The position numbers were made by a program, and so were the translations under genes. A model generated the notes under the pieces. The model searched no databases. It was not told the origin of the DNA and saw only the letters and a list, made by a program, of their open reading frames with translations. Below, piece by piece: positions 1 to 64,000 of a DNA stretch of 64,000 nucleotides. Each line of letters opens with the position of its first letter. The first letter of the stretch is position 1. Location: the NCBI RefSeq assembly GCF_900566075.1, contig NZ_UPHU01000001.1, forward strand, positions 4,898,325 through 4,962,324, written 5' to 3'. Source of the stretch: Mycobacterium pseudokansasii. Lineage in GTDB: Bacteria > Actinomycetota > Actinomycetes > Mycobacteriales > Mycobacteriaceae.

Positions 1-757
1 CGACATGGACCAGCTCGCCCGGTTCGAGCAACGACCAACGCGGGTCCTCGTCCATCGGCTCGGTGGCGAACACCACCGACGGCCGGGTGCACAGGTGCGA
101 CGACCACGCGCGAATTCGGTTGCTGCGCAGGTGAAATTCCGGACCGCATGCCGACAGGTCGCGCCGGTCCAGCACATAGAGCTCATGAGAGTCCGGATAA
201 CGCAGCGCCCACATGTCGGTGGCGGTGCTGAGCAGCACGTTGACGGCGTAAATCGGCACGTTCGCGGCCAACCATCGCAGGGCGTCGACCAGGCCGGCTG
301 ACGGGTCGCCGCCGTGAGCGCGGATCGTGGCGGTGATCAACGCGAACACCCGCTCGGAATCGGTCTGGCCCAACACCAGATCCGCTGCGCCGAGTTCGCG
401 GAGTCGTCCGTCGATGACGTCCAGGCCCTCGACCACACCGTTGTGTGCGAACATTCGCCCGTCCTGCAAGAACGGGTGGGTGTTGCGGACGTCGAGCGAC
501 CCGGTTGTCGCGTAACGCACGTGAGCGACGAACGTCGTGCCGGTCAGCTCGCGGGCCTCGGTCGCGAATGCGGTGTCATGCCAGGCTGCCATCGGCTCTT
601 TGTGCAACTGCGGCCGGCCGTGTTCGTCGAACACTCCCACTCCGGTGCCGTCGGGGTTTCTGCGGCTTTGCCGGGCCAGGCTATCGGGGGCGTCCAGCAG
701 CCAAAAGGTGGCGGTGACAACGTCATTCCCGGCATGCAGGCCAAAGAGTCGGCACAT
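1..757 (-). CDS. Class II glutamine amidotransferase, 3' end outside the window
   Basis: The reading frame is open from an ATG at 757 to the window edge (252 residues visible). It starts MCRLFGLHAG, so removal of the initiator Met would expose Cys2, the N-terminal nucleophile of class II (Ntn) glutamine amidotransferases. Further family marks are PDGTGVG, FVAHVRYAT and the oxyanion segment HNGVVEG. The family frees ammonia from glutamine for an acceptor; stand-alone YafJ-like members have poorly known substrates. The position beside the Rv1059/fadD14 homologues suggests it corresponds to M. tuberculosis Rv1061, which is inference from gene order. The C-terminal part is missing only because the window ends. 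Confidence 0.85.
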   Translation of the reverse strand, partial: MCRLFGLHAGNDVVTATFWLLDAPDSLARQSRRNPDGTGVGVFDEHGRPQLHKEPMAAWHDTAFATEARELTGTTFVAHVRYATTGSLDVRNTHPFLQDGRMFAHNGVVEGLDVIDGRLRELGAADLVLGQTDSERVFALITATIRAHGGDPSAGLVDALRWLAANVPIYAVNVLLSTATDMWALRYPDSHELYVLDRRDLSACGPEFHLRSNRIRAWSSHLCTRPSVVFATEPMDEDPRWSLLEPGELVHV

Positions 758-921
758 GGCCTCGACGTTACCCAACCTCGCGGCGCCGGCATTGCCGGCC
801 ATGAACGCAGCCCGGCTGTACATCAGCAAAGACATGACTGCGGTGCTCCGGTGTGGTCAAATACGGGCTAGCGCTCGGTGGCGTCCCGGTTGCCGGCGGC
901 AGATCAGGCGGGAGGCCACCC

Positions 922-2541
922 ATGGCAGCTGCTGACCTCGTGATCCGCGGTGTGGTGTTGACCGTCGACGACGCCCGACCTACCGCCGAAGCCCTTGCCG
1001 TCAAAGACGGCCGGATCGTCGCGGTGGGCAACTGGTCGGACGTCGAGGGCTGGGTCGGCTCCGATACGCCGGTCGTCGACACCGGATCGGGCTGTGTCAT
1101 GCCGGGCCTGGTGGAGGCGCACGGGCACCCGCTGCTGGAGTCGATGGTGCTGTCGGACCGGATGGTCGACATCCGCCCGGTCACGGTCCGCAACGCGGAC
1201 AACGTGGTCGGCGCGATTCGGCAGGAGGTGTCCGCGCGAGGTGCGACGGGCGCCTACCTGTTCGGCTGGGATCCGCTGCTGCAACCAGGTCTCCCGGAGC
1301 CGACCCTGCACTGGCTCGACGGCCTGGCCGCAGACACCCCGCTGGTCATCTTTCACAACTCCTGTCATAAGGCCTACTTCAACTCGACTGCCGCCAGGCA
1401 GGCCGGGATCACCCGCGATACGCCAAACCCTAAGGGCGCCAACTACGGTCGCGACGCCAACGGCGACCTCGACGGCACCGCCGAGGAAACCGCCGCGTTG
1501 CTGCCGCTGGTCGCCGGAGCGATCAACCCGGCCGACTATCCGGGCATGCTGCGCGCCGAGTGCGCCCGGCTGAATCAGGTGGGCCTGACGACCTGCTCGG
1601 AGATGGCGTTCGAGCCCACTTTCCGCCCGGTGCTTGCCAAGGTTCATGAGGCGGGCGAGCTGACCGTCCGGCTGCGCACCTACGAGATCTCCAACGCGGC
1701 GCTGAGCACCGACATGACCCCCGCCAACGGCGACGACATGGTGCGCCAGGTGGGCATCAAGATCTGGGTCGACGGCTCGCCGTGGCTGGGCAATATCGAC
1801 TTGTCGGCCCCCTATCTCGACACTGGTGCCAGCCGCGCCATGGGCATCGCGCCGGGTTCCTGCGGCCACGCCAACTACAGCCGCGAACAGTTGACCGAGA
1901 TCGTCGACGCCTACTTCCCGCACGGCTGGCCGATGGCGTGCCACGTCATGGGTGACGCCGGAATCGACACCATTCTCGACGTCTACGAGGAAGCACTACG
2001 CAAGCACCCGCGAACCGATCACCGGCTACGGCTCGAACACGTCCCGCTGATGCGCCCGGACCAGCTGCGGCGCGCCGCGGCGCTGGGCGTCACCGCCAGC
2101 CTGTTCGTCGACCAGATCCACTATTGGGGCGACATCCTGGTCGACGGCCTTTTCGGGCCCGAGCGCGGGGCGCAGTGGGCGCCGGCGGGTTCGGCCGTCG
2201 CCGCCGGAATGCGGATCTCACTGCACAATGATCCGCCGGTCACCCCCGAAGAACCGCTGCGCAACATCAGCGTCGCGGCCACCCGTACCGCGCCCAGCGG
2301 GCGGGTACTGGCGCCCGAGGAGCGGTTGACGGTCGACCAGGCGATCCGTGCGCAGACGCTGGACGCGGCGTGGCAGTTGTTCGCCGACGACGTGATCGGC
2401 TCGCTGGAGGTCGGCAAGTACGCCGACATGGTCGTGTTGTCGCAAGACCCGCGGACGGTCGCCCCCGAGGAGATCGCCGATCTCGAGGTACGCGCGACGT
2501 TTCTCGCCGGCCGGCAGGTGTACGGCCCGACTCTGGGCTGA
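922..2541 (+). CDS. Amidohydrolase family 3 protein (YtcJ-like)
   Basis: A 539-residue metal-dependent hydrolase. The ATG at 922 is chosen because GGAGG lies 7 bases upstream and the protein then opens directly with the beta-sandwich strand AAADLVIRGVVLTVDDARPTA. Metal-binding HGHP follows GLVEAHGHP near residue 70. Later HVMGDAG and RLEHVPLMRP carry the other ligand histidines, and LHNDPPVTP the terminal Asp region. Family members cleave cyclic or linear amides and N-acyl groups; the substrate here is unknown. It stands alone on the plus strand, divergent from the amidotransferase, about 165 bp away. A longer frame reaches back to 853 but lacks a ribosome site. Confidence 0.9.
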   Translation: MAAADLVIRGVVLTVDDARPTAEALAVKDGRIVAVGNWSDVEGWVGSDTPVVDTGSGCVMPGLVEAHGHPLLESMVLSDRMVDIRPVTVRNADNVVGAIRQEVSARGATGAYLFGWDPLLQPGLPEPTLHWLDGLAADTPLVIFHNSCHKAYFNSTAARQAGITRDTPNPKGANYGRDANGDLDGTAEETAALLPLVAGAINPADYPGMLRAECARLNQVGLTTCSEMAFEPTFRPVLAKVHEAGELTVRLRTYEISNAALSTDMTPANGDDMVRQVGIKIWVDGSPWLGNIDLSAPYLDTGASRAMGIAPGSCGHANYSREQLTEIVDAYFPHGWPMACHVMGDAGIDTILDVYEEALRKHPRTDHRLRLEHVPLMRPDQLRRAAALGVTASLFVDQIHYWGDILVDGLFGPERGAQWAPAGSAVAAGMRISLHNDPPVTPEEPLRNISVAATRTAPSGRVLAPEERLTVDQAIRAQTLDAAWQLFADDVIGSLEVGKYADMVVLSQDPRTVAPEEIADLEVRATFLAGRQVYGPTLG

Positions 2542-2578
2542 GGCCGTCGACGGGTTCGCGAGCGCCGCGCGCCGCCGT

Positions 2579-3091
2579 TCAGCCCACCAGTTGGTCGGCG
2601 AGTTTCTCCAGCACGATGCGGGCGTAGCCCTTCCACATCCTGCCGAACAGCGGCAGCAGCGGTGCGCTCACGCCCGATTTGGGGTGCAGGGTCCACTGCC
2701 AGGCGACCCGGGTTCCCGTCCCCGCCGGCGCGAAGCTCCACTGGCCTTCCACCAGGCTGACCAGCGGCGCCAACGGACCCTTGATGTCGGTGAGCGTGTA
2801 GCTGAACGATCGCGGCGGGTCAACGTTGGTCAGCGTCTCGCGCACCAGGCCGCCGCCGACCATGGCGATGACACGGGTTTGGCCCGCCGCATCCCAATCG
2901 CCGGTTTGGTCCCGGACCTCCTTGATCGGCGGGATCACCCCATACCACTGAGAACAGATCACCGGCAGCGCTATCGGCAGCGTTCGACTGAAGGCGTCCT
3001 CGACGGTGACCGGTATTGCCCGCGATTGCTCGACTACGACAGAGCGTGTCAGTTGCCCATCCCCTTTATCTCGAGGTCGATTTGCGGACAA
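2579..3091 (-). CDS. SRPBCC (START-like) family protein
   Basis: A 170-residue soluble protein. The RAIPVTVEDAFSRTLP start, the central beta strands (RVIAMVGGGLVRETLTNVD) and the long C-terminal helix (FGRMWKGYARIVLEKLADQLV) fit a polyketide-cyclase/START helix-grip fold that binds a hydrophobic ligand. Ligand and function are unknown. It ends 26 bp upstream-side of the reductase-like gene start region and is transcribed in the same direction as its neighbours at 3.1-9.5 kb. The ATG at 3091 is the only normal start; a GGGG stretch just inside the frame leaves some doubt about the N-terminal 14 residues. Confidence 0.8.
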   Translation of the reverse strand: MSANRPRDKGDGQLTRSVVVEQSRAIPVTVEDAFSRTLPIALPVICSQWYGVIPPIKEVRDQTGDWDAAGQTRVIAMVGGGLVRETLTNVDPPRSFSYTLTDIKGPLAPLVSLVEGQWSFAPAGTGTRVAWQWTLHPKSGVSAPLLPLFGRMWKGYARIVLEKLADQLVG

Positions 3092-3116
3092 CTCTAACCG
3101 CGATATCGGCCGGTGG

Positions 3117-4175
3117 TCACCGCGACAGCTCCGGTGCGGCCCGGGCGCTGATCAACGGCAGATCGAAGAAACTTTGGATGCCCGCCGGGGCGGCGCAGGT
3201 CGCAGGGATCGCGTTGACGCAGTGCGCCGCAGTGGCGACGATGCCCGGGTTGCTCCGCAGCCCGGCCGCCACGCTCTCCGGCTGCCACCCCTTGACGGTG
3301 ACGAAGGTGTCGGGATTACCGCGCACCTCGATCTCGTAACGCTCCCCTGCCGGTCCGAAAGACCATGGCGGATCAAGGTTTTCGGACCCCATCAGCCAGT
3401 TGACGGTGATCTCGACCACCACTTCGTCCCCGACGAGCGCTTCCCAGTGAAACCGGCGCCCGGCAACCTGGCCCGGTTCGATGATCCCAATCGGCGAGTC
3501 TATCGGCGCGGTCGCAACGGCGACTTCCTGCGATGTGCGGATCTTGGGATCGGCGGCAAAGCCCAGACGGTCGACGCACAGCCGGACCGACTGCATGAAC
3601 CCGCCGTCGAGCAGTTTCTGCATCGGCCCGGTCAGCGCGCTGTCCGGGGTGCCGCCGAAGCCCATCACATAGCGCAGCACATCGGGGGCACCGTAGCTTC
3701 GCAGGTCCGAAAACTCCTCGGAGCGAACAAAAGTCACGCCGGTCGACATCACCGACAGCAGCAACGGAAACAGTTCGGTGGCCGCTCCGGGCCCGATACC
3801 GGCTCCATGCAGGGTCGCATTGCCGGCCTGCGCGGCCACCTCGAGCGGCGCAGCTTCCTTCTCGCTCGGGTAGAACCACCCGACCGGAGTGACGACATTC
3901 TTGCCCGAGCGCAGCAACGCCGCGACCTCGTCGACGCTGGGCAGCAACGGCGCGTAGACCACTGCGTCGGCGTCGAGGGCCAAGATGTCATCGACGCTGT
4001 TGGTGGCGACGACTCCCAGCGGTGCGGTGCCGATGATCTCACCGACGTCTTTGCCCTTCTTGGCCTCGGAATGCACCCAGCAGCCGGCCAATTCGAGCTC
4101 TGGATGCTCGAGCACACCCTTGATCGCGGCGACCCCCACCGACCCGGTTGCCCATTGAACGACCCGCAAACTCAT
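3117..4175 (-). CDS. Dihydrodipicolinate-reductase-like NAD(P)-binding protein (Rv1059-like)
   Basis: A 352-residue protein opening SLRVVQWATGSVGVAAIKGV, a Rossmann dinucleotide site typical of the mycobacterial family annotated as dihydrodipicolinate reductase or 2,4-diaminopentanoate-dehydrogenase-like. The start at 4175 follows AGGAAGG and begins exactly at the Rossmann strand; an in-frame ATG 11 codons earlier adds only a charged tail. It is not the DapB of lysine synthesis. It lies downstream of fadD14 on the same strand (108 bp), the order seen for Rv1058-Rv1059. The substrate is unknown; a carbonyl or amino compound is inferred from the fold. Confidence 0.85.
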   Translation of the reverse strand: MSLRVVQWATGSVGVAAIKGVLEHPELELAGCWVHSEAKKGKDVGEIIGTAPLGVVATNSVDDILALDADAVVYAPLLPSVDEVAALLRSGKNVVTPVGWFYPSEKEAAPLEVAAQAGNATLHGAGIGPGAATELFPLLLSVMSTGVTFVRSEEFSDLRSYGAPDVLRYVMGFGGTPDSALTGPMQKLLDGGFMQSVRLCVDRLGFAADPKIRTSQEVAVATAPIDSPIGIIEPGQVAGRRFHWEALVGDEVVVEITVNWLMGSENLDPPWSFGPAGERYEIEVRGNPDTFVTVKGWQPESVAAGLRSNPGIVATAAHCVNAIPATCAAPAGIQSFFDLPLISARAAPELSR

Positions 4176-4283
4176 GTCCTCGAACTCACCTTCCTCGCGA
4201 GCAGACACACAATCGCACGTTTTGCCGCGTGGCCATGCGATTCTATGACTGCTCGCGCACAGCGGATGGCGCCCCCGCGGCGC

Positions 4284-5915
<1,632 letters not shown>

Positions 5916-6051
5916 CGATGTACCGCCTTACGGGTCTCGGCGCAGCACCGCCTCATGTCTGGTCGGGCGAATGCTATCGCCGCGGCAGGTCATGAGCTAC
6001 GGGTTCCCCTTAGAACCGCGTTCAATGCCAGGCCGATCCCGGCCACGGCCG

Positions 6052-7245
6052 TCAGGCCAGCGCCGCCTCGTACTGCAGCAACTCCGGCATGATCCACTCC
6101 GTCGAGGTCTCGAGCGCGCGGGCGTCGTCGATGCCCGGGATGGTCGCGGCGACCGGCACCATCGTGATCGTGCCGGTGTAGTCGGCGATGTACAGATGGC
6201 CACCGTCCCGGCTCTCGATGACGCACGACGGTTGCGCGACGCGGACGGTGCCGGCGATGTCCTGGGTGAGCGTGTTCAGCACCGTGACCCGGTCCTCGCT
6301 CACCAGGTAGGCCCGATCACCGTCACCACTGAGGGTCAGGCGGGTGACCAAACCACCGATCTGGTCGATCTTGCGGGTAGCGGTGACCGTGCGGGCACGG
6401 CTGTCGACGACGTCGACCACGGCGCCGAAGTCAGCGCCGCAACTGGCGACGTAGACGGTGGCGCCGTCGGGGCTCACCGCGACATCGCGAACCGCCGAAC
6501 CGATGTCGACGGTGCCGACGACGCGCAGTTGCGGCTTACCGTGCTGGTCGCTGTGGGGGCTCTTGGGGTTCTTGCGGCGCCAGCGCGAGCGGCCGGTGGC
6601 GCCCCGATCCGCGTCAGGCTCTGCGCGGGTCGCGACGACGACCAGCTGGCCGCCGGACGGACCGTTGATGCCGACGTAGAGCCGGCTCCCGTCGGCGCTG
6701 ATCCGCACGCACTGGGCGGTGGTGCCCGGGGCGGCCGCGAGGTCGACGGCCTCGATGCCGCCCGTGGCGGTGTCCAGGACAGCGACGTCGGCGCTGCGGG
6801 CGCCGTTCCGGCTGGCGTAGACGTGGTTGCCGCGGGGGTCGGCGGTGAGGTCGCTGACGCTGAGCGTCAGCGGGTGGGTGGCGGCAAGGGTGTTGGTGGA
6901 CGCGTCGATGACGCCGATCGAGTCGTAGGCCGGCGACACGACGCTGACGTATGCCCGCTCGGCCGGCGCGCTGCCGGTCGCGATGGCGAACGGCTCGTTG
7001 ACGCCGGCGATGGTCTCCACCACCCGGCACCTGTCGGTGTCGATGACCGACACGCTGTGGTCGCTGTAATTGGTCACCAGCAGCCGGCTGCCGTCGAGGC
7101 TCATGGCCATGCCGGCGATGGGACCGTTGTTCACGCGGATCTCCACAGCGGCCGGCGAATCGGGTGTGGCGCCGGACCCGAAAAGCTGGACCTGTGCGCC
7201 GTCCCGCTCATCCCAGCTGGTGTTTTGGCCGTTCACATCGCTCAC
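6052..7245 (-). CDS. YVTN-type beta-propeller protein (Rv1057-like)
   Basis: A 397-residue protein of repeated 40-45-residue blades such as SLDGSRLLVTNYSDHSVSVID, ADPRGNHVYASRNG, SPDGATVYVASCG and SRDGGHLYIADY, giving a seven-bladed propeller. No signal peptide is visible. The M. tuberculosis homologue Rv1057 (393 aa) is known as a stress-responsive gene repressed by TrcR and bound by MprA; its biochemical role is unresolved. A basic linker (RSRWRRKNPKSPHSD) interrupts two blades near residue 225. It has its own AT-rich upstream region and trcRS lies about 17 kb away. Confidence 0.88.
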   Translation of the reverse strand: MSDVNGQNTSWDERDGAQVQLFGSGATPDSPAAVEIRVNNGPIAGMAMSLDGSRLLVTNYSDHSVSVIDTDRCRVVETIAGVNEPFAIATGSAPAERAYVSVVSPAYDSIGVIDASTNTLAATHPLTLSVSDLTADPRGNHVYASRNGARSADVAVLDTATGGIEAVDLAAAPGTTAQCVRISADGSRLYVGINGPSGGQLVVVATRAEPDADRGATGRSRWRRKNPKSPHSDQHGKPQLRVVGTVDIGSAVRDVAVSPDGATVYVASCGADFGAVVDVVDSRARTVTATRKIDQIGGLVTRLTLSGDGDRAYLVSEDRVTVLNTLTQDIAGTVRVAQPSCVIESRDGGHLYIADYTGTITMVPVAATIPGIDDARALETSTEWIMPELLQYEAALA

Positions 7246-7637
7246 GTTGGCACCGCCTTTGCTGTGTTGCGCGGGCTTCGGACATCGCGACTGCTCTGTG
7301 CGACCTGACCGCCCGGGACCACCCGGATTTCAGCACCAAAAAGCGCTGATTGACCGCGTTCGCAAGAGTCTAGCCGTTGAATTATCGACGAAAAGATTTC
7401 GATTTCGGCATTGTTACCCAGGTCACTCCGCAGCCTCAGGCTAAACTCAGACTGCAGTAATCGGGTATTCGGTAAGGCGCCCTAGAGCAAACTTATATTG
7501 CCATGTTATCAGCGATTTCAAACGTTACGGCTAACTTGTTGCAAAGCAATTACGCAGTCGTTAGATAAGAAATTCTTATATTGCGCGACCAAAAGAGGCG
7601 AATATCACAATGCGCTAAGCCGGCTCTCGCGGCCGCC
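7246..7637 (-). promoter_or_regulatory. AT-rich upstream region of the beta-propeller gene, candidate TrcR/MprA control region
   Basis: 392 bp without a gene. The part from about 7360 to 7615 is visibly AT-rich against GC-rich surroundings. It contains a 15-bp inverted repeat, ATAAGAA-A-TTCTTAT, at 7565-7579 and TTATATTGCC/CTTATATTGCG stretches. In M. tuberculosis TrcR binds an AT-rich sequence upstream of Rv1057; assigning that role here is inference. No RNA gene was recognised in it. Confidence 0.5.
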
Positions 7638-8408
7638 TCAGCCGAATTCGGTGCGTGGGCGTGGTAGCACGACACCGTCGACAAAGATGTCGAGCTTTTC
7701 GTTGTAAAACGCCACCAAGCCGGCGATGGCGGCGACGGCCGGCAACGGGTAATGGTAGGTCCACGCCAGGTCGGCGTGCACCATGTCGCCGACCTGCACC
7801 GACCAGTAGCCCGATGTCGTTCCCTTGTACGGGCATAGCGTCCGCGTCGAGCTGGGTTCCAGGTGTTCGAAAGCGACGTCGGTGGGATCGATGTAGTAGC
7901 GGGTCGGCAAACCGGTTTCGAACACCAGCACCGGTGACCGGGTGTCGGCGAGCACGACGCCGTCCAACTCCACCCGGACGTGGCGGCGCGAGCGCAGTGC
8001 GTCCACCCGGGTGTACGGATTGCGCGGGTGGCCATAGATCTGCTCATCCTCTTCGAACCACCGCAGCGGGTCCCAGTCGAAGCGCACCGTGCCCGCGAGT
8101 GGACTGTCGCCGTCGGCGTCGAATACCCGCGCGGCCGACGGGTGGGTCCGGTGTGCGCCGACCAGCGAATGCAACCGCGACGGGCCGAACTGGACCTGTT
8201 GGGGGTGGTCCTCGTCGCGCAGGAATTTCCTGCGGACATCGGCGATCGGCACGTAATACGTTGGGTAGTAAGGCAATTCCCACACATAGCGGGCGCCGGT
8301 GGTGTCGAATACCAGTGCGTCGTCAAGGTAGCCGCGGACGCGGCGCGGCGCCGGCTCGATGCGTCCGCGCGCGGCCGCCATCTGCGGGTAGTCGTGCTCG
8401 GTGCCCAT
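7638..8408 (-). CDS. DUF427 family protein (Rv1056-like)
   Basis: A 256-residue protein with two DUF427 units. The first runs through RGYLDDALVFDTTGARYVWELPYYPTYYVP, the second through VRVELDGVVLADTRSPVLVFETGLPTRYYI and CPYKGTTSGYWSVQVGD. DUF427 proteins adopt a small beta-barrel and have no settled function. It is the first gene upstream of the Rv1057-like gene, as Rv1056 is in M. tuberculosis. The next gene upstream ends 7 bp from its start, so 9465-7638 is probably one operon of three genes. Confidence 0.85.
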   Translation of the reverse strand: MGTEHDYPQMAAARGRIEPAPRRVRGYLDDALVFDTTGARYVWELPYYPTYYVPIADVRRKFLRDEDHPQQVQFGPSRLHSLVGAHRTHPSAARVFDADGDSPLAGTVRFDWDPLRWFEEDEQIYGHPRNPYTRVDALRSRRHVRVELDGVVLADTRSPVLVFETGLPTRYYIDPTDVAFEHLEPSSTRTLCPYKGTTSGYWSVQVGDMVHADLAWTYHYPLPAVAAIAGLVAFYNEKLDIFVDGVVLPRPRTEFG

Positions 8409-8415
8409 CTGTCGC

Positions 8416-8697
8416 CTACTGGTCCTTCTGGTACTTGGAAGCCAGGCCGACCGGCGCGTGGGCGATCGCTTTGCGGATTGCGTCTGCCAGCGCCAGCGCG
8501 CTTTCCTCGGTGAGTTCGAGCGCGACCCGCGCGGACGGTCCGAGCTCGGGATTGATCACATCGATGTTCACCGTGTGGCCGTAGGGGGCGTGGACGGGAT
8601 GATCGACATATACCGTGGCCCGGCTGGCGCCAAACCAGCCCGTCGCGCCCTTGCCGCTGCCGTCGATGTCCAGGTGTTCGGTCAGGAAAGTGCACAT
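8416..8697 (-). CDS. Small conserved protein, probably DUF6295
   Basis: A 93-residue protein opening MCTFLTEHLDIDGSGKGATG and containing DHPVHAPYGHTVNIDVINPE, features I associate with the DUF6295 family. No signal peptide or membrane segment is seen. It sits 12 bp downstream of the dienelactone hydrolase and 7 bp upstream of the DUF427 gene on the same strand, so co-transcription is likely. Function is unknown. Confidence 0.75.
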   Translation of the reverse strand: MCTFLTEHLDIDGSGKGATGWFGASRATVYVDHPVHAPYGHTVNIDVINPELGPSARVALELTEESALALADAIRKAIAHAPVGLASKYQKDQ

Positions 8698-8709
8698 GGG
8701 TTGACAGAC

Positions 8710-9465
8710 CTAGCCTTTCAGGTGCGCAGCGAAGAACTCGTTGATGCGGCGCCAACCGTCCAGCGCCGCCTCTACCCGGTATGCCGGCCGGTCGACGGAG
8801 AAGAACGCGTGACCCGCGCCCTCGTAGGAGGTGAACGAGTGCGGCTTGCCCAGCCTGGTCAGCTCGGCATCCAGTGCAGCCACGCCGGCGGGCGCCGGGA
8901 AGCGGTCCTCGACCCCGAACAACCCCAGCAGCGGGCAGCTCAGGTTCACGGCCAGGTTCCGGATGGGTTTCATGGTCTTGGGTATCCCCTCGGGGGGATC
9001 CTCGACGATGAACGCGCCGTAGCAGTCCACCGCGGCGTCGAACCGCAACGAGCACGCGGCCAGGTAGGCGTGGCGCCCGCCCGAGCAGTGCCCGATCACG
9101 CCGAATCTGCCGGTTGCGCCCGGCAGCGAGCGCAGGTGCTCCACCGCGCCGGCGACGTCGCCGACCAGTCGTTCGTCGGGCACCCCGCCCGCCGCCCGCG
9201 CCGCGGCGGCGGCGTCGTCCGGTTCGGCGCCCGGGGCCTCGCGGGAATACAGGTTGGGGGCCACCGTGTGGTAACCGTTGACCGCGAGCCGGCGAACGAA
9301 CTCCTTGGTCTCGCGGTCGTAGTCCGGCATGTGGTGGATCCAGACGATGCCGCCGCGTGACCCCGCGGCGAGCGGCATGCCCCGGTAGGCCTCGATCTCG
9401 TCGCCGCCGTGCCCGGTGATCGTGACCGTCTCCGCGCGAATCGCATCCGGACTGACAGCGTTCAT
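8710..9465 (-). CDS. Dienelactone hydrolase family protein
   Basis: A 251-residue alpha/beta hydrolase. The nucleophile is Cys in GHCSGG, with the acid in GVEDRFPAP and the catalytic His in GAGHAFF, the Cys-Asp-His triad of dienelactone hydrolases rather than the Ser triad. The family opens lactone rings in chloroaromatic degradation, but most mycobacterial members have unknown substrates. It heads a compact minus-strand operon with the small DUF6295-like and DUF427 genes, and is divergent from the deazaflavin reductase (71 bp between starts). Confidence 0.88.
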   Translation of the reverse strand: MNAVSPDAIRAETVTITGHGGDEIEAYRGMPLAAGSRGGIVWIHHMPDYDRETKEFVRRLAVNGYHTVAPNLYSREAPGAEPDDAAAAARAAGGVPDERLVGDVAGAVEHLRSLPGATGRFGVIGHCSGGRHAYLAACSLRFDAAVDCYGAFIVEDPPEGIPKTMKPIRNLAVNLSCPLLGLFGVEDRFPAPAGVAALDAELTRLGKPHSFTSYEGAGHAFFSVDRPAYRVEAALDGWRRINEFFAAHLKG

Positions 9466-9536
9466 CGCGACACTCCTTGTCTGGCACAGCTGCTCCTCGC
9501 CACTGCCCGGTCCAACCTATCGAGTAGCGTTTAGCC

Positions 9537-10049
9537 GTGACACTTCGGCGGGAAAGCCCGACTCGCGGACGACGGTTACGGCTCGATGAGGCCCTGATGG
9601 AACGCGTGTTGATCAGCCCGGTGGGTGATCTGTTCGTCCTGCACGTCGCGCCGCGTGTCGACAAAGCACTGATCCCGCGCACCAATGGCCGGCTCAGTTC
9701 GGTCGGCTGGAACAAGGTCGGTCTGCTCACCTCGACCGGCGCCAAGTCCGGTCGGCCGCGCACCCAGCCGCTGACGTTTCTCGAAGACGGCGACGGTCTG
9801 CTGGCCATCGGCTCCAACTACGGGCGGGTCGACCATCCCGGGTGGAGCGCCAACCTGCTGGCGCACCCTGAATGCACCGTCGAGTTCAAAGGACCGCCCA
9901 GGCCGTACCGCGCCGAGTTGCTCACCGGCAACGACCGCGCCCAGGCCTGGGCCACGGCCGCCGACTTCTACGCCGGCTACGAGCGCTACCGCGCCAAGTG
10001 CGCTCCGCGACAGATCAGGGTGTTTCGGCTGCGGCCGCTGACCGGCTGA
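9537..10049 (+). CDS. Nitroreductase/deazaflavin-dependent (F420) oxidoreductase
   Basis: A 170-residue split-barrel protein with the signature GLLTSTGAKSGRPRTQPL and FLEDGDGLLAIGSNYGR...HPGWSANLLAHP, typical of the Ddn/FDOR-A family. These enzymes use reduced F420 to reduce quinones or nitroaromatic compounds. Start is a GTG at 9537, the first possible codon after an in-frame stop region. It is a single-gene unit convergent with the phytase-like lipoprotein, whose stop lies 5 bp away. Confidence 0.87.
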   Translation: MTLRRESPTRGRRLRLDEALMERVLISPVGDLFVLHVAPRVDKALIPRTNGRLSSVGWNKVGLLTSTGAKSGRPRTQPLTFLEDGDGLLAIGSNYGRVDHPGWSANLLAHPECTVEFKGPPRPYRAELLTGNDRAQAWATAADFYAGYERYRAKCAPRQIRVFRLRPLTG

Positions 10050-10053
10050 ATGT

Positions 10054-11655
10054 TCAGCGAACTTTGATCGCGACCGTCACCGATTCGGTCTTCGCCGGCA
10101 GCGCCGTGGTGTCGACGACGAGAATCTCACCGTTGTCCTGAGTTCCATTGGGCAGGACCTTGGGCTGCAGGCGCATCGGCGGGGTCGCCGAAGCCAGCCC
10201 GGCCAGGCCGAAATCGCTGTCGTTGGCGATGACGAGCGTCTTACCACCGTCCGGGGTGAGCAGGCCTTCGATCTTGTCGTGTCCGTAGAAGTCACCGTGG
10301 GCCGACAGCGTTCGCAGCAGCGCTTCCAGGTCGAGCTTGAGTGTCTTGGCGGCAACGGTGATCCCGGCGGCCCTGAGCTTGGCGACGGCGTCCGCATCGC
10401 TACCCGCACCGACGGTGGTTTCGATCGGAACCCCGTTGACGAGCAGGCCGCCGCGGTCGGCCTGATAAGACGCCCCGGGCACCGTCGAGCGGGGGCCGAC
10501 GTCGGTGGCCCCGGCAATGTCCACCGCGTAGATCTTCTTGCTCGCGTTGGGTGCGGGCTTGCTGTCCCGCTCAACGACCAGGAATGTGGTGGCGCTCAGC
10601 GCCGTGATCTCCGATACCGAGACGTCGGTCTCCTGGGGATTGGCCAGCGGATACAGATACTCGTGGACGATTTGCGGGTCAACGACGTTGACGGTCACGA
10701 TACGGGCCAGCGGCACCGATTTTGCGGAGCCCTGCAGCCCAGGCGTCTGCAACGCCGACTGCATGATCCCGGCCAACATCGTGCCGTCGGGGCTGATGGT
10801 CAGTCCTTCCATTCCGCGGTTGGGGCTGCGCAACGACAACTCGTTGGGCAATGTGCCGTCAAACGGTGAAAGACGTTCCAGCTCTTTGCCATTGGCGTCG
10901 AAGTGGATGAGGTAGGGACCGTACTCGTCGGAAACCCAGAAGTTGCCGTCGAGTGTGGCGACCAAGCCCTCGGGGTCGACTCCGTAGTCCGAAGTCGGCA
11001 GCGGCGTGCCGTTGAGGTCCACCGCCGACTCGCCGGTATTGGCCTGCCGGTCGACCAGCCCGACCAACGGTGAGCCGTCCGGACCGCGCAGCGGGATCGT
11101 CCGCTCGACTGTGGCCACGCCGTCGGCCAGCTTGAGCTTGGCGATATGCGGCTGGAAGTCGGGTACCGGAAACACCCTTTCGTTGGGGCTACGCCCGACG
11201 ACGTTGGGGCCCCGGTCGGTGAGGCCATAGATTTCGTCGGAAACGCCGGGCACCGCGGCGATCCCGGACCCGTGCGCGCTGGCCTTGATGGTGACGCCAC
11301 CCATGGTGACCAGGGGCAGCTGATTCTCGGCGTAGGTCTTGACGGCGCGACTGACGGTGACGCTGAGTTCGTCGGTACCGGTGAAGCCGGCGTCGGGGGT
11401 GTAGGTCATCGATCCGTTTGCGCCGTAGGCGATGGTTCCGTGTGCAGGCTTGCCGAAGGCCACTGGTGTCAGGCCACCCGTCGCAGCCAACATGCGGTCC
11501 GGGGTGATCGTGAGGGCGGTCCCGGCTTTCGTGCTCAGATCCACCTTGCCCGGATGCGCGACCCTGAAGTCGGACGTGCTCGAGGAGCAGGCCGTCAGCG
11601 CTGTCGATACCGCTACCGTCGCAACCCACCATCTCGTCTTATTCGCCATGGGCAT
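10054..11655 (-). CDS. Esterase-like/phytase-domain lipoprotein
   Basis: A 533-residue exported lipoprotein: a basic N-terminus, a hydrophobic core and the lipobox LTAC at residues 20-23. Residues about 30-105 form an Ig/cadherin-like domain (TPVAFGKPAHGTIAYGANGSMTYTPDAGFTGTDELSVTV). The rest matches the esterase-like phytase family: GVSDEIYGLTDRGPN, DPEGLVA...FWVSDEYGPYLIHFD, NRGMEGLTISPDG and DKIEGLL. Substrate is unknown. An alternative ATG two codons in changes nothing. It is followed after 47 bp by a divergent-direction membrane protein gene end. Confidence 0.85.
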   Translation of the reverse strand: MPMANKTRWWVATVAVSTALTACSSSTSDFRVAHPGKVDLSTKAGTALTITPDRMLAATGGLTPVAFGKPAHGTIAYGANGSMTYTPDAGFTGTDELSVTVSRAVKTYAENQLPLVTMGGVTIKASAHGSGIAAVPGVSDEIYGLTDRGPNVVGRSPNERVFPVPDFQPHIAKLKLADGVATVERTIPLRGPDGSPLVGLVDRQANTGESAVDLNGTPLPTSDYGVDPEGLVATLDGNFWVSDEYGPYLIHFDANGKELERLSPFDGTLPNELSLRSPNRGMEGLTISPDGTMLAGIMQSALQTPGLQGSAKSVPLARIVTVNVVDPQIVHEYLYPLANPQETDVSVSEITALSATTFLVVERDSKPAPNASKKIYAVDIAGATDVGPRSTVPGASYQADRGGLLVNGVPIETTVGAGSDADAVAKLRAAGITVAAKTLKLDLEALLRTLSAHGDFYGHDKIEGLLTPDGGKTLVIANDSDFGLAGLASATPPMRLQPKVLPNGTQDNGEILVVDTTALPAKTESVTVAIKVR

Positions 11656-11702
11656 GATTTAGCAGGAGAAGTTGTCGCGCGGGTAACGGGAGCCGAGATT
11701 TG

Positions 11703-12485
11703 CTAGTGCTTCTTGTCGCGAACCTTATAGGTGGAGGGCCACGACTTGCGCGACTCGTCGCCCGTCAGCGGCGTCCCCATCCCGCCGACCTTGACGTTGT
11801 AGGCCTCCTTACCTGGGCCGACTTCGCGATTGGCGTGCTCCTGGGCAAGGTAGTAAAGCTCGTCGATGGTGGCTTCGTCGTAGGCGACGAAGGAGGTTTC
11901 CCGGACAACGTCGTCCACCCCGGCAAGCATCCGATCGGACAGCAGCCGAGACGCCAGGGCCGCCAGACCCAGCAGCGAAAACGGGACGACCCAGTAACCG
12001 ATGAACGACAACGGGCTCTTCGTGTCGAGGATGGTGGCGTCGCGCAGCACGATCGGCGGGATCACCGATGACAGGGTCATACCGGCAAACGCGGCGACCC
12101 ACACCCAGGTCACTGTCGCGGTCGTCCGGTTGAACAGCTCGGTCTTGACCACGTCGGGCGACTGTTCGGCCGCGGCGAACTCACGGACGAACGGGTTTCC
12201 GGCCAGCAGACCGACCAGGGCCGCAACCAAAATCCCGGCGTTGCTCAGTGGCTGTATCCACCGCGCCATCACCGGCTCACTGAGCGCAAAGGTCAGCACC
12301 GTCAGCACCGAAAACGTTGCGACAGAACCGATTTCAATCGTTCGGCCGGGTTTGTCGGTGGCCCGCCCGACCGCAAACACCGCCAGCGCGATCAACAGCG
12401 CCACCGCGACGGCAATCTCGAACGGGACATTGCCGACCAGCACCCAGTAGACGATCCACGGCGCGAAACCAAAGAGCATGCCCAC
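11703..12485 (-). CDS. Conserved integral membrane protein
   Basis: A 260-residue protein with about five hydrophobic segments: IVYWVLVGNVPF, IAVAVALLIALAVFAVG, SVATFSVLTVLTFAL, AGILVAALVGLLAG, TATVTWVWVAAFAGMTLSSVI and GYWVVPFSLLGLAALASRL. The C-terminal 70 residues are polar and probably cytoplasmic. No family name is recognised with confidence; it does not look like a transporter with known motifs. It lies upstream of the lipoprotein gene on the same strand, 47 bp apart. Confidence 0.75.
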   Translation of the reverse strand: MGMLFGFAPWIVYWVLVGNVPFEIAVAVALLIALAVFAVGRATDKPGRTIEIGSVATFSVLTVLTFALSEPVMARWIQPLSNAGILVAALVGLLAGNPFVREFAAAEQSPDVVKTELFNRTTATVTWVWVAAFAGMTLSSVIPPIVLRDATILDTKSPLSFIGYWVVPFSLLGLAALASRLLSDRMLAGVDDVVRETSFVAYDEATIDELYYLAQEHANREVGPGKEAYNVKVGGMGTPLTGDESRKSWPSTYKVRDKKH

Positions 12486-12564
12486 GAAGGCTCAGTTTAT
12501 GGCCGGTGCCGCAACCGCAGCGCGCTGCCCTTCCGAGCCCTTCCGCTGTGATGTGCTGCAGCAA

Positions 12565-12849
12565 CTACCACAGCACGCCGTGGCCGGCGGACAGGATGAA
12601 GCCGTGGTTGCCCTGCGTCTGGCAGTGCACCGCGCCGGTGTCGTCGATCGCGCAGCTGGCACCAAGCGTCTGCACCCGTTGACCGGCGGGAAGCACCGGG
12701 ACGTCACGGGTGAAGGTCGCAGTATTGGACTGGCGGTATCCGGCGGGATGAGCGGCATCGGAGAAGGTCTGGTTGGTGCCCGGCGGTGCGTCGGGGGGCA
12801 CCATGTCGCAGCCGATCGGGCCGCCGTTGGGGGCCAGGCCGCACGACCA
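12565..12849 (-). pseudogene. 3' fragment of a secreted cysteine-containing protein
   Basis: An open frame of 94 codons bounded upstream by a stop at 12850-12852 and ending GNHGFILSAGHGVLW. The Cys pattern (CGLAPNG, GCDMVPPD, ASCAIDDTGAVHCQTQ) and the ending resemble the C-terminal domain of small exported mycobacterial proteins. No signal peptide is present, and the only ATG (12804) lies inside the domain after two of its cysteines. The 5' end therefore seems lost at about 12850, where a plus-strand gene that is also 5'-truncated begins. The parent gene is not recognised. Confidence 0.55.
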
Positions 12850-13226
12850 TCACGCTGATCGACCGGGGAATCGACGACATCCTCGACGAGGGGTACTCCG
12901 CGCCGGAGCGTCCGTACGCACCTGGCGCCTTCGGCCCTTCCGAAACGCTGGACCAGCTGCTTGCGGAGGAAGAACCGGATCCGGCGTCGCGAATCGATGT
13001 GTTGTTGGACGAAGACGAACAGCAACGCTCCGATGAAGCCGAGCGCGAAGCCGAGTTTCCGCGGCGCAGCGAGGTCGGACGGGCCCGAGCGGGCCGCCTC
13101 GTCGCGCCTGACCTGGGCTTCGGTGAAGACACCGAGGCAGAACTGGTCGCCGAGGACGTCGGTATCAGCGGCGGCGCCGCCTCGGCTGAGGAAGCCGCGA
13201 TGCACATCATCGAAGACACCGACTAA
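12843..13226 (+). pseudogene. 5'-truncated DUF5709 family gene
   Basis: The frame reads TLIDRGIDDILDEGYSAPERPY then an acidic body (LDQLLAEEEPDPASRIDVLL, EAEREAEFPRRSEVGRARAGRLVAPD) and the tail AAMHIIEDTD, which I recognise as DUF5709. Intact members have about 15-25 residues before the TL(V/I)DRG motif. Here the upstream frame is only the antisense of the neighbouring minus-strand fragment, with a GTG at 12786 as nearest start. The function of DUF5709 is unknown. It may still be translated from that GTG with a foreign N-terminus. Confidence 0.6.
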
Positions 13227-13237
13227 CCGAGTTCGAC

Positions 13238-14188
13238 ATGGGTGCCCACCGTCGGGCGACGCCCACGATTCGGCGCCGCCGCAGTTGGTGGGCCGCACTG
13301 CTGGCCGTGTCAGCGCTGGTCGCATGCACTCCGGGGACCAGAACGAATGCACCCGCCACACAGCCGGCGCCCACCGCGACGTCCGGGACAACTGCCCCGA
13401 TGACCATGCGACCGGGTGCGCTGTTCTACACCAAGGCGGGGTCGCTCTACGTCAGCGAACCCGCCGGCACCCCCGGCCGGAAGCTGCCAGACGGACCTGC
13501 GGACGCGCAGCCGGCGCCGTCCCCCGACCTGTCGCACGTGGCATTCGTCCGCAAGGCGACAGCCGCCGACTATGGCGGTGAACTGTGGATACTCGACCTG
13601 TCACCGCAACTGGCACCCGTCGGTCCACCGCGGCGCCTGGTGGACCCAGCCGCCCTTACGCATGGCACCGGCGACGTACCCGCGATGGTCGCCAGTCCCC
13701 GGTGGTCACCGACGGGAAAACAGGTTGCCCTCGTCGACAACCCGACCGGTGGAGCGGTGGACGGTGGCTACCTGCTGGTCGCGGCGGCCGACACTGGTGC
13801 GCTCGCACCCACTCCGCTGTTCACCAGGCCGGGATCGTACTACGGCGACATCACGGTGTTGGGTTCCGGCGCTGTGGCGTTCACGGCGCAACCTGCCGGG
13901 CGGGGCGCCGCCGATCCATCGAAGACGATCCAGGTCCTCGATGCGGGTTCGTCGATGCCGCGCACGACGGTCACCGACGTCGCGGTGATGTTGAGCTGTC
14001 AAGACTCTACTCGCGGAGGGAGCGTTTGTAATGCCGCCCAGGAACCGGTGTGGGGTGCCGGCGACTTCGTCGCCTACCTGGACACTTCCGCCGGCAATGG
14101 GCTGGTGGTAACGGATCTCGACAACCGCAGCCCTGCACGGGTCGACACCGGCGTGGACACCTTTGCATGGGCGCCGGCGGCGCGATAA
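13238..14188 (+). CDS. Beta-propeller-type lipoprotein
   Basis: A 316-residue exported lipoprotein. The N-terminus has a twin-arginine-like cluster (RRRRSWWAALLAVSALVAC) with the lipobox LVAC at residues 26-29, followed by a Thr/Pro/Ala linker. The body contains TolB/WD40-like strands such as SPDLSHVAFVRKAT, SPRWSPTGKQVALVD and FVAYLDTSAGNGLVVTDLD. The role is unknown; such proteins often bind partners in the periplasm. It starts 12 bp after the DUF5709 fragment and is convergent with the secreted protein gene that ends 6 bp away. Confidence 0.8.
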   Translation: MGAHRRATPTIRRRRSWWAALLAVSALVACTPGTRTNAPATQPAPTATSGTTAPMTMRPGALFYTKAGSLYVSEPAGTPGRKLPDGPADAQPAPSPDLSHVAFVRKATAADYGGELWILDLSPQLAPVGPPRRLVDPAALTHGTGDVPAMVASPRWSPTGKQVALVDNPTGGAVDGGYLLVAAADTGALAPTPLFTRPGSYYGDITVLGSGAVAFTAQPAGRGAADPSKTIQVLDAGSSMPRTTVTDVAVMLSCQDSTRGGSVCNAAQEPVWGAGDFVAYLDTSAGNGLVVTDLDNRSPARVDTGVDTFAWAPAAR

Positions 14189-14193
14189 GGATT

Positions 14194-14709
14194 CTAGGTC
14201 TGCTGCGCCCGCACCCACTCGAACAGACCGGCCGGATACGCCTGGCCCTGATACCCCACATATGCCACGCCGAGAAGCTTGTCGGCGTCTCGCGTCCACG
14301 CGATGCCGCCATCTCGGTCGGGCAGGAAGGTGCTCGCGCGTCCGCAGACCACCGACCCGTATCTGGTCCCGTCCGATTTCGTTAGCGGAATGGGAAGCGA
14401 CGATCGCATGCCTGGACAGGCGGCAGGCGTCCAATCCGGACCACTCAAGGCGGACGCGAATGCCTCGTGCATCGCTTTGTCATCGCCGAACAGCCAATAG
14501 GTCGCTGCCGTCGGGCCGCCGGGCAGTGAGTTGGCCCCGCAGCTCACAGCGGCAAGTGCCGCCCCAGCCGCGGTCGGTTTGCATACGCCGCTGCCGTAGC
14601 CTGCCGGCAGCAAGCCCGTCAAGTCGCTCAGCGGGTCGGCGCTGGCCGGCGCGACGGTACTCACGGCTGTCGCAACAACGGCGGCAACGATGCAGCTCAA
14701 ACGAATCAT
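14194..14709 (-). CDS. Secreted protein of unknown function
   Basis: A 171-residue protein. From the ATG at 14709 it has a Sec signal peptide (MIRLSCIVAAVVATAVSTVAPASADP) with cleavage after ASA. The mature part has four Cys in GVCKPT, VSCGAN, AACPGM and VVCGRA, likely two disulfides, a pattern common in small mycobacterial exported proteins. A longer frame to 14796 adds residues before the signal peptide and is rejected. No catalytic motif is seen. Confidence 0.78.
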   Translation of the reverse strand: MIRLSCIVAAVVATAVSTVAPASADPLSDLTGLLPAGYGSGVCKPTAAGAALAAVSCGANSLPGGPTAATYWLFGDDKAMHEAFASALSGPDWTPAACPGMRSSLPIPLTKSDGTRYGSVVCGRASTFLPDRDGGIAWTRDADKLLGVAYVGYQGQAYPAGLFEWVRAQQT

Positions 14710-14900
14710 GAAGCCACGCTCGTTCTTCGAGGTGCTCCTCGTACAGGGACTTTGGACCTCAATGCACGGTGTCGAGGCCCTCTGCCAATCCTCCATGGAT
14801 TCCCAGTCGCCGGATCGTCCGGCGTTGCGGTTGACGTCGAGCCGGTGGCCGCAGAACGCCTTGGTGTCGTCTCGGGTGACGTGGTGGGCATGGTGTTCAC
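14710..14900. other. Intergenic segment, no gene recognised
   Basis: 191 bp between the 5' end of the secreted-protein gene and the 3' end of the 452-residue gene, both on the minus strand. It should hold the promoter of the former. Short open frames here on both strands have no recognisable content. Confidence 0.5.
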
Positions 14901-16259
14901 TCAGTATTGCCGGTAGCGACGTTGGACGTGTTCCTGGCGGACGCGTATTTGTTCTCGCCGGTCCTCTGGCGAGAACCTGGGTGTCGACGAGGGCAGGTGA
15001 TCGTCAATCTCGTCGAAAACGACCTTGCGCACCGTCACCACTGGCAGCCGCTCGGTCGGCTGGGAATAGGTCCACCGCATGGTCATGAAGCCCCGGCGTA
15101 GTCCGGTGGTGTCCAGCCAGTTGGGCACACCGGGGTCGCGGTGGGCGACCACGTAACGGTAGTGCCCGTCATCGTCGCGGCGGGCCTGCCTGCCGTTGAG
15201 GCTGCTGACGTGGTTGGCGTAGTCGTGTGACTCGCCCCAGACGTTGGCCAGGTGGAAGCCCATGTAGGCGGGCGGTTCGAAAACTTCGGTGTCGATGAGC
15301 AGGACCTCATCCTCATCGAGTTCATACAGGCCACCGGAGTAGACGTTGGTGCTCTGTCCGCCGCCAGTGGCCAGTGACGCACCAGCCGGCGCGTTGAAGC
15401 CGTTGCGCGGCATGAAGGTCAGCCCGTCGCCGTTGCGATCTCCGTGCGCCTCGAGCACCACGTCGTAGAACTTGTTCCAGAACCGGGTCTGGTTGTCGAC
15501 GATCTCGCCGACGCGGCGCATTGCGGCGGCCGCCGTGGCCGGGTCCAACGCGGGCGGATGTTCACCGACCTTGTCGAGCCGGTGGATCAGCAGTTCGGGG
15601 GCCTCCTCGCGGTCCCAGTCGTGATACAGCGCCCGCACGGTGAGGTACTCCGCGAAATACCGCATCCCAGAGCGCTCCGAGACGCGCTGGGTAGAGATGA
15701 AATTCCCCGAGTACCCGGCTGGCCGCTCGGGGGCCAGGAGGATGTCGAAACGTCCGTACTGCCCGATAGCCAGCTCGGCGGAGTCCAGCTTGCCGGTGTT
15801 GCCGCGCACACCCGGCTGCAGTTCAGCGAGGTCGCCGGTGTCGCCGGCGTAGCCGGTATGGGCCTCGACGATGAGGTACTGCGGCGCGATGGCACCCGAC
15901 GGCGCCGGCGGCTCACCGCGCCAGTGGCGCGAGTCCGGTACCTGGCCGGTGATCCGGTACTCATACCGGCCGTCGATGGGCGTCGCGAGGTACATCGCGT
16001 CGGCATTGTCGATGGTGGCCTTGTCGAGCACCCCGATGGCGCGGCGGAAGTATGGAAACGCGGGATCACCGAAGAAGGCGCGCTCCACCGCCGAGTGCAC
16101 GAAGCCGAGCAGATAGCGATAGCCCTCGGCGAGCTCGCGCGGCCCGGACTGCGGCGGAGCGTATAACTCCGGAGATTCCAGGGCATTTCGCGCCCTGCCC
16201 AACCCTTCGATCATCTCGTCCCAGGCAGCGCGCAGTCCAGCGGCGTGGTCATCCGACAC
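14901..16259 (-). CDS. Conserved hypothetical protein coupled to a sulfotransferase (DUF1214-like)
   Basis: A 452-residue soluble protein. The GTG at 16259 is chosen because GGGAGG lies 6 bases upstream. The sulfotransferase stop (16249-16251) lies inside the first codons, so the two are translationally coupled. Motifs include LGFVHSAVERAFFGDPAFPYF, DKATIDNADAMYLATPIDGRYEYRITG split across the N-terminal half, and a C-terminal LYELDEDEVLLIDTEVFEPPAYMGFHLAN. These recall DUF1254/DUF1214-type proteins, for which no enzymatic role is settled. Co-translation suggests it acts on the same lipid or sterol-like molecule as the sulfotransferase, which is inference. Confidence 0.78.
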   Translation of the reverse strand: MSDDHAAGLRAAWDEMIEGLGRARNALESPELYAPPQSGPRELAEGYRYLLGFVHSAVERAFFGDPAFPYFRRAIGVLDKATIDNADAMYLATPIDGRYEYRITGQVPDSRHWRGEPPAPSGAIAPQYLIVEAHTGYAGDTGDLAELQPGVRGNTGKLDSAELAIGQYGRFDILLAPERPAGYSGNFISTQRVSERSGMRYFAEYLTVRALYHDWDREEAPELLIHRLDKVGEHPPALDPATAAAAMRRVGEIVDNQTRFWNKFYDVVLEAHGDRNGDGLTFMPRNGFNAPAGASLATGGGQSTNVYSGGLYELDEDEVLLIDTEVFEPPAYMGFHLANVWGESHDYANHVSSLNGRQARRDDDGHYRYVVAHRDPGVPNWLDTTGLRRGFMTMRWTYSQPTERLPVVTVRKVVFDEIDDHLPSSTPRFSPEDRREQIRVRQEHVQRRYRQY

Positions 16260-17391
16260 GGTCAGCCTCCCAACCAAACCGATCGAACAGCGGCGCCAGA
16301 TGGGTACGGATGGCGTCGGCTTCCAGGCCGAACTCTTCGAGGCTGTAGGAGTGACCGGATCGGTACTCCCGCCCCTTCTCGGCCGCGAGCGCTTTCTCTT
16401 GCTCCGGGGCCATGTCGAGACCGAGCTTGTCGTACACCTGGTGCATCGTGCCGGACGGATCGGTCACCAGGTCGCTGTAGTTGAGAATCACGCTGGGCAC
16501 CTCGGGGTGGGCATCCAACACCTCCAGCGGGTGCTGGTAGTAGTGATACGACGACTCCACGAACGACCGGAACGATTCCTGCATGTCGCTCTCCGATTGC
16601 TTGCGGGCCGACCACGCAAACCGCATCAGCTTCAGCAAGCTCGGGATCGTTTCGTAGGGATTGCGCACCGGCACAACGAATTTGGCGTCCGGAAAAGTCT
16701 GGATCAGGCTTTCGACGCGGCCGCAGTGAATCGGCGCCTTGGACAGGTGTGTCTTGCCGGGACCGTTGAGGACCAGTTGGCGTCGCACGCACTCTTTGTA
16801 GAACTGCATGACGCGGCGCCGCTTGCGCGCGGGCCACCGGTCGTCGACGTAGTAGAAGTCCAGGTGCTGAGCCCGGGGATACTGCACCACCCAATAGCCT
16901 GAGGCGCACGACATCGTCAGCAGGAACTCGTCCTCCTCCGGTGCGAACAGCCCCGACTCGTGAACTTGGTTGCTCTTGCTGAAAAGCCGTTCATCGAGGG
17001 CGTCGATGCGCCTGCGCAGCCGGCCACCCAGCCGCTGGTCCCACCGCAACACCGCCCGCAATACCTTCTTCTCGATGAGCGACGGGAAAAACATTTCCCA
17101 CAGCAGGACATACGAGAACCGGGGATCAGTGGCGAGCATCCGGTGCACGTAGGTGGTGCCGCTGCGGGCGTGACCCACCACGAAGACGGGCTGTCGGACG
17201 TCGGTGCGCCGCAACACCGGGAAGACGATCGGGTCGAGTGCGAACGTCACCGTGTGCAGCAGAGCCATGGCCGGGACGACGACACACAGGGTGCGGTACT
17301 GGCGCCGACGACGGGCAGGGTCCTGCTCGAAGCGCACCAGGCGGACCATCGCCCACCAGATGCGCCAGTCAAAGTAGAAGAAGTTCTTCAC
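16249..17391 (-). CDS. Sulfotransferase family protein
   Basis: A 380-residue protein with the 5'-phosphosulfate-binding loop VVGHARSGTTYVHRML near residue 70 and the 3'-phosphate region VVPVRNPYETIPSL near residue 230, the two PAPS sites of sulfotransferases. The N-terminus (MKNFFYFDWRIWWAMVRLVRF) and a hydrophobic stretch (TLCVVVPAMALLHTVTFAL) suggest membrane association, as in the mycobacterial family. It would move sulfate onto a hydroxyl acceptor that is not identifiable from sequence. It sits between an F420-dependent oxidoreductase (9 bp upstream) and the DUF1214-like gene (overlapping). Confidence 0.85.
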   Translation of the reverse strand: MKNFFYFDWRIWWAMVRLVRFEQDPARRRRQYRTLCVVVPAMALLHTVTFALDPIVFPVLRRTDVRQPVFVVGHARSGTTYVHRMLATDPRFSYVLLWEMFFPSLIEKKVLRAVLRWDQRLGGRLRRRIDALDERLFSKSNQVHESGLFAPEEDEFLLTMSCASGYWVVQYPRAQHLDFYYVDDRWPARKRRRVMQFYKECVRRQLVLNGPGKTHLSKAPIHCGRVESLIQTFPDAKFVVPVRNPYETIPSLLKLMRFAWSARKQSESDMQESFRSFVESSYHYYQHPLEVLDAHPEVPSVILNYSDLVTDPSGTMHQVYDKLGLDMAPEQEKALAAEKGREYRSGHSYSLEEFGLEADAIRTHLAPLFDRFGWEADRVG

Positions 17392-17400
17392 GACGTCCTT

Positions 17401-18285
17401 TCAGGGGTTGACCTTGGCGATGACGGTTTCGGCGAAGCGTTCAAGCTTGGCCACCTTGTCCTCCAGCCGCTGCGGATCTTCACCCTTGGTGTCGGGATTT
17501 CGGAAACCCACGATGACGTCGGTGACACCCAGGTCCTCCAGTCGCTTGCATCCGTCAACCGAGCGGCCGTCGGGGCTGGCGGCATGAATCTCGAAGGGCT
17601 CGTTGGACTTTCCCGCCTCGGCGCGAAACGCCTGCAGTTTGCCCAGCATCGACTCCAGCATGTCGTTCGGGCCGCCCGCGTGCATCCACCCGTCGGCTTT
17701 GGTCGCCGCGCGCCGCAGGGCGGCCTCCGAGTGGCCGCCGATCAACAGCGGAATGGGGTGAGTGGGCACCGGACAGACCTTCATCGACGGCACGTCGTAA
17801 AAGCGGCCGTGGAACTCAAAGAATTGCCCGGACTCCAGCCCCCGAAAGATGTCGATCGCCTCGTCGAGACGGGCGCCCTTGTGGGCGGGGTCAACGCCGG
17901 CCATCAAATAGTCGTCGGGATACGGACTGCTACCGATGCCGACGCCGAGGCGGAGACGGTTGCCGGTCAGTGTGGCCACCGAGAACGCCTCCTTCGCAGC
18001 CAGTACCGGTGAACGGACCGCGAACTTCACGACGAAGGTGTTGAAGCGAATGCGTCGGGTAATCGCTCCGAGGTAGGCGGCGAGCACGAACGGCTCCATG
18101 AACTCCTTGCCCTCCAGGAAGCCACGGTCACCGTCTGCGGTATACGGGTACACAGCATCGGAATGCTGCGGATAGCCGATGGAATCGGGGATGGCGAACC
18201 CGTGATACCCCGCAGATTCCGCTGCAGTCACGAGGCTGGGCAGATACTCCGAACGCGTCATCGAGTCCGAGAAGGTGAAACGCAT
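17401..18285 (-). CDS. F420-dependent LLM-class oxidoreductase
   Basis: A 294-residue TIM-barrel enzyme of the luciferase-like family using deazaflavin F420. Marks include AAESAGYHGFAIPDSIGYP, the TITRRIRFNTFV-type strand AITRRIRFNTFVVKFA, TLTGNRLRLGVGIGSSPYP, and HPIPLLIGGHSEAALRRAATKADGWM. It fits the TIGR03619-type subgroup. It is the first gene of a minus-strand operon with the sulfotransferase and the 452-residue protein. The substrate is unknown. Confidence 0.87.
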   Translation of the reverse strand: MRFTFSDSMTRSEYLPSLVTAAESAGYHGFAIPDSIGYPQHSDAVYPYTADGDRGFLEGKEFMEPFVLAAYLGAITRRIRFNTFVVKFAVRSPVLAAKEAFSVATLTGNRLRLGVGIGSSPYPDDYLMAGVDPAHKGARLDEAIDIFRGLESGQFFEFHGRFYDVPSMKVCPVPTHPIPLLIGGHSEAALRRAATKADGWMHAGGPNDMLESMLGKLQAFRAEAGKSNEPFEIHAASPDGRSVDGCKRLEDLGVTDVIVGFRNPDTKGEDPQRLEDKVAKLERFAETVIAKVNP

Positions 18286-18365
18286 ATCAGCCGCCCATCA
18301 GTTCCTTGATCGCATCGTTCTCACGGCGAGAACAGCCATTCTCGTCGCGAATGAACCGGCATCGA

Positions 18366-18722
18366 TCACGAGTTTTGCCCGGTGAGTAGCGACTCGTCAC
18401 TGGCCGGATTGGTCGGAGTGTGGCTGTGTTCTGGAGAAGGTGGGGAAGCCGTTGGGTCTTGCCGCCGCTGCCGCTTCCGCGGTGTGATCCGGGGGTCGCT
18501 TGTCAACAGGGCGATGCCGAAATGCATATATATCGATAGTTTTCCGGCGGTGTGGGGGTCTCGCTGCGAATTCACGATCAGGGATACCGCGTCGTCGAGC
18601 TTGTCGGCGATGGCCCGGTAGCCGCCCGGTGTCGATCGGGCATGCATCTGCGGCCCCGGAGAACACTATGTGCAGGGTGCCGCGACCTCGGGCGCGACAC
18701 CAGGCCCCAGTGATGCGGTAAT
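18366..18722 (-). pseudogene. Remnant of an unrecognised gene fused to the decayed dehydrogenase
   Basis: In two frames the minus strand reads SYYRITGAWCRARGRGTLHIVFSG, then GYRAIADKLDDAVSLIVNSQRDPHTAGKL and a short tail ending LLTGQNS. The first part and the second part are out of frame by one base near 18650. The content is protein-like but I do not recognise a family. It directly follows dehydrogenase-like sequence with no intergenic gap, so a deletion joining two genes is likely. Confidence 0.45.
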
Positions 18723-18779
18723 ACGACGGCTGACCTCTAGAGCTGTGGTGCTCAGCGAAGGCGCGGCGTGGCAGCGCTG

Positions 18780-19181
18780 CTTCGATCGTGAAATACACCC
18801 CGTTGAGCAACACGTCCACCGCATCCAGATACGCGTCGATTTCCTGGGAAGCCTTGGTCGCCACCGGCGCAACCCAGCGTTGGCGAGCACGAAGTCAAGG
18901 CGTCCCAGCTCGGACACACCCTTGTCCACCACTGCCTGGAGGCGGCGGAAGTTCCGGACGTCGACTTGTTCAGCAACGATGCGGCGTCCGGTCTTCTCGA
19001 CGAGGTGGACGGTCTCATCGAGATCCTCCCGCGTGGCCATCGGGCAAGCCACGCTGTCCATTTGTTCGCAGAGATCGACGGCGATGATGTCCGCGCCTTC
19101 TTCGGCAAATCGAACCGCATGCGAGCGACCCTGGCCCCGTGGCGCCCCCGTGATGAATGCAACCTTGCCGTCGAACTGCAT
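18780..19181 (-). pseudogene. Short-chain dehydrogenase/reductase, truncated and frameshifted
   Basis: The N-terminal half is clear: MQFDGKVAFITGAPRGQGRSHAVRFA with the TGxxxGxG cofactor site, DIIAVDLCEQ, and DFVLANAGL. After LANAG (about 18,900) the frame is lost. The continuation AYLDAVDVLLNGVYFTIEAAL, the helix that normally carries the NxxG of SDRs, lies in another frame down to about 18,790. The catalytic Ser, Tyr and Lys segments are absent because unrelated sequence follows. The intact relatives are mycofactocin-coupled SDRs of about 275 residues. It cannot make an active enzyme. Confidence 0.75.
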
Positions 19182-19400
19182 GGTGTCTCCTCAACGCTCA
19201 GACGGCAGCAGGTAGGAACAGGTCAGCCGATTATCTGATCGTCAACCACGCCCGATGTTCCGAATGGAGAACAGCCGCAGTTTCCGTGCCCACTTGGCTA
19301 CGGCGCAGCACCGGCGCCCACGCACCGGCAGTTCGCCGGTTTCCCCGTCCGCCGAGCGACGGCGCTACCGACAATAGACTCCTGACCAGGCCATTTACCG
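19182..19400. other. Intergenic segment upstream of the dehydrogenase remnant
   Basis: 219 bp between the start of the decayed dehydrogenase and the 3' end of the tRNA-Leu gene. No coding or structured feature was recognised. It flanks the tRNA 3' end, the side on which integrases usually insert, but no integrase or attachment repeat is visible in the window. Confidence 0.4.
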
Positions 19401-19474
19401 TGCCCCCAGTCGGACTCGAACCGACACTGGGCGGATTTTAAGTCCGCTGCCTCTGCCAATTGGGCTATGGGGGC
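19401..19474 (-). tRNA. leuX: tRNA-Leu (anticodon UAA), 74 nt, short variable loop
   Basis: On the minus strand the cloverleaf is clear. The acceptor stem is GCCCCCA/TGGGGGC and the D arm GCCC...AGGC. The anticodon stem is GCGGA/TCCGC with loop CTTAAAA, giving anticodon UAA. The T arm is GTCGG-TTCGAGT-CCGAC, with A as discriminator and no encoded CCA. The variable loop is only CCAGT (5 nt). Bacterial leucine tRNAs normally have a long variable arm, so the leucine assignment rests on the anticodon alone. The symbol follows the equivalent locus in M. tuberculosis from memory. Confidence 0.85.
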
Positions 19475-19831
19475 CAGGCGGCGAAGGTAGCGCGCGAACG
19501 GCCGGGCACGAGATACCCGCTCCTGGATACGAACCCAGAAAACACTAGCGTGCGCCTCGGCCGGAGTTTGACTAGGATCGCCCGCCGCGCGCCGGGCCGC
19601 AGTGGCGCCCATCTGGGTCATATGACATGGCCGTATCGCCCGCAAGGAGCTTGTTAAAACTGCCCACATCAGCGTTAAGAGGCCGTAAACGTTTGTCAAC
19701 CTATGGCTTTCGGCGGCCACTGTGGAGCCGCGTCTGGTTAGCGTTACGCCAATACACAGGGGTCGTTACGCAAACACACAGGGTTGACCCGGGGAGTCAA
19801 AGGTCGCCATGTTTCACATTAGGAGGCACCA
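19475..19831 (+). promoter_or_regulatory. Upstream region of pe8 with a 22-bp-spaced direct repeat
   Basis: 357 bp between the tRNA 5' end and pe8. A near-identical repeat occurs at 19742-19761 and 19764-19783 (cores CGTTACGC and ACACAGGG), two helical turns apart, about 50 bp before the start codon. This is a plausible binding site for a response regulator that recognises direct repeats. The segment should also hold the tRNA promoter on the other strand. A strong AGGAGG lies at 19821-19826. Confidence 0.5.
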
Positions 19832-20656
19832 ATGTCATTCCTGCAGATAGTGCCGGAAGAGCTGACAGCCGCGGCTACGCAGCTAGGGGTGCTCGGCACC
19901 TCGTTGACCGCACAGAACGCGGCCGCTGCCGCACCTACCACTGCAATAGCTCCCGCAGCCGCCGACATGGTGTCGGCACTGCAGGCGTCGCTGTTCGCCG
20001 GCTACGGCGTCCTCTACCAGCAGATCAGCGCCGAGGCAGCTGCCCTGCACGACCAGTTTGTGAACACCCTGGGGATCAGCGCCGGAACATACGGTGCCAC
20101 CGAGACCCTCAATTCGTCGGCGGCCGCTTCGCCCTTCTCCGGAATGATGTCGGGCATGAGCGGCCTCATGCAGGGGATGACAGAGGCCATTCCCGACCCG
20201 TTCTCCGGCGGCATGGCCAACATCATGAACATCGGGATGGGGAACTGGGCGTCCGCCACGTCCAACCTGCTCGGTTTGGCCGGCGGTGGGCTGCTTCCGG
20301 CCGAAGAGGCCGCTGCCGCCGACTCCTTTCTCGGAGGGGAAGCCGCCTTGGGAGAACTCGGCGTGGCCGAGGCAGCGCTTGGTGAAGGTTCCATCGCGGC
20401 CGGAGTCGGCGAGGCGTCGGCGATCGGCGCATTGTCGGTGCCGCCCAGCTGGGCCGGACAGGCCACCTTGGTCTCGAGCACAACCACCGGAGCGCTGCAG
20501 GGCGCCGGATGGACCGCCGCGGCACCAGCAGCCGCTCCGGGCATGCTCTATCCGGGGGTGCCGGGACTGGCCTCGGCCGCGCGCAACAGCGCCGGCTTCG
20601 GTGCGCCACGCTACGGCGTCAAACCCATCGTGATGCCGAAACCGGTGAGCGTCTAA
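19832..20656 (+). CDS. PE8: PE family protein PE8
   Basis: A 274-residue PE protein. Residues 1-90 form the PE domain (MSFLQIVPEELTAAATQLGV) with the Pro-Glu pair at 8-9, and the type VII secretion tag YGATE (YxxxE) at 87-91. The C-terminal part is Gly/Ala-rich, and carries ALSVPPSW and an ending RYGVKPIVMPKP that resemble the neighbouring PPE protein. Start is set by AGGAGG 6 bases upstream. PE proteins pair with the PPE partner encoded downstream and are exported by an ESX system; ESX-5 is likely for this cluster. Order pe8-ppe15-esxJ-esxI matches Rv1040c-Rv1037c. Confidence 0.9.
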   Translation: MSFLQIVPEELTAAATQLGVLGTSLTAQNAAAAAPTTAIAPAAADMVSALQASLFAGYGVLYQQISAEAAALHDQFVNTLGISAGTYGATETLNSSAAASPFSGMMSGMSGLMQGMTEAIPDPFSGGMANIMNIGMGNWASATSNLLGLAGGGLLPAEEAAAADSFLGGEAALGELGVAEAALGEGSIAAGVGEASAIGALSVPPSWAGQATLVSSTTTGALQGAGWTAAAPAAAPGMLYPGVPGLASAARNSAGFGAPRYGVKPIVMPKPVSV

Positions 20657-20711
20657 GTACCCGGCACCACGCGATCACTGAGCGAAAACAAGCCAAAAGG
20701 ATAGGAGCGAA

Positions 20712-21887
20712 ATGGATTTCGCAGCCTTGCCCCCAGAAGTCAATTCGGGACTGATGTATACCGGTGCAGGTGCAGGACCGCTACTTGCGGCCGGGGCCGC
20801 CTGGAACGGTCTGGCCGTCGAGCTGAACACCACAGCGGCCTCTATTGAGTCGATCATCACGCTGCTGACCGGTGAGCTATGGTTGGGCCCAGCGTCGCTG
20901 GCCGCGGCTGCCGCAGCTCAGCCCTACATAGCCTGGTTGACCTATACCGGAGCGGCTGCGGAGCAGGCAGGTGTGCAAGCAATGGCATCCGCAGCCGCAT
21001 ACGAGGCGGCGTTCGCCGCGACGGTTCCTCCGCCGATCATCGCTGCAAACAGGGCTCTGCTGGCAGCGCTGGTGGCGACCAACTTTCTGGGTATCAATAC
21101 GCCGGCGATCATGGCCACCGAGGCGCACTACATGGAGATGTGGGCACAGGATGCGATGGCGATGTACGGCTACGCGGCGGCATCGGGCGCAGCTGGGATG
21201 TTGACCCCGTTGACCCCGCCGGCGCAGGCCACCAACCCCGGTGGGATCGCCGCCCAGGCCGCCGCGGTGAGCCAGGCGGCCGCGTCTTCCGGCGTCACGC
21301 AACTCACTGACCTGATCACCGCGTTGCCCAATACGATTTCCGGGCTCGCCTCTCCGGTCACGTCGGTTCTCGACGCGACCGGACTGACCGGGATCATTGC
21401 TAACATTGACGCACTCATGGCCAATCCATTCATAGCGAACATATGTAACAGCGCGATCAACACCGCCGCGTGGTTCGTCATGGCCGCGATCCCCAACGCG
21501 ATATTCCTCTCCAACGCCCTCGCACCGACGGAGGCAGCCGCCGAAGCCATCGAAGGTGCCGCCGGCGCGGCCGCCGCTGCGGGCGTGGGGCTGGCGGAAA
21601 CGGTCGCACCGGCGGCCGGAGCCGGAGCGGTCTCGGCCGGTCTGGGCGAGGCGTCACTGGTCGGCAGCCTGTCGGTGCCGGCCAGCTGGTCGAGCGCCAC
21701 ACCGGCGGCGGCTTCCACCGCCGGCCTGCTGTCCGGCAGCGGCTGGAGCGTCCCGGAGGAAGCCGGACCGGTCTCCGGAATGGCCGGGATGCCCGGGATG
21801 GCGGCGGCCGCCAAGGGGGCCGGCGCGTACGCCGGGCCGCGCTACGGCTTCAAGCCGATCGTCATGCCCAAACAGGTCGTCGTATAG
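20712..21887 (+). CDS. PPE15: PPE family protein PPE15
   Basis: A 391-residue PPE protein. The PPE domain (about 1-180) opens [20 protein letters not shown] with Pro-Pro-Glu at 7-9. It contains the WxG-type turn ELWLGPASL and the helix-tip EspG-binding region near residues 120-140. The C-terminal part has SLSVPASW, defining the PPE-SVP subfamily, and ends [15 protein letters not shown]. Length equals that remembered for M. tuberculosis PPE15. It lies 55 bp downstream of pe8 with GGATAGGAG before the start, and forms the PE/PPE heterodimer exported by ESX-5. Confidence 0.92.
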
Positions 21888-21897
21888 CCCCGACAAG

Positions 21898-21952
21898 ACC
21901 CGGCCAAAGAAAAGGGGACCCGGCCAAAGAAAACCCGGCCAGAGAAAAGGGG
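21898..21952. repeat. Short tandem repeat after PPE15
   Basis: Three degenerate copies of ACCCGGCCAAAGAAAAGGGG at 21898-21917, 21918-21933 (lacking GGGG) and 21934-21952 (one A/G change). They lie directly after the PPE15 stop in the 194-bp gap before esxJ and would be part of the operon mRNA. Confidence 0.8.
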
Positions 21953-22048
21953 ATATGTCTCTCGTTTGAGGCCGGTAATTAACCGGCGCGCCGTAATGTA
22001 TTCCGCGAAGCGGCTACCGCCGCACCAATCACGTGCTAGAACTCTTAA

Positions 22049-22378
<330 letters not shown>

Positions 22379-22416
22379 CCCCGGCCCGACAGCTTCGATA
22401 CAGGAGGACAAGACCA

Positions 22417-22701
22417 ATGACTATCAATTACCAGTTCGGCGATGTCGACGCCCACGGCGCCACGATCCGTGCCCAGGCGGCGTCGCTCGAGGCCGAGCAC
22501 CAGGCCATCGTTCGCGATGTGCTGGCCGCCGGCGACTTCTGGGGCGGCGCCGGTTCGGTGGCCTGCCAGGAGTTCATCACCCAGTTGGGTCGCAACTTCC
22601 AGGTGATCTACGAGCAGGCCAACGCCCACGGCCAGAAGGTCCAGGCCGCCGGCAGCAACATGGCCCAGACCGACAGCGCCGTCGGCTCCAGCTGGGCCTA
22701 A
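22417..22701 (+). CDS. esxI: ESAT-6-like protein EsxI (Mtb9.9 subfamily)
   Basis: A 94-residue WXG100 protein opening MTINYQFGDVDAHGATIRAQ, with WGG at the turn (DFWGGAGSVACQEF) and ending GSSWA. It is the partner of the preceding QILSS protein, 38 bp downstream, with AGGAGG 8 bases before the ATG. M. tuberculosis has five near-identical copies of such pairs; only this pair is in the window. Confidence 0.93.
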   Translation: MTINYQFGDVDAHGATIRAQAASLEAEHQAIVRDVLAAGDFWGGAGSVACQEFITQLGRNFQVIYEQANAHGQKVQAAGSNMAQTDSAVGSSWA

Positions 22702-22712
22702 AACCGACAACA

Positions 22713-22754
22713 ACAAGTGTGGCCGCACACCGGCAGGTGTGCGGCCACACTTGT
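22713..22754. terminator. Perfect 19-bp stem, bidirectional terminator
   Basis: ACAAGTGTGGCCGCACACC at 22713-22731 pairs perfectly with 22736-22754 across the loop GGCA. It begins 11 bp after the esxI stop and ends 12 bp before the stop of the opposing PPE pseudogene, so it can end transcription from both sides. No T-tract follows, which is common for mycobacterial terminators. Confidence 0.85.
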
Positions 22755-22766
22755 GTGCACCCAGAC

Positions 22767-24089
22767 CTAGCCGCCCATCGGCGTATGGGGAATCACCGTA
22801 TGGGGAATCACCGACGAACGGACTCCGACGCGCTGAACCGCGCCATCGGCCTCGCGCCCGACCATGCCTCCGAGCGGCAGCCTGGACAGGCTGGCGCCGT
22901 TTGCCGCCGCCGGGACCGCGCCAACCTGGGCTTCCGGCACCGCCACGGCACCGGCCGGGGTCACCGGTGCCGCCGACAGCGTTTCGGCCCAGCTCGGCGG
23001 CACCGACAATGTCCCCAGCGAGGCCGCTTGGCCGACGCTCGCCGATGCGGCCGGGCCGCTTATCGCCGGCACACCTGCCGCACCTAACGGGCCTAGGCCG
23101 CCCGATTGGGTCAACTCGTCGGCCCCTAGGTAGTCCAGTCCCACGCCGAACAAGTCCAGCCCGACACCACCGCCGTCCAAACCGACCAGACCGGCCGCGT
23201 CCATACCCAGCCCGGTCGTATCCTCGGCCAGCCCCAGCTGGCTTCCACTCAGGCCAGTCAAGCCCGTCGCCGCCCCCTCCAGAGCGTCGACACTGTTGCC
23301 GGCGCCCTTGAGCGCGCCCTTGCCGGATACGCCGGTCAGACTCGACAAGGCGGTGATCGGCGCGCCGGCCCCGGACGACGCCACCGTCGCCGCGTTTCCC
23401 GGGGCCGTCGACGAGAGCACCCCGGTGGATGGCCCCGGCGTGGCCATCCCTTCCAGCACCTGCGGAACCGCGGACAACGACGACGTCATGGTCTGCGCAT
23501 CGGCGCCGGCCGAGCCACCGACGGTGTTGCTCATCGCGGCCGCTTGACTGGTCAGCCCGCCCGCATTGGTGGTCTGCGGCGGTGAAGCGAACGGCGCCAG
23601 TCTCGTGACCGCCGCGGAGCTGTCGGCGTAGCCGTACATCGCTGCGGCATCCTGGCCCACACCTCGCTGTAGTGCGCCTCGGTCGCCGCGATCGCCGGGG
23701 TGTTCTGCCCGACGATATTGGTCGCCACCAGGGCCGCGAGCTCAGCCCGGTTCGCCGCGATCACCGGCGGCGGCACCGTCATGGCGAACGCTGAATCATA
23801 GGCGGTCGCCGCAGCCACAGCCTGAGTGGCCACTTGTTCGCAGGCGGTGGCGGTCGCCCTCATCCATGCCAGGTACGGTGCGGCGGCGGAAGCCATCGAC
23901 ATCGACGCGGGCCCCGCCCACGACTGCGCTGTCACGCTCGATACCACCGACTCGTAACCGTTTGCCGCGGAGTGCAATTCGGTTGCCAGATCCTCCCATC
24001 CGACGGGCCGCGGCCAGCATCGTCCCCGGGCCCGGCCCCGTATACATGCGACCGGAATTGACTTCCGGCGGCAGTCCCCCAAAATCCAT
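22767..24089 (-). pseudogene. PPE-SVP protein gene with two compensating frameshifts
   Basis: The start reads [24 protein letters not shown] in one frame. From about 24,010 the PPE domain continues one frame over ([19 protein letters not shown] through [20 protein letters not shown] to HYSEVWA). At about 23,655 the frame returns ([16 protein letters not shown]) and runs to the end, including TLSVPPSW. One extra base lies between GCGGCC and TGG near 24,005, and one C is missing in GGCC(C)AGG near 23,655. Repaired, the protein would be about 441 residues. As it stands translation stops at 23,796 after 97 codons. The second change is in a C run, so a base-calling error is possible there. Confidence 0.85.
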
Positions 24090-24424
24090 TGATCCTCGCT
24101 GTTTGTGTTACCCGTCCTCGCTCAACCGGCGTGGCTTGGGTATCGCCTGCGTGACCCGCGCCGCGGTACCAGCTCAACGACGGCCGTCGGTACCGAGCAC
24201 GGCACTCGATAGCCACGGCAACCGCCAAGCCGCGAAGCATTGTCAGGTGGGCATGTGGGCGCCCCAACAGTCCATACCGACAAAATGCATATCAAACACT
24301 TGCATACAACACATATACGGCGGAGGTCCCCGTTGGTGGCGCCGGCAGTCGCCGGGCATGGCTACATTTGAGCTTGTTATGAACTCCGTGACGATCCCAT
24401 GTGAGCTTGACAGTATGGGGAAAC
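24090..24424 (+). promoter_or_regulatory. Divergent promoter region of trcR and the PPE pseudogene
   Basis: 335 bp without a gene. An AT-rich patch at about 24,278-24,320 (CAAAATGCATATCAAACACT and CACATATACGG) stands out. M. tuberculosis TrcR activates its own promoter through an AT-rich site; the patch is a candidate, by inference. No ribosome-binding sequence of good quality precedes the trcR ATG. Confidence 0.5.
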
Positions 24425-25198
24425 ATGACCGCAATGACCGGACAACCGCGCAGCCAACGTCCGCGCCAAGCCATCCTGGGGCAGCTGCCCCGTATTCACC
24501 GTGCCGACGGTTCGCCGATCCGGGTTTTGCTGGTCGATGACGAGCCGGCCCTGACCAATCTGGTCAAGATGGCGCTGCATTACGAAGGCTGGGACGTCGA
24601 GATCGCCCACAACGGCCGGGAAGCCATCGCCAAGTTCGAAAGAATCAGCCCGGACGTTCTCGTTCTGGACATCATGCTGCCCGATGTGGACGGGCTGCAG
24701 ATTCTGCAGCGGGTCCGCGAATCCGACGACTACACGCCCACCCTGTTCCTGACCGCCCGGGATTCGGTGATGGATCGGGTCACCGGTCTGACCGCGGGCG
24801 CCGACGACTACATGACCAAGCCGTTCAGCCTCGAGGAACTGGTCGCTCGGCTGCGCGGGCTGCTGCGCCGTTCCAGCCATCTGGCGCCCCCGGCCGACGA
24901 ATCCCTCAAGGTGGGCGACCTCAAGCTCGACGCCGCCAGCCGGGAAGTCACCCGCGGCGGGACGCCGATATCGCTGTCGTCGACCGAGTTCGAATTGCTG
25001 CGGTTCCTGATGCGCAATCCGCGCCGCGCGCTGAGCCGGACCGAGATCCTCGACCGGGTCTGGAACTACGACTTCGCCGGCCGCACCAGCATTGTCGACC
25101 TCTATATCTCGTACCTGAGGAAGAAGATCGACGCTGACCGCGAGCCGATGATCCACACCGTCCGCGGGATTGGATACATGCTGCGACCAGCGGAATGA
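24425..25198 (+). CDS. trcR: Two-component response regulator TrcR
   Basis: A 257-residue OmpR/PhoB-type regulator. The receiver domain has the acidic pair in LLVDDEPAL, phosphoacceptor Asp in LVLDIMLPD, and the conserved Lys in YMTKPF. The C-terminal winged helix is SSTEFELLRFLMRNPRRALS with recognition helix TSIVDLYISYLRKKI. The ATG at 24425 gives exactly the length remembered for Rv1033c. TrcR autoregulates and represses Rv1057 in M. tuberculosis. It overlaps no gene but runs straight into trcS, 7 bp away. Confidence 0.93.
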   Translation: MTAMTGQPRSQRPRQAILGQLPRIHRADGSPIRVLLVDDEPALTNLVKMALHYEGWDVEIAHNGREAIAKFERISPDVLVLDIMLPDVDGLQILQRVRESDDYTPTLFLTARDSVMDRVTGLTAGADDYMTKPFSLEELVARLRGLLRRSSHLAPPADESLKVGDLKLDAASREVTRGGTPISLSSTEFELLRFLMRNPRRALSRTEILDRVWNYDFAGRTSIVDLYISYLRKKIDADREPMIHTVRGIGYMLRPAE

Positions 25199-25205
25199 GC
25201 CGGCA

Positions 25206-26720
25206 GTGACCGGGGACCGCAACACCCCTCGCTGGTTTCCCCGTTCGTTACGCGGGCAGTTGCTGCTCGGCGTGCTCGGTGTCGTGACCGTGGTGCTGGT
25301 GGCCGTGGGCGCCGTCTCCGTGCTCAGCCTGCGCGGTTACGTCACCGCGATGAACGACGCCGAGGTCGCGGAGTCCCTCCACGCGCTCAGTCACGCATAC
25401 GCCAGATACCGCAACGGCGAACACACGTCGATACATACCGGCACACCCCCGGTATCCCAGGCGCTGCTGGAATTCACCGGGCAGACCCCGGGCAACCTCA
25501 TCGCGGTGCTGCGCGACGGTGTGGTCATCGGCTCGGCCGTCTTCTCCGAGGACGAACCACAGCCTGCGCCGGCCGATGTCATCCGCGCCATCGAAGCCCA
25601 ATCCTGGGACGACGGCCCCTCCCGTGTCGAAACGCTGGGCAGCCTGGGTTCCTACCAGGTTGCCAGCCGCGCCGCCGGATCCGACCGACTCATCGTCGGC
25701 GTCTCACTCAACCTCGCCGACCAGATCATTTCCCGCAAGAACATCACCACGACCGTGCTGGTCGCCACGGCGCTGGTGATCACGGCGGTACTCACGGTCT
25801 GGGTGGTCGGATATGCCCTTCGGCCGTTGCGCCGGCTCGCCGCGACTGCCGCCGAAGTCGCCGCGTTACCGCTCGCCGGCGAAGACCACCGGATCAGCGT
25901 GCGGGTCCGGCCGGAGGACACCGACCCGGACAACGAAGTCGGCATCGTGGGCCAGACCCTGAATCGATTGCTGGACAACGTCGACAGCGCATTGCAGCAC
26001 CGTGTCGAATCCGATCTGCGGATGCGGCAATTCATCACCGACGCCAGCCACGAGCTGCGAACCCCGCTCGCCGCCATCCAGGGCTACGCGGAACTGACTC
26101 GTCAAGACAGTTCGGCCCTGCCCCCCACCACCGAATACGCGTTGGCACGCATCGAGTCGGAAGCCCGACGGATGGCGTCACTGGTTGACGAACTGCTGCT
26201 GCTGTCCCGGTTGGGTGAAGGCGAAGACCTGCAAAACGAAGAGCTCGACCTGACCGATCTGGTCATGAACGCCGTCAACGATGCGACGGTGGCAGCGCCG
26301 AGCCACCGTTGGGTCAAAGAGCTGCCCGACGAACCGGTGTGGGTCAACGGCGATCATGCCCGGCTGCATCAGCTCGTCAGCAATCTGCTCACCAACGCGT
26401 GGGTGCATACCCCGCCCGGTGTCACCGTGACCACGGCGATCAGCTGCCATACCGACGCGACCAACGGGTCATACGCCGAGCTGACGGTGAGCGACGACGG
26501 ACCCGGCATCGACGCCGACGTCGTACCCCATCTGTTCGAGCGGTTCGTGCGCGCCAACACGACGCGCTCGGGTGAGGCCGGCCATGGATTGGGCCTGGCG
26601 ATTGTCAACTCGATCGTCAAGGCGCATAACGGCTCGGTGACCGCCGAGTCCGCTCACGGCCACACCGTCTTTCGGGTCAGACTGCCGATGATGGACCGAC
26701 CGGGCACGGCCACCGGATAG
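25206..26720 (+). CDS. trcS: Two-component sensor histidine kinase TrcS
   Basis: A 504-residue membrane kinase from the GTG at 25206 (a TTG at 25170 is an in-frame alternative). Membrane segment 1 is LLLGVLGVVTVVLVAVGAV near residue 20. A roughly 130-residue extracytoplasmic loop follows, then segment 2 TTVLVATALVITAVLTVWVV. After HAMP comes the H box FITDASHELRTPLAA, the N box LVSNLLTNAWVHTP, G1 VSDDGPGI and G2 GHGLGLAIV. All catalytic motifs are intact. It phosphorylates TrcR; the signal is unknown. Confidence 0.92.
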   Translation: MTGDRNTPRWFPRSLRGQLLLGVLGVVTVVLVAVGAVSVLSLRGYVTAMNDAEVAESLHALSHAYARYRNGEHTSIHTGTPPVSQALLEFTGQTPGNLIAVLRDGVVIGSAVFSEDEPQPAPADVIRAIEAQSWDDGPSRVETLGSLGSYQVASRAAGSDRLIVGVSLNLADQIISRKNITTTVLVATALVITAVLTVWVVGYALRPLRRLAATAAEVAALPLAGEDHRISVRVRPEDTDPDNEVGIVGQTLNRLLDNVDSALQHRVESDLRMRQFITDASHELRTPLAAIQGYAELTRQDSSALPPTTEYALARIESEARRMASLVDELLLLSRLGEGEDLQNEELDLTDLVMNAVNDATVAAPSHRWVKELPDEPVWVNGDHARLHQLVSNLLTNAWVHTPPGVTVTTAISCHTDATNGSYAELTVSDDGPGIDADVVPHLFERFVRANTTRSGEAGHGLGLAIVNSIVKAHNGSVTAESAHGHTVFRVRLPMMDRPGTATG

Positions 26721-26865
26721 CCGCACCACCGCAACGACCGTAAAACTGGCGTCTGACGGCGTAAAGAAACCGTTAAGGCCGCTCCCGCCCGGCCTCGGTC
26801 GCGCCTAGCCTCTGTCTGGCCCTCTACCGGAGAGCGGTTGTCGTTGCGTGTCGAGAAAGACAGAT
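26721..26865 (+). promoter_or_regulatory. Upstream region of the kdp operon
   Basis: 145 bp between trcS and the first small ORF of the kdp operon. A relatively AT-rich stretch GGCGTAAAGAAACCGTTAAG at 26757-26776 is the best candidate for a regulator site (KdpE in other bacteria binds AT-rich sequence before kdpFABC). No terminator hairpin after trcS was seen, so read-through from trcRS is possible. Confidence 0.4.
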
Positions 26866-26943
26866 ATGTCCGTGGTGGTTTACCTGGCGCTGACCGTAGC
26901 CGTCTTTGCCGCGCTGAGCGCACTGCTGAAGTTGGATTTGTGA
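26866..26943 (+). CDS. 25-residue hydrophobic peptide ORF ahead of kdpF
   Basis: ATG at 26866 to TGA at 26941-26943 encodes [20 protein letters not shown] followed by LKLDL, one likely transmembrane helix. GAGAAAG lies 7 bases upstream. Its stop overlaps the GTG of kdpF (GTGA), a standard translational coupling arrangement within operons. Size and hydrophobicity resemble the KdpF type of single-helix subunit but the sequence is different. Function is unknown; a stabilising peptide for the Kdp complex is inferred from context. Confidence 0.6.
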
Positions 26944-27029
26944 GCACCGCCAACGCCGTCGGTCTAACGCTTGCGGCGCTCGTCGCGCTGCTGCTGGTTG
27001 CGGCCCTGGTGTATCCGGAGAAGTTCTGA
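26940..27029 (+). CDS. kdpF: Potassium-transporting ATPase subunit KdpF
   Basis: A 29-residue single-helix protein ([18 protein letters not shown] then [11 protein letters not shown]) with the characteristic ending PEKF. KdpF stabilises the KdpABC complex in the inner membrane. The GTG at 26940 overlaps the preceding small ORF stop, and its TGA overlaps the kdpA ATG (TGATG), so all are translated in a chain. Size matches the short KdpF of M. tuberculosis. Confidence 0.85.
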
Positions 27030-28699
27030 TGAGCGACGGCACCGCAGCAGTCCTGTTCCTCGGGCTGCTGGTGGCCGCTCTCGCGGCGGTACACGTCCCG
27101 CTTGGCGACTATATGTACCACGTCTACAGCACTGAAAAGCATTGGCGCGCAGAGCGATTCATCTACCGGGTGGTCGGGGCGGACCCCGACGCCGAACAGA
27201 CGTGGGCCGCATATGCCCGTAGCGTGCTGGCTTTTTCGGCGGTGAGCATCATATTCCTGTTCGCCCTGCAGCTAGTGCAGGACAAGCTGCCGCTGCACCT
27301 TGCCCATCCGGCCACACCGATGACACCCGCACTGGCCTGGAACACCGCGGTCAGCTTCGTCACCAACACCAACTGGCAGGCTTATTCCGGCGAATCGACC
27401 CAGGGGCATCTGGTGCAGATGGCCGGTTTGGCGGTGCAGAACTTCGTGTCCGCCGCGGTCGGCATGGCCGTGGCCGTGGCCTTCGTCCGCGGGTTCGCCC
27501 GCAACCGCACCGGCGAACTCGGCAACTTCTGGGTGGACCTGGTGCGTGGCACGCTGCGCATCCTGCTGCCGATAGCCGTCGTCGGCGCGGTCATGCTCGT
27601 CATGGGCGGCGTTGTGCAGAACTTCCATCTCAACGATCAAGTCGTGACCACGCTGGCCGGGTCCCCGCAGACCATCCCGGGCGGTCCGGTCGCCAGCCAG
27701 GAGGTGATCAAGGAGCTCGGCACCAACGGCGGCGGCTTCTACAACGCCAACTCTGCCCACCCCTTCGAGAACCCGACCGCCTGGACCAACTGGGTGGAGA
27801 TCTTCCTGCTGCTGGTCATCAGTTCCGCGCTGCCCCGCACCTTCGGCCGGCTGGCGGGCAGCAAGCGACACGGCTATGCGATCGCGGCGATCGTCGCGGT
27901 GATCGCCGCCGTCAGCGTGACCACCATGCTGCTGTTCCAGGTGCAGCACCACGGCACCGTGCCCACCGCCGTGGGTGCGTCGAGCGAAGGGGTCGAACAG
28001 CGCTTCGGGGTCGCCGACTCGGCGGTCTTTGCCGACGCCACCACGCTGACGTCCACCGGCGCCGTCGACTCGACTCACGACTCCTACACCAGCCTGGGCG
28101 GCATGATGACGATGCTCAACATGCAACTCGGCGAGGTCGCGCCCGGCGGCACCGGCTCTGGCCTGTACGGCATCCTGATCCTGGCCGTCATCACCGTGTT
28201 CGTCGCCGGGCTGATGGTCGGGCGGACCCCGGAATATCTGGGCAAGAAGATCACGCCGCGGGAAATGAAACTGGCGGCCGGATACTTCCTGGTGACTCCG
28301 CTGATCGTGCTGCTCGGCACCGCCGTCGCAACAGCGCTGCCCGGCGAGCGGGCCGGCATGACAAACACCGGGCCGCACGGGCTGTCGGAAGTGCTCTACG
28401 CGTTTACCTCCGCGGCCAACAACAACGGCTCGGCGTTCGCGGGTCTGGCGGCCAATACGGTGTGGTACAACACCGCCCTGGGCCTGGCGATGCTCTTCGG
28501 CCGATTCCTGCCGATGATTCTGGTGCTGGCGCTGGCCGGTTCGCTGGCCCGGCAGGGGACCACGCCGGAGTCGGCCGGCACCTTACCCACCCACCGGCCG
28601 CAGTTCGTCAGCCTGGTGGTCGGGGTGACGGTCGTCGTGGTGGCACTCACCTTCCTGCCCGCGCTGGCGCTCGGGCCGCTCGCCGAAGGGATCCACTGA
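27029..28699 (+). CDS. kdpA: Potassium-transporting ATPase subunit KdpA
   Basis: A 556-residue channel-like subunit of the KdpFABC pump, which takes up potassium at micromolar levels. About ten hydrophobic segments are visible. The ion-path loops include [30 protein letters not shown] and [13 protein letters not shown], matching the repeated selectivity-filter regions of the family. Length is normal. It overlaps kdpF by one base and is followed by kdpB after 2 bp. Confidence 0.95.
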
Positions 28700-28701
28700 A
28701 A

Positions 28702-30813
28702 GTGACGCGCACCACCACTTCGGCCACCCACCTGCTCGATCCGGCGCTGCTGGTGAAGTCGCTACCGGACGCGTTGCGCAAGCTCGACCCGCGCACCCTG
28801 TGGCGCAACCCGGTGATGTTCATCGTGGAGATCGGCGCCGGCTGGGCGACGATTCTGGCGTTCGGTGACAACACCTGGTTCAGCTGGCTCGTGGTGTTCT
28901 GGCTCTGGCTGACAGTCATTTTCGCCAACCTCGCCGAAGCGGTCGCCGAGGGACGCGGCCAAGCGCAGGCCGATTCCCTGCGAAAAGCCAAGGCCGACAC
29001 CATCGCGCACCGGCTCAGGGATTGGTCACCGAGAACTGCAAGCACACCCGAAGACCCTGAAGACGTTGCCGCGCCACTGCTGCGGCCCGGCGACATCGTG
29101 GTTGTCGCAGCGGGCGAGGTCATTCCCGGAGACGGTGATGTCGTGGAAGGCATTGCCTCAGTGGACGAATCGGCGATCACCGGCGAATCCGCCCCGGTCA
29201 TTCGGGAATCGGGCGGCGACCGCTCCTCGGTAACCGGCGGGACGACCGTGCTGTCGGATCGCATCGTCATCCGAATCACCCAAAAGCCCGGTGAGAGCTT
29301 CGTGGACCGGATGATCGCGCTCGTCGAGGGCGCCAACCGGCAGAAGACTCCCAACGAGATTGCGCTCAACATCCTGCTCGCGGCGTTGACCATCATCTTC
29401 GTGTTCGCGGTCGCCACACTGCAGCCGCTGGCGATCTACTCCAAGGCCAACAACCCCGGTGTGCCCGACACCTCGGCGCTCGGCGCCGACGGCATCAGCG
29501 GCATCGTGCTGGTCGCGCTGCTAGTGTGCTTGATTCCCACCACAATCGGGGCGCTGCTGTCGGCGATCGGCATCGCGGGCATGGACCGGCTGGTGCAACG
29601 CAACGTGCTGGCCATGTCCGGACGGGCCGTCGAAGCCGCCGGTGACGTCAACACCCTGCTGCTGGACAAAACCGGAACCATCACCCTCGGCAATCGAGAG
29701 GCATCGGAATTCATTCCGGTGCACGGGATCAGCGCCGCCGAGCTCGCCGACGCCGCTCAGCTGGCCAGCCTGGCCGACGAAACGCCGGAGGGCCGCTCCG
29801 TCGTCGTCTACGCCAAACAAGCCTACGGATTGCGCGCCCACACACCAGGTGATCTCGACGACGCCTGCTGGGTGGAATTCACTGCGGTGACCCGGATGTC
29901 GGGTGTCGACCTGGACGGGCGAAAGCTGCGTAAGGGAGCGGCCAGCTCGGTCGCCGAATGGGTACGTGGCAACGGCGGCGAGGTTCCGGCCGAACTGGGG
30001 CACATTGTCGACGGCATCTCCGCTGCCGGGGGAACGCCGCTGGTGGTGGGCCGGGTGGATCATCGAAAAGCGCAGGTGCTCGGCGTCATCCACCTCAAGG
30101 ACGTGGTCAAGCAGGGCATGCGGACCCGGTTCGACGCGATGCGCCAGATGGGAATTCGCACCGTAATGATCACCGGCGATAACCCGTTGACCGCCAAGGC
30201 AATTGCGGACGAGGCCGGGGTCGACGACTTTCTGGCCGAGGCCACACCCGAGGACAAGCTGATGCTGATCGAGCGGGAGCAGCACGGCGGCCGCCTGGTT
30301 GCGATGACCGGCGATGGCACCAACGACGCCCCGGCGCTGGCCCAGGCCGATGTGGGGGTGGCGATGAACACCGGCACCGCCGCCGCCAAGGAGGCCGGCA
30401 ACATGGTGGACCTGGACTCCGATCCCACCAAGCTCATCGAGATCGTGGAAATCGGTAAGCAACTGCTGATCACCCGCGGCGCGCTGACCACATTTTCGAT
30501 CGCCAACGACATCGCCAAGTATTTCGCGATCATCCCGGCGATGTTCGTGGCGCTGTTTCCCGGCTTGGATCTGCTCAACGTGATGCGGCTACACAGCCCG
30601 CAATCGGCGATCCTGTCCGCGGTGATCTTCAACGCCGTCGTCATCGTCGCGCTGATTCCACTGGCATTGCGCGGGGTTCGGTATACGCCCAGTCGCGCCT
30701 CGAAACTGCTCAGCCGCAACCTTTACCGGTATGGAATGGGCGGACTGGTCGCGCCGTTCATCGGGATCAAGGTCATCGACCTGGTCGTCCAACTATTGCC
30801 CGGGATGTCGTAG
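28702..30813 (+). CDS. kdpB: Potassium-transporting ATPase ATP-binding subunit KdpB
   Basis: A 703-residue P-type ATPase. The phosphorylated Asp is in [10 protein letters not shown]. The actuator motif is SAITGESAP, and the hinge [10 protein letters not shown] and nucleotide-domain residues are present. Start is a GTG at 28702, just after the kdpA stop; an open frame extends 240 bases upstream into kdpA but is not used by the family. It hydrolyses ATP to drive potassium through KdpA. All catalytic motifs are intact, so the pump itself should work. Confidence 0.95.
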
Positions 30814-31725
30814 ATGGTTCGCCAATATTGGGCCGCACTGCGGGCCCTGCTGGTTTTCACGGTCATCCTCGGCCTCGGCTACCCGCTGCTCGTCTGGTTG
30901 GTGGCATGGCTTCCCGGGCTGCACGACCAGGCGCAAGGTTCCATCGTCGATGCCGGCGGTAAGCCGGTCGGCAGCAGCCTGATCGGACAGTTGTACCTCG
31001 ATGCCGCCGGGCGTCCGTTGCCGCAGTACTTCCAGGGGCGGCCCTCAGAGGCAGGCGCCGGATATGACCCGTTATCCAGCGGCGGCAGCAATCTGGGACC
31101 GGAGAGCATCGTGGATATTCCCGCTGACCCGGCAAAACTGGCGGCCGGCGCAAGTCCGGCCGAAGCCGGTTACCAGCCCAGTCTGCTGACCCAGGTGTGT
31201 TCGCGCAGTGCGGAGGTGGCGCGATTCGAGGGCCTCGACCAGGCGGGGGGATCACGTCCATTCTGCACGCCGGGCGGCGTCGGAGCCGTGCTGTCGGTGA
31301 TCGGTCCCCGCGATCCGCGCGGCAATGTCGCGCGCCCAGTTCGAGTGGTCAGCGTCAACGAGCCCTGCGCCGCCGGCAAGCAGCTGTTTCTGGACCGCTA
31401 CGAGGGCGTACCGGTCCAATGCGCGGCGTTCGGCGAGAACTACTCGCTCGGCCAGATCGTGCCCATCCGCGGCGCGGCTCCGGAGGTCCCGGGAGTTCCG
31501 CCCGACGCCGTCACGGCCAGCGGCAGCGGGCTGGACCCGGATATCTCCCCGGCCTACGCCGAGCTGCAGATTCCCCGGGTGGCCAGGGCCCGGCATGCCA
31601 GCCAGGATCAGATACGGGCGCTGGTGGCGCAGACGGAAAGCGGCCGCGCCCTCGGCATCTTCGGCCAGGCGAGCGTCAATGTGCTGCGGCTCAACCTGGA
31701 ACTCGACCGCAGATACCCGGTCTAG
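30814..31725 (+). CDS. kdpC: Potassium-transporting ATPase subunit KdpC, enlarged form
   Basis: A 303-residue subunit with an N-terminal membrane helix (LLVFTVILGLGYPLLVWLV), the family motif FQGRPSEAGAGYDPLSSGGS at 73-92 and GSGLDPDISPAYAELQIPRV near 237-256. Typical KdpC is about 190 residues. Here residues about 100-228 hold an insertion with four cysteines (C129, C151, C185, C203). KdpC sits on the outer face and aids KdpB. The insert is in frame, with normal codon choice, and is not a fusion with a recognised domain. kdpB and kdpC are adjacent with no gap. Confidence 0.9.
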   Translation: MVRQYWAALRALLVFTVILGLGYPLLVWLVAWLPGLHDQAQGSIVDAGGKPVGSSLIGQLYLDAAGRPLPQYFQGRPSEAGAGYDPLSSGGSNLGPESIVDIPADPAKLAAGASPAEAGYQPSLLTQVCSRSAEVARFEGLDQAGGSRPFCTPGGVGAVLSVIGPRDPRGNVARPVRVVSVNEPCAAGKQLFLDRYEGVPVQCAAFGENYSLGQIVPIRGAAPEVPGVPPDAVTASGSGLDPDISPAYAELQIPRVARARHASQDQIRALVAQTESGRALGIFGQASVNVLRLNLELDRRYPV

Positions 31726-31748
31726 CGTTGCGGGTGGATGATGGTTGT

Positions 31749-32368
31749 GTGAGCGCCGTCGAACCCCCTCGCAAACGCGGAGAACTCCGCATCTATCTGG
31801 GGGCGGCGCCGGGAGTCGGCAAGACCTACGCGATGCTCGGCGAAGCGCACCGCCGGTTGGAACGCGGCACCGACCTGGTGGCGGCCGTGATCGAGACCCA
31901 CGGACGCACGAAAACCGCTGTGCTGCTTGACGGCATCGAAATCATCCCGCCGCACTACGTCGAGTACCGCGGTACCATGTTCCCCGAACTCGACGTGCCC
32001 GCCGTGCTGGCGCGCCATCCCCAAGTGGTACTGGTCGACGAACTGGCTCATACCAATACCCCGGGCAGCAAAAACCACAAACGCTGGCAGGATGTCGAGG
32101 AGTTGCTCGATGCCGGGATCACCGTGATCTCCACGGTGAATATTCAGCATCTGGAAAGCCTCAACGACGTCGTCGCCCAGATCACCGGCATCCAACAGCA
32201 AGAGACTGTGCCGGATTCCGTCGTGCGGCAGGCAGCACAGGTGGAGCTCATCGACATCACACCGGAGGCATTGCGCCGCAGGCTGTCCCACGGCAATGTC
32301 TATGCTCCCGACAAGATCGACGCGGCGTTGTCCAACTACTTCCGCCGCGGAAATCTCACCGCACTAAG
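31749..32368 (+). pseudogene. kdpD: kdpD, 5' part interrupted by an insertion sequence
   Basis: From the GTG at 31749 the frame gives the N-terminal KdpD sensor domain. It has a Walker A loop GAAPGVGKTYAM (residues 18-29), VVLVDELAHTNTPG, and VISTVNIQHLESLND, ending NYFRRGNLTAL. At codon 207 an IS element enters, and translation would add about 54 IS-encoded residues before a stop at 32531. Joining 31749-32368 to 34065-36000 restores an uninterrupted 851-residue KdpD (NLTALRELALLW at the junction). The part made here has the cytoplasmic potassium/nucleotide-sensing domain but no membrane anchor and no kinase. Confidence 0.93.
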
Positions 32369-32414
32369 CCTGAATCCGTGGATCGGCTGGTGGTTTGATC
32401 GGCGTGTGAACAGC

Positions 32415-32486
32415 GAAAATGCCTTCTGGCCTGGGATAATACGAGTGCTGAAGTCGTCTTTTTCCAGTGTTCAGGAAGGCATTTTC
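32415..32486 (+). promoter_or_regulatory. Transposase promoter inside a hairpin that hides its ribosome site
   Basis: GAAAATGCCTT (32415-32425) is the exact complement of AAGGCATTTTC (32476-32486), which covers most of the transposase ribosome-binding site AGGAAGG (32473-32479). Between the arms lies an extended -10-like TGGGATAAT (32432-32440). RNA started there would lack the left arm and leave the ribosome site free, whereas RNA entering from kdpD would fold and hide it. This arrangement is known to limit transposase synthesis in other IS elements; here it is inference. Confidence 0.55.
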
Positions 32487-32487
32487 G

Positions 32488-33888
32488 GTGCATTCATCGT
32501 ATACGTTCACTCTCGGGTCGGCGGTGTTTGACGAGCCGAATCTGGTGTCGGCCGCGGGTTTGGTTCCGGTGCTGGAATTGGCTGAGCAGACCGGGCTTTC
32601 GGAATTGATCGGTGAGCATGTGGATCTGCCGTCGACACGGGTGGCCTCCGGTGCGGTCAACCCGGTCGGGAAGCTGACCTCGATCATCGCCGGGATGATG
32701 TGCGGCGCGGACTGCATCGACGACGTCGACGTGTTGCGTGCCGGCGGCACGCCACGGGTGTTCAACGAGGTGTATGCGCCCTCGACATTGGGGATCTTCT
32801 TGCGCGAGTTCACTTTCGGGCATGCCAACCAGCTCGCGGCCGTGGCTCGCGCGCATCTGGTGGCGCTCGCGCAGCGGGTGCCGCTGTTGCCCGGCATCGA
32901 AGAGCGCGCCTTTTTGGACATCGACTCGCTGCTGCGTCCGGTCTACGGGCGCCATAAGCAGGGTGCTTCGTTCGGGCACGCCAAGATCGCCAGCCGTGCG
33001 CTGCTGCGGTTGGGTCTGTCGCCGCAGATCACCACGATCTCGACCGCGCAGGCCCCACCGGTGATCGCCGAGGCGCGGCTGCGCAGCGGTAAGGCCGGCT
33101 CCGGCCGCGCCGCGGCCTGGCAGGTCAAACAAGCCATCACCACCGCCCGCGGGTGCGGGGCCGGCAAGATCATGCTGCGCGGCGACACCGCGTTCGGCAA
33201 TAAAAAGGTGATCGGCGCCTGCATCGCCGAAGGCGTCGAGTTCTCCCTGTCGATGACCCGAAATCGGGCCATTACCACCGCGGTCGAGGGCATCGACGAG
33301 GCCGCCTACACCCCGGTGCACTACCCGGGCGCGGTCGAAGACCCTGACACCGGGGCGCTGATCTCCGATGCCGAGGTCGCCGAAACTCCCTACACCCTAC
33401 GGCTGGGGCGGGGCAAGAAGATCACGGCCCGACTGGTAGTGCGCCGGGTCAAAGACGCCCGCTACCCGGATGCGTTGTTTCCGGTGTGGCGCTATCACCC
33501 ATTTCTGACCAACTCCGAGCTGCCCACTGCCGAGGCCGACATCACCCACCGCCGCCACGCCATCATCGAGACCACCTTCGCCGACCTGATCGATGGCCCA
33601 CTGGCTCGGATCCCTTCAGGGCTGTTCGCCGCGAACTGCGCCTGGTTGGCCTGCGCGGTGATCGCCCATAACCTGCTGCGCGCCACCGGGACCCTCGCCG
33701 GCGGTCACCACATCGTGGCCCGCGGTGCCACCCTGCGCCGCGACCTGGTCAACGTGCCCGCCCGCTTCGCCGCACCGGCCCGCAAACCGATGCTGCACCT
33801 ACCCGTCCACTGGCCCCGACAAGTCGAGTGGAAAGCCCTGTGGGACAGCGTCATCGGCTACCCGACTGCGCAACCCCGCGCCGCTTGA
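32488..33888 (+). CDS. IS1380-family transposase
   Basis: A 466-residue DDE transposase. The GTG at 32488 follows AGGAAGG by 8 bases and gives the usual short lead into GSAVFDEPNLVSAAGLVPVLELAEQTGL. Catalytic region signs are AFLDIDSLLRPVYG, MLRGDTAFGNKKVI and, near the C-terminus, HRRHAIIETTFADLIDG, fitting D-D-E positions. It ends within the element 171 bp before the right end. No frameshift is seen, so it should be active. Confidence 0.9.
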   Translation: MHSSYTFTLGSAVFDEPNLVSAAGLVPVLELAEQTGLSELIGEHVDLPSTRVASGAVNPVGKLTSIIAGMMCGADCIDDVDVLRAGGTPRVFNEVYAPSTLGIFLREFTFGHANQLAAVARAHLVALAQRVPLLPGIEERAFLDIDSLLRPVYGRHKQGASFGHAKIASRALLRLGLSPQITTISTAQAPPVIAEARLRSGKAGSGRAAAWQVKQAITTARGCGAGKIMLRGDTAFGNKKVIGACIAEGVEFSLSMTRNRAITTAVEGIDEAAYTPVHYPGAVEDPDTGALISDAEVAETPYTLRLGRGKKITARLVVRRVKDARYPDALFPVWRYHPFLTNSELPTAEADITHRRHAIIETTFADLIDGPLARIPSGLFAANCAWLACAVIAHNLLRATGTLAGGHHIVARGATLRRDLVNVPARFAAPARKPMLHLPVHWPRQVEWKALWDSVIGYPTAQPRAA

Positions 33889-34059
33889 CCAAGCGGCCAG
33901 CCCCTGTCCACCCCGCCATCCAGGCCCGACCCGAGGAACCCCTAAAGGAAAAGCTGGTGCAGGCCAGCGGATCACATACACGCCAAAGTGTCCACGCCCC
34001 AGCGCCACTCGCCCGAACCCGCCGATGACCACCCGAAATCATCGATCCACGGATTCAGG

Positions 34060-36000
34060 CTAAGGGAACTGGCGCTGCTGTGGCTGGCCGACCAGGTGGA
34101 CACCGCGCTGGCCAAGTACCGCGCGGAGAACAAGATTACCGACCTGTGGGAAGCGCGCGAACGCGTCGTCGTGGCCGTCACCGGCGGTCCCGAGTCGGAG
34201 ACGTTGGTGCGACGGGCGTCGCGGATCGCGTCGAAATCCAGTGCCGAGCTGATGGTGGTGCACGTGATCCGCGGTGACGGGCTGGCGGGTCTGTCGGAGG
34301 CGCGGATGAGCAAGATCCGGGCACTGGCCGGCAGTCTTGACGCCTCGCTGCATACCGTGGTCGGTGACGACGTCGCCGACGCCTTGCTGGATTTCGCCCG
34401 CGAAATCAACGCCACCCAGCTGGTGATCGGGACCTCGCGCCGGACTCGATGGGCGCGTCTGTTGGAGGACGGTATCGGCCAGGCCATCGTCGAGCGGTCG
34501 GGCAAGATCGACGTGCACCTGGTCACTCATGAGGAATCCAAGCGCGGCTTGCGAACGACCCCCGTCGCGCCCCGGGGACGTCGAGTGACGTCCTGGCTGG
34601 CGGCCGTCATCGTTCCCTCGCTGATCTGCGCGATCACCCTGGCCGTGCTGGACCGCTATCTGGACACCAGCGGCGAAAGCGCGCTGTTCTTCGTCGGAGT
34701 CCTCGTGGTGGCGCTGCTGGGAGGCGTTGCCCCGGCGGTGCTTTCGGCGGTGTTATCCAGCCTGCTGCTGAACTATTACCTGACCGATCCGCGGCACACG
34801 TTCACCATCGCCGAACCTTCCGCGGCCGTGACCGAGGCGGTCCTGCTGCTGGTCGCGGTCGCGGTCGCGGTGCTTGTCGACGGTGCGGCCAACCGAGCCC
34901 GGGAAGCCCGCCGGGCCGCCCAGGAGGCCGAGCTGCTGACCTTGTTCGCCGGATCCGTGCTGCGCGGCGCGGACCTGGACACACTGCTGGAACGAGTGCG
35001 GGAGACGTACACCCAACGCGCGGTCAGCATGTTGCGTGAGCGCGCCGGCGAAGACCGTACCTTCAGTGAGGTGGTGGCCTCCGTTGGCAAAGATCCCTGC
35101 ACCACAGTCGATTCCGCCGACACCGCGATCGAGGTCGGTGACGACGAATTCTGGATGCTGATGGCCGGAAAAAAGCTGTCGGCGCGGGACCGACGAGTGC
35201 TCAACGCGGTGGCCCGACAAGCCGCGGGTCTGGTCAGACAACGGGAGATGGCCGAAGAAGCCAGCCGCACCGAGGCGATCGTGCGTGCCGACGAGCTGCG
35301 GCGCTCGCTGCTGTCCGCGGTCAGCCATGACCTGCGCACCCCGCTGGCGGCGGCCAAGGTCGCGGTGTCCAGCTTGCGGGCCCACGATATCGCCTTCTCC
35401 CCGGCCGACACCGCCGAATTGCTGGCCACCATCGAAGAATCCATCGACGCGCTCACCGCGCTGGTCGGAAACCTGCTCGATTCCTCACGGCTGGCCGCCG
35501 GCGTGCTGCGCCCGGACCTGCAGCGGGTGTATCTGGAGGAAGTGGTGCAGCGCGCGTTGGTGAGTATCGGCATGGGTGCCACCGGCTTCTACCGGTCGGC
35601 CATCGACCGCGTCAAGGTCGACGTCGGAGGCGCCGTGGTGATGGCCGACGCGGGCCTGCTGGAACGGGTCTTGGCCAACCTGATCGACAACGCGCTGCGC
35701 TATGCACCGGACTGTGTCGTGCGGGTCAACGCCGGCCGGGTGGGCGATCGTGTGCTGATCAACGTCATCGACGAGGGTCCCGGGGTCCCGCCCGGAACCC
35801 AGAGCCAGATCTTCGAACCCTTTCAGCGCCTTGGCGATAACGACAACACCACCGGAGTCGGACTGGGAATGTCTGTGGCGCGCGGTTTCGTCGAAGCCAT
35901 GGGAGGCACCGTCGTGGCCGGAGATACACCGGGCGGCGGTCTGACCGTCGTCGTCGACCTGGCCGCCCCGCCCGCTTGCGGGGGAGAGCGGCGCGAATGA
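34060..36000 (+). pseudogene. kdpD: kdpD, 3' part (USP, membrane and kinase domains)
   Basis: The frame continues KdpD from RELALLWLADQVDTAL through a universal-stress-type domain (VVVAVTGGPESETLVRRA), four membrane segments (about 34,600-34,880), a GAF-like region, the H box LLSAVSHDLRTPLAAA, N box VLANLIDNALRYAP, G1 IDEGPGVPP and G2 GVGLGMSVARG. An in-frame ATG at 33988 inside the IS could start a 670-residue protein with 24 IS-encoded residues. Thus the kinase half may still be made, without the N-terminal sensing domain. It overlaps kdpE by ATGA. Confidence 0.93.
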
Positions 36001-36677
36001 CCCGTGTGTTGGTGGTCGACGACGAGCCGCACATCCTGCGGGCGCTGCGCATCAATCTGACCGTGCGCGGCTATGAGGTGATCACCGCCTCGACCGGCGC
36101 CGGTGCGCTGCGCGCCGCCGCCGAACACCCGCCCGACGTGGTGATCCTCGACCTCGGCCTGCCCGACATCTCGGGGATCGACGTGCTGGCCGGTCTCCGC
36201 GGTTGGCTGTCAGCGCCGGTGATCGTGTTGTCGGCGCGCACCGATTCCTCCGACAAGGTCGAGGCCCTGGATGCGGGCGCCGACGACTACGTCACGAAAC
36301 CCTTCGGGATGGACGAGTTTCTGGCCAGGCTGCGCGCGGCGGTGCGCCGCAACGCCGCGGCGTCGGAGGTGGATCAGCCGGTTGTCGAAACCGACGCGTT
36401 CACCGTCGATTTGGCCGCGAAGAAGGTCACCAAGAACGGCGTCGAAGTGCATCTGACCCCGACCGAATGGGGCATGCTCGAGGTCCTGGTCCGTAACCGG
36501 GGCAAGCTGGTCGGCCGCGAAGAGCTGCTCAAGGAGGTCTGGGGACCCGCGTACGCCACCGAAACCCATTACCTGCGGGTGTACCTGGCGCAGCTGCGGC
36601 GCAAACTGGAAGACGACCCGTCACACCCCGAGCACCTGCTGACCGAGTCCGGAATGGGTTATCGCTTCGAGGCCTGA
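35997..36677 (+). CDS. kdpE: Response regulator KdpE
   Basis: A 226-residue OmpR-type regulator (the length remembered for Rv1027c). It has the acidic pair in VLVVDDEPHIL, phosphoacceptor Asp in VILDLGLPD, Lys in YVTKPFGMDEF, and a C-terminal winged helix with TPTEWGMLEVLVRNRG and ETHYLRVYLAQLRRKLE. The ATG at 35997 overlaps the kdpD stop. KdpE activates kdpFABC when phosphorylated by KdpD. Intact here, it depends on whatever kinase activity the split KdpD keeps. Confidence 0.94.
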   Translation: MTRVLVVDDEPHILRALRINLTVRGYEVITASTGAGALRAAAEHPPDVVILDLGLPDISGIDVLAGLRGWLSAPVIVLSARTDSSDKVEALDAGADDYVTKPFGMDEFLARLRAAVRRNAAASEVDQPVVETDAFTVDLAAKKVTKNGVEVHLTPTEWGMLEVLVRNRGKLVGREELLKEVWGPAYATETHYLRVYLAQLRRKLEDDPSHPEHLLTESGMGYRFEA

Positions 36678-36925
36678 TCCCAGCTGCCACAGGAGTCACT
36701 GGTTGCGGGGGATGCTCTTTTTGCCCACCTCACTCGGAAATTCATGGTGATCACGAATGCGACTGGTCAACGATGTCTTCTTCCGTAGCCTTGGATGCCT
36801 GGCTCTGGGCACACCTTGGCTCTGTTTTCGGCACGCCGATACCGCACCTTCGCTCAAACCGCTTGTGATGGCAGGCAATCGGGGGATGTCGCACGTGCTC
36901 ACCGTATCGGCAGTCATGGGCGTCG

Positions 36926-37049
36926 TATCGAGTGTGCGGTGACGCCTTTGACTGTGCATCGAGGGCGGGAACGTCCACGATCGACCGCCCGGACGGCACA
37001 GTCGGCGCCGCCACCGCACACTCGGTGCCATCGGCGCACACTCGGTGCC
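36926..37049. repeat. 20-bp repeats in head-to-head arrangement
   Basis: Plus-strand units: TATCGAGTGTGCGGTGACGC (36926-36945) and CTTTGACTGTGCATCGAGGG (36946-36965). After a 25-bp centre, minus-strand units at 36991-37009, 37010-37029 and 37030-37049 read GGCACCGAGTGTGCG-type sequence. The period is 20 bp and the core GAGTGTG or GACTGTG is shared with the array near 49.0 kb. The inverted halves could form a long imperfect hairpin. Confidence 0.7.
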
Positions 37050-37120
37050 TTCAGCCACCGACCCAACCGCACCAGCACGCGATTTCCCTCTCCCACACCG
37101 GGGCACAGCCCCACAACCGC

Positions 37121-37423
37121 TCACGGCGACTTCGCCGGTGCCCGGGCCGAGGCCCGCAACGCCAGCACGCGTCGATGAATCCGGTGTTCGGTGGCTCGCG
37201 GGATGTACGACGGGCCGCACCGACCCCGGCCGAGCGGGCGAACCCGGCCGCGTGCAATCTCCCAGCGCAACGCGTCCGAGACGGCCTTGGATGCCCTGCC
37301 ACACAAGGAAAATCCGTGCCAGGCAAGCGCATCGAGCATTTCAGCGATCCTCGCCGGTCCGTGTTGGGACAACTGCATGGTCAGCACGTAGCGGAGCTCG
37401 ATTCCGCGAAGCATGGTGTGCAT
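37121..37423 (-). CDS. 100-residue putative winged-helix protein inside the inverted-repeat unit
   Basis: From the ATG at 37423 the protein opens MHTMLRGIELRYVLTMQLSQ and continues ARIAEMLDALAWHGFSL, ASKAVSDALRWEIARGRVR, LGRGRCGPSYIPRATEHRIH. The pattern (helix, helix, SDALRWE recognition-type helix, basic GRGRYGP-like wing) looks like a small winged-helix DNA-binding protein. I have the impression that similar proteins recur in mycobacterial genomes, but cannot name the family. There is no clear ribosome site. It is the only gene-like frame in the 791-bp unit. Confidence 0.6.
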   Translation of the reverse strand: MHTMLRGIELRYVLTMQLSQHGPARIAEMLDALAWHGFSLCGRASKAVSDALRWEIARGRVRPLGRGRCGPSYIPRATEHRIHRRVLALRASARAPAKSP

Positions 37424-37528
37424 TGCCGAAGCGTCGCATGCCGGTATGACATCGGCCGGAGTTGTCGCTATTAGGTGGGCAAAAAGAGCACCCCCCTGTT
37501 GCCTAGCGGCTCCTGCGACAGATGTGAC

Positions 37529-38488
37529 TCATCCGGACAATGACAGCACGATACCGTCCAGGATGTCGTGCTCACTGACGGTCAGCTCGTCAATGCCGGC
37601 CCGGTCGCGCAGCTCGCGGGCCAACTCCTCGACCACAATCGCCCCGCCGGCGATCACGTCCACCCGGCCCTCGTGCATCGGCGGCAGCGCGGCGCGCTCC
37701 TTGCGAGTCATTTTCACCAGCCGATCGCACACGATCAGTAACTCATCACCGGGCACCCGCGAAAGGTGAATGGCCGCAGCATCATACGCTGTCAAGCGGT
37801 GAGCCAACGCGGACAGCGTGGTCATCGTCCCGGCCAGACCGACCCAGGTCCGCGCCGATTCGACGGGCACCACCTGCAACGCGACCGCCAACCGCTCCCG
37901 CACCACCTTTCGGGCCGCGGCGACCTCCCGCGCCGTCGGGGGGTCGGAGTGCAAACAGCGCTCCGTCAGCCGGACGCAGCCGATGTCAGCCGAGTAACTC
38001 GCGACCACTGCATCACCGGCCTTGCCGAGCACCATCTCGGTGGAGCCGCCGCCCAAGTCTACGACCACGAAAGGCGAACCGGCGCTGTCTAATTCGCCCA
38101 CCGCACCGCGGAACGACAGCTCGGCCTCCTCGGCGCCGCTGATCACTTCCGCGATCGACCCGGGGATCACGGCGCCCAGCACCTCGGCCGTCATCGCGAA
38201 GAAGGCGTCGCGATTGGCGGCGTCGCGAGTGGCCGACGTGGCAACCATTCGAACCCGCTCGACACCGTGCAGCCGCAGCAATGCGGCATAGTCGGTCAAC
38301 GCCGCGCGGGTCCGCGCGATCGCATCCGGGGCGAACTCGCCGGTCGCGTCAACTCCCTGACCCAGTCGGACAATCCGCGTTTCGCGATGCACATCGTGCA
38401 GGCGGGCGCCGGTCGCCTCGGCGATCAACAGGCGAATCGAATTGGTACCGCAGTCGATCGCCGCGATTCGCCGTCTCGATCCACTCAT
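37529..38488 (-). CDS. ppx2: Exopolyphosphatase Ppx2
   Basis: A 319-residue ASKHA-fold protein of the Ppx/GppA family. It has the phosphate-1 motif AAIDCGTNSIRLLIAE, VVVDLGGGSTEMVLG and GLAGTMTTLSA. It hydrolyses polyphosphate or (p)ppGpp-type substrates; M. tuberculosis Rv1026 is the 319-residue homologue, and its ATPase/polyphosphatase role is debated. The ATG at 38488 overlaps the stop of the DUF501 gene (ATGA). A longer frame to 38617 is antisense-like. It is the last gene of the eno-ftsB-DUF501-ppx2 operon. Confidence 0.92.
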   Translation of the reverse strand: MSGSRRRIAAIDCGTNSIRLLIAEATGARLHDVHRETRIVRLGQGVDATGEFAPDAIARTRAALTDYAALLRLHGVERVRMVATSATRDAANRDAFFAMTAEVLGAVIPGSIAEVISGAEEAELSFRGAVGELDSAGSPFVVVDLGGGSTEMVLGKAGDAVVASYSADIGCVRLTERCLHSDPPTAREVAAARKVVRERLAVALQVVPVESARTWVGLAGTMTTLSALAHRLTAYDAAAIHLSRVPGDELLIVCDRLVKMTRKERAALPPMHEGRVDVIAGGAIVVEELARELRDRAGIDELTVSEHDILDGIVLSLSG

Positions 38489-38976
38489 CGCCACTGCTCC
38501 CCCACAATCAAATCGGCGGCCGCCGGCTCGGCGGCCAACAGCGCCACCGCCTCGTCGCCGAGTGGATTCACCCCGGGACCCTTGGCCAACGAATGCGCGA
38601 TCAGCACGTGCAGGCACTTCACCCGGTCGGGCATTCCCCCCGCCGATACCGCCGTCCCCAGCGGTTCGATGGCATCACGCTCGGCCAGATACGACTCGTG
38701 CGCGCGCCGATAAGCCGCGGCCAGGCCGGAGTCGCATCGCAACCGATCAGTCATCTCACGCATCAGCCCGGTGGTCTCCAGCCTGCTCGCCGCCGACGTG
38801 AGCCCCGGATGCGTCAGGTAGTACAGCGTCGGAAACGGCGTCCCGTCAGGCAACTTCGGGGCGGTTTTCACCACGCCGGGTTCACCGTTGGGGCATCGGT
38901 AAGCGACCTCGAGCACGCCGCGAGGCTCCCGGCCGAGCTGACGCGCCACCACCTGAAGATCGGCCCGGTCAACCAC
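38485..38976 (-). CDS. DUF501 family protein (Rv1025-like)
   Basis: A 163-residue protein opening VVDRADLQVVARQLGREPRG and containing YRCPNGEPGVVKTAPKLPDG, PFPTLYYLTHPGL and GMPDRVKCLHVLIAHSLAKG, the DUF501 signature. Function is unknown. The GTG at 38976 overlaps the stop of the FtsB-like gene by 8 bases and its own stop overlaps ppx2, so the three are translated as a coupled set. The upstream extension to 39126 is Pro/Arg-rich shadow. Confidence 0.88.
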   Translation of the reverse strand: MVDRADLQVVARQLGREPRGVLEVAYRCPNGEPGVVKTAPKLPDGTPFPTLYYLTHPGLTSAASRLETTGLMREMTDRLRCDSGLAAAYRRAHESYLAERDAIEPLGTAVSAGGMPDRVKCLHVLIAHSLAKGPGVNPLGDEAVALLAAEPAAADLIVGEQWR

Positions 38977-39643
38977 CGGGCGCCGTCGGGTTCGGCGGCA
39001 CCGCACCGGGCGGACCGGGCTCGGTGGTGGGCTCCGGGGCGGCGGCAGGCGGCAGGTGTGGCGCATCGGCGATGGTGTGCCACAACGCGGTATACCAGGG
39101 CTCGTTCTTGGCCGCGGTCGGCGCATCGCCGCGAGGCTGGGGCGACACCGCCGCCGTCGGCGGAAGCTGGACCTGAAACGGGATGTCGCCCGGCATCACG
39201 AACCCGAGACGCTCGCGGGCCTGGGCCGCGATATAGGCCGGGTCGGCCAGCTGATTCTTCTGCCGCTCCAGATCGGCGATCTGGCGACGCAGCGCGGCTT
39301 CCGTCGCGGCCAGTTGTTCCATCTCGGTGCGCTGCGCGAAGTAGGTGCGTACCGGCCCGGCGATGGTCAGCGTGAGCACACACACCACCGCGGCCAGCAC
39401 CGCCGCTCGCCGAGCGGTGAACCCCAGCCGCTGGTCGGACCGCTGTTCCAACGATTCGGTGAACGAGCGCTTGATGGGTTCGACGACATGCTCGCGCAGG
39501 GTACGGGCGGTCTGGCCGGTGGCCGGCGACTGCGCGGGCCGGGACGGCGACGCTGAGCGACGGGCCCTGGACGTATCGCCGGCCTTCCCCGGCCGCGAAG
39601 CCGGGGAGCGGCGTTTCGAATCGGGTCGTTTCGCGTCGGGCAT
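38969..39643 (-). CDS. FtsB/DivIC-type septum formation protein (Rv1024-like)
   Basis: A 224-residue protein: a basic N-terminal 75 residues (KRPDSKRRSPASRPGKAG), one membrane helix (AAVLAAVVCVLTLTIAGPV), a coiled coil (EMEQLAATEAALRRQIADLE), then YIAAQARERLGFVMPGDIPF, the DivIC/FtsB motif. The extracytoplasmic tail is Pro-rich. FtsB links FtsQ and FtsL in the divisome. It lies 34 bp downstream of eno. Confidence 0.88.
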   Translation of the reverse strand: MPDAKRPDSKRRSPASRPGKAGDTSRARRSASPSRPAQSPATGQTARTLREHVVEPIKRSFTESLEQRSDQRLGFTARRAAVLAAVVCVLTLTIAGPVRTYFAQRTEMEQLAATEAALRRQIADLERQKNQLADPAYIAAQARERLGFVMPGDIPFQVQLPPTAAVSPQPRGDAPTAAKNEPWYTALWHTIADAPHLPPAAAPEPTTEPGPPGAVPPNPTAPGG

Positions 39644-39677
39644 GTCGTTTCAGCCGCGCCTCGGGTTGGCGGCCAAC

Positions 39678-40994
<1,317 letters not shown>

Positions 40995-41047
40995 TTATGG
41001 TCCCCGACCGACCATTAGCGTAAAGCCTGGCTCGGCGCTTTATCCTG

Positions 41048-41788
41048 CTACAGCGGGTGGCCCGCCGCGTAAGCGGTCGCCCAGTCCCGCACCGCCCGAG
41101 CGTAAACACCGGAGTTGTTGTAGGCGCGCAACGCGGTGATCCAGCCGCGCGGCGTCGCGAGATCCTTTCCGCGCCAGCACAAGTAACCTGCCGCCGAGAG
41201 TGCGGCATCGTCGATGTTGTCGGGGCTGACAATGCCGTCGTTGTTGGCGTCGACCCCGTAGAGCCGCCAGGTCTCGGCGATGAACTGCATCGGCCCCATC
41301 GCACGCTGCACCCCGTCTCCGTCCGAAGCACCGTCGGCAGCGCCGCGGTCACTGTCCACGATGCGCAGCGTCCCACCGGTGCCGTCGAGGCGAACGCCGC
41401 GAATGGGCGGGGTCACGTCCCCGTTGGGCGCTATGGTCGCGCCGCGATAGGTGCCGTTATGGCTCTCGACCTGCCCGATACCGGCCAGTGTGGTCCACGC
41501 GATGTGGCACTTGGGGTTCTCGACCTCCGCGACGCGAGCGGCGTAGGCGTAGGCCTCGAGAGCGATGACCGGCATTTCCAGCGCGGGGGCTCGCTGCTCG
41601 GCCCACTCTCGCAACTGATCGGCGGGCCGGCCGCTGGCGTAGGTATCCACCGGCGGGACGGGATCGCCCGGCGGCGGCGGCACACCGTCGGGAATGAACA
41701 AGCTGAGCTGCCAGGTGCAACTGGACGCCAACAGCATCGCGGTCGCCCCTATCACGGCGACCGCGCGCAACCAACGTCTCGGCGTCAC
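41048..41788 (-). CDS. lpqU: Lipoprotein LpqU, lytic transglycosylase-like
   Basis: A 246-residue exported lipoprotein. The signal peptide is MTPRRWLRAVAVIGATAMLL with lipobox ASSC at 21-24. A lysozyme-like domain contains AWTTLAGIGQVESHNGTY (catalytic Glu in QVES) and QRAMGPMQFIAETWRLYG, typical of membrane-bound lytic murein transglycosylases of the MltB/SLT type. It cleaves peptidoglycan glycan strands. It corresponds to Rv1022 between mazG and eno. Confidence 0.92.
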   Translation of the reverse strand: MTPRRWLRAVAVIGATAMLLASSCTWQLSLFIPDGVPPPPGDPVPPVDTYASGRPADQLREWAEQRAPALEMPVIALEAYAYAARVAEVENPKCHIAWTTLAGIGQVESHNGTYRGATIAPNGDVTPPIRGVRLDGTGGTLRIVDSDRGAADGASDGDGVQRAMGPMQFIAETWRLYGVDANNDGIVSPDNIDDAALSAAGYLCWRGKDLATPRGWITALRAYNNSGVYARAVRDWATAYAAGHPL

Positions 41789-42074
41789 ACTGCTCCTTCT
41801 TGGCTGCTCGTGGGCTCCGTTGAGGGCTTCGCTCGGGGCTGGCTGCCGCTCCCCTTACGTGCTCCTCCGGTCTGCTACCGATTTGGTCATGATCATCGTC
41901 CCACGGGTTGCGATCGTGCCTCTTCTGATTTGCGGCTCAGCACACCGGCATACCGTTGTTATCACGTGGATATCGGTTAGCTGTGAGCGTGTTTGGCTAT
42001 CGCTGTTCCCGTTTCTGTTGCTAGCAAACGCATCTGTCGCAAACTTCGGGATGATCGCTTGCCGTTGGGGGGTC
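41789..42074. other. Intergenic region between mazG and lpqU
   Basis: 286 bp. It should hold the lpqU promoter on the minus strand. The part 41,880-42,060 is less GC-rich than its surroundings. No hairpin, RNA or gene was recognised. Confidence 0.4.
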
Positions 42075-43093
42075 TTACCGCCTGCCTTTGCGTTTCTTCG
42101 GGCCGCCGCGGGATTCCTTACCCGCTGCCGGCGCGGTTTCGGGGCCGGTTTCCAGCACATCGTCTGTCGGTCCGGGCCAGTGGGCCAACCACTCTTCTGC
42201 GGTGATGGTGCCGATGGGCGACACGTCGAGTTCCTCGGCAACGCTGTCGTCACGGCGCGCGGCCGCAATCGCCTTCTCGGCGCTGCGGACCTTGTCGACA
42301 AAATCCAAAATGGCTGCGCGCAAAGAGTTTTCAGCATCGACCTCCGCCGAAACGGTGACCGAGGTGATGCCGGACGGGATCAGTTGCGGAGGTAATCCCG
42401 CCTTACCGACGCGCTGAACAACCTTCTGCGCCAACGCTAATGCCGGCTGACCGGTATGGACGTCGTCCAAGACCGAGTTGCGGGACTTTTCGGCCGCCTT
42501 GCGTTCTTCCCATTGACTCATCTGTTCCTGAAGCGAAATCTCTTGCCCGGCAAGGACGCCCGGCGCACGATTGGCCAGCTTGCGGATCAGCGTGTCGGCG
42601 ACGTCGTCGATGGTGAACGGGAGCAGTGCTGCATCTTCGGCGATGCGGGCATGGAAAAGCACCTGCAGCAGCAAGTCACCGAGTTCCTCGCGCAGCTGGT
42701 TCACATCGCCGCTGTGCACCGCATCGAGCAGCTCGTAGGTCTCCTCCAACAGGTAACGGCGCAACGAGTTGTGGGTCTGCTCGCTTTCCCACGGCCCGTC
42801 GGTGCGAAGTCTGTCCATGATGGCCACGGCGTCGAGCAGTCGTTCCCCGCGATGGCGATCCGGTACCGAAATCAGTCGCGCTCCGCCGGCCAGTCGTGCC
42901 ACCACGGCCGGATGATTGGGGTCCGACGACAACAGCACCGGTGCGTCGTCTCCGATGTGCACCGGGTGCGCGTCGGGCAGCGACCACGGCACCGCGACCG
43001 GCATCTCTTCGGTGTATTGCACCGGGCCGCCGAGCAACTCGATGGCTTCCACCGGCACCAGCGACGGGCGGCGCGGGTCGACCAGGACGACAA

Positions 43094-43097
<4 letters not shown>
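42075..43097 (-). CDS. mazG: Nucleoside triphosphate pyrophosphohydrolase MazG
   Basis: A 340-residue all-alpha NTP pyrophosphatase. An N-terminal extension of about 90 residues precedes the MazG domain with [13 protein letters not shown] and [19 protein letters not shown], the EExxE...ExxD magnesium site. The C-terminal half is a degenerate second unit and ends in a basic tail KKRKGRR. It removes damaged or non-canonical NTPs. Its ATG overlaps the mfd stop (ATGA), so repair and pool cleaning are co-translated, as with Rv1020-Rv1021. Confidence 0.95.
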
Positions 43098-46804
<3,707 letters not shown>

Positions 46805-46911
46805 GATGCGGCCATTCTAGGGCGCAGCCGATTCATCAATATCAAGCCCGCCGCCGTCAAGAAAATGTAAGGACACCGGTACCCGCCCCGGCCGCGGCAC
46901 ATGGTGGAGCC

Positions 46912-48252
46912 ATGACACTGCTCGACCTGCTGCCATCTATCGGCCACGCGGCCCCGCGGCGGTTCGACCCCGCGATCTGGCCGACCACCGCCAGTTCCGA
47001 CGAGGACGGCCGGCTGTGCATCGGCGGCGTGCCGCTCGCCGACATGGCCGACGAGTTCGGCACCCCGGCTTACGTGATCGACGAGAGCGACTTCCGCCAC
47101 CGCGCCCGTCGATACCGCGCGGCGTTGCGTGATGCCGAGATCGTCTATGCCGGGAAGTCGTTGCTGACCACAGCGGTGGCACGCTGGGCCCGCGAAGAGG
47201 GACTCGGCGTCGGCATCTGCTCACCGGGAGAGCTGGCCGTCGCCCTGGCCGGCGGTGTGGATCCGTCGCGCATCGTCATGCACGGCGACGCCACATCGCC
47301 CGGCGAGCTGCGCGATGCCGTGGCCGTCGGGGTCGGGCGCCTGGTCCTGGATTCCAGTCTCGACATCGCCTACCTGGCCGGCCTGGCGCGCCGGCGCCAG
47401 CGGGTGCTCATCCGAGTGACCCCCGACACCGACATCCATGGCCACGCCGCGGTCACGGCCGGGACCAGTGACCCAAAGCCCGGATTCACCCTCACCGGAG
47501 GCCATGCCGCCGAGGCGGTAAGGGCGGTCCTGGCGCATCCCATCCTCGACCTGATCGGACTGCACTGCCACCTGGGCCCGCAGGTCACCGACCCGGCCCG
47601 CTTCGGCGAAGCGATCCGCCGCCTGATCGCGGCCATGGCCGACATCCGGGCACACCACGGCGTCATCCTCACCGAACTCAACATCGGCGGCGGCCATGCC
47701 GTGCCCTACCTGCGCGGGGATCGGGAGCTCGACCTCGCCGAGTTGGCCGCCGTCATCGAAGACGCGCTGGACGAGGGCTGCGCCGCCGAACACTTCCCCC
47801 GCCCGGCCGTCGTCGTCGAACCCGGTCGCGGCATCAGCGCGCGCGCCGGCGTCACGCTCTACCGCGTCTGCTCGGTGAAGACCCGGCCGAATGGCCACAC
47901 CGTGGTCGCAGTGGACGGTGGAATGAGCGACAGCCCGCGGGTGGCGCTGGACGGCGCGCGGTACACGGTCGCCCTGGCCAACCGGCATGGCCTGGGCATC
48001 AAGCGGTCCGTCAGCGTGGCGGGCCGGCATTGCGGCGCCGGCCACGAGATCGCCCGCGCTGTCGAGCTGCCGTCGGATATCCACGCCGGCGACCTGCTCG
48101 CGGTGGCGTGTACCGGCTCCTATCACCACAGCATGGCGTCGAACTACACCATGGTCGGGCGGCCGCCGCTGGTGGCAGTCAACGGCGGCCGGGCCCGGGA
48201 GCTGGTTCGTCGCGAAACGATCGCCGACCTGCTGTCGCGCGATTGCGGGTAA
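46912..48252 (+). CDS. Diaminopimelate decarboxylase-like PLP enzyme with altered substrate motif
   Basis: A 446-residue fold-type III PLP decarboxylase. The PLP-binding Lys is K82 in VYAGKSLLTT. LIGLHCHLGPQ, ELNIGGGHAVPY and VVEPGRGISARAG are present. The C-terminal active-site motif, normally CESGD in LysA, reads CGAGH (GRHCGAGHEIARAVELP), while CTGSYHHSMASNYTM is close to the usual GAY...SNYN. The substrate may thus not be meso-diaminopimelate. M. tuberculosis lysA is elsewhere (Rv1293) and I recall no gene at this position. It is convergent with tetR (5 bp) and divergent from mfd (107 bp). Confidence 0.85.
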   Translation: MTLLDLLPSIGHAAPRRFDPAIWPTTASSDEDGRLCIGGVPLADMADEFGTPAYVIDESDFRHRARRYRAALRDAEIVYAGKSLLTTAVARWAREEGLGVGICSPGELAVALAGGVDPSRIVMHGDATSPGELRDAVAVGVGRLVLDSSLDIAYLAGLARRRQRVLIRVTPDTDIHGHAAVTAGTSDPKPGFTLTGGHAAEAVRAVLAHPILDLIGLHCHLGPQVTDPARFGEAIRRLIAAMADIRAHHGVILTELNIGGGHAVPYLRGDRELDLAELAAVIEDALDEGCAAEHFPRPAVVVEPGRGISARAGVTLYRVCSVKTRPNGHTVVAVDGGMSDSPRVALDGARYTVALANRHGLGIKRSVSVAGRHCGAGHEIARAVELPSDIHAGDLLAVACTGSYHHSMASNYTMVGRPPLVAVNGGRARELVRRETIADLLSRDCG

Positions 48253-48257
48253 CGGGC

Positions 48258-48905
48258 CTACTCGCCCTGCAGCTGGGGATCGGCCTCGAGATGGGTCAGG
48301 CCATTCCAGACCAGGTTGACCAGGTGGGCGGCGACGACTTCCTTCTTGGGTTCCCGCGCGTCGAGCCACCATTGCGCGGTCATCGACACCGAACCCACCA
48401 ACGCCTGGGCATAGAGCGGCGCCAGGTCCGGGTCGAGTCCGCGGCGGGCGAAGTCACCGGCCAGGATGGAGCTGACCTGGCTGACGGCGTCGTTGAGCAG
48501 GCTGGAATAGGTGCCCGAGCTGATCGACGCCGGCGAATCGCGGATCATGATGCGGAAGCCGTCGGTCCGTTCCTCGACATAGGTCAGCAGGGCCAACGCG
48601 ACCCGCTCGACGCGCACCCGGGAACGGTTGTTGGTCAGCGACGAGGTGATGCCGTCCAGCAGCGCCTGCATCTCCCGGTCGACGACCACCGCATACAAGC
48701 CCTCCTTGCCGCCGAAATGCTCGTAGACGACCGGCTTGGAGACGTTGGCGCGTTGCGCGATTTCCTCGATCGAGGTCCCGTCGTAGCCGCGCTCGGCGAA
48801 CAACGAGCGGGCGATGCCGATGAGCTGATGCCGGCGTTCGCTACCGGTCATCCGGGCGCGCGGCGCCCGCGGTTCCCTTTCCGGATCCTTATCGGCCACA
48901 GCCAC
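48258..48905 (-). CDS. TetR-family transcriptional regulator (Rv1019-like)
   Basis: A 215-residue regulator from a GTG at 48905. An ATG at 48851 would give about 197 residues, the length remembered for Rv1019. The helix-turn-helix is GTSIEEIAQRANVSKPVVYEHFGGKEGLYAVV, followed by an all-helical ligand domain ending VNLVWNGLTHLE. Rv1019 is reported to repress itself and the downstream mfd-mazG genes. Here a gene on the opposite strand separates it from mfd, so that arrangement is broken. Confidence 0.9.
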   Translation of the reverse strand: MAVADKDPEREPRAPRARMTGSERRHQLIGIARSLFAERGYDGTSIEEIAQRANVSKPVVYEHFGGKEGLYAVVVDREMQALLDGITSSLTNNRSRVRVERVALALLTYVEERTDGFRIMIRDSPASISSGTYSSLLNDAVSQVSSILAGDFARRGLDPDLAPLYAQALVGSVSMTAQWWLDAREPKKEVVAAHLVNLVWNGLTHLEADPQLQGE

Positions 48906-48941
48906 GTCAATCAGGGTATCCGTTCGCGTGGGTGTCGGCGG

Positions 48942-49041
48942 TCTTCAGCGTGCACTGAGGGCTTTGAGCGTGAGCTGAGGGCTTTGAGCGTGAGCTGACG
49001 GCGCCGAGCGTGAGCTGACGGCATCGACTGTGCGTCAGGGG
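48942..49041. repeat. Array of five 20-bp tandem repeats
   Basis: Exact 20-bp period: 48942-48961, 48962-48981 (CTTTGAGCGTGAGCTGAGGG), 48982-49001 (CTTTGAGCGTGAGCTGACGG), 49002-49021 (CGCCGAGCGTGAGCTGACGG) and 49022-49041 (CATCGACTGTGCGTCAGGGG). It lies in the 290-bp gap between tetR and the tRNA-Gln gene, upstream of tetR. The same units occur near 36.9-37.05 kb. Function is unknown. Confidence 0.85.
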
Positions 49042-49195
49042 CCGAGGAGCCGTGATTTTGCCGCCCAACATGCACACCCGAGGCCACAACTTCACAATCG
49101 TTTCCACAATCATCGCCGGGGGCTCCGGAGTCGATCCGCTTAACGTTAGAGTCTCATGGTGGTGAGCGGGCAAAATGCTCACCGTCGACCGGCAA

Positions 49196-49267
49196 TCCGT
49201 CGTGGTGTAATCGGCAGCACATCAGATTTTGGTTCTGAGAGTTCAGGTTCGAGTCCTGGCGACGGAG
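49196..49267 (+). tRNA. tRNA-Gln (anticodon UUG)
   Basis: 72 nt. Acceptor stem TCCGTCG/CGACGGA, D arm with GGTGTAATCGGCAGCA, anticodon loop ATTTTGGTT region giving UUG, T arm CAGG-TTCGAGT-CCTG, discriminator G, no encoded CCA. It lies 53 bp upstream of glmU, as in M. tuberculosis. Confidence 0.95.
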
Positions 49268-49320
49268 CGTGGTTGTTGCCGCGGGCGTGCGCGTTCGCGA
49301 GCCGAACCTAAGGAGGGTCG

Positions 49321-50814
49321 ATGACGTTTCGTGGTGACACCGCGGTCGTGGTCCTCGCGGCCGGACCCGGCACCCGGATGCGGTCGGACACCCCCAAGGT
49401 GCTGCACACCCTGGGCGGGCGCAGCATGCTGGCGCACTCTCTGCACGCGATGACGAAGCTGGCGCCGCAGCATCTGGTCGTGGTGCTAGGCCATGATCAC
49501 CAGCGCATCTCCCCGTTGGTCGCCGAGCTGGCCCAGACCCTAGGACGCACCATCGACGTCGCATTGCAGGACCGGCCGCTGGGCACCGGGGACGCCGTGC
49601 GGTGCGGCCTGTCCGCACTGCCCGACGATTACGCCGGCATCGTGGTCGTCGCCTCCGGCGATACGCCGCTGCTGGACGCGGACACCCTGGCCGATCTGAT
49701 CGCCACCCACAGCGCGGCCCACCCCGCAGGACAGGCCGCGGTCACCGTGCTGACCACGACGCTGAGCGACCCGCACGGCTACGGCCGCATCCTGCGGACC
49801 CAGGACAACGAGGTGATGGCGATCGTCGAGCAAACCGACGCGACGCCCTCACAGCGGGAGATTCGCGAGGTCAACACGGGCGTCTACGCCTTCGACATCG
49901 CTGCCCTGCGGTCCGCCTTGAGCCGGCTGAGCTCCAACAATGCTCAGCAGGAGCTGTACCTGACCGACGTCATCGCCATCCTGCGCCGCGACGGGCACAC
50001 CGTAAGTGCCCGCCACGTCGACGACAGCGCGCTGGTGGCCGGCGTCAACAACCGCGTCCAACTGGCACAACTGGGCGCCGAACTCAACCGCCGGATCGTG
50101 GCCACCCACCAACTGGCCGGCGTCACCGTCATCGACCCGGCCACCACGTGGATCGACGTCGACGTCACGATCGGGCGCGACACCGTCATCCACCCCGGCA
50201 CCCAGCTGCTGGGCCGGACCCAGATCGGCGGCCACTGCGTCATCGGTCCGGACACCACCTTGACCGACGTCACCGTCGGCGACAGCGCCACGGTGATCCG
50301 AACGCACGGCGCATCGTCGTCGATCGGCGACGGGGCCACGGTCGGCCCCTTCACCTATCTGCGGCCGGGCACCGTGCTGGGAGCCGACGGCAAATTGGGC
50401 GCGTTCGTCGAAGTCAAGAACTCCACCATCGGCACCGGCACCAAAGTTCCGCACCTGACCTATGTCGGCGACGCCGACATCGGCGAGCACAGCAACATCG
50501 GCGCGTCCAGCGTGTTCGTCAACTACGACGGCACCGCCAAGCAGCGCACCACCATCGGCTCGCACGTTCGCACCGGCTCGGACACGATGTTCGTGGCACC
50601 CGTGACGGTCGGCGACGGCGCCTACACCGGGGCCGGCACGGTCGTCCGCGAGGATGTGCCCCCGGGGGCGCTGGCGGTGTCCGCGGGTCCGCAACGCAAT
50701 ATCGAAAACTGGGTGCCACGCAAACGGCCCGGGACGGCGGCGGCTCAGGCCGCCCAAGCCGCCGAAGCCGCCGAAAAGGCCCGGCAGAATTCCGAAGGCA
50801 ACCAGACAGCGTGA
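49321..50814 (+). CDS. glmU: Bifunctional GlmU (glucosamine-1-P acetyltransferase/UDP-GlcNAc pyrophosphorylase)
   Basis: A 497-residue enzyme making UDP-GlcNAc for peptidoglycan. The N-terminal uridyltransferase half has [20 protein letters not shown] and [16 protein letters not shown]...DTPLL. The C-terminal half is a left-handed beta helix of hexapeptide repeats ([34 protein letters not shown] with the catalytic His, [13 protein letters not shown]). An Ala/Glu-rich tail of about 35 residues follows, as in other mycobacterial GlmU. AAGGAGGG lies 7 bases before the ATG. Confidence 0.97.
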
Positions 50815-50899
50815 ATCAGGGTGCCGGCCACCCGGCAACACCAGCAGGCCCCGTACGATAAGTCATCCATTTCGATCCCGATACGGCGAGGGCAGCGCG

Positions 50900-51880
50900 T
50901 TGAGCCACGACTGGACCGACAATCGCAAGAACCTGATGCTCTTCAGCGGCCGCGCTCATCCGGAGCTGGCCGAGCAGGTCGCCAAGGAACTCGACGTCCA
51001 TGTCACCGCGCAGGACGCGCGGGAGTTCGCCAACGGCGAGATTTTCGTGCGCTTCAACGAATCGGTGCGCGGCTGCGACGCGTTCGTCCTGCAGTCCTGC
51101 CCGGCACCGGTGAACACCTGGCTGATGGAACAGCTGATCATGATCGACGCGCTCAAGCGGGGCAGCGCAAAGCGGATCACCGCGGTCATGCCGTTCTACC
51201 CCTACGCCCGGCAGGACAAGAAGCACCGCGGCCGTGAGCCGATCTCGGCGCGGCTGGTCGCCGACCTGCTCAAGACCGCCGGCGCCGACCGCATCGTGAC
51301 CGTCGACCTGCACACCGACCAGATCCAGGGCTTCTTCGACGGACCGGTCGACCACATGCGCGGCCAGAACCTGCTGACCGGCTACATCAGGGACAACTAC
51401 CCCGACGGCAACATGGTGGTGGTCTCCCCCGACTCGGGCCGGGTGCGCATCGCCGAGAAGTGGGCCGACGCGTTGGGCGGCGTTCCGCTGGCCTTCATTC
51501 ACAAGACCCGCGACCCGCGCGTCTCCAACCAGGTGGTGTCCAACCGGGTGGTCGGTGAAGTCTCCGGCCGCACCTGTGTGCTCATCGACGACATGATCGA
51601 CACCGGCGGCACCATCGCCGGCGCGGTACAGCTGTTGCACAAAGACGGGGCCCGCGACGTGATCATCGCGGCCACCCACGGTGTGCTGTCCGACCCGGCC
51701 GCCGAGCGGCTGGCGGCGTGCGGCGCCCGCGAGGTGATCGTCACCAACACGCTTCCCATCACCGAGCAGAAGCGTTTCCCCCAGCTGACGGTCTTGTCCA
51801 TCGCGCCGCTGCTGGCCAGCACCATTCGTGCGGTTTTCGAAAACGGCTCAGTCACAGGGCTTTTCGACGGAGACGCCTAG
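50900..51880 (+). CDS. prsA: Ribose-phosphate pyrophosphokinase PrsA
   Basis: A 326-residue PRPP synthase, starting at TTG 50900 (LSHDWTDNRKNLMLFSGR), which gives the length remembered for M. tuberculosis PrsA; GAGGGCAG precedes it. Motifs: KEL...FANGEIFVRF, MPFYPYARQDKKHRGREPIS and the PRPP loop CVLIDDMIDTGGTI. PRPP feeds purine, pyrimidine, histidine and decaprenylphosphoryl-arabinose synthesis. It lies 85 bp after glmU and probably shares its transcript. Confidence 0.96.
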   Translation: MSHDWTDNRKNLMLFSGRAHPELAEQVAKELDVHVTAQDAREFANGEIFVRFNESVRGCDAFVLQSCPAPVNTWLMEQLIMIDALKRGSAKRITAVMPFYPYARQDKKHRGREPISARLVADLLKTAGADRIVTVDLHTDQIQGFFDGPVDHMRGQNLLTGYIRDNYPDGNMVVVSPDSGRVRIAEKWADALGGVPLAFIHKTRDPRVSNQVVSNRVVGEVSGRTCVLIDDMIDTGGTIAGAVQLLHKDGARDVIIAATHGVLSDPAAERLAACGAREVIVTNTLPITEQKRFPQLTVLSIAPLLASTIRAVFENGSVTGLFDGDA

Positions 51881-52237
51881 ATGCCCGCCGCCGCAGGGGA
51901 ATCCGTCATCTACCACAACCCCAGGTGCAGCACCTCCCGCAAGACGCTGGAGTTGTTGCGCGACAACAACCTCGAGCCCGTCATCGTCGAATACCTGAAA
52001 ACCCCGCCGTCCCGCGACCAGCTGGTGCAGCTGATCCGAGACGCCGGCATCGAGGTACGGACCGCGGTACGCAAACGCGAGCCGCTCTACACCGAACTCA
52101 ATCTCGCCGACGCCACCGATGACGAATTGCTCGACGCCATGGCCGAGCACCCCATCCTGATCGAACGGCCTTTTGTGGTCACCTCGAAGGGCACCCGGCT
52201 GGCTCGGCCGGTCGACGCCGTTCGCGAGATTCTGTGA
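51881..52237 (+). CDS. ArsC/Spx-family reductase-like protein
   Basis: A 118-residue thioredoxin-fold protein with the active Cys in YHNPRCSTSRKTLELL and the family motif LIERPFVVTSKGTRLARP. This is the glutaredoxin-linked arsenate reductase (ArsC) group; members outside ars operons often act on other thiol chemistry. It starts at the base after the prsA stop and its stop overlaps the lpqT GTG, so it is tightly embedded in the prsA-lpqT operon. I recall no gene at this spot in M. tuberculosis. Arsenate reduction itself is not proven. Confidence 0.88.
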   Translation: MPAAAGESVIYHNPRCSTSRKTLELLRDNNLEPVIVEYLKTPPSRDQLVQLIRDAGIEVRTAVRKREPLYTELNLADATDDELLDAMAEHPILIERPFVVTSKGTRLARPVDAVREIL

Positions 52238-52896
52238 TCGCTCGCCGGCGCAGCGCGGCCGTCGTCGCCATCGCGGTGGCGATGTCGTCGGTCGCCTGCT
52301 CCCCGGCCAAGCCCCCCGACTTCCAGTCCATCTTGACGACGGGTGCGACCACTAGCACCCCGACTACGACGGCACGGCCCGTTCCGCTGTCGAAGTACCT
52401 GGAAAGCATCGGTGTCAGCGGAGAACAGGTGGCGCCGAGCAAACTGAGGGGTCTGACGGTGTCCATTCCGACACCGCCGGGCTGGTCGCCGTACAGCGGT
52501 CCGAAGATCACCCCGGAGACGGTGATCATTTCCAAAGGCGGCAAGTATCCGACCGCCAGGCTGGTGGTGTTCACGCTCCGCGGAGACTTCAATCCCGCCG
52601 ACGTGGCCAGGCGCGGCAACGAAGACGCCCAACTGTTCGACAACTTCAAGCAACTGGACGCCTCGACGGCAGACTTCAACGGCTTTCCGTCGTCGATGAT
52701 GCAAGGCAGCTACGACCTCGACGGCACCCGGCTGCACAGCTGGAACCGGGTCGTCGTTCCCACCGGGCCACCGCCGGACAATCAGCGGTATCTGGTTCAG
52801 CTCACGATCACCAGCCTGGCCGCCGAGGCGGCCGCGAATGCGCCCGACATCGAGGCGATCATCCGCGGTTTCGTGGTAGCCGTGAAGTCGCGGTGA
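52234..52896 (+). CDS. lpqT: Lipoprotein LpqT
   Basis: A 220-residue exported lipoprotein. The signal sequence is MIARRRSAAVVAIAVAMSSV with lipobox SVAC at 19-22, followed by a Thr-rich linker. The C-terminal part (LTVSIPTPPGWSPYSGPKI, DVARRGNEDAQLFDNFKQLD) matches the LpqN/LpqT family of mycobacterial surface lipoproteins. The GTG at 52234 overlaps the arsC stop (GTGA). Function is unresolved, with host-interaction roles proposed for relatives. Confidence 0.92.
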   Translation: MIARRRSAAVVAIAVAMSSVACSPAKPPDFQSILTTGATTSTPTTTARPVPLSKYLESIGVSGEQVAPSKLRGLTVSIPTPPGWSPYSGPKITPETVIISKGGKYPTARLVVFTLRGDFNPADVARRGNEDAQLFDNFKQLDASTADFNGFPSSMMQGSYDLDGTRLHSWNRVVVPTGPPPDNQRYLVQLTITSLAAEAAANAPDIEAIIRGFVVAVKSR

Positions 52897-53067
52897 TGAC
52901 GCGACGGCAGCCGAATTTCCCCTCTGCGGTGCCGATGCGCTAACCTGGCCGGGCGTCACGGCGAGGGTGCGTAGTCCAGCACCGTTATCGACGGAGACCG
53001 ACAGTTTCGTCGCGATCCTTGCCGTGCCCTCCTATGACCAGGGTTTCGAGCACACAGGAGCGACACA

Positions 53068-53733
53068 ATGGCCAAGGCTGCAGTCAACCAACTGAAGGTC
53101 ACGGTGCGGACCCAGACCGGCAAGGGCGCGTCCCGGCGAGCCCGCCGCGACGGCAAGATTCCAGCCGTTCTGTATGGCCACGGCGCCGAGCCTCAGCACC
53201 TGGAGCTACCCGGACACGACTTTGCCGCGGTACTGCGGCACTCGGGCACCAACGCGGTGCTGACCCTGGACATCGCCGGGAAGGAGCAGCTGGCGCTGAC
53301 CAAAGCGCTGGACATCCACCCGATCCGCCGCAGCATTCAGCACGCCGACCTGCTGGTGGTCCGGCGTGGCGAGAAGGTCGTCGTCGAGGTCGCCGTCGTG
53401 GTGGAAGGCGAGGCTGCGTCGGGCACCCTGGTTACCCAGGAAACCAGCACCATCGAAATCGAGGCGGAGGCGCTGTCGATTCCCGAGCACCTGACCGTGT
53501 CGGTCGAGGATGCAGAGCCCGGCACCCAGTTCACCGCCGGACGGATCGAGCTGCCGCGCGGCATCACCTTGATCTCCGACCCGGAGCTGCTGGTGGTCAA
53601 CGTGGTGACCGCGCCGACGGCCGAAGATCTGGCCGAAGAGGGCGCGGGCGAGGTTGCCGGAGCCGCAGCAGCCGAAGAAGAGGCCCGGAAAGAGGCCGCA
53701 GAAGCCGAATCCGCCGCGGCAGCGTCCGAGTAG
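53068..53733 (+). CDS. rplY: 50S ribosomal protein L25/general stress protein Ctc
   Basis: A 221-residue two-domain L25. The N-terminal 5S-rRNA-binding domain contains [20 protein letters not shown] then AVLYGHG. The C-terminal CTC domain includes [20 protein letters not shown] and [20 protein letters not shown]. An Ala/Glu-rich acidic tail of about 35 residues follows. AGGAG lies 10 bases before the ATG. It is followed after 11 bp by pth, a conserved pairing. Confidence 0.95.
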
Positions 53734-53744
53734 CGGCTCGCGAC

Positions 53745-54326
53745 GTGGCCGAGCCGTTTCTGGTCGTCGGCCTGGGCAACCCCGGAGACACCTACGCGCG
53801 CACCCGGCACAATCTCGGGTTCATGGTCGCCGACCTGTTGGCTGCGCGGTTGGGCTCGAAATTCAAGGGGCACAAGCGTTCCGGGGCCGAGGTCGTCACC
53901 GGCCGGCTGGCGGGGCACGCCGTGGTGCTGGCCAAACCGCGCTGCTACATGAACGAATCGGGCCGCCAGGTGGGCCCGCTGGCCACGTTCTACTCGGTGG
54001 CACCGGCCGACGTCGTCGTCATCCACGACGACCTCGACCTGGACTTCGGTCGCATCCGGCTCAAGCTCGGTGGCGGCGAGGGCGGGCACAACGGGCTGCG
54101 CTCGGTGGCGGCTGCATTGGGCACCAAGGACTTTCAGCGGGTGCGTATCGGCGTCGGCCGTCCGCCCGGGCGAAAGGACCCCGCGGCGTTCGTCCTGGAG
54201 AACTTCACCACCGCCGAACGCGCCGAAGTCCCGACCATCTGCGAGCAGGCGGCAGACGCCACCGAGTTGCTCATCGAAATGGGATTAGAGCCCGCGCAGA
54301 ATCGGGTCCATGCCTGGCAGGGGTGA
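53745..54326 (+). CDS. pth: Peptidyl-tRNA hydrolase
   Basis: A 193-residue enzyme releasing tRNA from stalled peptidyl-tRNA. Catalytic His is in [15 protein letters not shown], with Asn in [11 protein letters not shown] and Asp in [33 protein letters not shown] is the second signature. The GTG at 53745 is used because the family begins with [12 protein letters not shown]; an open frame reaching 53019 is rplY in another frame. Confidence 0.95.
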
Positions 54327-54378
54327 TCCCGGGCGGGGCGGTGCCGCTGGAAGCCGGCTACGGCAAGCCGAATGGCAT

Positions 54379-55353
54379 CTAGTGCGTCGCCGCCGCGGCG
54401 TCGGCAACGGTGCGGATTGCCTGCGACACCTGCTTGCCGACGTCGGCGCGAGCCGGGTCGACGACGCTGAACAGCGGCGCCGGGTCGAAGTAGCTGATGT
54501 GCGCCGGACCGCGGCTCTCCGCCCAGACCTGCATGCGTACCGGAACCACCGCGCCGATCGCTTGCGTTGCGCCGAAGAGCGTCTTGCCGATCTGCGGATT
54601 GCCGACAAAGAAACTGTGCGACCGCTGCAACTGCAGTCCGATCGCCTCGAGCCTGCTGGCCTGGTTGACGTCGCCGAGGACGGTCATGCCGTTCTGGTCG
54701 GCAGCGGTGTGCAACGCGCCAATCGTCCCCTCGAACGAACTTGACGTGTCGACGGTGATGAATGTGGTGTCGACCTTCGTTACCTGAGGGGTCGTCTGAG
54801 GTGCGCCACCGGCGCCCACCGCGGCTTCGGCGATGGTGCGAATCGATTGGGATATCTGCCGCCCGGCATCGCCGAGAGCCGGATCGACGGCGGTGAACTC
54901 CGGGGCCGGGTCGAAGTAGCTGATATGGGCCGGACCGTCTCCGTCCACCCAGACGTGCACACGTACCGGGATCACCGCGCCGATCGCCTGAGTGGCGTCG
55001 AAAAAGGTCTTGCCGATCCGCGGATTGCCGACAAAGAAACTATGCGCCCCCGGCAATTGCAGGCCGGTAGCCGCCAGCACTGCGTCCTGGTTGAGGTCTC
55101 CGACCATCATCATCCCGTTGTCGGCGGCCGCCTTCTGCAGCGCATCGACAGTAGCTTCGAACTTCTGGTTCGAGGTATAGCTGATGAAGGTCGTCGAAAC
55201 GGCCCGCGGCTGGCTTGCCGCAGTGGTCGTTGCCGGTGCATTCGTTGACTGCGGAGCGCTATTTTTGGTGCTGCTACAGGCAGCCACGATCAGAATGACG
55301 ACGGAAAGGCCAGCGACAATTCTCATCACCGCTGCACGGGAGGCGAACAACAT
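54379..55353 (-). CDS. Lipoprotein with two DUF302 domains
   Basis: A 324-residue exported lipoprotein. From the ATG at 55353 (AAGGGAG 9 bases upstream) the signal sequence contains GLSVVILIVAACSS with lipobox VAAC. Two copies of the DUF302 domain follow: VSTTFISYTSNQKFEATVDAL...HISYFDPAPEFTAVDPALGDAG, then VDTTFITVDTSSSFEGTIGAL...HISYFDPAPLFSVVDPARADVG. They share long identical stretches (HSFFVGNP, IGKT, ATQAIGAV, PVR). DUF302 proteins bind small molecules or metal-like ligands, but the role is unknown. It is inserted between pth and pks16. Confidence 0.88.
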   Translation of the reverse strand: MLFASRAAVMRIVAGLSVVILIVAACSSTKNSAPQSTNAPATTTAASQPRAVSTTFISYTSNQKFEATVDALQKAAADNGMMMVGDLNQDAVLAATGLQLPGAHSFFVGNPRIGKTFFDATQAIGAVIPVRVHVWVDGDGPAHISYFDPAPEFTAVDPALGDAGRQISQSIRTIAEAAVGAGGAPQTTPQVTKVDTTFITVDTSSSFEGTIGALHTAADQNGMTVLGDVNQASRLEAIGLQLQRSHSFFVGNPQIGKTLFGATQAIGAVVPVRMQVWAESRGPAHISYFDPAPLFSVVDPARADVGKQVSQAIRTVADAAAATH

Positions 55354-55554
55354 GGGTACTGCTCCCTTCGGTCTCGATGGGGCCAGCTGTTCGGCAACCA
55401 GCACACCGCAGCGGTCACACATCATTCGGGCCGCCCACTATCGGTAGGCAAAGACCATTCCACCACTGGTTGGCTCTCCGGCGAGGTGGTTTGTAGCCGC
55501 AACCCGGCCCGCAACCCGGCATAACCCGCGGCGCCCGCATCTGCGGGATGGGGC

Positions 55555-55596
55555 ACCTCCCGCTTGCGAGCTGGGGGGTACCTCCCGCTTGCGAGC
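55555..55596. repeat. 17-bp direct repeat
   Basis: ACCTCCCGCTTGCGAGC occurs at 55555-55571 and again at 55580-55596, immediately beside the long hairpin downstream of pks16. It appears part of the same intergenic repeat element. Confidence 0.75.
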
Positions 55597-55650
55597 AGAC
55601 GCAAAATCGCCCAATTTCCTTGGGAAATGGGCGATTTTGCGTCTACTCGC
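55591..55650. terminator. Long hairpin downstream of pks16
   Basis: Arms 55591-55619 and 55622-55650 are complementary over about 27 bp with one mismatch and one shifted base; the shared core is GCGATTTTGCGTCT/AGACGCAAAATCGC. It starts 10 bp after the pks16 stop, where a terminator is expected. This core recurs in mycobacterial intergenic regions as far as I recall, so it may equally be a dispersed repeat. Confidence 0.7.
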
Positions 55651-55659
55651 GACCGAAAG

Positions 55660-57294
55660 CTAGGTGACGAGGGTGACCGAATTCGCTCGCCGCAGCTTGC
55701 CCGACGGCGTCTTCGGGATGGTGCCCGGCCCGAGCACCACGACGTTGCGCGGACGTACGTCGACCTCGGCGACCACCTCGTGGGCCACTTGGTGCTCGAT
55801 GCGGCGCACCTCGACGGGGTCTTCGAAGGCATTGGACTCCACCGCCACCGCGAAAGTCTCGCGCGAGTGCCCGGCGTCGAGGCGCACCGCCACCGCACAA
55901 CCCGGACGCACCCCCTCGACCCGGCCGGCGGCCCGCTCGATGTCGGTCGGGTAGATGTTGCGGCCGGCCATGATGATGACGTCCTTGACGCGGCCGCAGA
56001 CGACGACGTGTCCGTTCTCCATCCGATAGCCGAGGTCACCGGTGTCATACCAGCCCTGCGCGTCCTGCGCCGGGATGAATCCGCCCATCGTGATGTAACC
56101 CGGTGTCACCGACTCGCCCCGCAACTCGATCACCCCGACGCCGCGCGGCGGCAGGATGTTGCCGTCCTCGTCGACGATGCGGGCCTTGATCCCCTGCAGC
56201 AGCGGGCCCAGCGAGGCCAGCCGACGGGTGTTGCCCTTGGTGGCCGGCACCGCGCGCCGCAGCGCGGCCAACAGGTCGGCGTCCACCTCGTCGACCACCA
56301 GACCGGCACCGCACTCGGAGAACGCCACCGCGAGCGTGATCTCGGCCATCCCGTAGGCGGGCAGGATCGCCTGCGGCTTGAGCCCGAACGGCGCGCCGGC
56401 CTCGCACAGGTCCTCGACGTCGGCCGGCTCGACCGGCTCGGCACCCGACAGCGCAAACCGCAACGTGGACAGGTCGAACTGGCCGGGCTTGGCCTGCTTA
56501 CGCAGCCGCTTGGCGAACAGCGAATAAGCAAAGTTGGGGGCCGCGGTCATGGTGCCGCCGTACTTGTCGATCAGCTTGGCCCACAGCAGGGTGTCGCGCA
56601 TGAAGTCCATCGGGGTGACTTTGACCAGCTCACCGCCGAAGTACATCGGCACGGTCAAAAAGCCGATCATCCCCATGTCATGGAACAACGGCAACCAGCT
56701 GACCATGACGTCGGTGTCTTCGTTGTACTCGGCGCTGATGTACATCGCCTCGAGATTGGCGAACAGATTGCGGTGGGTGATCTGAACAGCTTTGGGTGAA
56801 CCTGTCGACCCCGACGTCAACTGCATCAACGCCAGATCGTCCTCGTCGGTCTGGATCGGGTCGACAGGCTCCGACGCCAGCAGCTGCTCGACGGTGAGCA
56901 CCTTGATGCCCCGCTCCTGCAGCACCGGAGCGGCGGCCATGAACGGATCGGAGATGATGACCGCCTTGGCCTCGATCATGTCGACCACGGTGGTGGTGTC
57001 CTCGGCCCACAACGCAAGGTCGGTGCGTGGGGTCGGCTGATGCAGCATGGTCAGGCTGGCACCGCGCATCCACAGCCCCTGGGCGGTCGGGGCGATCTCC
57101 ACCGGCGCGCCGGCCAGCACACCGACCGCGTCGCCGTGGCCGACGCCGACGGCCGCCAAACCGCCGGCGATCCGCCGCGCTCGGTCGTGGACTTCACCCC
57201 AGGTGTGCCGAACCGGGGTGTGCGGTTCACCGGTCACCATGCCCTTCGCGCTCTGGCGGGCGTTGCGGAACATCTTGTCGGTAAACCTGCTCAA
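55660..57294 (-). CDS. pks16: Fatty acyl-AMP/CoA ligase Pks16
   Basis: A 544-residue ANL ligase. It has P-loop [29 protein letters not shown] (FAAL-like), A5 motif [21 protein letters not shown] and the terminal Lys in [11 protein letters not shown]. Despite its name it has no polyketide synthase domains. The start is TTG at 57294: GAGGAGG lies 5 bases upstream and the length then equals that remembered for Rv1013. Whether it forms acyl-AMP or acyl-CoA cannot be told from sequence alone. Confidence 0.92.
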
Positions 57295-57644
57295 AGCATC
57301 CTCCTCGGTTCCGGGCCGGGGGTCCGGGTTCTTATGTTCCGCCTGCTGGACGGCACTTGGTAGCAGGCGCGCGCACACAGTTGGGGAGCAGTTAGGTCTC
57401 GGTTCGGTGATGAGCTGACGATCCAACGCCGGACCGCACGATGCGCAAGAACCTGGCCCGATGCCTGGACCTGCCCGGACCGAAGGCGGTTCGCGGACCG
57501 CCCGGCGCGTTGCCCGGCGGACGACGAAATCGCATTCCCTTGCTTACCGCTAGCCGTCACCGCCGATTATCTTAAGCAACTCTTAAGTAACTGCCAAACT
57601 CTTGGGGCGTTTGAGGTGGATTTCACAGCCAAGTCACACCCGGT
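57295..57644 (-). promoter_or_regulatory. Upstream region of pks16 with an 11-bp direct repeat
   Basis: 350 bp between the pks16 start and the ispE stop. CTTAAGCAACT (57571-57581) is directly followed by CTTAAGTAACT (57582-57592), a one-helical-turn tandem repeat of the kind bound by OmpR-family regulators. No gene was recognised; short open frames here are unsupported. Confidence 0.5.
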
Positions 57645-58607
57645 TTATTCGGGGGTTACCGGAGCCGGGACCACCCGGGCGCCCGGCACCGGTCCGGCGG
57701 CAACTCGCACGGTACGGCACACACCCGCCCCCGACAGCTGCGCGCCCACATCGATCGCCGACTCCGCCGAGGCACACAGAAACGCACACGTCGGACCGGA
57801 ACCCGACACGATGCCGGCCAGCGCGCCGGCCTCCACACCTGCCCGCAGCGCACGACGCAGCGCCGGGTCCAGGCTTACCGCGGCCGACTGCATTTCGTTA
57901 CCCAGTAGCGGCGCCAGCCGCTCCGGATCGCCCGCGGCCAGCGCTGCCAACACCGGTCCGGGTTCGCCGAGCCGCGGCGGGTCACCCACCTCGCGGAGCC
58001 GGTCAAGTTCGGTGAATACCGCCGGGGTGGACAGCCCGCTGTGCGCAAACGTCAGCACCCAGTGGAAGGTGTTGCGCGACAACACCGTTGCCAGCTCCTC
58101 GCCGCGGCCGGTGCCCAACGCGGTGCCGCCGTGCAGCGCAAACGGCACATCGCTGCCCAGCCGCTCGGCAAGCAGGCGCAGGTCGCGGCGAGGCAGGCTG
58201 AGTTCCCACAGGGCATTCATCGCGACCAGCACGGCAGCCGCGTCGGCGCTGCCGCCCGCCATCCCCCCGGCCACCGGGATGGACTTCTCGATGAGAATCG
58301 ACACATCCGGTGCCCGGCCCACATGTTCGGCCATCAGCTCAGCCGCCTGCCAGGCGAGATTGCGTTCGTCGACGGGCAGCTCGTGCGCCCCCTCGCCGAC
58401 GAGCTCCAGCGACAGCACATCGGCATTGCGCACCGTCACCTCGTCGACCAGCGAGACGGCATGAAACACCGTCGTCAGCTCGTGGTAGCCGTCGCCACGG
58501 CGGTCGCCGACCGCAAGGTACAAGTTCACCTTGCCGGGCACCCGTACGGTGACCGACCCGGTAGGCACCCACAACTCAGCGGTGTTGCCGTCCGACGCCC
58601 TGACCAC
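57645..58607 (-). CDS. ispE: 4-diphosphocytidyl-2-C-methyl-D-erythritol kinase IspE
   Basis: A 320-residue GHMP kinase of the MEP isoprenoid pathway. Motifs: [24 protein letters not shown], the ATP loop [18 protein letters not shown] and [13 protein letters not shown]. The GTG at 58607 includes 13 residues before VPTGSVTV; a GTG at 58568 gives a form close to the 306 residues recalled for Rv1011. Neither has a clear ribosome site. It is third in the rpfB-ksgA-ispE operon. Confidence 0.95.
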
Positions 58608-58666
58608 CGCAGCAGACTATCGCTGTAACCGGCGAACCACACGCAACGGCGCCCAGCAGCTCATGA

Positions 58667-60882
<2,216 letters not shown>

Positions 60883-61746
60883 TTAGGGCAACCCACCAGG
60901 AATGTGACTCAGTTCATATGTCCGCAGCGCATTGCTGGTGGTGCTGTGGGCCACGTCTTCGGGGCGACGATCGACCAGCTCAGCCAGCGCCCGAACGGTG
61001 TAGGGCAGGCAATACGGTTCGTTCGCCGCGCCGCGGTAGGGGTGCGGTGTCAGAAACGGTGCGTCAGTTTCTACCAGGATCTGCTCCAGCGGCATCTGCC
61101 GAACGGCTTCGCGGAGGTCTCGGGCGTTGCGAAAGGTCACAGTTCCAGAAAGACTCAGCAACCATCCGGCGGCCACACACTCGCGGGCCATCAGTCTGCC
61201 AGACGAGAAGCAGTGAAAGATCACGGTGTCCGGAGCCCCCTCGGCCCGCAGCACGTCGAGCACCTCACGGTCGGCCTGCCGATTGTGGATCATCAACGGT
61301 TTTCCGGTGCGCTTCGCCAGGTCGATATGCCATGCAAAGGCCTCGCGTTGCACGCCGGGCTGCGCGCACCCGTCGAGGCGGCCTGGCCAATACAGATCCA
61401 TGCCCGTCTCGCCGACGGCCACGACGCGCGGGTGGGCCACGAGTTCGGTGATCTCAGCACGCGCGGCATCGGTGAGCGCGTCGGCGCGGGTGGGGTGCAG
61501 TGCCACCGCGGCGTAGACCCGCGGATCCCACTCGGCCGCCCGGGTCACCCAGCGCGCCGATTCCAGGTCGTCGGCGACGGTGACCACCGCGCGCACCCCG
61601 ACGGCCGCGGCACGCTCGACGATGTCAGCGACGTCCCGGGCGTCGCGGGCGCCGCACGCATCGAGGTGGGTATGGGCATCGATCAGCGGGGCCAACGGCT
61701 CCGGGGCGGGCGGCGCATCTCGTCGGGCGGCACGGTTGGAGCTCAC
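60883..61746 (-). CDS. tatD: TatD-family metal-dependent deoxyribonuclease
   Basis: A 287-residue TIM-barrel hydrolase. Metal ligands are in LIDAHTHLDACG, AVGETGMDLYW, MIHNRQAD and FHCFSSG, with the last Asp in VETDAPFLTPHPYRG. Family members are 3'-5' exonucleases or D-aminoacyl hydrolases. The GTG at 61746 is used because the longer frame to 61794 would run over the metG start; the divergent starts are then 38 bp apart and must share a short promoter region. M. tuberculosis Rv1008 is somewhat shorter at the N-terminus. Confidence 0.93.
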   Translation of the reverse strand: MSSNRAARRDAPPAPEPLAPLIDAHTHLDACGARDARDVADIVERAAAVGVRAVVTVADDLESARWVTRAAEWDPRVYAAVALHPTRADALTDAARAEITELVAHPRVVAVGETGMDLYWPGRLDGCAQPGVQREAFAWHIDLAKRTGKPLMIHNRQADREVLDVLRAEGAPDTVIFHCFSSGRLMARECVAAGWLLSLSGTVTFRNARDLREAVRQMPLEQILVETDAPFLTPHPYRGAANEPYCLPYTVRALAELVDRRPEDVAHSTTSNALRTYELSHIPGGLP

Positions 61747-61784
61747 GCGCACACAATAGGGCCACCCAATAGGGTGGAATCCCG

Positions 61785-63347
61785 ATGAAGCCATTGCAGC
61801 CCTATTACGTCACCACCGCGATCGCGTATCCCAACGCGGCGCCGCACGTGGGTCACGCGTACGAATACATCGCCACCGACGCGATCGCCCGGTTCAAGCG
61901 GCTCGACGGCTTCGACGTGCGCTTCCTGACCGGTACCGACGAACACGGCCTGAAGGTTGCGCAGGCCGCCACGGCCGCGGGCGTGCCGACCGCGCAGCTT
62001 GCCCGGCGCAATTCCGACGTCTTCCAGCGCATGCAGGAGGCGCTGAACATCTCCTTCGACCGGTTCATCCGCACCACCGACCCCGACCACTACGCGGCGT
62101 CGCAGGCGATCTGGCGCCGGATGGAGGCGGCCGGTGATCTCTACCTGGACAACTATTCCGGCTGGTACTCGGTGCGCGACGAGCGGTTTTTCGTCGAGTC
62201 GGAGACCCAACTTGTCGACGGCACCCGGATCGCCATCGAGACCGGCACACCGGTGACCTGGACCGAGGAGCAGACCTACTTCTTCCGGCTGTCGGCCTAC
62301 GCCGACAGGCTGCTGGCTCACTACGACGCCCACCCCGACTTCATCGCGCCCGAGGTTCGGCGTAACGAGGTGATCAGCTTCGTGTCCGGCGGCCTCAAAG
62401 ACCTGTCGGTGTCGCGAACGTCGTTCAACTGGGGCGTGCCCGTGCCGGAGCATCCCGACCACATCATGTACGTGTGGGTGGACGCGTTGACCAACTACCT
62501 GACCGGTGCGGGGTACCCGGATACCGGTTCGGAGTCGTTCCGCCGCTACTGGCCCGCCGACCTGCACATGATCGGCAAAGACATCATCAGGTTCCACGCC
62601 GTCTACTGGCCGGCCTTCCTAATGTCGGCGGGCATCGAGTTGCCGCGAAAGGTGTTCGCCCACGGGTTCTTGCACAATCGCGGCGAGAAGATGAGCAAGT
62701 CGGTGGGCAACGTCATCGATCCGGTGGCACTGATCCAGGCCTACGGCGTGGATCAAGTCCGCTATTTCCTGTTGCGGGAGGTGCCGTTCGGGCAGGACGG
62801 CAGTTACAGCGAAGAGGCCATCGTCACCCGGATCAACACCGATCTGGCCAATGAGCTCGGCAACCTGGCCCAGCGCTCGTTGTCCATGGTTGCCAAGAAC
62901 CTGGGCGGGGTGGTGCCCGAACCCGGGGAGTTCTGTGATGCCGACACCGAGTTGTTGGCGACGGCGGACGGGTTGTTGGATCGGGTGCGCGCCCACTTCG
63001 ACCGTCAGGCGATGCATCTGGCGCTGGAGGCGATCTGGCTGATGCTCGGCGACGCCAACAAATACTTTTCGACACAGCAGCCATGGGTGCTGCGCAAGAG
63101 CGAATCCGAGGCCGACCAGGCGAGGTTTCGCACCACGCTCTACACGACGTGCGAGGTGGTGCGCATCGCGGCGCTGCTGGTGCAGCCGGTCATGCCGGAG
63201 TCGGCGGCCAAGATGCTGGACCTGCTCGGCCAACCCGAGGACCAGCGAGCGTTCAGCGCCGTCGGCTCCCGGCTCGCGCCGGGCACCCAGCTGCCGTCGC
63301 CTGTGGGGGTATTCCCGCGGTACCAGCCGCCCACCGAAGTCGAGTGA
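61785..63347 (+). CDS. metG: Methionyl-tRNA synthetase
   Basis: A 520-residue class I synthetase charging tRNA-Met. HIGH-type motif is YPNAAPHVGHAYEYIATDA. The KMSKS loop is RGEKMSKSVGNVID, with the anticodon-binding helical domain after residue 360. No C-terminal dimerisation (EMAP) domain is present, as in mycobacteria. The last residues, TEVE and the stop, are encoded within the first copy of a 60-bp tandem repeat. Confidence 0.97.
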   Translation: MKPLQPYYVTTAIAYPNAAPHVGHAYEYIATDAIARFKRLDGFDVRFLTGTDEHGLKVAQAATAAGVPTAQLARRNSDVFQRMQEALNISFDRFIRTTDPDHYAASQAIWRRMEAAGDLYLDNYSGWYSVRDERFFVESETQLVDGTRIAIETGTPVTWTEEQTYFFRLSAYADRLLAHYDAHPDFIAPEVRRNEVISFVSGGLKDLSVSRTSFNWGVPVPEHPDHIMYVWVDALTNYLTGAGYPDTGSESFRRYWPADLHMIGKDIIRFHAVYWPAFLMSAGIELPRKVFAHGFLHNRGEKMSKSVGNVIDPVALIQAYGVDQVRYFLLREVPFGQDGSYSEEAIVTRINTDLANELGNLAQRSLSMVAKNLGGVVPEPGEFCDADTELLATADGLLDRVRAHFDRQAMHLALEAIWLMLGDANKYFSTQQPWVLRKSESEADQARFRTTLYTTCEVVRIAALLVQPVMPESAAKMLDLLGQPEDQRAFSAVGSRLAPGTQLPSPVGVFPRYQPPTEVE

Positions 63348-63657
63348 GCGGAACGAGCGCAGCGAGTGACGGGAACGAGACGAGCATCAGGCACCGAAGT
63401 CGAGTGAGCGGAACGAGCGCAGCGAGTGACGGGAACGAGACGAGCATCAGGCACCGAAGTCGAGTGAGCGGAACGAGCGCAGCGAGTGACGGGAACGAGA
63501 CGAGCATCAGGCACCGAAGTCGAGTGAGCGGAACGAGCGCAGCGAGTGACGGGAACGAGACGAGCATCAGGCACCGAAGTCGAGTGAGCGGAACGAGCGC
63601 AGCGAGTGACGGGAACGAGACGAGCATCAGGCACCGAAGTCGAGTGAGCGGAACGAG
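63332..63657. repeat. 60-bp tandem repeat (minisatellite), about 5.4 copies
   Basis: A unit beginning CACCGAAGTCGAGTGAGCGG repeats with an exact 60-bp period from 63332 to about 63657, the copies being identical apart from the edges. The metG stop (63345-63347) lies in the first copy. Because 60 is divisible by three, several frames stay open through the array and give false repetitive proteins. Form and position resemble MIRU-type variable repeats. Confidence 0.95.
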
Positions 63658-64000
63658 GGCTACAGCAAAGCCCAGCCGGGAGCGAGCCAAACGCCGGACA
63701 CCCCGATCCCAGGCGCGTCGTCAGGAACCGGACATCTCGGCACGAGGTCATAGTTGCCTTGTGCTACAAGCAAATTCGTTGCCGCTCGCTGCTGTGGCCG
63801 CCGCGGCGCCGTCGTCACCGACCCCCTGTCGCCCGGTGCCTCGCAACGAAATGCAGCGGCCCCTGTCGCGAACCCGCAGCGAACTCCGACTTACCCGAAA
63901 CCGCCCGGCCAACTCGCTGTCATAGGCAATAATCAGGGGCTGTGGAGCGCCGACGGAACCGGCAGGCAAGTCAATCGCCGCTAATCGCGTTGAAGCAGTT
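63658..64000. other. End of window, no gene recognised
   Basis: 343 bp after the repeat array. Open frames on both strands are short, without ribosome sites or recognisable motifs. A gene may begin beyond the window edge. Confidence 0.4.

Follow-up and report, generated by a model that had tools for sequence, protein, structure and literature searches.

According to excerpts of the two papers, a RAYT gene invariably has two REPs in inverted orientation at its sides (Nunvar et al. 2010, PMC2817692), and the inverted doublet is argued to be the moving unit, with the RAYT as a single-copy gene (Bertels and Rainey 2011, PMC3116915). MPME1 of mycobacteriophages is presented in excerpted reports (PMC3029335, PMC4351075) as an ultra-small element of ~440 bp with inverted ends and one ~120-aa protein that is not a known transposase. 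The excerpted text of a review of small bacterial repeats (PMC2229807) does not mention mycobacteria. Among the matches listed in open-licence PMC papers, the letters of the core sequence described below gave no evident link to mycobacterial repeats, and searches combining REPIN or RAYT with mycobacteria gave nothing relevant; searches for mycobacterial miniature or repetitive elements likewise listed nothing on the gene-arm family analyzed here, an earlier description elsewhere being possible.

The window, a 64,000-nucleotide stretch of the Mycobacterium pseudokansasii genome, carries a small gene framed by inverted arms between kdpE and ppx2. On balance, we lean towards reading this locus as a single copy of an element that is spread genus-wide in mycobacteria and functions in the manner of a RAYT/REPIN pair, the protein likely binding the core of the arms and pairs of arms spreading. 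As in the excerpted accounts of RAYT/REPIN systems, a gene that is usually single-copy has an inverted repeat on each side, the genome contains scattered doublets of this repeat, inverted and gene-free, as well as singlets, and the downstream repeat often follows immediately after the gene. In contrast to those systems, the protein is a stand-alone winged helix, and none of 73 family members matches the Y1 transposase family PF01797 (Pfam, E ≤ 0.1). The half-unit is ~65 nt long with two conserved blocks, whereas the REP is described in the excerpts as a 20–40-nt imperfect palindrome with a GTAG head. A single half-unit folds unreliably (five tested, z from -1.8 to +1.7), with no GTAG or CGTC tag seen by eye, and the idea that the arms are self-folding REP hairpins was found unconvincing. 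No genome has more than 69 cores, and all loci shown (80 of the 211 found) belong to Mycobacteriaceae. Because the defining Y1 domain is missing, we describe the family as working like RAYT/REPIN and do not class it as such.

MPME1 shares the very small size, the inverted ends and the single protein that is not a known transposase, but its protein is unrelated (hhalign probability 0.2; an MPME relation was rejected for the protein), and MPME1 resides in phages, whereas the family described here has no match in phage or plasmid records, nor in viral contigs. MITEs are likewise short non-coding units with inverted ends, present several times per genome and, in two of the genomes considered here, homologous over most of their length; unlike MITEs, the same arms here also frame a gene, whose product is not a recognized transposase, and no target duplication was seen. 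The family also differs from classical insertion sequences, as no transposase family was matched by any of the 73 members in Pfam or NCBIfam (E ≤ 0.1), a search in which a protein this short could be missed.

The unit between kdpE and ppx2

In the window, kdpE and ppx2 are convergent, with stop codons at 36675–36677 and from 37529, respectively, and the 851-bp gap between them is filled completely by the unit, which extends from outer box to outer box at 36678–37528 (no strand assigned) and includes a 395-bp nested insert. The 24-nt inverted repeat singled out as near-perfect in the preliminary description (36707–36730 and 37473–37496, 96% complementary) is confirmed. By eye, it is the middle of two longer, diverged, imperfect inverted arms reaching from stop codon to stop codon, and the edges originally assigned, 36707 and 37497, move outwards to about 36678 and 37528. 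The pentamer GTTGC, previously taken for a flanking duplication, is present at 36702–36706 and 37498–37502, the right copy lying one base off the repeat; because both copies are inside the longer arms, the pentamer is not a target-site duplication.

The kdpE-side arm (36678–36730, + strand) starts with a diverged outer box, TCCCAGCTGCCACA, followed by the 24-bp repeat, which ends in the first half of the core, TGCCCACCT. The second half of this interrupted core, GCGACTT (37126–37132, + strand), overlaps the 3′ end of the gene. The ppx2-side arm (37462–37528, - strand, core to outer box) contains an intact core, TGCCCACCTAATAGCGACAA (37462–37481, - strand), and an outer box that reads GTCACATCTGTC from the ppx2 stop codon. 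No Rfam match was found. Units abut stop codons both here (36677 and 37529) and in the locus L090 (near -9274). A transposase gene of the DDE_Tnp_1_4 type is located at 32467–33888 (+ strand), ~3 kb from the unit.

Around kdpE homologs, 30 loci were fetched and 16 examined, and the gap to ppx2 was computed in four genomes. It measures 851 bp in the window, 807 bp in genome G017, where the gene is present, 25 bp in G015 and 1,366 bp in G006, the latter two being gene-less and the G006 gap having other content. G015 is the empty site that the preliminary description had proposed to look for, though not a base-exact one, with protein-level identities of 95% (kdpE) and 80% (ppx2). The recurrence of the ends, also proposed there, holds for the degenerate core, which is found 13 times in the window's genome (control, 0) and recurs in other genomes, but not for the exact 18-bp inner ends, which have two exact matches in the window's genome, at this locus only, and three with three mismatches (control, six).

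The 395-bp stretch at 36731–37125 (+ strand), set in the core of the kdpE-side arm, has related copies in the window's genome, M. innocens, M. ostraviense and M. gastri. In M. innocens and M. gastri, the downstream arm directly follows the gene, whereas in the window the 395 bp separate the two halves of the core. Nine related stretches were displayed besides the window. All seven with a readable left end start right after the first half of the core, the remaining two (one from M. ostraviense, one from M. gastri) being partial at the left, and the second half of the core is at the right end in six of the nine. The insertion point in the kansasii group (L275, L330, L290, L324, L116 and L080) is the core NNN (TGCCCRSCT / AGCGACA), which indicates that this repeat targets another repeat family, namely the cores of the gene-arm family. 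Since one repeat targets the core of another, there would be a hierarchy of repeats. Some insertion sequences, e.g., ISPpu9, are described as targeting REPs in the excerpted text of PMC8450116; the nested repeat in the window resembles them in sitting within repeats, here the cores of the gene-arm family, and, unlike them, contains no transposase gene. As 395 bp of the 791-bp piece are a separate nested repeat, the unit that had been read as a single element is composite. The internal cluster of 20-bp repeats reported from it is weak (the pair is 75% alike, and no such repeat is listed by Tandem Repeats Finder, run at score 30) and belongs to the nested repeat.

The window copy looks decayed. 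Within the kansasii group, dN/dS is 0.46–0.64 in three pairs, on few changes, residue 69 of the protein is Cys where Tyr is nearly invariant elsewhere, and the core is split, all of which point to decay. A segment with GTTGACTCACTNAAAG directly adjoins the core start in dispersed units from the window's genome (L291 at 840; L292 at 997, - strand; similarly in L290) and is perhaps another insert at cores.

The gene, its protein and its arms across the genus

The gene family was found in 179 of the 296 congeneric Mycobacterium genomes sampled, 117 being without the gene, whereas 24 genomes from other genera in the order all lack it. Multi-copy occurrence, a possibility raised earlier, applies to 26 of the 179 gene-bearing genomes, which have two or three matches, some perhaps fragments; the other 153 have a single match. 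By neighboring genes, 101 loci (8 duplicates included) fall into 26 site clusters, with 47 loci at kdpE–ppx2. In the protein tree, which is based on few columns and leaves many forks unresolved, sites are clustered, and L088, L090 and L093 lie at other sites yet inside kdpE-site clades.

The ~65-bp arm consists of an outer box, GTCACATCNGCCACA, and an inner core, TGCCCGCCTNNNAGCGACAA, and two arms are inverted around one gene. In most other loci, the core TGCCCGCCTCNNAGCGACA is inverted around the gene; the upstream core often lies near -58, and the downstream one right where the gene ends. After removal of the 8 duplicates, cores inverted on both sides of the gene were found in 68 of 93 loci, compared to 0 of 458 control places, so the linkage of the protein gene to the ends that had been suggested as a check is present. 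In 11 of the 93 loci, inverted pairs are found upstream of the gene only; in the siteB group, they likewise lie upstream and not around it. Among the 14 loci with neither layout are those of the window and of its sisters M. gastri, M. innocens and M. ostraviense, where arms are decayed or interrupted, and four of the 14 are within 150 bp of a contig end. The counts of 68 of 93 versus 0 of 458, together with the empty site in G015, rule out ordinary intergenic DNA with a chance inverted repeat, a reading in favor of which nothing was found and to which we give practically no credence.

In an alignment inspected by eye, homology between relocated units and those at the kdpE site extends from GTCACA to TGTGAC and not beyond; therefore, this stretch is the unit. 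Inspected by eye, L088, L090 and L097, and L090 compared with L097, show no evident target-site duplication, the sites available for comparison being less than base-exact. At L170, the flanking genes of the relatives are too rearranged for an empty site. Tandem arrays of arms occur in L120, L091, L101 and L139, direct upstream and mostly inverted downstream, with periods of ~84–142 bp; L120, from an M. asiaticum genome, carries an upstream array of five direct copies spaced by 85 bp. In several species (loci including L081, L090 and L095), the downstream core supplies the gene's own last codons and stop (KLSL-stop). In L046, the frame of the small gene is open through the downstream array into another ORF (553 aa), which by eye we take to resemble a naphthoate synthase.

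In the window, the gene (37121–37423, - strand) has 100 codons, with its stop codon within the nested insert; family members are ~95 aa long. The window protein is a predicted winged helix (mean pLDDT 93.4), so the assignment made in the preliminary description stands, and it has relatives elsewhere in the genus. In its third helix, K46 and S49–E55 are invariant in 73 proteins, which would fit a conserved DNA target. Values of dN/dS of 0.04–0.15 in seven pairs not both of the kansasii group (some with saturated dS) suggest purifying selection on the gene. No convincing Pfam or NCBIfam family was found for the 73 members, the commonest Pfam match being DUF3489 (13 of 73, best E 0.00096), and no catalytic domain or residue set was recognized. 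A sequence search found no solved structure, and Foldseek against PDB and viral models gave none at E ≤ 0.001; the fold comes closest to those of Pex and of MarR-, PadR- and ArsR-type repressors. A conserved block, TGTCNTACCGGTNTGCGA, perhaps a promoter or operator, is found ~30–10 nt before the start codon in L090, L096, L111 and others.

Gene-free units

Cores with up to one mismatch are scattered over gene-bearing genomes, with 48 in G017, 39 in G010 and 29 in G029, compared to 0 or 1 for reversed-pattern controls. We fetched 59 such places: 20 in G029 (those listed, except the gene), 20 chosen in G017 and 19 in M. innocens, a choice that favored pairs. Among them are 48 inverted pairs with a median spacer of 19 nt, one divergent pair and 11 single-core loci. 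Of the 108 half-units, 96 carry the outer box, which was found at 18 of 816 random control positions. Twelve copies in G029 and nine in M. innocens align along most of their length, spacers included. These homologous spacers imply that whole units were duplicated there, rather than a binding site having evolved repeatedly. By contrast, no conserved spacer sequence is apparent among 33 half-units from G017. One single half-unit, at an ORF end in L090, is missing from the relative L097.

Unit positions are hardly shared between species: no cross pairs were found between G029 and G017 and one each between G029 and G332 and between G017 and G332. The sister pair G332 and G000 shares two, not counting a further one that the nested insert created. 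Over a 52–80 kb stretch in three kansasii-group genomes, units are mostly common or rearranged, without clean insertion polymorphisms.

The protein could instead be a conserved regulator of transcription that uses the dispersed inverted cores as operators, with nothing moving. The repressor-type winged-helix fold, purifying selection on the gene, the unconserved spacers of G017 and the inverted pairs themselves, whose 19-nt median spacer is a plausible operator layout, are all consistent with such a role. Nevertheless, operators have no need of the homology that spacers and outer arms show among copies in G029 and M. innocens and that is expected of unit duplication. The near lack of positions common to different species, the occurrence of the gene itself at many sites together with its arms and the fact that 68 of 93 loci have an arm on the downstream side as well also argue against a pure regulator, which we consider distinctly unlikely.

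Sequence comparison shows that arms and gene recur as a unit at many sites and that gene-free arms are dispersed as inverted pairs, more of them in gene-bearing genomes. The earlier suggestion of a small element possibly driven by its own protein of ~100 residues is upheld as far as the gene with inverted arms at many sites and the same arms without a gene are concerned; the protein's part in it is a prediction. In the RAYT/REPIN-like reading that we prefer, the protein would most likely bind the core, and arm pairs would reach new places by copying, in the form of short palindromic units, either via host enzymes or through an unrecognized catalytic ability of the protein; the gene-bearing unit itself would relocate only rarely. 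Points against this reading are that no catalytic domain was recognized and no target-site duplication seen, the unconserved spacers of G017 and the upstream pairs of the siteB group. A stronger version of this reading, that a ~95-aa stand-alone winged helix alone suffices to spread palindromic units, would make the family a minimal system and a new mode of moving DNA, independent of RAYTs and present in most Mycobacterium species; we offer it tentatively and think it rather less probable than its opposite. The family accounts for a set of dispersed palindromes in mycobacterial chromosomes, to which it ties a gene found in 179 of the 296 sampled genomes and devoid of a convincing Pfam or NCBIfam assignment. 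If the protein drives the spread, the RAYT/REPIN arrangement would have been arrived at a second time by unrelated means, and the persistence of such pairs would be testable with a very small protein.

Unit number and candidate drivers

Gene-bearing genomes have a mean of 9.6 cores, with ten or more in 57 of 179, compared to a mean of 2.3 in gene-less genomes, with ten or more in 6 of 117 (Mann-Whitney p 6e-16, which overstates the difference, as the counts include gene-adjacent cores and the genomes are related). The 13 degenerate cores of the window's genome compare with 0 to 3 in seven gene-less genomes, and M. innocens has 64. Several gene-less genomes are nevertheless core-rich (45 in G074, 21 in G001, 16 in G124 and 13 in G122), which might reflect recent gene loss or another driver; a search of 10 such genomes for a divergent version of the gene gave nothing convincing at E ≤ 10 (best E 0.012). 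Conversely, 30 of the 179 gene-bearing genomes have no core within one mismatch, where cores may perhaps simply differ.

MatP with matS, and SlmA, are chromosome-organizing proteins with scattered binding sites, and tens of sites around the chromosome in some genomes would suit a protein of that sort. However, core numbers vary between 0 and 69 across the 296 genomes of this single genus, 117 of which are without the gene, and an organizing role is highly improbable.

An ordinary transposase might also move both the gene unit and the dispersed units in trans as passengers (MITEs), with the protein as cargo or as a repressor of the unit. The protein has a repressor-type fold, gene-less genomes can carry many units, and in G029 (L162–L177) some units are embedded in a longer repeat of ~250 bp that has separate ends, CTAG..CGCTGCTGAT, and resembles an ordinary MITE. 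A Y1 transposase, the sole family searched for, is present in 4 of 11 genomes, among them the window's (contig 2) and the unit-rich G029, but is missing from the unit-rich G017, G010, G036 and G001, and was rejected as the driver in trans. Passenger status also leaves the association of unit number with the small gene unexplained, and we hold it to be unlikely, if less so than the regulator.

A match between gene arms and dispersed arms within a genome was also sought. Outside the core, none of three genomes has dispersed units whose nearest relatives are its own gene arms, which counts against the RAYT/REPIN-like reading. In the core tails, counted by hand, six of eight dispersed cores end in TT in M. 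canariasense, whose gene arms read ...GACTT, compared to 2 of 63 in M. innocens, whose gene arms read ...GACAA; this agreement, from two genomes of ten searched, is suggestive only.
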